DNA of 64,000 bases from NCBI RefSeq assembly GCF_963576615.1, contig NC_088708.1, positions 58,081,196-58,145,195 of the forward strand. The letters are read 5' to 3'. Positions within the stretch are counted from its first letter, which is position 1; each line of letters begins with the position of its first letter. This document shows, piece by piece, positions 1 to 64,000 of the stretch. This DNA is from Watersipora subatra (taxonomy: Eukaryota; Bryozoa; Gymnolaemata; Cheilostomatida; Watersiporidae). A program made the translations under genes and the position numbers. The notes under the pieces were generated by a model. The model worked only from the letters and a program-made list of their open reading frames with translations, was not told the DNA's origin and made no database searches.

Positions 1-154
1 CAAAATTGGCACCAACAATGAGATATGAAAATAGAACAATAAAATCAGAAGAGATGATATTTCTGTTCCGCATGATCCGAGCAACATCTGCAGCTCAAGA
101 TCATTAGCAGAAAGTTAATCACAAGCGATGTCAAGAAAATGCTGATTTTTGACA

Positions 155-238
155 TACAATTGTCATAGATAAACACATACACTTTGACCAGGTGGTTACA
201 ATTGTCATAGATAAACACATACACTTTGACCAGGTGGT
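155..238. repeat. 42-bp perfect tandem duplication over a splice donor
   Basis: Positions 155-196 and 197-238 are identical 42-bp copies. Each holds the last codons and the GTATGT donor of exon 8 of the VWD gene on the minus strand. Use of the more distant copy of the donor would add an in-frame stop (reading ...GTT TAT CTA TGA), so only the proximal donor keeps the frame open. Confidence 0.9.
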
Positions 239-3200
239 GTGATGTCCCAGCTATTTCCAAATGAAATGGGATTGTACTTGAAATCTCCGCGAGGTCCAAC
301 AAACTCATCTACAATATCAATTGACCTACACACAGGCCGAGCAAAGGAAGTACTAGTTGCATAGCAACTAACGAAGCAGATTTTATGAGCGCTTTTTTAC
401 TGGAACCTTTTTGCTCCAATCAGTTTTATCTAAGTTAAACAATGTTAGTTAGCTTACTCTCAAAGTAGCTAATCTTGTCATGATTTCCACAAAGACCCCT
501 GACATCGCCAACATGGTCATCAGACAGGGTCACGTAGACTGTGCTCTCATTATTCCACTTCACCTTCACTTGCTCAGCTGCATTTCTCGCAGTCAAAAAG
601 TAGAACTCTCCAGATTTCGTTATGATAACTCCTGCGGTAAAAGAAGCAGAAGATGAGTGAGGTTCATGTTCGGGAGTCATGTGATAAGACAACTATTGCT
701 GAGATTTCCAGACACGTATCCAACTGTCACTCATCTTCAGGAGCTGGTTCACTATACTGAACAATTAGAGGGCTACAGTATATACGCTAGTTCGGGTTAA
801 TTATTCTTCACTACCTTGAATTTACTCTAACTTTAGGTTTTACAGTCGACCAATGTAAGAACAAGACAATCATGCTGCATCTTAATCCATCACTGCTACA
901 TTATACTCACTACACAAAGTTGTTACTAACAAAGAATATATCTCCTCTATACCAACCGCCTGTATTAGCAGCGAACCCATTTGTCTCATCTACTCTGATC
1001 TCTGTACCATTTGTGTCAATGATTTTGTCTCCCACAGCTATAATGTGTGTATTCAGGTCAAACACCATGTCCAACTCCTGTTAAGCAGACAGATATGTCA
1101 ACACCATACGAACAGACGTGTCAACACTCTACAAACAGACGTGCCGACGCCATACCAACAGACATGCCAACACCATATACACAGACATGCAAACACCATA
1201 CGAATAGACATGCCAACACCATACCAACAGACATGCCAACACCATATACACAGACAAGCCAACATCACACAAACATATATGCTAGTGATATTAAAGCATT
1301 ACAATCTCAATTAGCTAATCAATATATTCCTGACAAAACGAGTTTCTTCACGCCGCAAAATGACTGGCTTTTTAAACATGTCTTAAACATGGAAATTTGT
1401 CTATCAAAGTAAAGCTATGTTGTTTCTTTTTCAATTGTAACACATCTTTACACGTAATATACATATAAAAATAAAAACCCTTGAGTTTCAACTAACATCC
1501 ATGTATAATTGCAGTAACAGTATTTATGTTTCTGTATGTGTCAGGCTGTAGAAGGAGATCCCATAAAAACACTGTAAAGTATCTAAAAGGCTATGGCAGG
1601 TTGCAAAAGTGCTCTACAAATATTGGAGCAATAAATAGGTATGATGAAATAGCTGATTTTATATGACAGACACTGACAGGTAACTTGTCAACACTACATG
1701 CTGAGAATTGTCAGGTGATGTCACAAAACTACCAGTAACTATCAGATAACCATGAGAGTGACCGTTTCATATCAATAAGTTTATCTAGTGATCATTCTTA
1801 TACAACGCAGCCTGTATGTACTTGTATATGGTTTTTAAGAATCTAGACATTCTACTGGAAACATAGGCAAGCTAATAAGAACCCTAATGGTAAGATTTCA
1901 ATATGAGTTCAGATAACATTCACTACCTTTCTGCAGGTGCTGAATGAATGGCAGTTGATCATTGAGATGCTGACGTGCCAGAGAGCAGTCTTGGCCATCA
2001 CGTATTTGCAAAGACCACCAAACCTGTACTCTAACCCATCAAAGGTTCTCCAATAATTCTTTCCATAGTTAAGGCATGTGGAGAAGCCAATATTTTCCTC
2101 TTTTTCAATAACATTCGCTTCAAATAAAAACAAAGTATGCAAAATATGATACCCTACTGGTCCAACATTATCATGACTACAAATATGCAGTAATGTCACA
2201 AGCAAATAGTAGGTAGGTTCTATCATGACAGCCCTGACATAATTGCACACAGTTTTCATGATCATGGCAGCACCCTGATGAGTTTTGTTTCGGTGTAGAT
2301 ACATCAAATAGCGCAGATACAATGATAAGGATATCAATACTGTAGTCGTATTTTTGATTGAAGCCTGAGTTCTACGAGAGCAGCTCAGCTGAGGTAGCAA
2401 ATTAGCACAAAAAGCAGAGCAAACAGACCTATTAGTTGCAGGCCAAGCAAAAAGTAGAACTACCAGTAGAGTACTATTGACCTATTAATAGCAGGCTAAT
2501 CAGTGAATAGCTTTATCTGAAGATGTAGCAGAGACAAATGAGAGAAAAACTGCTCTAGAAATCCCAACTCAGATTATTACGAACAGTGATTTTACTGCAC
2601 CCATGTGTGCATGGATCTATGAGTGCAGTAAAATGGGTACATGTATATATAATATGTACATGGGTACATATTATATATACATGTATTATGCATGTATAAT
2701 GTATACATGAGTGCACACATGTGAGCGCGCATACACTCACGGATATATGTTTACATGTATGCACATATATGAATTGTCATACACATATATGTATACATAT
2801 ATATGCACACTTAAGAGTACACAAGCACACACAAGTATGTATTCATACATATATATGTACACATATACGTATACATATATGTAAACATATAAATGCACGT
2901 AAACGTCTATGTATATAAACATACGCCCTTTCAAATGGAAAGGTAGTTTGTAGTACACTCACAGATGACCCTAAAACACGATTATTTTCTCTATCTAGCC
3001 TGCTACTGACTAGTAGATTAGAATGGTAGCCAACATAATATTCATGATCATTAGTTTTCGTTTACCTGAGATGGCATAACTTAAAATCGCAATAACCTAT
3101 GCTACAATCGTTTTGTATATTCATTGTTATGCTTTTATACAAATGAACAAAACTTAGGTGAAGTTAATCATTTGTACAAATTTACGGTGAAGACTGTTTA

Positions 3201-6200
3201 ATTAGATGAGCAAAAGGAAGTAGTGAACGCCTACTCAAAGGATCAAGTGATAAGGTATATGATCAGCGATGATTAAACATGTAGAAAAGACACATACGTC
3301 CAATGCAGGGGGTACATGAGAGCCCTGTGACACCCCAACTCGCACCCTGATTAAGCAGACAGCAGTCTATCATGGAAAGGAGAGCGGGTGAATTATCGTT
3401 GGCTTTCTCTCCAAAGCAAAATTTAGACTGATAACAGTATTGCAGTTCATCTGTCACATCTGTAATCAGTGGTGAAATGTCACACTATGGGGAGTATAAC
3501 TGAACAACTGTATCTGTAATCAGCGGTGAAACATCACACTATGGGGAGTATAACTGAACAACTGTATCTGTAATCAGTGGTGAAACATCGCACTATGGGG
3601 AGTATAACTGAACAACTGTATCTGTAATCAGTGGTGAAATGTCACACTATGGGGAGTATAATTGAACAACTGTATCTGTAATCAGTGGTGAAACATCGCA
3701 CTATGGGGAGTATAACTGAACAACTGTATCTGTAATCAGTGGTGAAATGTCACACTATGGGGAGTATAACTGAACAACTGTATCTGTAATCAGTGGTGAA
3801 ACATCGCACTATGGGGAGGATACCTGAACGACTGTTTACAAACCCGTTTCATCAACTGTTTGCTGTGAGATAAAACCTTACAAGAGCTCTATTATAATAA
3901 GTATATCAGAGTTTCTTGAATGAAGCTGTAAGATGCTGATGAGTTTTTAAATGTTTGCTATAGTCTGTAGAAACAACATTGTCTCTGCTTAGAGATGTAA
4001 TCGTATGTGTGACAGAGAGGTAACCATTTCTAAACTTCTACTTCCTTACCAACTAACGAAAGAACAAACAGGGTATACACAAGTGATACAGTGTACGTAT
4101 GTGTAAAATGAGGTACTGTAGGTAAGTTTATAAACTTGTCACATACCACTGATAGAATCTTCACATCTGTAGCCTACAAAACCTTCTGGACATTCGCAAA
4201 GGCTAGGCTGTTTGCAGACACCGCCATTTTGACAGCCAGGATGGCATATAGCTACAAAACATAAAAAATAATGATTACATCTATGGTCATATCGAATAAT
4301 AAAAATGCGGAATAAAAGGTCATGACCCCGAACACCAACTTACCAATATTACAATCGTCTCCTTCCCAACCATCACAGCAGCCATATTCCTCATAGCTTT
4401 CCATTCTGTAGAGAGTTGGTAATAAACTTTACAATGGTTTGGCACACTAGTTACGCAGACAACACAGAAACGTAAACCGCGCACGAATCACTGTGGGTAT
4501 GTAGGCTAAAGCTGAGCCTACAACCCAAAGGGTTTCTTTCATCGCTTGTAAAGTCTGGCAATAATAATGCCTTAAATAAAATAATATAACTAGTTACGAC
4601 ATGAAGAATAATTTTATTAGTTTCGTGTAATGTTTGAGCACACCTTGCATAATTCTATGAATACTGCACCATTTCAAAATTAAGTTAGGAAATCGTGTCA
4701 AAATATAATACGGTATTTATTAAAAAGTTTTATTGAAGTTTTAAAAATCAAATGTTGGTTATCACAAAGAATTAACATTTAACGTTACTGTTAGGTATTA
4801 TTTTTAATTGTAGGCTGGAAAATGGTACTTTAACATTTGTTCTAATTTTCTAATAATTTTCTAGATGTCATCTGCGTATGTTAGCCTGATCTCTATGTCA
4901 TACAGACTGGCAAACTGCAACACAGAATTGCTTGGAAATTGGCATGTAAAGTATCGAACTCTCAGTGAAAGTTTTACAAATCAAATTTTCAAAATTTAAT
5001 CTCATTTAAACCAAAATGCACATTGTTAAGAAAAATCTCCATTAGCCACCAAATTAATTTTTATGAAATTGCTTCGCTAAATATTCAAACCACGAGTCTT
5101 TTTATATTGAGGACTTTGCTGATTTTAAAACAGGCTCAATCGATTTGCGAAGGTTGATATTCCCTGAAGTGACTATTTTTAGAAATCTCTGTTGGCAAGT
5201 AGTGCAATGGTGCTTTTTACATGTGCCACAATCCTTAAGAAGAAAAACTTGTGTAGCTTTCTGTATTTCGTCACTTTGCATTTCATATATATATACATGA
5301 CTTGGGTTACTTTAATAAGTATATATTTCATTTCAGAGCTTCTTCTTCATGAAGGTGCAAAAAAAGCAAGGGACATTCATACAGTTTCAGAGCTTGTTTG
5401 TTTATTTTTATTTATTTTTTATTCTTGTGTTTGCCATCTTCATTTATACAATTAAGTAGATGATATATGTATATGGACATCTAACCATCTAACATGATGC
5501 CATGTAATAGTAACCCTGGGTATCTCAGCTAGTGAAATACTGTTTATATATTGAAGTGATGCAATAGAACTGCTATCTTTTAAAAGCTCTGTAAATTATA
5601 CAATGATAGCTTCATGGTGTTCACTTACTTTTCAAATATGCAATCAGGAGCTGATGCCGGACGCATTGACCAATCGTTGATCTCCTTCTGCAGCACATCC
5701 TTTGGCAAGTGAGAAACACCCGAAGCCTCTTTATTCAGTATAAAGTCATCCAAGACCATAACAACATAATTAGCGCAACTCTCAGTAACTGTTACTGGTC
5801 GGTATAGCGTATTTCGACACCGGTGGCTCCTGAGAAAATTAGTTTGCAAGCTAACAGCAAAAGAAAACAAAACTAAATGTTGTTCATCCAACAATAACCG
5901 GTTCAAATACTCAGATATCAAACCTTAGAATGCATCACTAAAAATCAACTGCAAATTAATATTATGTAACTTACTATGAGCATTATGAAATTGGTTAAAT
6001 AAATTATGAAATATTATGAATTATGAAAAATTGATGAAATTAAATTAGTGAATAAATAATTTACTTCATGAATAAATAAATTAATGATAAATGAAAATTA
6101 ATAAAATATTATGAAAAGAAAATAAATGAATATTATGTACTTACACAGCAGGGTCCTGGGCAATGGACGTACTCAAGATAAAAGGTACAATAGCTAGCAG

Positions 6201-6218
6201 GAGTGCTAGCCAATCCAT
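223..6218 (-). CDS. Secreted EMI-EGF-VWD domain protein, 5' part
   Basis: Eight exons chain in consistent phase on the minus strand: 6218-6145, 5829-5629, 4405-4344, 4251-4147, 2117-1927, 1077-927, 631-458 and 308-223, giving about 348 residues. Residues 1-20 are a signal peptide (MDWLALLLAIVPFILSTSIA). Residues 26-110 resemble an EMI module: cysteines near its start and the hallmark end GCCDGWEGDDC. Residues 113-147 are one EGF-like domain with six cysteines. Residues 160-335 are a von Willebrand type D domain, recognisable by TFDG near its start, GLCGNHD in exon 7 and FGNSW in exon 8. It is therefore probably an extracellular adhesive or matrix protein. The order EMI-EGF-VWD is not that of human VWDE, so I give no symbol. 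The exon 6 donor (GTAACA at 926) was chosen because it is the only one that keeps phase. How the gene ends below position 223 is unresolved; it may leave the window. Confidence 0.85.
1085..1275. repeat. Minisatellite, about 20-22 bp unit
   Basis: Imperfect repeats of ACAGACATGCCAACACCATA and variants, about nine copies, in the intron between exons 5 and 6 of the VWD gene. The open frames over it are repeat artefacts. Confidence 0.8.
2615..2925. repeat. Low-complexity TATACATG/TACACA tract
   Basis: Alternating purine-pyrimidine sequence rich in ATATATACATGTATG motifs, within the intron between exons 5 and 6/4 and 5 of the VWD gene region. Several short open frames here (Cys/His/Tyr-rich) come from the repeat and are not genes. 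Confidence 0.7.
3458..3836. repeat. 54-bp minisatellite, about 7 copies
   Basis: Seven tandem units beginning TCTGTAATCAGTGGTGAAA, differing by a few bases (ACATCG versus TGTCAC variants alternate). It lies in the intron between the EGF exon and the first VWD exon. Confidence 0.95.
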
Positions 6219-6912
6219 GTTTCTGCTCTTCTCTAGCAGCAGCACACAAGGTCACCCATCGCATCACTCAGGTTTTAATACAAGAAGGAAAAGTTGTTAA
6301 GGTTGAGAGAGCCAATCAGAGTTGCCTAGCCAAGTAACAGCTAGTTGAAGAGCTGCTCAACTGGCATTGGCAGCGCATCAGCTGTCCAGAAGTGATACTA
6401 CATTAGAGATAGTTTGAGGCCATTTGCGTACAACACATTCTCTTTCAAGTAGCCTCTTCAAACATATGTTGCCGGCATCAATTAATCAGCAGAGTCCAAG
6501 CGAGTATAGTTTTATTTTTGCTGTTGAAATATGATTCGAATAATTATTAAATAAAGGAATAAATTGCACAATACTGAGATTCAAAAGCAAAGGTGTTGGC
6601 AGAATTCCTTGAAAGCCCACTATTTTCTTGCACACGAGATACCAAGCTGCCATAATACAACTGCAAGAATGCAATAAAACCAGTATAAAACACACTCAAA
6701 AACGCTTTATAAAAACTTAGAGGAGAAATGTTGAAATTCTAAAACTGAAGAGTGCCATAAAGCAAAGTATAAAATAGAGGCGAAGCGCAAAAAAACTCTC
6801 TTCTCCGATCAAATAATAAAAAGACAGTTAGATGGCTTTTATAAATATTATCTGTGAATTAATCAACAAGCCATAGTATAGTATAAGTCTGCAGTTTCAA
6901 CAGATAAAATGT
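6219..6912. other. Intergenic: TDH 3' end and VWD-gene promoter
   Basis: Both flanking genes are on the minus strand. A TTTATT at 6511-6516 is a possible polyadenylation signal (AATAAA on minus) for TDH, about 400 nt past its stop. I see no other gene here. Confidence 0.5.
6271..6280 (-). promoter_or_regulatory. TATA-like box of the EMI-EGF-VWD gene
   Basis: TATTAAAACC on the minus strand lies about 55 bp upstream of the signal-peptide ATG at 6218. The spacing suits a short 5' UTR. The ATG itself has A at -3 (AAACATGG). Inferred from sequence only. Confidence 0.4.
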
Positions 6913-19566
<12,654 letters not shown>

Positions 19567-20280
19567 CTTGCCAACTTCTGACACTTGTTCTGGCTCGTCC
19601 AAGAGACTGACGCAAAGTGATGAGTTGTCTAAGTCAAGACACAGAAGGCATCAACTTAAATGTCACACATTAATGGAAATGGGATAAGATAGAGGTTAAG
19701 TTTTACAAAGCTGCCATTACTGTCTACGGTAACAAGCATGAAGCGTGGCAATGTATGTGACTCACTAGCGCTCAATATTTATTTTGTAATAACCAAGGTA
19801 TGTAAGGATTAAAAACGGTTTTGATCCCCTCAATTTTGAATGCCAAGCAAGAAGGTTCATTGATGTTTAGATTAATGTTATATATTACATGGTGGTACTC
19901 CTCATATGAATAATAAAATGAATTTATCAACTACAGATAATAACTTACCTATGAGCATTTACAATAACTTTAGTTGATCTAAACATGTCTAACAGTAATC
20001 TAAATATTTGACAATGAATGTGTTTAAGGTTTAGTTTACCGCAACATTTGTTTCTATTTAGGGAATCCTAGAGTTGGATAGTGTGAATTTTAAATGTGAT
20101 GGCTTGTTTAGTGCAACAGCTAGTACCATTATATAGCGATGGTACTAGCTTGTAACATATCTGATATGAGTCTGAAGTTGACAATGTCGTTAGTGTTATG
20201 AACCCTAACCACATCTGTAAATGACTAGAATGCTTAAAGGTTGACTTGCAACAAGATTCACATTACAATTAATTGATATG
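19567..20280. other. TDH upstream region
   Basis: No gene seen. It should hold the TDH promoter and 5' UTR (minus strand), but no core-promoter motif stands out. Confidence 0.4.
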
Positions 20281-21071
20281 AAAAGATTCACCATGTCTTA
20301 CTCTGTTGTGTTTTAGGTGCAAAATATGTGGAAAGGTGATTACAAGCTCTTAAAAGCTCAAAAAACGAACAGTTAATTGCAGCCACACGAGACCGCCGTA
20401 GTTTGGATTCTCTTTCCAAAACAGCTCAAATGTGACGCAATTGTGAGAGATAGTTTCTGTTTACACTTTCATGCAACCTTATTCGTCGAAATATTTTCAC
20501 AAATATACTTCACGCATTCAATAAAACCATGTCTATTGTTCTTACGCGTCTATTTTATCTTCATCGTAATGCTGTCACTTTTAGCAGTGATATCCTATAA
20601 CTTACCGTAAAAATTCGTTTAATTTTTTAGCCTTATCTTGAAGGAGTACATATCATTGTTTGATAATCATGACGAGCCTATTGGTCACTTGTGATAATTG
20701 AAAAGTGCTGCAGAAATTATTTGCGAAGTATTGGGTCACATGATCAGATTACGACTTGCCGATTAGACCAAACTGAACAAAAACTGTAAAGTAGCGAGCA
20801 TCTATATTTGATACGGGTCTTCAGTAAAACCCGAAGTGTTTGTCATAAACTAGTGCTACGATAAGTTTTATATTGAGCTTTTTATTGGCCTTTCAATTCA
20901 CGTGAGAACATCACGTGACAAGACAATAGCCAAATTTCATGACTACGTCATCGAAATAAAGAGATTCCAATCTACGGCGGCTTTTCGTTTTCGAGCTTTT
21001 AGGAGCTTGTAATCACATTTCCACATATTTGGCACCTACAACGCAACAAAGCAAGACATGGTGAATTTTTT
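20281..21071. mobile_element. Inverted-repeat element upstream of TDH
   Basis: About 90 bp at 20281-20372 (starting AAAAGATTCACCATGTCTTA) recur inverted at 20979-21071, with roughly 85 percent identity, around 600 bp without coding potential. The inner side contains GTGATTACAAGCTC in both arms. A perfect target duplication was not identified; GATA occurs on both sides. A DNA-transposon derivative is likely, superfamily unknown. Confidence 0.6.
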
Positions 21072-21934
21072 GATACCAAATAACTGTAATGTGAATTTTA
21101 TTGCAAGTCAACCTTTAAGCCTGGCTCCCACATACGCCGCCGCAAGCACCGATGGCAAGATCGCAGGGCTATCGCCGGCGAACTCAGAACCTACACGCCG
21201 AGTACCGCCAATCGTTACTGAGAGTCAATGCAAGAGTTCAGCGCAGTTCAACTTTGGCAAGGAGCCGCAGGCAAAAACTTTCCGAAATGCACCGTACAGG
21301 TGAAGGTCAGCATTTTCGAAATGGCATGGCGGGCGACCATTTTTTATGTGATCATTAGCGACGCAGCTTTATGTGAACATAAGCCGCTAAGCCTAGCAAC
21401 ACAAGTGTTTTGTTGCGCGAGATTACCTCCGGGGTTTTGCAGTCGATATAGAAACCATGCTTTATCCGTGGCTCATAGTCGTTTCAGATACTTGATTAGT
21501 AGTTAGAAATCTCTGGGAATAAAAGGAAATATGGCTGAGGAACGAAGAGCGAGCACTGAGAAATACTTATTGTGCGATACATCAATAAGCTGGCCACGTA
21601 ATCTAGGAATGAATTGAAAGAGTGCATACAAGCCAGTGATATCGTATAAAGCACATTAGTGTTTAACTGGAATACATCATTGTGTTTGGGCAGAGGGACA
21701 AATAGCACAAACACATGTCACATGCACACGAGCAGGTCATTATTTGACCGAATTGTCAACTTTGCCGGTATAGACTAAAATATACATAACTTGTAAATTG
21801 AGGTCACATGGTCATAAATACGGCTCAAAAAATGATAAACTTCCTGTTGAAATAGAATTATAATTCATCACCTTAACATGAATAAGCCTGACTATAGAGC
21901 TTATGTCAAAATTATGAATCACAAAACGGTCTCA
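21072..21934. other. Possible exon-like GC-rich patch, otherwise empty
   Basis: About 21125-21302 is richer in CG than its surroundings and is open in more than one plus-strand frame, ending at ACAG|GTGAAG, a fair splice donor. The predicted peptides (Arg-rich or Pro/Ser-rich) match nothing I know and no partner exon is visible downstream. Left as a weak candidate. Confidence 0.2.
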
Positions 21935-24178
21935 CAAAAATATTAGAATCTACTCAATAGCAAAGATGAAAGGCTATGAACAACAAAACCAGCCAAAGTA
22001 TTATGATTATATTAACAATGAGGGCACATCATGGCTGACTATTAAACCTCAGTAAAATTCTATTGGGTGTATTACGTTGTAGTTCAAATTTGTTCTTCCG
22101 TCTGAAAAAAGTGGACTGATCTAAAAAAATTGAACTAGTCAAAAATTATAGTCGTTTTATGATTTTTGGCTAGCGCTAGCCTGCAAATTTTAGAGGGAGA
22201 TAACATATGCAACTACACACTATTTATTATTATTAAGCAAACAGAACAAAAACAAATAGTTTATGAATGTAGAAACATATTTACTGAGCAGGGTTTACGC
22301 AAGCTGCAGTAAAGGTTATTTCCCTATTAGTCAAATTTATTAGCTTGAAAGATGCTACTGCATTTGGTTAGCCTTGCAACACTGATCCAGCCTTCTATGA
22401 TACATTTTTGTTATCCTTTTTACATAATAACCAGAGATCTTGATAACTTCACCCACTAACATATTTGGGTGTAAGCTGATCACTTTGTTCGATCGAAGGA
22501 TTTTCACAGCAACTGTTTCACCTACCATAAATTTTTTTTTTTGGATTTATGAGTTTGTACAACTATTTGTTTGTTGTAATTGCTTTGATTTTGCTGAATC
22601 TATTTGCACTTATTATTGCGTGGTGCTTCATCGTCTTTGATATCTTCATCTGACATCTTCGCTTCAGCTTTTTGTGAGCTTTTATGCCAAATACGGCCTC
22701 ATAGGGAATACACCTATAGCTCTATGCTTGCTGATGTTCATGATATAACACGCGTGAAGAGGGTGTTGGCAGCATTTTTTCATATTTATTTTTTTTCCAT
22801 CAACAATGCATGTATGTCTTCCTTTTTATATTCTATTGCTCCTTTCAACTGATTCTTGTGTTGTAGGCATTCTGGGTGCACCATGCAGTATGGTACTGTA
22901 ATGGTATTTTCTCTCACAAATAATTTAAAAGCTTGTTTTCAAACTCTGCCATTGTCACATATAATTTCTTTAAGACACCCAAATGACCAGCAGTACCTTT
23001 GTGGTACCTGCAATACCTCTTCTGCAAAGAATAAACTTGAATATATTTTGCAGGATGACTGATTACATTGAAGGCCCGTGTAAGCGGCAGTGTTGAGCAG
23101 TCGTTGGGCAAGTTGCGAAAATGCATAAAATCTATCTCCAGAAGATCTAGGAAACCTTTACTCGATAAGGGCCCTATTACTGGTTTGACTTGTGAGGTTA
23201 GTTTTATACTGGGAGTGTGTAGTACACATTGCTACAAAAATGATTATGGCGTCAATGGTAATCTCTGAATAATTGTCCATTATCCATCTAGTTGTTATGT
23301 CTCTACTCTATGAGCTACTCTTTTGGGAACAAGACACAAAATATCATGCAGCTGCTGTGCCTAATTGTAAGCACAACTTCCTTGTTGCCTTGGGACAGCA
23401 GCTTTCCATTTGAGACTTTCCAGTTCATCTTCTTGATTGTTGCAATTTCACTCTTAGCTAGATTGGCATCTCCAACGTTGTTTTTTATTTCAAGATATTT
23501 GGTAGCCTTTTCATGAAACTCATCCTCAAGAAAAAAATTCACACTCGAACTTTGGCTTTTATGTCTTCGGTTGATTTCTACCAGTTTTTCAAGAAATGTA
23601 TCTTTATTCACGCATGTCATTCTCCAGAAGAGCTGCTGACCTATTAGCTGCAGAACTGCAGTAGAATGTTTTCTGAAAACTTGCATATTAAAACTAGCTT
23701 TATTCTTGGCTTTTGAATTGAAGCTTACCAGTCACAGCGCAATACAATAGTATAGTAATGATATATGACTATTTGTTCTATGGCTACCATTGAGCAACTG
23801 TACGTATTGTATTTAGCATGCTGTCCTGCATATCAGGAGTTTTGGTTTCGAATAAGGATGAGTCCGTGAAATTGAATCGTGAGCTGCGGTTACATATTTG
23901 TTCTGTTACAGGTTTTAGATGTTGGAATGGTGAGGTGGAAAGAGTTGAAATGGTAAAGTGGTGTAAGGATTGTTGAAGGAGTTTTGTACTTTTGATGAGA
24001 GATCTTATTTTAGCCTAGTTAATTTTTTCCCTAAAAAATTTCCCTGCCCCTTTTTTGTGCACCTCTTCCAAAAAATCGACCTTTTAATTCTATGATAAAA
24101 ATTTTCAATTGGTCAAAAAATTATTTTTGACTACCCTGAAAATAACAAAAATATTAGACACTACTCAATAGCAAAGAT
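21935..24178 (-). mobile_element. Retroviral-type integrase relic, broken
   Basis: Between about 22.4 and 23.7 kb the minus strand carries pieces of a retroviral-type integrase of the KRBA2/SCAND3-like kind found in many animal genomes. It is a fossil with several breaks. A 33-bp direct repeat (CAAAAATATTAGA..., two mismatches) lies on both sides, at 21935-21967 and 24146-24178, and may mark the outer limits; no long terminal repeats were seen. The age looks old. Family assignment is tentative. Confidence 0.5.
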
Positions 24179-26649
24179 TAGTATTGATTGGAAAATTGTT
24201 TAAAAAATGGTTTAGAACTCATGTTTAGAAATTAGTTCATTAACTACCGGTTTGTCCTGCTTAAGAACAAAATGCAACTTCCTTCTATTGCTGTGAATCT
24301 AGTCATATTGTTATTTAATTCTCGGCAACTATGTATAATTACACAACTTTTCAGTAAACTAGTTACAAATTCTGTGTCAAGACAAAGAGCTTTAGAGACA
24401 AAACGCAATTCTGATGAATGTTCTTGAATTATGTAGGATGATACCAGATTTGCGAGCGTTAAGAAAAAATCAATATCTGTGCATTAATAAGTACTCACTG
24501 ATGCCCAGATGGAAAATGCATTCGCAGTAGATTTTGCTTGGATATCTATGTATTTGCAGTAGTAATGCAGTAGCAAGCATGTCATAGCTATACAGTATCC
24601 AATATAATTGCAGTATACAGGCAGTACAACTATGTCTAAAGTTCAGTAAGCAGTATTGGTGCAGTGGTGGTATTAACAGTGTTGCAGTGGCGGGCAACAC
24701 ACCTCTTGTCTGAAAAATGTCTAAATAAACCTATAGGCACCACTCGAGTTGTCTCACAGCATTCGCAAATACAGACAGCAAACTCTGAGTTTTAACCGGC
24801 TTCTCGGCATAAAAATAGTGGAGAAAAATATTAGTTGACCGACCTTGTCATTAAGATCATGAATCGTTGAGCAGCTAATGGAGCAACCTGCAAGTTGACC
24901 ATATCGTATTGCCAGAACCTCTTACAAAATCTGCAGTTTAATCACACATAAAAATCATTGCTCAATAAGCACTCAAACTACGTATACTGCGACGACTTCG
25001 TCAGCAGTATGAAAACTGCAACAAGCTCTCTAACAATCTAACAAAATCTATTTTACAGTTTTGAATTTCCCACAATACAATAGTGTGAATATCGGGATTG
25101 TTTGAAACTATTTTCATAATACAGATAATTTAAAAGGTTATAAACTGTGCTGGACAACAATAGCGTTAACCTTAATGAGACTTATTACTTCGCATTACCA
25201 CTTGGCAATTACATCCAGCTAGATAATTCCAATAATCAACAATTCTCTGTTAGCATGTCAAAAGAACAACTATGCTTTCACAGCCAAACTGGCGATTGCT
25301 CGACCATCTCAGCCATTAATCTATTCACGAGCAGCTTTGCAGTGTTACAGCAAGCCTATCGTTGCACAACAAGCGTGGTACCCGTGACTAAAATGACCAA
25401 TGCTACATAACACGTGGTAGCAGTAGCTACAGCAATAGAAATAAAAAACAGAGGACTTTTAATATTCGATGAATTACCGAGTTTTGACGAAAATATAGTC
25501 CATTTCATCGGTTCAAAAATCAAATAACTGTATCCACAGAAAATTATACGCATTAATAACAATTAAATATAAATTAGAATGATGCGGTATTCCCTTGTAT
25601 ACTCTTTTGTATGCCTAAATTATCACATTAATCAACTATCGAGCAAGGTAAGACCTTAAATAATGTTGCCCCACAAATTTAAAACAGCTGTTTAAATAAC
25701 TTTTAACATTCATGCTATGATTAACTAGCGTTAATTTTCACTTAGAGCAAGTTCGGTAAGTAAAAACCTACCGACTCAGAATCCTGCCGACAATGAGATA
25801 GTTGCGGTCATAAATGTACTCAATTTAACCGCTACAAACACCTTACGACTCTGTAATAACGACATAACTCTATACAATTTGTGGTAAAACGGTAACTACA
25901 GAAGTACCGTCGCGACGAGTGTACGCGTGAGAAAAGACAACTTCTCGTCATTTTAATTTACGAGTTGCAATCAGCTCTTAAGTTTGAAATGAGAGAAATT
26001 ACAAAAGTTGGGAATATAAGATTCAGTGATCTATACGTATGGCCATTGTTTGTTATACACATCATTTGGGGGCGTCTCAAATGGAATGTCTAAACCTACA
26101 ATAAAACATGTTATCACAAAAATCAATGCTGCATGGATATCTGGCAGATAGTCTCATCTGAGCAGCAGCTGCTAAAACTAAGCGCGTGTGCAGCTGCCAA
26201 CAACAATAAACTTATAATAATTAAAATAATGTTAAAGAAACGTCATAGAATAAAAGAATGCAAATTTTCAGTGTCACGAAAAATATAAATGATCAGAAGT
26301 TGATTCTCAAAAGACTCCGTGTTGACTTTCTATCACCTCAAGTCAGACTCGTTAGTATATAACATTGTATATTATTAAACAAAATATTCGCTTTGCCAGA
26401 TTTGTGCTATATTGAAACATACTTTTTTATTTAATCATAAATACTGACAGAAAGTCAATAATTTAAACTAACCATGTAGCATGACGAAAAACTAAGCAAA
26501 AAAATATTCAGTTGGCTTGCTTTGAATATTCTCTATTAGTCTTCAATTTCTTGGCAAACATTATTAAAGTTAATAAATACATTATACTTTGTGAGTGATA
26601 AGATATTGTTGCAGAAAAACAAATATATCAAAGTTGACAAATGGTCAGT
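24179..26649. other. Gene-poor DNA
   Basis: Short open frames (for example 25147-25410) show no domain, no splice context and no codon bias. A TTTATT at 26426-26431 could be the RNF181 polyadenylation signal on the minus strand. Confidence 0.5.
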
Positions 26650-28164
26650 TCATCCGAACATCGAGTCGTGCAAAGATTCCAATTCATACTTCCTTTGATT
26701 CTCACGTGACTTATGCTTCTTCATCGCTTCATACGCCTCATCGTCAGTTGGAAGTTCAAACCTATATGAGAAAATAAAAACAGTCAATAATTACACAACA
26801 GTTAATTAGAATGATGTAAGAAAACAACTTTCATAACATATTCTCTAAAATAGATGCAAACTTTTCGTAACAACAGAAGCACTTGTAAGACTGGAAAGTG
26901 AGCATATACCTGCACTCAGGGCATGTGTTTGTCTTTTTTAGCCAAGGAATAATGCAGCTGCTGTGAAACTTGTGGGAACAAGGAAGAAGCTTTGGTTTAT
27001 CCTCAGTTGTATATTCAGCTCGACAAACAGCACACATGAACTCTTCATTGATGTCACTTTCGTTGACCTAACATAATATGTATTTTTATGACATGGTAAG
27101 TAAACACAAAAAGATATTGATTATGAAAAGACAGATGAAAACAAAATAAATAAGCATCAGTATCAACAGTTGATCAAACTTGATATTAAAATCTAACAAA
27201 TTGTTAGATTGCCAGCTAACAAATTGTTTAAACAGATCCATTACCAAAAACCACTAACCAAAGCAATTGTGTCCAGTGGATTTTACATTAGTTACAAAAT
27301 TTATCTAGCCTTTGTTAATATATTTAGAGATTCTGGCGCAACATAAAGAGCATTGTATGCCTGTCTGTATACAGTACATTCTATTGAGCACTGAAAAGCA
27401 CAGCATTATTGAGAATATTGTAACGGTTATTAAAACCCATATAGCCTACATTACATTTGGTTATTCCTTTCATATTCGCTCGAAATAATTAGCAAATTAG
27501 GAATATTTGGAAACCATCAAAAGTGGTATTATATATTAGACATGTAATTCCAGTATCTTTCATACTTGTGCCTTTGTTAAAAACAGCATCAAGCTTTATT
27601 ATTTTAGACATACCCATAGGCCTACAGCAAGGTTTGCAACAAACGGCTACTGGTGAAAAAGGATGGTCCACGCTCCACCACCATAATGTAAAAGTTTCCT
27701 AGCTTTCATTAAACCAAATAGATTTCAATACAGCGACGTTTATTAATTGAATAAAAACATAAAACTTTCGTTCCCTTGAACAGCCTTATTGATGTTTACG
27801 AGAGCAGTCCGGACTAATATTAATTGTATGTGGCAGAAAAGAGAAAAATACATGTAGGGGGGCCTACATTGTATTTGATAGTCATCAATGTTTCAAGTAT
27901 TTAAAAAACACTACTCGCAAAAGCTTTTTAGATACTCCGTGACTACGTAAAATGCTTAGTCAAAATACGCTGTACCTCAAGTTCAGGTAGTTGTTTGACA
28001 ACTTCCTGAGAGGCTGGTGGTGACGATTGAATTTGTCCAAAAAGTTCTTGAAATTCTTCCATATAACCACCTTCCTGAAGCATCCGTGCTAAATGTAGCA
28101 AATGATCAGGAGATTGCCCATGACCTAAAGGCTCACAGTTGTGTTCATCAAAATAAGACGCCAT
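26650..28164 (-). CDS. RNF181: E3 ubiquitin ligase RNF181
   Basis: Three exons splice in phase: 28164-27976, 27067-26910 and 26761-26650 (stop TGA), giving 152 residues; human RNF181 has 153. The N-terminus MASYFDEHNCEP is nearly that of vertebrate RNF181. The RING-H2 ligands are C75, C78, C93, H95, H98, C101, C112 and C115, with W105 before the last pair (CIIPWLKKTNTCPECR), the site that recruits E2 enzymes. The C-terminal tail YELPTDDE-like segment (FELPTDDEAYE) followed by a basic/acidic helix is also kept. It transfers ubiquitin from an E2 to substrates in the cytosol. All parts are present and the gene looks functional. The MULE transposon begins about 205 bp upstream of its ATG. Confidence 0.96.
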
Positions 28165-28368
28165 ACTTTATAACTCGGCGTAACGCAGTAAATCCTCAAA
28201 GGTTTCCAGAGCAGCAAACCGACACCTGATAAAGTCTAAAACAGTATATACCGTTACTTTAGTTGTGACTTCAAAAACTCGAATCCTCTTAAATAAGTGA
28301 GTAAGGGTCATAAGACCCAAAACATTCAATTAATCATATCACGCAGCATTTTCTATTGGTTTAAGAAC
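28165..28368 (-). promoter_or_regulatory. Residual RNF181 promoter/5' UTR
   Basis: About 200 bp between the RNF181 ATG and the MULE target duplication. A CCAAT motif on the minus strand (ATTGG at about 28354-28358) lies just inside the MULE boundary. Promoter role is inferred from position. Confidence 0.4.
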
Positions 28369-28377
28369 GATCGTAAT
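28369..28377. repeat. Left 9-bp target duplication of the MULE
   Basis: GATCGTAAT, identical to 39354-39362, immediately outside the inverted termini. Confidence 0.9.
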
Positions 28378-28440
28378 CGTTTTTTCTTAAGAAAGACTTT
28401 TTAGCAGCTGACGTTTTAGGCGCAAAATTCAGTAATCTCC
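28378..28440. repeat. Left inverted terminus of the MULE
   Basis: Matches the reverse complement of about 39292-39353: palindromic TTTCTTAAGAAA, then GACTTTTTAGCAGCTGACG and AGGCGCAAAATT-like sequence. Short for a MULE, whose terminal repeats are often longer than 100 bp. Confidence 0.85.
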
Positions 28441-28658
28441 CGCCTGATGACGATATATTTCCCGCCACGATCACTTCCATTTAGTACTTGTCGTGCGAAT
28501 GCAAGCTTACCGTTCGGTGCAGATCTCTGAACATAGTGACCGCATTTAGCTGTTATTTCTGTCATTCTACCCTGTGAGTTATTTAAAACACGTGGCTATT
28601 TCATGCTTTTATTTGGCTTTTTTGTTATCAAACATAGGTACAGGTATTCTTGCAGTGA

Positions 28659-31600
28659 ATGAAGTGCGCCATGTCCACAAAGCAACAGCTCATGTTTGCT
28701 GATAGCCTCTCAGACGCCCTATCACTCATCAAGGAACATGAAATAGAATATATGGTGAAGTATATAAGTTTTAATGGAAAACTCAGCAAACTCAGGAGCG
28801 ATTCTGAAAACAAACCTATATCGTTGCCAGGTCAGTACGATCTACATGTATTTTCTTGGTAGTTATCACGGAGTGTTTTTCTTACCAGGTAATCTTTGCA
28901 ATGTGTAGCGGCTGGACTGGATGTACGTGTAAGTGCACAAGACTTGTTAATATATTTCAATCTCTCAGTTTGGAAACGCACTTTATTTCATCATTGCCCA
29001 TTTTACGAATTCAATTGTAATGTGTCTGCTCGTGGGTGTAAAGGGACGTGTGCGCTATCCGGAGTGTTAATCAATAGTGACATTTTACAAACGATGGATG
29101 AGCCTTTCGACATGCAGATTTCTCTGCACTAGAGTCCTCAATTATTGGGTGGAATCTATGATCAAAATACTTTCATCTACAATTACAAAAGCAGCATTTT
29201 AATATCTTTAACTTCGTATTTTTTTCAGCAATTGCACATAATTTTTGATAAATAGGCTTTCTAATAGCTTAACTTTTTTCTAGATGTCCAGAAACGGAGA
29301 GTGGTCGCCTATCAGGGAAAGGCTGTTGTAAAGTTAGGATCAGTGACCCTAGCATGTCAGCATGGAGCAGACCATAATGCTGGAAAGAAGTTGAAATTAA
29401 AATTAGCTGTGAGTAAGCTTTATGTTTATGCTAAGGTCTATGTTTCTTATTTTTTGCAAGTAAAATCTGTAATAGCCAGAACATATAACGAACATACAAT
29501 CAAGGTTGTAATTCAGCAAATCAGGAACAATCACATTCACGCCCATAGTAGACATTCTGCCCGATTTAAGATGCTTTCAGACTATAGCAAACCATTGTCA
29601 TACTGTTTTATTTAATTTGTTCCAGTGTTGGCATTGCAAGGCATCAATTTCTAAATGAGAAGTACAAAAACCCATAGAAATTACCTAATGCAAACACCCT
29701 CTGGTAAAATTCATCAAAAGTTTGTATGCGTACTGTACATAATAAAATTCAGTAACAAAATAATACTTGAGTAATAATACAAACGAATACTTGGCAAATA
29801 GCATATCGGCATCTTTGTTATTTCAACGTAATCAGCACACCAACTGCCAAATTTTAATTTCAAGAACAATGTTTGCTGATATCGTATGCCAAAAAATGTT
29901 GTATGGTGAAGGCAAAAATACGTCGCCTGCCTTCCACACTGTACGATGATCAAATCGTATAGCAGGGTCTTCATAACCCGAAGGCGCACTATACATGTAA
30001 CAAAGAATCTGCTCAATTACTATTGACTAACTATTGTTTTTGTTGGTGTAAACTCAGATTAAATAATTTCAGATATAATGCTCAAACATATAATCAATGC
30101 TAATCAGCATACAGACGGTTCCCTACTTACGAACATTCGAGTTACGAACAACCCGTACATACGAACAGGTCTGCGCGTATGTCCGCCGCTAATACCGACG
30201 GTATTACCGACGTATTAGCGGCAGAAATAGGCACTACTCAGAAGCCCAATCCAGCATCCACCTTTCTCTGCCCAGTTCGTTGCAGCGCATAAGTGCGTGA
30301 ATGTATCTCCAGTGCGTAAAGAACTTTTTTATTTTTACTGTACGTATTGTAAAGGAATTTGCCGGCCTTTACTTTATTGGTTACCCTACTAATATAGCAC
30401 TGAAGCAACTTACGAACAAATTCACCTTACGAACAATCGTTCGGAACGTAACTCGTTCGTAGGTTGGGAACCGTCTGTATTTCTGAGGTACAATATTCGT
30501 GAGTATTGCAAATATGCGTTGTTGTAGCAACATAGTTTGCAAGGAGGTAACTTCCTGATGAAGTGTTCAATTTTGGATTTTTGTATTGTTAAATATCTTG
30601 TAGGCTGAGCAAACTCAGAATAAGGATCACGACTTCGAAAAGAAAAAAGTCTATATACAGGACTCATGGAAACTTAGCTGCCCTGCTAAAGCCCACATAG
30701 ATCGGCAAATAGTTATTACTGGATTTGAGGTAACTCATCAATAACAAATTCATAATTCAGATGGCCATCACAATTTTTGAGCAGGTCCAATGTATTTTAT
30801 CATTCCTTCGTGTCGCAGGCGCGTCCTTGCTCGATTACCGAGGATTATGTTCAACACTCCATTCTAAACTAAATGAACTGAATTAAATGGTTTGATTCCT
30901 ACTGATACATTTCAGCTTGACCACATGTGTGGCAGCCAGAAAGATAGGCACTGGCAATTAATTGCCTCATCTACGCATGCGTTGAAGATGGGACAATGTT
31001 CTCTCAAGGAGAGATTCATAATTAGCATTTCTCATGCATCTGAGCACCAAGGTCATCCAATTGGTGAGGTAAGCAAAACAATGTTTAAAAATCACAATGT
31101 GAATGCATCACTGTGCAGAATATAATGCTAATTTATATATAAATCTCAATGTTTGTCTTCCTTGCTTTTGTCTGTGCAGCTATAGAGTTTTAAGAACAAG
31201 AAACCCTCCCGTGAACCGGTTTTCAACTTTATCAATCGTTCATGGCTTCATGTTAAACACTGCAGCTAGTAGTTTTACGTGTGAAATCATACCGGAAGAA
31301 AAAGTGTTTGAGAATTTCCAGACGAAAAATGCATGCCGATAATGCTAAAACTCATATAGGCAACAAGACTAAGGCTGTGAAAATATGTTCCCGTTTATCA
31401 TGTTATTTTTTCATATGCTTACACAATGGCTTATATATATATGACCTGGTGTCAGCAACACCCTAGCAACATCCTTAAGGGTGTTGCTAATCTATATGCC
31501 TGGTCTATTTTATCTACCAATTTAAAACCCAATTTGCTCTCATTCATGCATCAATATATAGAATATCATTCAATATGTGATTTTCTCTTTAGCATTCAGG

Positions 31601-34600
31601 ATATCTCCCAATGGATAATCGAGTACAAGACCGTGTGACATATATAGTCAACAAGCTATATGTTACGCAAACAAAATTGGTTGCCAAGCATCTAGCTGAC
31701 TTTGTAGAAACCAATTTGTTTCACGGAAATCCGCCACCTAAATCTAATAGAAGGTTCTATCCATCAGCCAAAGAGTTAAAGAACTGTATAGATCGTGTCA
31801 CAGCTGCTAACCAGTAAGTTATCCAATGCCTGATCAAAACCTTTTAATGTCTAACCGTATAATGCCTATGCCATGAGCTCTTAAGCAAAATAACAGTGAG
31901 ATTTTACAATTCATCCATAGAGATTCAGTCGTGAAACAAAGTACTTTAATTTCATAAGGATGGCCAGATTGCTATAGATAAGCTTGACTTGGTTTCGCAG
32001 GGATGGAATTCTATAATATGCGGTTTATATTTTTGTGTTATCTCAAAGATATTGTTTGACTTTTCAGTACCCATTCTGATGACCAAGACAACGTTGCAGA
32101 GCTCCTCAGGCGCCTCGATCCAAACAATCGATGGAGTTTTCGAAAATCAACTGATACTGGAGAAAAGCTGATGCTTGTGCATCAGACCAGGGATCAGCAA
32201 CAACTTCTGTACAAATATGGCAACGAGATATGTTTACTTGACGCTACACACAAAACTACACGCTATGGATTACCATTGTTCTTCATCGTGGTAAAAGCTA
32301 ACGTTAATTATCAGATTATAGCTAGTTTTGTAGTCCTCGAAGAGACCGATGAAGCTATCAAAGAGGCGATAGCTGTAGTCAAGTCCTGGAATCAGTCCTG
32401 GCAGCCAAAGTCGTGGATGGTAGACTGCTGCGCTGCTGAAATATCAGCCGTCAGCACTATATTTCCTGGTAATCACATTACAGATTTTGTTATTCCATAC
32501 TGCATTGACTTAATGATCACATGCTATTGAAAATTTAAAAGGTGACGTGAGAAAGACATGTTTGCTCAGTACAGATTAGCTGCCAACATCCCAGGGATAA
32601 ATTGCTTAGTTTTCACATAGTTTTGTCTAAAGCTGTGATCTTGTAGATTGAGATTAATTAATGAAGATTTAGCCTGTTCGGCATGTGATGACCTTCCTGT
32701 TTCAAGGCGCAAATCATTGCTAAGATGTCATTCAAATTCAGTGTTAGAAAGAGTTAATAGTTAAAAGCATTTCACAGTAAAATCTTTTTCAGATTCTACT
32801 ATACTTGTGTGTGACTTTCACCGTCTTCAAGCCTGGAATCGTTGGTTGGTAAAGGGTACCAACAACATCAATAAAGATGTCCAAAAAAATCTAAAGAAAC
32901 TCCTTGGAGAAGTTGCTAAAAGCCAGACAGAGGGTAAGACAAAAAGCTCATCAATACTTCAATACAGCGCTATTGTCACTTCAAAAATGCCAGCCCTTCA
33001 TACTTTTTTCTTTCAAAAAAACATTTACTTGACTGCAACGTGGCAGGCTGTATATTAAATTCACTTGAATTTTGATTGACATATTTTAAAAGGAACATTA
33101 TATCGATACCAACTCTGGTATAAATGAGTTAGTTATGCAAATGCAAACTATCTCTGATTTGAAATGCTCAGGTAGAACAAGTTCCTATATGCGTGTACAC
33201 ACACATTGTGCAAAGACTGTTGTCCAATGTGCGTGCGCCCGCACATTTTGTGCACAAAGTAATTTGTGCTTAAAACCAAGCTACCATGTTCCCTCTCTAT
33301 TATAGCAATATACCTTCAGAATATAAAGGAGCTGCAAGGCAGCAAAGAATGGATAAACCACAAGAACGTACAAGCGTACTTCAACCAAACATGGTTTAGC
33401 AATGGAATGCACAAGGTGCGGTTGTCAGTACACTGATTAATTGGGTTAAAGAAGATGTTTATATTTATTTATTATTGTTCTGAAGAATGATTTGAAATAC
33501 TTTGAAACTTGATGTGAATTGTATTGTAAAGTTACAGAGCTCTATTGTAAAGCATCTATATTTATTCAAATTTTTTATTGACAGCAGCATAATTATGGAA
33601 AAAATTTACCTGCAAGTCCACGGTTGTTCTGGTTCAGATGAACTACACAGATGAAATATTTGCAGAGAATCATAGATTATAAATCCGAATTTAAAATGAA
33701 TTAGATTGATCTGGTTTTTTCTTTTCAAATCAGAGATGGGTGAAATGTTTTCGCCTCACAAGAGAGCTGAGGGCTGTCAACACCAACAATGGCATTGAAG
33801 CTATAAATCGGGCAGCCAAAGCTGAAATAGCTGCAGGAGCACGGGCACAAACTCTGACGGCAATGATGGGGAAACTTATGCGTTGGCTTGCAGCTCATCA
33901 CAAGAAGTAAGATTTGTAATCACCAGAAGTATGTCACACATAATAATGATTCTAATATCAAAGCTGATGCTGTGGTAAAAATAAGTACATATAAAAGTTA
34001 TTAAAAAAGACAAGTGTGTCCAAGTTTTGCATTTGTAGCTACAGTAGGACTGCCCTGCGATGATAGTTTCCTGCAACTATTTTTTAGGTATGTAGATAGA
34101 AATATAAGATTCAGCTCTATGTCAAGACGGTATGCAAAGGACATTCCAGCAGCTCTCCACAACAGACCCCATGACTTTGTGAAACATGTGATTAAAAGGC
34201 TGGAAAGCGCAAGAGAACTTTTATGCTCTAACTCACCTGAACAATATATAGTTGATGCTAAAAGTTCAATGCCATCATGTTCATGTGAGGATTTCTCACG
34301 TCACTCTTTCCCGTGCAAACACATCATCAGACATTGGTTTGATGAGGATGGGCAGTTATGCATTCCAAGCAATCTTACAGTTACCCCATGGATCTGCCTT
34401 GATGTCTGTGATGGTACTAAAGAAGATAATGCATACACACCTCCCACAAAGTTGTCTACATATACAAAGGCTATTCCACAGTGCTTCCCAAATGAGTTTA
34501 CTTCAGATGAAAGTACATTAGCAAAGTTACTTGGAAAAATCCGGGCGTTTGCGGATGACATCAAAAGTTGGACTTACAACTGTGTTGAGAAGGATGTCGC

Positions 34601-37319
34601 GAAAACCGTCTTGCAGAGATTAGAAGAAATGCAGCCTTTATGTGTTGGAACCAACATCAAAGCCAACCTAATCGTGCGACCTTCAACAAGTGGTAAACAA
34701 CGTCGACTCACTCTCAGAGATGGGGGTCTGAAGAGGAGGCGCAGGATGCCACTTAAATACCGACGTCGTTTAGCTGGAATTACATCAGTTCCTCTTGCGG
34801 AAACATTGGACGACTGCTTTCCAACTAACCAGTATTCTGGTCCCGAATTGGAATTGGTTGGAAGGCAAGTTATAATTTCAAAACAGTTTTCCTTTTCTCC
34901 TGCAGATTTCATGGCAGCGACGCTTCTCCTTCAAAAAGCATCGTTACTTATTACCAATGCCCACGAAGAAACTGAAGAAATAGCAATGGAATCAATCCTT
35001 GCTCAAAAAAAATCTTGAGATTTGAGTTGTAAATTGGTTACTCACTTAGCTTTTTTATATCTACCCATTTTTTTACTTAAAGAATACAGTGATAATGCTT
35101 GCTGTATTTATCACCTACAGTGAGAAGAAAAAGTACCCACAAGATCCGAACAGCAGCATTCAGATAAGCAGTGTGTGGCTGGCAGATGATGACATGGAGC
35201 TTGCAGTCAATCTCATCAGGTTCCAATGGCCCGATATAAAAACTCAAGCGCCGTGTTACATTCAACGTCCAGGAGGTTTTGATACTGCGAATCATTCTAA
35301 ATATGTTCAGGTAATATGCCCTGTTAATGAATGATGAAGCAGTCTGTTAATCTGGTTTGTGGATGTAGTTACTGTAATCATTCCATGATAACGGCTTCAT
35401 TTAACAATTCATTTGATCATTTTCAATCATATGGCGAGGATCCACTACCAGATATCTTAGCTTTCATTATCTTTTTTAAGTCAGGTATATGTATGACTAT
35501 ATTGTCAAGTGATGGCAAGTTCCAATTGTTTTACAGATCCTGCACACTAATGGGAACCATTGGCTGGCTTGCACCAACATTGGATCCAGTACATTTGTAC
35601 GATTATTTGATTCTCTTGCCTTTGACCTTGACGATCAAGCTCTGAAAGGGATTGCCAGTAAGTGTTTGTGCAAACAAGATACAAAGCTTGCTCTTACTCA
35701 ATTTTTAAAGGTGTACATCGTGATTGTACACCACATCACAAGATAGAGACTGATATTTAAACCTAACAATGATTTGTCTTGCCTAAATTCATAAAGCGAA
35801 GTCGGGTAAAAATTGACATTGAATAATCACTTGGCCGACTCACAGGAGATTGATCATGCCCATAACTTGGCTACCAGATCATGCCTTAGATCTAAATTTC
35901 TGGTTCTCATGAATTCTTGGAGAGAAGTCACAAATGCTGCTCGGATCAACACTTTGCATCTATAGCACAGGCAGATAAACATAGTGGTATTGTATTTTTA
36001 TCAAGAAAAGTGTTACCTCACAGACCTGCGCGTTTGCTAATTAAATACATTTATGTTATGCACCATCTGGATACATTAGTATTCATTCATTTTTTCAAAA
36101 CTGCAGTTTGTACTTTGGTTTTACCTGCAGGTTTACACAAGACCCTGGCACCACATCTGCGGCTCCGATGGGAAAGTGTGCAGAGGCAAGATGGAGCCAA
36201 TGACTGCGGGCTATTTGCAATCGCTTTCTTGGTAGAGACACTATTTGGGTTCAACCCGGCCAAGGTATAAGGTTATGTGGATTTAATTTATGACATTCCA
36301 CTTTTGTTTTGATGAAAGGAAACATTGTTTTTTATATATTAACTTCTGGAAACCAACTTTCACATTTGCAGCAATTTGAGTTCAGAAATCAATTTTGTCC
36401 ATCGTTCCCTATGCATTCAACTATATGTACAATGACTAAATAACAATCTTTTGATGATATGTTTCTATGCTGACTTGCAGATAAAACCCAAGTAAGAAGG
36501 GTAAGAGCAATTACTGCTGTGCTACTGCACTTAAGAGTGGCTTGGTTTCAATATAACCCTTATGTGACCTTGCACTGCATAATCGGTCATTTACGTGTGC
36601 CAACATTGACTCGCTAATGATGTGTACCACGCTTATAACATATTTTCAGATTAAGATTCCTAATATTAACCCAACCTAATAATCTGTTCTGTTAACAACC
36701 TGTGTGGTATTTATCTTCCTACTATTTCTAATTTTAAGTAGAGTAGACACTCTTACAAAGTAATCCATTCCAGCAGTGTTAACGTTATAAGGAATTTACG
36801 TTATTCAAATAGTAAAATGCATGTGGATTGCCTGATCTGTTCCAAGATATCTCTAAACTCACCCCTTTGGTCATACAGATTAGTAAATCACATTTGTACT
36901 CAACAGGTGACTTTTGACCAGAAACTGTTACGCATGCATTTGTTCAACTGCCTGAAAGAGGGAGAGTTTACACGGTTCCCCAAGTGCTTAGAGGAAAAAA
37001 GGCGGGTTCGCTCAAAATACGTGACAGTGAAGGTAAAAAAAACCCTGTGCATCAGTTTCTGAATTATTGTGGAGGCAGAAAATATAAAGATAAGCAATGT
37101 TCAACATATCAACTTTTTCGTATAAATATGCATAGTTTGAATTTTTGTTCGGTCTTTCAGGTTTACTGCAAGTGCAGATTGACATGGCGAAGAGATGGAG
37201 AGGAAGGGGTGGAATGTGACCAGTGTGGGGACTGGTATCATTCCCATTGTGTGGGACTACCCATTGGCTACACCATTGGGAAACATATCATCCCCTACAG
37301 ATGTGACAGCTGTATTTAA
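28659..37319 (+). CDS. MULE transposase with SWIM, Ulp1 protease and PHD finger
   Basis: Fifteen exons agree in phase throughout: 28659-28830, 29284-29408, 30604-30729, 30916-31068, 31593-31813, 32068-32468, 32793-32933, 33306-33415, 33734-33906, 34088-34864, 35121-35310, 35537-35657, 36131-36264, 36907-37032 and 37161-37319, giving 1,042 residues. A stop (TGA) directly precedes the ATG. Residues 1-270 resemble the N-terminal region of animal MULE/CARF-like proteins. The transposase core has candidate acids D324 (LLDATHKTT), D385 (WMVDCCAAE) and E505 (NTNNGIE), plus C406/H409 in CDFHRLQAW. A SWIM finger is C605-x-C607...C617-x-H619. Residues 815-948 form a C48 (Ulp1/SENP) cysteine protease: W819, H871 (GNHW), D888, Q923 and C929 (QDGANDCGLF). 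Residues 993-1041 are a PHD-type finger (C993, C995, C1009, C1012, H1017, C1020, C1038, C1041). Intron 10 uses a GC donor (AG|GCAAGT). It likely acts in the nucleus to cut and join the element; the SUMO-protease and PHD roles are inferred. Confidence 0.92.
30112..30477. mobile_element. TA-flanked MITE inside MULE intron 2
   Basis: The inverted ends begin CAGACGGTTCCCTACTTACG (left) and CAGACGGTTCCCAACCTACG (right, read inward), flanked by TA on both sides. It is 366 bp without coding, as for non-autonomous Tc1/mariner/pogo elements. It must be younger than, or have travelled with, the host MULE. Confidence 0.88.
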
Positions 37320-39059
37320 AAGCGGATGCCATATCAAGCAAATAGCAAAAGAATTACTTTGTATGTACAATATAGTACTGCATCACAATGTGCACCTGGT
37401 ACATCCATAATGAATGCAAATGTTGCAATACCAATGTAAGGGTTGTGAAAGATAACCTTTTACCAATCAAAAGATACATGAAATTTCTTTCGATATAACT
37501 GCCCTTTAGTGTATGGTAAAATAATGTGCAGTCTTTTGGCTGTTATACAATGAATCTGCATTGATTGCATATTTCATAGGTGTGTGCTTGGAAACTTAAG
37601 AGATTTTATGGGTGTGGATATGCTATAATATGATTATAAATTCCTCGTAATAATTGTTGGATATTTTCGTGCAAATAGAGGTTCTTGCCATTCCCAAGCT
37701 GAGCTCAATGTGCAAATACTGTTTCCTAATATGTAACTTTGTTTTAGATTTCCTCTCACAAATGAGTCTTGTCTCAATAATTGGCTCAAGGTCATGTCCA
37801 GAAAAGACTCACTTTCACACACCACAGAATCTGTTCTGAAAATTTTCGATTCTACCACTGACCATTACATTGCATCAGGAGATAAATGGATGCCTAGTCA
37901 AAAAAGTGATGGTCGAAACCGCTGTTGCCGACAGACTACAAGTTGAATTCACGGACTTAGTCACAATTAAAGAAAAGACGATTATATATACACTTCGCAA
38001 GAACCATTCTGTTGACATAAACTACCAATCTTGGCTTACCATTTCTGTCACTGGTGATGTGTTTAGCTCATGGTCTTTGAAATTTTGTTTGAATTTTAGA
38101 TCTTGACAATTACAAAGCATAATGTTCATATGCTATACTAGATTTTGTGTGAATATTCTGTGTATTTATAACCGGGTGTATATGATTATGAAATTGTAAT
38201 AGTTGTTACGAAATCTAAAGAGTTATCAGTACAAACTCTGATGGAATTCTAATCGGCATCTATCTGTTCATACATACTATATTGTCATCGAAATATGAGT
38301 CAGCTTTATATAAAAAATGAAACAGTGTTAAAGACTGAATGATATGCGAATAGCTTTACATGATATGCTATCTAACTTTTCCTATTTTTTGTTAGTTACA
38401 TCACCACCCCTTCATAGTTTCCTTATTTACCACAAACAATGTAAAAGCTATTGTTTTCATGTGAATTGTTATAAACGTTTTAGGTTTAACTAATTTTATT
38501 TTGAGAATTTTTTCAAGAAATTTTAAAGTTACTTTGGTGTGAGTGCGCTCTATACTGCATGCGAATGGTTCTGTTTACTGAAGCGTTCTGAACTTCAAAT
38601 AAAGATAGCATCTAGAATACAAATGTATTTAGTAAATGGATGTATATACTGCACCAGCAAAAACAAAGATTTTGATATTGTATATGTGAGTTATAATTTA
38701 TCGGTGATCACCGTCAACAGTTTTCAACAGTAATAATACAATAATTTTCAATAAAAAGCCAAAACAGCATTTACTTTAAGTTTTCTTCTGGAGAAACAAC
38801 CCCTTGAAAAGATGACATCTGGTATTTTTGGAGGATAAACAACTCTGTAAAAGTAGTTACAACCTCTGCAGCAAGCAGAGGTTGTAGGCACTTGATTTTT
38901 GTGCAATCATAGCCTTATAGGCTAGGAAAATCGCCAAAATAATCTTCCTCTTAATTTGAAATACATGGAGTTGCTATAATGTTCCTATTATCAATGCTTG
39001 CGTATGTCTATTATAGAATTTCCCGCCTGGTGACGACAATTACGAAATAGGTAGGTATC
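37320..39059. other. MULE 3' non-coding region
   Basis: About 1.7 kb between the transposase stop and the subterminal repeats. It has AATAAA at 38598-38603 and 38750-38755 as possible polyadenylation signals. Short open frames (37870-38106, 38539-38733) lack any domain or splice logic. Confidence 0.5.
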
Positions 39060-39353
39060 CTCTCGACTGAACAACATGCTATGATTGGCCGGCGAACGGT
39101 AACACTAATTTATATTAACTTTCCCGCCTAAAAACGTCGGCTGCGAAAAAGTCTTTTGATCAAAACAGCCACATGATTGGCTGACGAACGATAAGGCTAA
39201 TTTATATTAACTTTCCCGCCTAAAAACGTCAGCTGCGAAAAAGTCTTTCGCTCAAAACAGCCACATGATTGGCTGATGAACGGTAACGCTAATTATACTA
39301 AATTTCGCGCCTGAAAACGTCAGCTGCTAAAAAGTCTTTCTTAAGAAACTCCC
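39060..39353. repeat. Tandem subterminal repeats with right MULE terminus
   Basis: Three units with period 93 then 90 bp (ACGTCRGCTG cores at 39134, 39227 and 39317), each holding the terminal motif in the orientation of the right end, e.g. GCCTAAAAACGTCAGCTGCG then AAAAAGTCTTTC, and a spacer ACATGATTGGCTGANGAACG. The spacer also precedes the first unit. The left end has one copy only. They may be repeated transposase-binding sites (inference). Confidence 0.85.
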
Positions 39354-39362
39354 GATCGTAAT
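39354..39362. repeat. Right 9-bp target duplication of the MULE
   Basis: GATCGTAAT, identical to 28369-28377. Confidence 0.9.
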
Positions 39363-39904
39363 AGAACAAATAAAAACGTTATAAATGAGTTCGCTAAAGC
39401 TAACATGAGCTGCCGTTTTATTTTGTTCACGACATGACTTTCACCAACTATAGCCTAATTATCCAGGCACCAAGACTGCGATTTAGACAAATTTAGGCTG
39501 CACGGCTCCGGTTTATATGCAACTGGCTGTGCTATCCGGCGTTGTCCGGGTAATAAAAAGGTCTTTGGACAGAAAGTTGATTTGTATTTAACATATAACA
39601 ACATTTCCCATTCCAACTTTTAATCTACATATCATGAGAGAAGTGTTTTGTGTAGTTGAAATAAATTAATAGAAAAATAGAAACAACTGTAAAGGTTTTC
39701 AAACTTTGTCAAACAACTGTAACTTTCAAGCTATTAGCCAGGCACATTGCCAATGGAAAATTCCAGTACGCTGCTTAATTAGCTAGCCTTCTAATGACAG
39801 TACTCTTTGACGCTGTGTCAGCATTGTTGTCCAGCTACAACTATTCTAATAATAGCTATAGCCGGAATGACAGACAGACATACTTTGAGAAATATATACA
39901 TGTA

Positions 39905-40166
39905 TGTCATGCAAGTGCCAAGTATTACTGGTACTTTGCCAACAAACATTATGCTTTTTAGCTAAAGCTTTATACAAGCTAATATTATATAGTACTGTCT
40001 CATTATAGCTATTAATAATGCTTGTAGCTTTTTACAAAGCTTTTCTATGACCAAACATATAAATACTTGGGTTTTCTGTTATCAAATCAGTTGTCTCTGG
40101 AGTGTGCAATAAACCATTTCTCTAACTTAATACTCTATTTAATTGCTTCTGTGCAGAAACATAACA
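39905..40166 (+). repeat. 5' LTR
   Basis: 262 bp, TG...CA ends, contains CATATAAATACTTGG (TATA-like) and CAATAAACC (polyadenylation-like) motifs. Confidence 0.94.
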
Positions 40167-40299
40167 GAAGCTAATTGGCGACAAGGATTTCTCTCTTGAA
40201 CAGTTACAAAGAGTTTTGTTCAGATTTTATCATTGATAAAATCGATACAAAGAGTTCTAGTTTATTACAAGAGTAACTGTTCAAAATTGCACCACTACA

Positions 40300-43200
40300 A
40301 TGGCAGAAGTAGCAGACCTGATCAAGCTAATGCAGAAGCAGCAGGAGGACCAGAGACAGCAGCAAGAAGAGCATAGACAACAGCAGCATGAGGAGTTCAA
40401 GCAGCAACAAGAGGAATACAGACGTCAGCAAGATGAAAGAATGGAGGAGAATAAGAAACTGATGGAGCTACTACTACAAAACCTACAACGGAAACAAGAA
40501 ACAGCTGCAACCGCTGTTCCAGCCTTCCCAGGTTTTGACCCAACAGCAGAGCTACTAACAGATTACATAGACAGATTCAACACATTCATTGCAGCACATT
40601 CTATTCATCAAGACAAGATTGCTGGCACTTTTCTCACCAACCAACAGCCTACACTCTACAAGCAGCTTAGTAATATGGCAGCTCAGCTTTCAACACCCAA
40701 GCAGATCAACGACCTCAACATGGATGAAATACTGGAATTTCTCAAAGACCAGTATGACCCTAAGCGCTTCATTGTTAGAGAGCGTTACAAGTATTGGAGT
40801 GACATGCAGAGGAAACCTGGAGAAACTATTCAAGAGTTAGCTGCTAGAATTCGTCAGGATGCAACTACATGTGCCTTCATAGACATTACAGATCCATTAG
40901 ATGAGGCTCTCAGAACAAGATTTATCTGCTCTGTAAACAATGAAGCAGTTCTCAAATCTCTCTTCAAGGTCAAGGACAATGAACTCAACTTCAACAAAGC
41001 TATACAGGTAGCACAGGAAACAGAAGAAGCAGTTAAAGTTGCCAAAGAGACAGTTTATGGAAACTCGTCTAAAGTCAACAAGGTTGCTCAACAGAAATCA
41101 AGATACAAACCAATCCAGAAAAACAACTCTACACCTGACAAGCAGAAGGAAGGAAAGCTATGCTACAGATGTGACCGAACTAACCATACAGCGGATGACT
41201 GCAGATTCAAAGCAGCCACCTGCAACTTTTGTTCTAAACAAGGTCACATAGAAAGAGCATGCAAGAAAAAGAAATCATCTGCAGCAGAAAAACCAGTAAA
41301 GATGATAGAATGCACATCAACCAAGATGGTGAAACTTGCTGAAAACATCAAACTGGAGGGAGACAACTTCACACTTGAACTGGACACTGGAGCATGTGAC
41401 AACTTCATCTGTAAATCAATATGGGAGAAGCTAGGAAAGCCAAACCTAAAACCTACTACAGTTAACTACAAATCAGCCTCAGGACATCTTATAGAGACGC
41501 TTGGCAGATGTGAGCTAACTGCCCAATTGGATGCACAGAAAGAAGTCAGACTACCATTTGTGATTAGTGCTGTACAAGATCTCAACCTACTAGGAAGAAC
41601 TGCTATACAGCAACTAGGCATCTCTATTGATGACAAGCTACAACAGAACCTTGTATCAACAATCACAGAGAACCAGCCAGATGGGAGGTTACAAATCAAG
41701 TGTAAGGAGATGTGCAAAGAATTTCCAGAAATATTCAAAGACGAGCTAGGATGTCTCAAGAACTTTGAACTAGAGATAAACTTCAAACCTTCAACAAAGC
41801 CAGTCTTCTGCCGACCCAGACCAGTTCCTATTGCCTTGACAGAAGAGCTCAACCAAGCATACGAAGCAGGTGTAGCTAAAGGCATATGGGAACCAACTCA
41901 ATTCAACCAGTATGGAACACCAGTTGTACCTGTACGCAAATCTACAACAGGTCAAGCTGCAGGGAAGATCAGAGTATGTGGAGACTACTCCAAGACTATC
42001 AATAATCAGCTAGAAACACATAGGAAACCTATCCCACTACCAGAAGATCTAATCAGAAAACTAGGTGGAGGCTATTGCTACACAAAGATTGATTTAGCAG
42101 ATGCCTACAATCAAATATTGTTGGCACCAGAAAGTCAACGACGACTAGCACTATCAACACACCGAGGAGTACTACTACAGAAGAGGTTGCCCTTTGGCAT
42201 AAGCTCAGCACCAGGGTATTTTCAAGAAATCATGGAGCAACTGACACAAGACCTCCCAGGAGTAGCAGTATACCTAGATGATATACTAGTGAGTGGAGCC
42301 AATGCAGAGAGCCATCTACAAAACTTACGTCGACTTCTTCAAAGATTAGAAGAAAGAGGGCTCAGATGTAGAAAAGACAAGTGCTGTTTTGCTCAACCTA
42401 CAGTAGAGTATCTGGGACACAAACTCACTTCAAAGGGAATCACTAAAGGAAAGAAGGCAGATGCAGTACAACAGATGCCAGTCCCAACAGACTTAACTCA
42501 GCTAAGATCTTTCTTAGGAGCTACACAATTCTACAGCAAGTTCATACCCAATCTGTCACAACTCACAGGACCATTGCACAAACTGACACGCAAAGGAGAG
42601 ACCTGGAAGTGGGGCACTGAACAAGAAAAGAGCTTCAACAAACTGAAAGATATGCTATCAACTGATAGTGTCTTAGCACACTTCAACCCAGATCTTGACA
42701 TTGGAATCTCATGTGATGCTTCAGAAACTGGACTGGGAGCTGTACTATTTCATCGTTATCCGGATGGAAGTGAGAGACCAATAGCCAATGTTTCAAAAAC
42801 ACTGACCAGCACACAGAGGAAATATGGACAAATACAAAAAGAAGCTCTCTCAATCATGTTTGCTCTAAAGAAGTATCACCAGTACCTGTATGGTCGACGG
42901 TTTATCTTGGTAACTGACCACAGACCTCTTCTCACACTTCTAGGACCTACCAAAGGAGTTCCAGCTCTAGCAGCCAACAGACTAGCAAGATGGGCACTGG
43001 TACTAAATCAGTATGACTACACCATAGAATACAGATCTACCCAGCATCATCAAAATGCAGATGTCCTCTCAAGACTGCCAGTTGGACCTGATAAAGAGTT
43101 TGATGCAAGAGAAGATGAGGATGATGTTGATTGTACACCACTTCCTACAGGATACTCTCCCAGTCAGCTGCTGAATGGAAGACAGATGAGATGCAAGATT

Positions 43201-43665
43201 GACACCCTATTGCCATCACCCGCACACATAGCACAGTTTCATCAATCCAGAGAAGTCAACCGATCGGCAGAAAAGACAGTTAGCAAGATACACAGCTACA
43301 ATCTTGGAGCACCATGCTATGCCTTGTATCATGGACCTAGACGCAACAGACAACCTAGATGGGTTCCAGCCATTGTTACTAAGATATATGGAACTCGTAG
43401 TCTCAATGTCAAAGTGGTACCAAAGGGACCTACTTGGAGAAGACATGTTGAACAACTCAGACCAAGATACTCAACAGAAGAAGATCAAGACCCTGGAGAT
43501 AAACCTGATATAACAGAGGAGACAAAACTGCAACTACCAGCCCCTACAACTGTAACAGAGCAACCTCCGTCTAGAAGAAGACCACGCAACCCTCGTCTAC
43601 CTGATGGAGATGAGTATAGCAGAGACAAACCCCGAAGGTCTAAGAGAACCAGAAAGAACCTTTAG
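40300..43665 (+). CDS. Gag-pol fossil frame of the LTR element
   Basis: One frame of 1,121 codons. Its recognisable parts in order are a Gln/Glu-rich N-terminal coiled stretch, a gag-like region, two CCHC zinc knuckles (CYRCDRTNHTADDC and CNFCSKQGHIERAC), a pepsin-type protease motif (LDTGA), reverse transcriptase with YLDD, RNase H (CDASETGLGAVL, TDHRPL) and a C-terminal integrase-tail-like segment. These place it in Ty3/Gypsy (Metaviridae). Treated as a fossil; as a whole the element appears broken. Confidence 0.93.
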   Translation: MAEVADLIKLMQKQQEDQRQQQEEHRQQQHEEFKQQQEEYRRQQDERMEENKKLMELLLQNLQRKQETAATAVPAFPGFDPTAELLTDYIDRFNTFIAAHSIHQDKIAGTFLTNQQPTLYKQLSNMAAQLSTPKQINDLNMDEILEFLKDQYDPKRFIVRERYKYWSDMQRKPGETIQELAARIRQDATTCAFIDITDPLDEALRTRFICSVNNEAVLKSLFKVKDNELNFNKAIQVAQETEEAVKVAKETVYGNSSKVNKVAQQKSRYKPIQKNNSTPDKQKEGKLCYRCDRTNHTADDCRFKAATCNFCSKQGHIERACKKKKSSAAEKPVKMIECTSTKMVKLAENIKLEGDNFTLELDTGACDNFICKSIWEKLGKPNLKPTTVNYKSASGHLIETLGRCELTAQLDAQKEVRLPFVISAVQDLNLLGRTAIQQLGISIDDKLQQNLVSTITENQPDGRLQIKCKEMCKEFPEIFKDELGCLKNFELEINFKPSTKPVFCRPRPVPIALTEELNQAYEAGVAKGIWEPTQFNQYGTPVVPVRKSTTGQAAGKIRVCGDYSKTINNQLETHRKPIPLPEDLIRKLGGGYCYTKIDLADAYNQILLAPESQRRLALSTHRGVLLQKRLPFGISSAPGYFQEIMEQLTQDLPGVAVYLDDILVSGANAESHLQNLRRLLQRLEERGLRCRKDKCCFAQPTVEYLGHKLTSKGITKGKKADAVQQMPVPTDLTQLRSFLGATQFYSKFIPNLSQLTGPLHKLTRKGETWKWGTEQEKSFNKLKDMLSTDSVLAHFNPDLDIGISCDASETGLGAVLFHRYPDGSERPIANVSKTLTSTQRKYGQIQKEALSIMFALKKYHQYLYGRRFILVTDHRPLLTLLGPTKGVPALAANRLARWALVLNQYDYTIEYRSTQHHQNADVLSRLPVGPDKEFDAREDEDDVDCTPLPTGYSPSQLLNGRQMRCKIDTLLPSPAHIAQFHQSREVNRSAEKTVSKIHSYNLGAPCYALYHGPRRNRQPRWVPAIVTKIYGTRSLNVKVVPKGPTWRRHVEQLRPRYSTEEDQDPGDKPDITEETKLQLPAPTTVTEQPPSRRRPRNPRLPDGDEYSRDKPRRSKRTRKNL

Positions 43666-43678
43666 CTTAGTGAGGAGG

Positions 43679-43940
43679 TGTCATGCAAGTGCCAAGTATT
43701 ACTGGTACTTTGCCAACAAACATTATGCTTTTTAGCTAAAGCTTTAAACAAGCTAATATTATATAGTACTGTCTCATTATAGCTATTAATAATGCTTGTA
43801 GCTTTTTACAAAGCTTTTCTATGACCAAACATATAAATACTTGGGTTTTCTGTTATCAAATCAGTTGTCTCTGGAGTGTGCAATAAACCATTTCTCTAAC
43901 TTAATACTCTATTTAATTGCTTCTGTGCAGAAACATAACA
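43679..43940 (+). repeat. 3' LTR
   Basis: 262 bp, identical to the 5' LTR except one position. Confidence 0.94.
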
Positions 43941-43955
43941 ATGTATATATATAGA

Positions 43956-46900
43956 TTAAAAATGTACATATTTTTACAAATTGGAGGACAACTGTACACC
44001 AGCCAAATTCTAAATAACAATTTACAACTGCCTGACTGGATGGCTACAGTTAATGGTTTTCTCATTTATAAGAAATAGTTATTTGAACTAATTTATGTCA
44101 CACCTGATAAAGTCACTCAGTGCTCTTAAAGCTAACTGTTTTTAAAACTTGTGAAACAATTATGAACTGCTCTTACAAATAGGTCAAGACTGCCTACACA
44201 GGATAGAGTTGACTAGACAAATCTTTACTGCTTAAGGATAACACATGCACTTAATCCATTCTCTATCTCTATATGCTTTTACAACCACTCACTAGCTTAA
44301 TTATCCCATGTCTACTGGAAAGACCCTGACTCAAAATAGGCAAAAAATGGACCATCCACTTTTAGTTGCATTTCTATGACTTGCAGGATCTTTACTTGAC
44401 TCCTGTTAGTTGCTTTACACAGCATTACAATACTGAAATAGACAAGGAATCAGGTATTATCACGTTTTATCAGTGGTAAAGCGCGTGCTCATACTCTGAT
44501 TATACTTACATGTATAGACAAATTCAGTGGCCACTAAATAGTTATTTCTGAGATTTTAGCACAGTTTGTGCTGCAATAAGCTTGCTTTCATACTCAGTTC
44601 AATACAAATAATTACTTAATTAAAACTAAGATAAACAATATGCAATTTCCTCTTACAAGAAATTAACACTCTAAAATAAATGTAGGATTATAAGTATCCC
44701 ACGATTCAACAAACATACAAATCTATTTATACAAGCAATAGATAATCATTCCAAAGCGCTGCTAGTGGCCGACATAAACTGCTAGCTAAAACTAGGTTGA
44801 ACAAGGCAAGAAAGAATAACAAGAACAATTGCTCCTCACTCTTACTCTAACATTTTCATTATCTAATTTTCATCGCTACTAATTATATCCACTAGTAATT
44901 TTAAATACCTTATCTCTGTATTTATGTTCATAGATCATTTATTTTACACTGTCCACATTTAGCATGACTTTTACTGCTTGATTTAAAACTCATTGCCAGA
45001 CTGTTGATGCAATATTAAGCAATAAAGCTATATAACTCTTAGCTTTAAATTACATACTAACAGAAAAAATAGCCTTTCAATTATCACTATCAGATAAAAT
45101 CCATAGAAATGTTTCTTTCTTGAAAACTAGCTAGCGCTTTTTAAACCGGCATTTACTACTCAAAAAGAGACAAAAAGTAGACACATAGCATTTTCAGAAT
45201 GATTCACTCATTGTTTCCTTACTCTTGTTTCCTGTTCTGCTAGGCTATATGGCTATTCGCCCCACTTTAGATAGAATTACGGAATCACATTTACAGAATT
45301 ACGGAAAAATAGGATGTTATTGTCAGTGAGTTTAAGTTTTGAGAGTTATTCTCATTTACCCTGTAAGGTAGGAGATAGCTAGCAATCAGATTGCATTTAG
45401 TATTTTTTCTAAATGACAGACTCAGCCACTTCTATCTAACAAGTCTTTTAAAGAACAAAAGTTTTCTCAAAGTTCTCTATTTACAGCTTGTATGCTGATA
45501 AAAATACTACATTTGTAGGCCGATGCCAAATGCTATCATATCTCCAATCATCACGAGCCTCTTCAACAAGCAAGTTTTTCTGACAGGTTATTGTAAAGTA
45601 GAGGTAAAAGTTGTTTATAGAGATTATTTTTCTCAGGTGTAGACATTTGCTTATATTAAAACTTAGAAATCAACTTTGTGAGTCTTTTACTTTTTAGGAA
45701 CTTAAACATTTGCTTCTTCTTTTGGTGGTGATTTGAACATAGGTTTTGTTTTCCGCAATTCCGTTGAAAATTTATCTATGACTATCTTTAAATAAATATT
45801 TTTTCAATGATAAATTTGAAGGTAGTTTTTAGCATTAACTCTCAGCTGCATTCTTCCTTTGAAAAATCTCATCATCAAAATGGACTCGTTTGATTACACT
45901 TGCCATATCAAAAAGAAAGTGCTTTCCCTCAAAGCTATGCTGCGATATGCAAGAAAGAATGACAGGATATCTGAAAACCTACACTTTTCTTCACCCACTC
46001 TGTCTATATGTACGTTTACTCTCCTGACGACTACAACATTTGCTGTATTTCCATCATCATAATGCCCAGAGTGTTTGCAGTAAGTACCATGACAGCAGAT
46101 GCATGGCAACAGATAATAAAGCTTTGAGAATAGGAACTTACTTAGTCTCTTTCGCTTAGTTCATAAATTATACTCAGTTGCTATCATCGTTTAGGATCAC
46201 TTTCTGTGGTCCTTGTAACAATTGATCTTATTTGACTTTTTAGTGCAAAGTTCTATTGTATGGTTCCACCAATTTATTGAATTATAAAGACCTTAGGTAA
46301 GATTTTATACCATAGCTAATAGAATCGTGCAGAGCACCTGATACTGCTTGTCATTTTCTTGTGTTTAGTGATATTGAGAGCCAGTTCTTATTTTCTTACT
46401 GATATTGTAATTACTGCTATTACTGACAATTATGAATCTCATCTCTAAATATCATTTGAACAGTTTATCACTTGTCATCACTTGTCACTTATCATCTGTT
46501 ATCTTCACTACTCATCAGCTGTTAAAAAAAACAGATTAAACATGTCAGAAGTTTAGTTTGATTTTACAAATTGTGAAAAAATTTCACAATTTATCGCAAG
46601 CTTCCAATGTTACACAGTCGTCACAAAATTAACAAACAATTATGCTATGTTGAAACATTGCTGAATAAGCAAGATATATAAATATATATTTTATACAATG
46701 ATGTATAGTCTAATACTAAATAAAATATCTATTGATGTATTTTACCTATTGCACATACCCATACAGTTAAAGTAAACTAAATATGAAATATTATGTTCAT
46801 AATATAACTTGCATAAAAACATTAATGGTATTGCACCTACGAGTCTTATTTACTTATAGTTAATGAATTTTTTGGTTCAATGTGTATAATAGTTAGTCTT

Positions 46901-49900
46901 CAAGTAATGCAATTGAATCACAATTAAATATAGATTAATTCATCATTTGCCTGATTGATTGAAAATTTTGACTGGAATGAAGTCCATTACGTTGTGAATA
47001 CATGTAGCCTATACATGTATTTAACACTGTTACACCCTAAACATAATTGAACTTGTAGCAACCATTATATGCAATTGCTCATCAGTATACAGAATAGCGG
47101 CATTTTATTGGGTAAAGTCAGTTAATCAGATTAATATGAACAGTAAACTGAATTTTCTCAACTTTTTCTTACACAGACATGTTTTATTGCTGTGTCGAAT
47201 AACATGCCATTACATTCCTTTTTTACACAGAGATGTCTTATTGCTCTGAGTCGACTAACACACCATTGTATTCTTTTTTTACACAGAAATGTTTTATTGT
47301 TATGTGTCGACTAACACGCCATATTATTGCAAATGAATTTTTTTAATTTGCAAAACTTTTACCAATTCTACAAACCAATAATTGTTTTTTATAAAGATGC
47401 TACTACTGTTAATGCTAATGCAGCTAAAATAAAAAGTTTAACCAAAAATGAGGCATTAATTTTCTGCTCATCACTGAGTGCATATCAGTCCACTACTAGG
47501 AATAGTAATAAAAATCTAATATATGTTATTAATAACGGCTGCCAAAATCGTTTTTTGCTCATTTATCTTATTTATAGTAGCATAAGTTCACAATATAATA
47601 ATGATGCAAATAAATTTTGTAAATACATTTAAATATAAATAGCTCAAGTGATAAAAAGAAGACAACTCTGATTCAAATTAATAAATGCCTCTTTCATATT
47701 AGCAAGCTTAATCGCAATGACTGTTATTTCAGAGTAAATCCTTATAGTATGCTATAAAAGGTTCAATTGCAAAAATATTGAGTTCTCAGCATGACTGTTG
47801 AGAAGCATGATGGATACACCAGAGTATTTTAGTAGTGTCTATAGATACACCAGAGTCTTTTAGTAGTGTCTATGGATGATCAGCGTTCAGCTACTTTCAG
47901 GTCAATGTCAGTTGTTAATTCTGAAAAGCTCCAATATTCAAGTTTGTCAAAGTAATCCTTGTCTCAGCTACTTCTTCAATGTTGAAGCTAAGATGTTGGA
48001 AATACTATATGTCTACAACAATGTCTAATGATAGGTACATGTATATATGATAGGATTTCTTCATTGACACAATATGGCCCTTTATAGGTCTCAGCTCTGT
48101 CAATTGAGAGTAGCTGACCAAAAAGTATGCTCTCTTAGCTTGTAACTTATCTAATGTGTTGGTCACCCTTTACATTGCTTATGTTTGTATCTTTTAGACA
48201 GTAAAGATGCAAAGATACACCAGCTCGAATATATAACAAGGTTCTATACATAATTCTAGCTTGTCGTATAGACAATTCAGAAAGCATGTCAGTAGGAATA
48301 GATTTTTGTTGACTTGATACAAAAATATTCTATTTAGTACATCTTGATGATCTTGTTCTTGTGAGAAAGTTGAAGATTTTGGATTGATAAATTCCTGTAT
48401 TTCGTACACCTGTTTGTGGAAATCAAAAGACCACAATATCTAATGGCTACAAAATTGTCAAAAGTTGTTATCTAAATAACATAAGTAATATTGTTTACCT
48501 AACAGCTTGTTGCATATTTAATTCAGGCATGAATAATGAAAAGAAATTGCTGAAATTCACTGTGACCCATGCGAAGAATAGTATTACAATTGGAAGCAGA
48601 CAACTCTATAAAAATGACTATGTGTTATGAGCGGAAGCAAGCTGCTAGAGGGAAGGTTTTGTTTAAGATGTGAACAATAGAACTTATATAAAGAAATAAA
48701 CACTACACATCAAATGGTCACACCTGACAATCTAAAGATACAGAATTGAATGCATGACCATGTAACATTTCCATGTATTAGTATATCAAATATATAGACG
48801 CTTGGTTGAGACAGCTGACAATTAGCCTCAATATCAGTTTGTGAAAACACCTAACTTATTATTGTAATCTCTATTTAGACACGCAACAAGAGAGATGGCA
48901 AATATGCCCAGCCTAATATAGCCTGAGTCTATGGTACCTTTCTATAATTTCTCTTAAAGGTGACTAACATTGTGTTAAATATGCCACATGCTTCTTCTCA
49001 ATGCACTTCACATATATCAATTGCATCTGCATAAAGCTCATTAACATCATAGCACAATGTTTTGTTGACCCTGCATTGTGTAGGCAATGATTAAAGGCTA
49101 CAATATACGGAGGAAAGGATATTCTCATGCGCGAGTGTAATCACATACTGTACGCTCTGACCATTGTGTCACATCAAGCTCGAACCAGATTAATTTTTTT
49201 CAATAAAATGCTTAATTTATGGTATGATCAAACAGTGAACTTTGAAATCAATACAAACGTTGTGCTAGTATTTAATTCTGATATTAGCAGTGTACGAGTC
49301 AGTGAATTATAGCTACAGTGAACACATGACAGGTAAGTGCTACAAATTGGTTTCTCTGGTGCTGAATGTACTGTAAAAGAGTCTAATAGTTCCTTTACGC
49401 TGCCATCATCTGTATATGCTATAGCGCTCGACTATTTTATATATACATGTATCCAACATTTGTTTTGGCTTGGCAAATCTTTATAACTAGTGTCCAGGAT
49501 TTTAGTTAGTCATAGTTTTAGTGTTTCAATTGAAATTCCTATTTCATAATTAATATTCAGTGAGCTTTATGACTCACATTTTGGAATTCATAATATCTGC
49601 CGAATTAGTCGTATTGGCCAACATCTGCTGATGTCGGCTGGCATCTGCCGGTTTTATGATATATGAAGAAGTCCAAAGTTTAGAGGAAGTGAGACTTGGT
49701 AGAAGAGTCAGTCAGGTGTGTAAGATCTGATACATACACAATTATAAGGTTGTATTCCATGGTTAGGAGACTATTTTATATCATCAATAAATGAACTTGT
49801 ACAAGTGCTGAGTTGAATAGAAGAAGCCAAGCAGTGTCGTCTTCAATATAGATATAAACAAGCGTCAGTGCACTTTCACTATACTGCCAATCCCTGTGTA

Positions 49901-50435
49901 GATATTATAGCAGATCACCAGCATATTACCTGCTATTTACATTAGTACAAAAATTGGAACTTTTCGCAAGCTTTTAATGTTCACAAGTTCACCGAGCTCA
50001 CAAAATTGATAAACATTTCTGCTAAGAGGAAACCTTGTTTCTAGCATTTATCCTTCTTATTTGCATAGTTTATGTTAATCACTGGAATCCATAAAAAGGT
50101 TTCGTGATAGTACATTCTGGGATTAAGTAAACCTTTTGAAAACAGGATATAGTGTCTCCGCCTTGTACATTATCAATCAGAGCTGTTAGCATTACTGTCT
50201 CATTTTATGAAAATTTTGGTTTGTACTTTTACATAAAATTGCATAAAATAATTAGTTTTGCAGTAAAAACTGACGGAAAATGTGTTAGAATACCTCGTAA
50301 GGCAGTAGTCAATATTCTTACTAAAGCATTTCAATAGCAAGTTCTTATATTTTGCTTTAAATAAATATTCATATGTCAATGCTCAGTTACCACCACTCAT
50401 ACGTATGAGAACATTCTAATTTTTATAGATAAAAG
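43956..50435. other. Gene-poor AT-rich region
   Basis: No convincing exon on either strand. It contains a 60-bp, three-copy repeat at about 47165-47325 (TTTTTTACACAGANATGT) and a 33-bp doublet at 47813-47873 (GATACACCAGAGTNTTTTAG). A dispersed repeat (TCGCAAGCTTNNAATGTT and flank) occurs near 46590 and 49960. Short frames such as 47327-47632 look random. Confidence 0.55.
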
Positions 50436-51569
50436 ATGGCGGGAGGAAACATAATAGGCAGCCAGAAAGAAATGACAGCAGTTATTAATAATCTAAAGGA
50501 AAGTCGAGTACTTGACAAAGCTATCGATACTCTTTCGTTAGAGGAATCTTACTCAGTCAAACTTCTTAACCTCAACACCAAGATGGTTAATCTGCAATAT
50601 TCTCGTCTGCAAGGAAACGTGAGTAAAATTAAAACGAATTTACCCGCTCAACAGATATCGGTTATGAAAACGCTAGAATCTGAAGGAAGATTTAAGCCCG
50701 AGAATCCAACAGCATCATCTAGCAATAAAAGTAAAATAGCGGCTGCCACTAAACGATTGAAATTTGCGAGTCCTTGCAGGCGAGCGGTCAGCGCTATGCC
50801 AAGACTAGGAAACTCTTTAGATGAGGCAGCAAACGAGGAAACAACTTCAAAACAACATAACTCAAAAAGACGTTCCATAGTTGAAGAAAATGGAGATAAA
50901 TTTAATGGTGTCCATAAAAAAGTTCGTCCGCAAACAACATCGGAAACCGTGCAATTTGTCGCAAATGTTACAGATGATCTCAATGAGCGGAAGACTCGCC
51001 CGAGCACAGCCCAAATTTTAGAAAGAATTTCCACAGCTCAGAAGGCAAGAAAGAACTTACGTCGGCAAACAACATACAGCTGTCATGATGGAAAAGAGCA
51101 GCACGGAAGTGGCATAGCCGGAGACGCATTCGGCCCAAGTCCATATGAAGTTCGTCGCACTAACTATTTGGAGAATGAACGAAGTATAACGCAAAAGCTG
51201 GTTGCTAGAAAAACTGATTTTATGAACGAAACAAAAAAGTTGGTAGCGGACAACCCGAGTGATTATGAAATGCGACCGGAAAGGACAGAGGAAGTCATAA
51301 ACTCAATAGACAGCATGGCGGTCAGACCAGGTATCGAAGTAAACAAGCTTAGAGTTGCTAACTGTAGCAGGGCTATAATCCAGCGTGTTGATTCCGCTTT
51401 ATTAAAACAATTTGCTGAAAATAGAAAACGCCGATGTCTGCCTTTTGATGTCGTACTTATCGATCCAGTTGATGTGAATATATTAGGGAAGGTTAAATTC
51501 AAACCCACGTTTAATACGGACTGTTGCAATAGGTCTAAGGTGTCATTTAAAGCTGCTGCCGAAGTATAA
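50436..51569 (+). CDS. Intronless gene, unknown 377-residue protein
   Basis: A single open frame with a good start context (AAAGATGGCGGG) and a stop at 51567-51569. The protein is basic, Ser/Thr/Lys/Arg-rich and mostly disordered in appearance. Residues 35-80 could form a helix (LSLEESYSVKLLNLNTKM). There are RPSTAQILERISTAQKARKN at about 188-207 and a more ordered, hydrophobic C-terminal part (FDVVLIDPVDVNILGKVKF). No signal peptide, membrane segment or zinc motif is seen, and I do not recognise a family. Length, clean frame and start context argue for a real gene. An intronless gene amid intron-rich neighbours may be a retrocopy or a germline-type gene; alternatively 54.3 kb could be its further exon, though no phase-compatible donor was found. 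Confidence 0.75.
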   Translation: MAGGNIIGSQKEMTAVINNLKESRVLDKAIDTLSLEESYSVKLLNLNTKMVNLQYSRLQGNVSKIKTNLPAQQISVMKTLESEGRFKPENPTASSSNKSKIAAATKRLKFASPCRRAVSAMPRLGNSLDEAANEETTSKQHNSKRRSIVEENGDKFNGVHKKVRPQTTSETVQFVANVTDDLNERKTRPSTAQILERISTAQKARKNLRRQTTYSCHDGKEQHGSGIAGDAFGPSPYEVRRTNYLENERSITQKLVARKTDFMNETKKLVADNPSDYEMRPERTEEVINSIDSMAVRPGIEVNKLRVANCSRAIIQRVDSALLKQFAENRKRRCLPFDVVLIDPVDVNILGKVKFKPTFNTDCCNRSKVSFKAAAEV

Positions 51570-54294
51570 TATGCTTACTAATTCGCTCGCTAACACAATA
51601 GCTTAGTGGCTAATCCAAACACTGGCGATTGATTTAGCAAAGAGCAATCTATCCTCGACTGGCCAGTGACAGTATTCACTTATTGTTGAATGTTTTATTG
51701 GTGATCGTATGTCTAGAGCTTAAAATAATTATATTTACAGTGAGTAGATTTTTGAGAGTGCGTTCTCTCTTTGATGCTATTCTTTGTGTTGGTCTCAACT
51801 AATCGGTTAAATGCGTGATTAGGTTCCCCTGTTTACTGTTTTTACCTCGGTGAGATCTTATTGAATATAAACATATGTAATTTCTCAGGTTGCTAAAGAT
51901 TGTTCATGGCTACAAAACAATCCTAATCTCTGCTTTGTGTGTATAACTGATTTCACTAGTCAATATGTGACCATGCACTAACATTGCTTGCTCGGAACTA
52001 CACATGGTGTGCTTCAGCAGTAAAACAAGAGCATGATATAAAATACTCACGAATGTCTAGGGATGTAAAAGGCAACAGTATACATGACAAATAGCGTTGC
52101 GTGTTTAGTCGTAACATGCAACAGCGAATAGAAACAGAAACAGCGAATAGAAAAGGCTGAATACATTCAAGCAATGATCCCTAATTCTCTGATTCAACTA
52201 GTTTGTGACACTACAAAGTTCACCAATAATTTATAATCAATAAGATTCAATGCTTTTGGCATTACCATTTACCACAGTTGAACATGTAGTCAAAGCCTTC
52301 ATCTATAGCGGTTGGATGTGTGACTATAGATAGAAGCCGAACAAAGGTCCACTTTCGCAGTTGAATTTTTCAAATACGTATATTCAGGCAAATTTAGTCG
52401 TGTTTTTACACGGACACACCTCACAACTCTATTTGGTAATGAAAAAACCTCATGCTATGCACTTTCTAGTTTTTGTGTATACTGTACACATCATAATACG
52501 AAAGAACCTATTAGATGCTTCTATCTGGCTAGGAATTGCATTCTGTGATAACGAGAGCATCTGATAATATTGAACCGAGAGCTTTTGAATAAATATGTAT
52601 TTAATTGCTTTGTCATCATGTTAGACTGTACTTCTACAACACTGAAACTTTAGACTATAGTGATACAGTATGCTGTTGATTTATGTAGTATCATATAACA
52701 AGGCATAAATAGTACGGTATAGCACAGTTTGTTGTGGTATTGTATAGCATGGTATGGTGTAGTTATGGTATATGATTCAATATGGTACGGTGTGTTATCA
52801 CAAGATGCAATAGAGTACAGTATAAGGTTTGGTATATTTGGCGTTACAAAGAATGGTATGATATGATATTCTCTAGCATATCATGATATGGCAGGGTTTT
52901 CTGTAGTAACCTTGCCATATCATGCTAGGGTTACTCTAGCGAACCCTGTATGATAGGATTACTAACATCAAACCCTATCCTACAGGGTTTGGTAAGCCAT
53001 TAGGTTTACCAAACCCTGTATGATATCATAGGGTAAGGTTTGCTGAAGTTTAGTGTAGTACTAGCCGATGGCTATTCATTGCACCTCGCTTAGCTTAATT
53101 GGTTAGGTTATTGTGTGGTGAATCTGGGTTCTTAGATCAAATCCAGCACAAAGCAAATCTTTCACTCCTAGATTTTAATAGCTGTAGCAGAACACACTGA
53201 ACATAGGACTTTGAGATTTATATATTGATGGTACAATATAACAACGTTTTCACTGGTGTTGCAAGATGTGGTTTACCTAACAGTTTTGTCTAATCTTAAA
53301 TGGCATGCTATAGTAAGATATAATCTAGGGCTATGTAATACACTAGTATTGTATCTTAAGAAATGGTAAGCAGACATATAAAAATATGATGTGCTAAAAC
53401 CATGGGCAGTTTAAAAAAATAATGAATCCCTTTTTACATATCACAGCACACCCAATTATTCTGTATAATGACACTCAAACAACTCCAAACAACTCAAATT
53501 GGATCGTTGAAAAATTATTTATTTATTTATTATAAAAAGATAAACAACTTATATCATATGGTGAACTACTTGCTACACATGTAAAAAGTTGCCAATAAGA
53601 GCAGGTAGCTGAGAAAACGATGTCAAAAAGATAATTACTATATATGTATAGCAGGTCTAGTTGTCTTTGTGTGGCGGAAACAAGAGCGGTTAAATTTGGC
53701 CTGCGGAGAAAGATAACAGAGTGCAAATATATCTCTTACAACAGGCTCTATCAAAAGGATCACTAAAAGAGCTACTTCTGCTACTGACATGAAATCTGCT
53801 TTTTAGTTTTACCTGCTCATCCTCAATGCTTGACTGCTTCAGACAAAAGTGGTTTTATCTCTTAGCTCAAACTTGTGCTGGTTCCAGGTGTTTTGTCTGA
53901 TCAATTATTTTCTATATAATTTTTGTAAATGAGGCTACATAGAAAAAACCTGTTTAAAAAACACACGGAACCTTTAAACACAACCAACAAAGGCCACTGT
54001 AGCATCTACAGTTTCGCGTAATTAGTGTGTTGCTAGGTCATCTGTACCTTTTATTGTTACTTCTACGTTGATGAATGATACATATTGTCCCTTATATTAA
54101 CTTTATTTCTCTTTTATTTAACTCCCTTATATTTCCTTTACAAATCTTACATTTCTATATATACATATATATATAAAAGCAGCATATATATACAACTGGC
54201 CAAATTGAATATCTCATATGAGAAAGGTTTTAGTACTCTAACTGTAGGGAGAGAACAACTCCTGATATAATAATGTGATCATTTACTATTTTCA
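51570..54294. other. Non-coding region with inverted repeats
   Basis: It holds an AATAAA near 52589 that may end the intronless gene, a TATGGTAT-rich low-complexity stretch (52660-52900), and a hairpin at about 52981-53021 (TACAGGGTTTGGTAA inverted as TTACCAAACCCTGTA with a short loop). Confidence 0.5.
53061..53228 (-). mobile_element. Short Helitron-like / tRNA-like relic
   Basis: On the minus strand it starts TCAATATATAAATCTCAAAG after an A and shares AAAATCTAGGAGTGAAAGAT-type sequence with the 15.5 kb Helitron. It contains tRNA-like boxes and reaches CTAG followed by T at 53061-53064. No hairpin was seen, so the 3' end is uncertain. Confidence 0.4.
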
Positions 54295-54477
54295 GGACGA
54301 TGGGATGTTAAAAAGAAAATTTCACATGACGAAATTGCATTCATTCGGGCACTTTTGCTTACTAAAGATAGAAACAGGAGAGATGTGATGACACGACAGC
54401 TAATGAGCAAGTGGAATAAGCAGCATCAAGAGAATTATCAAGGAATGTTTGTGACTCAGTTTAGGAAGTACAAGTGA
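54295..54477 (+). CDS. Orphan terminal exon candidate
   Basis: After a good acceptor (TTACTATTTTCAG), a frame runs 60 codons to TGA: RWDVKKKISHDEIAFIRALL ... MFVTQFRKYK. It needs one base from the preceding exon. An AATAAA at 54937-54942 could end the transcript. The composition is protein-like, but no family was recognised and no partner exon was found. It could belong to the gene at 50.4 kb or to an unseen gene. Confidence 0.4.
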   Translation, partial: GRWDVKKKISHDEIAFIRALLLTKDRNRRDVMTRQLMSKWNKQHQENYQGMFVTQFRKYK

Positions 54478-54942
54478 CCAGCTCGGCATTAGAACATTAG
54501 AATATGTTAACCTCAAATGTGTTTCAATAATTTTTTTGATAACTGAAAATTTAGATGTTGTTGTACATGCGCATGTAAATAACGCTTCATCTCTCATAAA
54601 TTTGCATATGGCGGTAAACATCATGTAAGAACATACCAATCTAGCCAAAGAATATTTAAATAATCAAATTTGTAGTCTCTTTATTAATAATCATAACACA
54701 AAAATTCTATTCAGTTGATGCTAGCAAGTACAGAAATTTTGATGACTGCCCGCATTCAAAAATTTTGATTATAGCATTATTTTTTTCATAACGAAATGTA
54801 AAGGTACTGCAAGTACAAAATTTTGATTAGTTAATGTGCTTTCATTGTTCATGATATGTACATGTAGTTATTTGATGCATAACTTTGTTATCATGTCTTC
54901 AACTTGCAACATTTAAAATCATTTTGATTTTCTGTAAATAAA

Positions 54943-56233
54943 CTTTATGAGAATCAAACAGCTGTTGAATAAAAAAAGAACGAGGTGTAATGAGTTGTCT
55001 GTCACTGTTGTGAGCTGTCTGTCCCAATTATTTTTAGCTACTATTAGCTATTAGCTAAACGTCTACTATTGTTAGCTGCAGTAAACATCAGAGAGATGGA
55101 CCAGGTCTATCAGCCATTATAAAATATAACTCATAATAACAGTTATATGAATTATACGAGTTATATGAATTATATGAATTATATAAAATATAATTCATAT
55201 AACTCGGATCACTCACCGAGCAACCATCTCTATCAATCTCCTATGGCTATTCGTGGCCTTTATGTTCAGTTGTAACACTATCTGTTGTTTAAAAAGGCAG
55301 TTACCTATTATTAATATCTTTAAAAAGTTGATCAAGTACCAACTTGAAAACATATCAACCGCTTTTACATGCTCAGAAACATGCTTAGGCGCCAGGCATG
55401 CTTGTATACCTCGACACCATCTCTTACACATACATGTACTTACACTGGCACATACACTAACAATTGTTACTGGCACAATAACAACTTTCATATAGTTCAA
55501 AAAGTTAAGTTTTTTAATTTACTGCTAGGTTTGTTTTGATGTCAGGAAACTTCTTCCATACGTGTACAATCATGTATCTGCAACTGTATCTTTTACTCGT
55601 ACAAAGGGGTACAGCGACAAAACCTGCAAACGCTTTATAACTAAGCCATTTGGAAGTCTACTTACGAGATTTGTATAAGGATTTTATGATGCGTAAATGT
55701 ATATCATTTAATATAAACATCTATATCATTTGATTTTGTGAGTATCACTTGTAATTGAATGCTTTATAAACACAATCAGTAGACAAAAAGTCAAGCAGAT
55801 GATTTTTGATTCAAGGCTGGTTTGTAAAAAGTCAAGTAGATGATTTCCGAGTCAAGGCTAGTTTGTTTACAAAAACAACCAGAGATATTCAAAAGTAACA
55901 CAACAAAATGCATTCCTTTATCTTTAGCACTAGCAACGCTAAACAACACTCATGAGGAAATGTGTTAAGTTATTCGAGTACTCATAACATAAAAATTATA
56001 AGTATGCACAAGCCATAGTAGTAACAACATTTTCCATTTTACTCAGGATATACTAGCCTACGATGTTCTCGGAATTTCAGTTTAAAGGGTATACGCTCCA
56101 GAACTTATGCAATAGCATTTCAGTGCAGTGGCATGCGTTGCAGGTTCTTGCTCTCATGTCATAATGAAATGCTCTGAATGTGGTAAACAGGACGTTGAAT
56201 AAATTTACAATAGAAATCAGGTATGTTCACACA
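54943..56233. other. Intergenic region
   Basis: A small AT-rich hairpin-like tract (TATATGAATTATA repeats, 55130-55205) is present. No gene is supported on either strand; open frames at 55213-55500 overlap on both strands without domains. Confidence 0.5.
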
Positions 56234-56241
56234 TATAAATA
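56234..56241 (+). promoter_or_regulatory. TATA box of the M4 protease gene
   Basis: TATAAATA lies 42 bp upstream of the ATG at 56283, which would give a very short 5' UTR. Inferred from position. Confidence 0.5.
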
Positions 56242-56282
56242 CCCTGTGTGTTGGTATTCCATTGTCACAATCAAGCTGCAAA

Positions 56283-64000
<7,718 letters not shown>

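Follow-up and report, generated by a model that had tools for sequence, protein, structure and literature searches.

Structure of the Element and Its Target Site

The window, that is the whole 64,000-bp stretch of Watersipora subatra DNA that was analyzed, contains a complete transposable element with one predicted gene of 15 exons. The features of the locus are as follows.

28369-28377, unstranded: left copy of the 9-bp target duplication (TSD), GATCGTAAT, exact
28378-39353, + strand: whole element, 10,976 bp with the nested 366-bp MITE counted; borders from the TSD and sister copies
28378-28417, + strand: left inverted end, pairing without mismatch with the right end over 28383-28417
28659-28830, + strand: exon 1, start codon
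29284-29408, + strand: exon 2, beginning of the ALS2CR8-like region; 6-bp in-frame length difference between copies
30112-30477, unstranded: nested MITE, 366 bp, in intron 2; TA on either side; inverted ends of 26 nt, 92%
30604-30729, + strand: exon 3, ALS2CR8-like
30916-31068, + strand: exon 4, ALS2CR8-like
31593-31813, + strand: exon 5, ALS2CR8-like
32068-32468, + strand: exon 6, MULE / ZSWIM1-3-type RNase H domain with presumed catalytic Asp D324 and D385
32793-32933, + strand: exon 7, CDFHR motif, transposase core
33306-33415, + strand: exon 8
33734-33906, + strand: exon 9, TNNGIE motif with presumed catalytic Glu E505
34088-34868, + strand: exon 10, SWIM zinc finger and linker
35125-35310, + strand: exon 11, where the Ulp1/SENP-like region begins; acceptor placed by comparison with NCBI protein P0001
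35537-35657, + strand: exon 12, motifs NGNHW and LFDSL with the presumed His and Asp of the protease
36131-36264, + strand: exon 13, motif RQDGANDCG with the presumed Gln and Cys of the protease
36907-37032, + strand: exon 14
37161-37319, + strand: exon 15, PHD finger, stop codon
39081-39340, + strand: 92-bp minisatellite, 2.8 units, preceding and running into the 3' inverted end
39314-39353, - strand: right inverted end, pairing without mismatch with the left end over 39314-39348
39354-39362, unstranded: right copy of the 9-bp TSD, GATCGTAAT, exact

An earlier note on this DNA had described a whole Mutator-like element with a perfect 9-bp target duplication, matching inverted ends and an unbroken gene. 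The duplication is indeed exact on both sides, and the borders that it sets together with the sister copies enclose a whole element whose gene is unbroken. The target sequence occurs once more in the window, at 8648; two fixed positions would share 9 bp exactly by chance with a probability of 7.6e-6. The left border is fixed independently, because 13 matches of a genome search with the left end begin at query base 10, the first base past the target duplication. These 13 are among 24 of the 42 other matches that start at query bases 9-14; the rest comprise 5 inverted-end matches from base 15 and 13 matches starting elsewhere.

The claim of matching inverted ends stands for their inner part, complementary at 35 of 35 positions, but not for the outermost five bases, which are mismatched (CGTTT on the left, CTCCC on the right). 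Two upstream units of the 3' minisatellite repeat the inner part of the end, one over 27 bases (96%) and the other over 26 (92%), and a 94-bp array, also of 2.8 units, is found in all three other full-length copies. None of these three copies contains the MITE. The MITE in intron 2, the 3' minisatellite, the probable protease and the PHD finger were not mentioned in the earlier note.

Gene Model and Domain Organization of the Protein

The predicted exons join without a stop, with AG/GT at every intron, and encode 1042 aa. The fifteen in-phase exons proposed before are retained, with the acceptor of exon 11 moved: a start at 35083 (in-frame model, 1056 aa) was replaced by 35125 on comparison with the NCBI predicted protein P0001. 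The same gene model applied to the sister copy C2a yields a protein identical to P0001, and the frame and all splice sites are kept in the three other full-length copies. Extension of exon 10 to the TGA at 35016-35018 was rejected: the segment 34869-35017 has diverged by 6.8%, as the non-exon part, and carries a 2-bp deletion in C6a and C2a. An exon starting at 35966 is ruled out by a 2-bp length difference between copies.

The protein starts with an ALS2CR8-type region, which is followed by an RNase H core of the DDE type, a SWIM finger, what is probably a protease of the Ulp1/SENP type, and lastly a PHD finger. The MULE profile PF10551 matches with an E-value of 2.1e-11 (44.5 bits, cut-off 27.6) and, together with the inverted ends and a 9-bp TSD, inside the 8-10 bp range of the superfamily, bears out the Mutator-like assignment. 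Two further Pfam families score, PF21056 (ZSWIM1-3) with the RNase H domain and PF15299 (ALS2CR8, also named CARF) with the N-terminus. Both Asp and the Glu of the core are conserved in relatives. The nearest fold of the core is the ISCth4 transposase (6xg8, 6xgx, 6xgw; identity 14%), a member of the IS256 family. That match is confined at most to residues 265-614, and therefore the other parts of the protein have no counterpart there.

The PHD finger lies just over the Pfam cut-off (PF00628, E 2.6e-5, 24.6 bits, cut-off 24) and matches the PHD of PHF2 at 2.2e-5. A Ulp1/SENP-type (C48) protease is presumed from sequence, the assignment being weak for the single protein. Its region contains H871, D888, Q923 and C929 in the order His-Asp-Gln-Cys, and a profile built from the corresponding regions of four relatives matches SENP1 at 5e-11. 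The whole-protein Pfam scan gave no C48 match, exon 13 alone matched Pfam C48 weakly (E 0.24), and the best solved-structure match to this region was also weak (E 0.079). The predicted structure has a mean pLDDT of 59, dropping below 50 across the greater share of the protease and PHD region; a prediction from 2 sequences only reached a pLDDT of 30.

Relation to Rehavkus and Other Known Systems

Taken together, these features identify the element, with little room for doubt, as an autonomous cut-and-paste DNA transposon of the MULE superfamily and, by published structural marks, of the Rehavkus type. Rehavkus is a MULE-like group with hosts given as Arthropoda/Annelida, and its marks are a 9-bp TSD, a TIR of 26-400 bp, a PHD finger and a minisatellite before the 3' TIR (PMC6446971). 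Compared by description only, the element has the same TSD length, a TIR within this range, the PHD finger and the 3' minisatellite. The TSD, the finger and the minisatellite point to this type. One published example, Rehavkus-1_TC of Tribolium, is 9.5 kb long with a 164-bp tandem repeat in its termini (PMC6446971, PMC10218199); the element considered here has a similar size, 11.0 kb. Two differences should be mentioned. The host belongs to Bryozoa, outside the Arthropoda/Annelida entry in PMC6446971, and would extend the listed hosts of a sparsely described MULE type. The passages on Rehavkus consulted in PMC6446971 and PMC10218199 mention neither an ALS2CR8-like N-terminus nor a SWIM finger or Ulp1-type protease; the word "ulp1" is absent from the main text of the former.

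Other animal MULEs share some of these features. Phantom and Muta elements have a MULE-type DDE core and a TSD of 8-10 bp. The mosquito element Muta1 excises and reinserts in a yeast assay, and Muta5 has a subterminal tandem repeat (PMC5225508). Arthropod MULEs have also been surveyed (PMC13359780), so the earlier statement that intact MULEs with multi-exon genes are rarely described in animals, set against the relevant parts of these two papers, was too strong. Phantom is listed with FLYWCH, SWIM or no extra domain (PMC6446971), whereas our element has a PHD finger; "PHD" occurs twice in the main text of that paper, both times for Rehavkus.

A second scenario, possible if somewhat unlikely, is a MULE family apart from Rehavkus, such as an ALS2CR8/ZSWIM-related animal clade, that gained the PHD finger, the protease and the 3' minisatellite independently. 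It agrees with the relatives of the protein. Ten were returned, four of them without a name; the named ones, from Hydra, Ostrea, Lingula, Exaiptasia and a tick, are "uncharacterized" or "hypothetical", and none is labelled Rehavkus. A PHD-like end was seen in only two of the seven relatives scanned (P0002, unnamed, and P0004, from Hydra), both times under the Pfam cut-off, and a minisatellite after the ORF is also tabulated for aphid Phantom elements (PMC6446971). However, the 9-bp TSD occurs here along with a PHD finger and with a minisatellite ahead of the 3' TIR, a combination that fits Rehavkus as described in PMC6446971. By these marks the family is probably of the Rehavkus type; it is a new representative of an already known transposon type. 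When viral contigs were scanned with the family alignment, 22 stretches fitted a pattern, and tblastn showed no relative among them.

Sister Copies, Insertion Sites, and Selection

The genome search with the left end yielded further copies, including the second copy that the earlier note had called for. Four full-length copies occupy four loci: the window copy, C2a, C5a, and C6a. C2a and C6a differ at 4 of 10,706 bases (99.96% alike), and each is flanked by its own exact 9-bp duplication. The window copy has diverged by 4.3-4.4% from the other three and is an older member of the family, not the youngest. The family has jumped recently, because sister copies are almost identical to each other; the recent mobility suggested earlier is thus upheld through these copies. 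The closest relative of the window copy in exon 10 (98%), C1:53142527, is a fragment covering only element bases 3479-8192 (9 kb fetched).

Eight insertions entered the TSD tally: the duplication is exact in six, matches at 7 of 9 positions in one and is absent in one. Three of the four full-length copies (window copy, C2a, C6a) have exact and mutually different TSDs. Of the short copies, which carry internal deletions, four could be followed to both ends, three of them with exact duplications of their own; two more of the six fetched (C5t and C11t) have no right end in the fetched stretch and stand outside the count. Of 11 larger copies fetched, eight (C10a, C2b, C3a, C1b, C9a, C9b, C4c, C9c) are old or carry deletions and did not enter the TSD and Ka/Ks counts.

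C2a is inserted in a repeat, and four other fetched copies of this repeat are empty at that point, with a single copy of the target. These are paralogous empty sites for a sister copy, of the kind that had been proposed as a check. The flanks of C5a are homologous to those of C2a at 96-99%, and C5a has no target duplication (empty site AAATCACGTCCATTAG, filled site AAATCACGT-G[element]T-CCATTAG). Both facts might suggest that segmental duplication or ectopic recombination, and not transposition, gave rise to the copies. However, the shared flank belongs to a repeat present in at least 40 copies at 98-100% identity (40 of the 95 candidates scored). Within this repeat the two insertion sites are separated by 129 bp, and neither is interrupted in the four fetched repeat copies. 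The three different TSDs point the same way. This origin, very improbable overall, is contradicted for C2a and C6a and may apply to C5a.

The protein is under purifying selection, as the earlier note had supposed: Ka/Ks between the window copy and the other full-length copies is 0.184-0.195, against 1.24 and 0.68 in a wrong-frame control. Such strong constraint would also be expected of a domesticated host gene caught by chance between old transposon ends and selected for the host, but this is scarcely credible given inverted ends at all four loci, exact TSDs at three of them, the near-identical pair, the empty site and the fact that the constraint is seen between copies of the element themselves.

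Possible Mechanism and Origin of Domains

For the transposon itself, the single protein would be the transposase. Its DDE core (D324, D385, and E505 in the window copy) would excise the element and insert it at a target cut with a 9-bp stagger. The ALS2CR8-like N-terminus, the SWIM finger, or both may recognize the inverted ends as well as the end-like motifs of the 3' minisatellite. The PHD finger could direct the complex towards histone tails. SUMO or a related tag might be stripped from the transposase or from host silencing proteins by the Ulp1-type domain.

ZSWIM1/3 and ALS2CR8 gave their names to the Pfam families that score with the RNase H domain and the N-terminus. Those names come from host genes, whereas here the domains reside in a mobile element together with PHD and protease-like parts. 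A broader reading, speculative and rather unlikely, is that the element is a still-living representative of an ancient type of animal transposase, the kind that gave the host genes ZSWIM1/3 and ALS2CR8/CARF, and that its protease and histone reader counter SUMO-dependent silencing and choose chromatin. If true, these two domains would explain the recent spread. A literature search found no paper joining a Mutator-like transposase with Ulp1 and a PHD finger; a search of titles only found none on a MULE origin of ZSWIM/ALS2CR8, by which absence is not proved. "ZSWIM", "ALS2CR8", and "CARF" do not occur in the available text of PMC10027918 on transposon-derived transcription factors, and the available text of PMC13326412 mentions the repeat content of Watersipora subatra without the phrase "DNA transposon".

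An active-looking transposon is thereby linked to the domains from which the ZSWIM1/3 and ALS2CR8 families take their names. With near-identical full-length copies whose insertion is documented, transposition could be tested, as could what a protease-like domain and a histone-reading finger do when joined to a transposase. The short copies would have moved in trans.

Copies and insertion sites

The MULE-type element of the cheilostome bryozoan Watersipora subatra inserts with a 9-bp target-site duplication, has spread recently and encodes a protein under constraint. The copy in the window (28378-39353) is bordered on either side by the 9-bp GATCGTAAT. Its inverted ends, 28383-28417 and 39314-39348, are complementary at 35 of 35 bases, the outermost 5 bases of each end being unpaired; the same asymmetry (left CGTTT, right CGCCC) is seen in the three other full-length copies, C2a, C5a and C6a. 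An exact 9-bp duplication, different in sequence every time, borders six of the eight insertions that were read at both ends. In C7t, a short internally deleted copy, 7 of 9 bases of the duplication match. One of the eight, the full-length C5a (fetched stretches L011/L012), has no target duplication and gained two additional bases where it joins the flanking DNA.

The C2a and C5a sites are 129 bp apart, within two copies of one young repeat (L015:1-500, that is, C2:20351242-20351741, plus 39 further places). This repeat has at least 40 copies at 98-100% identity, C2a's own counted (40 of 95 candidates scored). The C2a site is empty, unbroken and with a single ACTTGTCGG, in all four of the further repeat copies that were fetched. 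The C5a site is unbroken in the same four copies and likewise at the C2 locus.

The window is C1:58081196-58145195 of a 784-Mb assembly. Searches of this assembly, in which all place counts are lower bounds, found the left end in at least 43 places (40 of 61 candidates scored), the right end in at least 43 (40 of 85) and exon 10 in at least 19 (19 of 19), eight of the last, with the window counted in, at 95-100% identity. Eleven larger copies were fetched, three full length (C5a, C6a and C2a) and eight deleted or old. Between C6a and C2a, 4 of 10,706 gap-free positions differ; C5a is 99.3% identical to these two, and the window copy is 95.6-95.7% identical to all three. The copy in the window is thus one of the older ones in a recently mobile family. 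Remoter exon 10 matches (70-74% identity) lie in eight places, three at C8:54.19-54.28 Mb and five at C10:13.1-22.3 Mb, and possibly represent a second related family.

Element bases 255/700-701 are joined in all six short copies fetched, and five of these also have the junction 1042/7048, by which exons 3-11 were lost; the sixth, C5t, has no match past base 892 within its fetched stretch. These common junctions suggest that the six descend from a single deletion derivative that moved in trans.

Gene structure and selection

Features of the window copy
28659-37319, gene of 15 exons and 1042 codons, no stop, AG/GT at every intron
30112-30477, MITE of 366 bp in intron 2, TA on both sides
39081-39340, 92-bp minisatellite, 2.8 units, extending into the 3' end

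The genes of C2a, C5a and C6a have 1040 codons each and are also stop-free. Between these and the window copy, Ks is 0.068-0.069, Ka 0.013 and Ka/Ks 0.184-0.195 (0.12-0.30 against C6a over 500 codon bootstraps); reading the exons in both other frames, as a control, gave 1.24 and 0.68. The window copy diverges by 2.4% in exons and by 5.1-5.2% in the remainder. Against C6a it has 58 indels, 49 of them not multiples of three, and just one is exonic (6 bp), as counted with exon 11 starting at 35083, the first model, rather than at 35125, the final one. The protein predicted by NCBI for C2a is identical to our 15-exon model of that copy, so the predicted boundaries agree with NCBI to the extent that a protein can show. 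The nested MITE, with ends CAGACGGTTCCCTAC.../...GGGAACCGTCTG, is not in C2a, C5a or C6a.

Relation to known elements

Rehavkus, as described in PMC6446971, is a MULE-like group with a 9-bp TSD, TIRs of 26-400 bp, a PHD finger in the protein and, preceding the 3' TIR, a minisatellite; very few elements are known, from arthropods and annelids. Our element has all four of these structural marks and is a candidate Rehavkus by its structure. The 9.5-kb Rehavkus-1_TC is described, in PMC10218199, with a 164-bp tandem repeat in its ends. Here, two upstream minisatellite units match part of the inverted end, one its inner 27 bases at 96% and the other its inner 26 at 92%. Recent activity of a MULE in an animal is no novelty by itself, because the animal MULE Muta1 is mobile in yeast, with TSDs of 8-9 bp (PMC5225508), and arthropod MULEs have been surveyed (PMC13359780).

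By analogy with families, the DDE core would excise and join the element, the N-terminal region and/or the SWIM finger may read its ends, and the end-like motifs in the minisatellite may help this reading. Domain names hint that the PHD finger might read histones and the protease-like part might deSUMOylate.

Neighboring sequences

About 900 bp past the element, an open frame (40261-43665, + strand, 1134 codons) has reverse transcriptase and RNase H domains in Pfam, weak aspartyl-protease and CCHC matches below the cut-off, and no Pfam integrase match; it looks like a fragment of an LTR-type retroelement. Another frame (50433-51569, + strand, 378 codons) has no Pfam match at E 0.01. The window also contains three tandem arrays.

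Tandem arrays
3458-3835, 54-bp units
9975-10478, 19-bp units
59752-60372, 73-bp units
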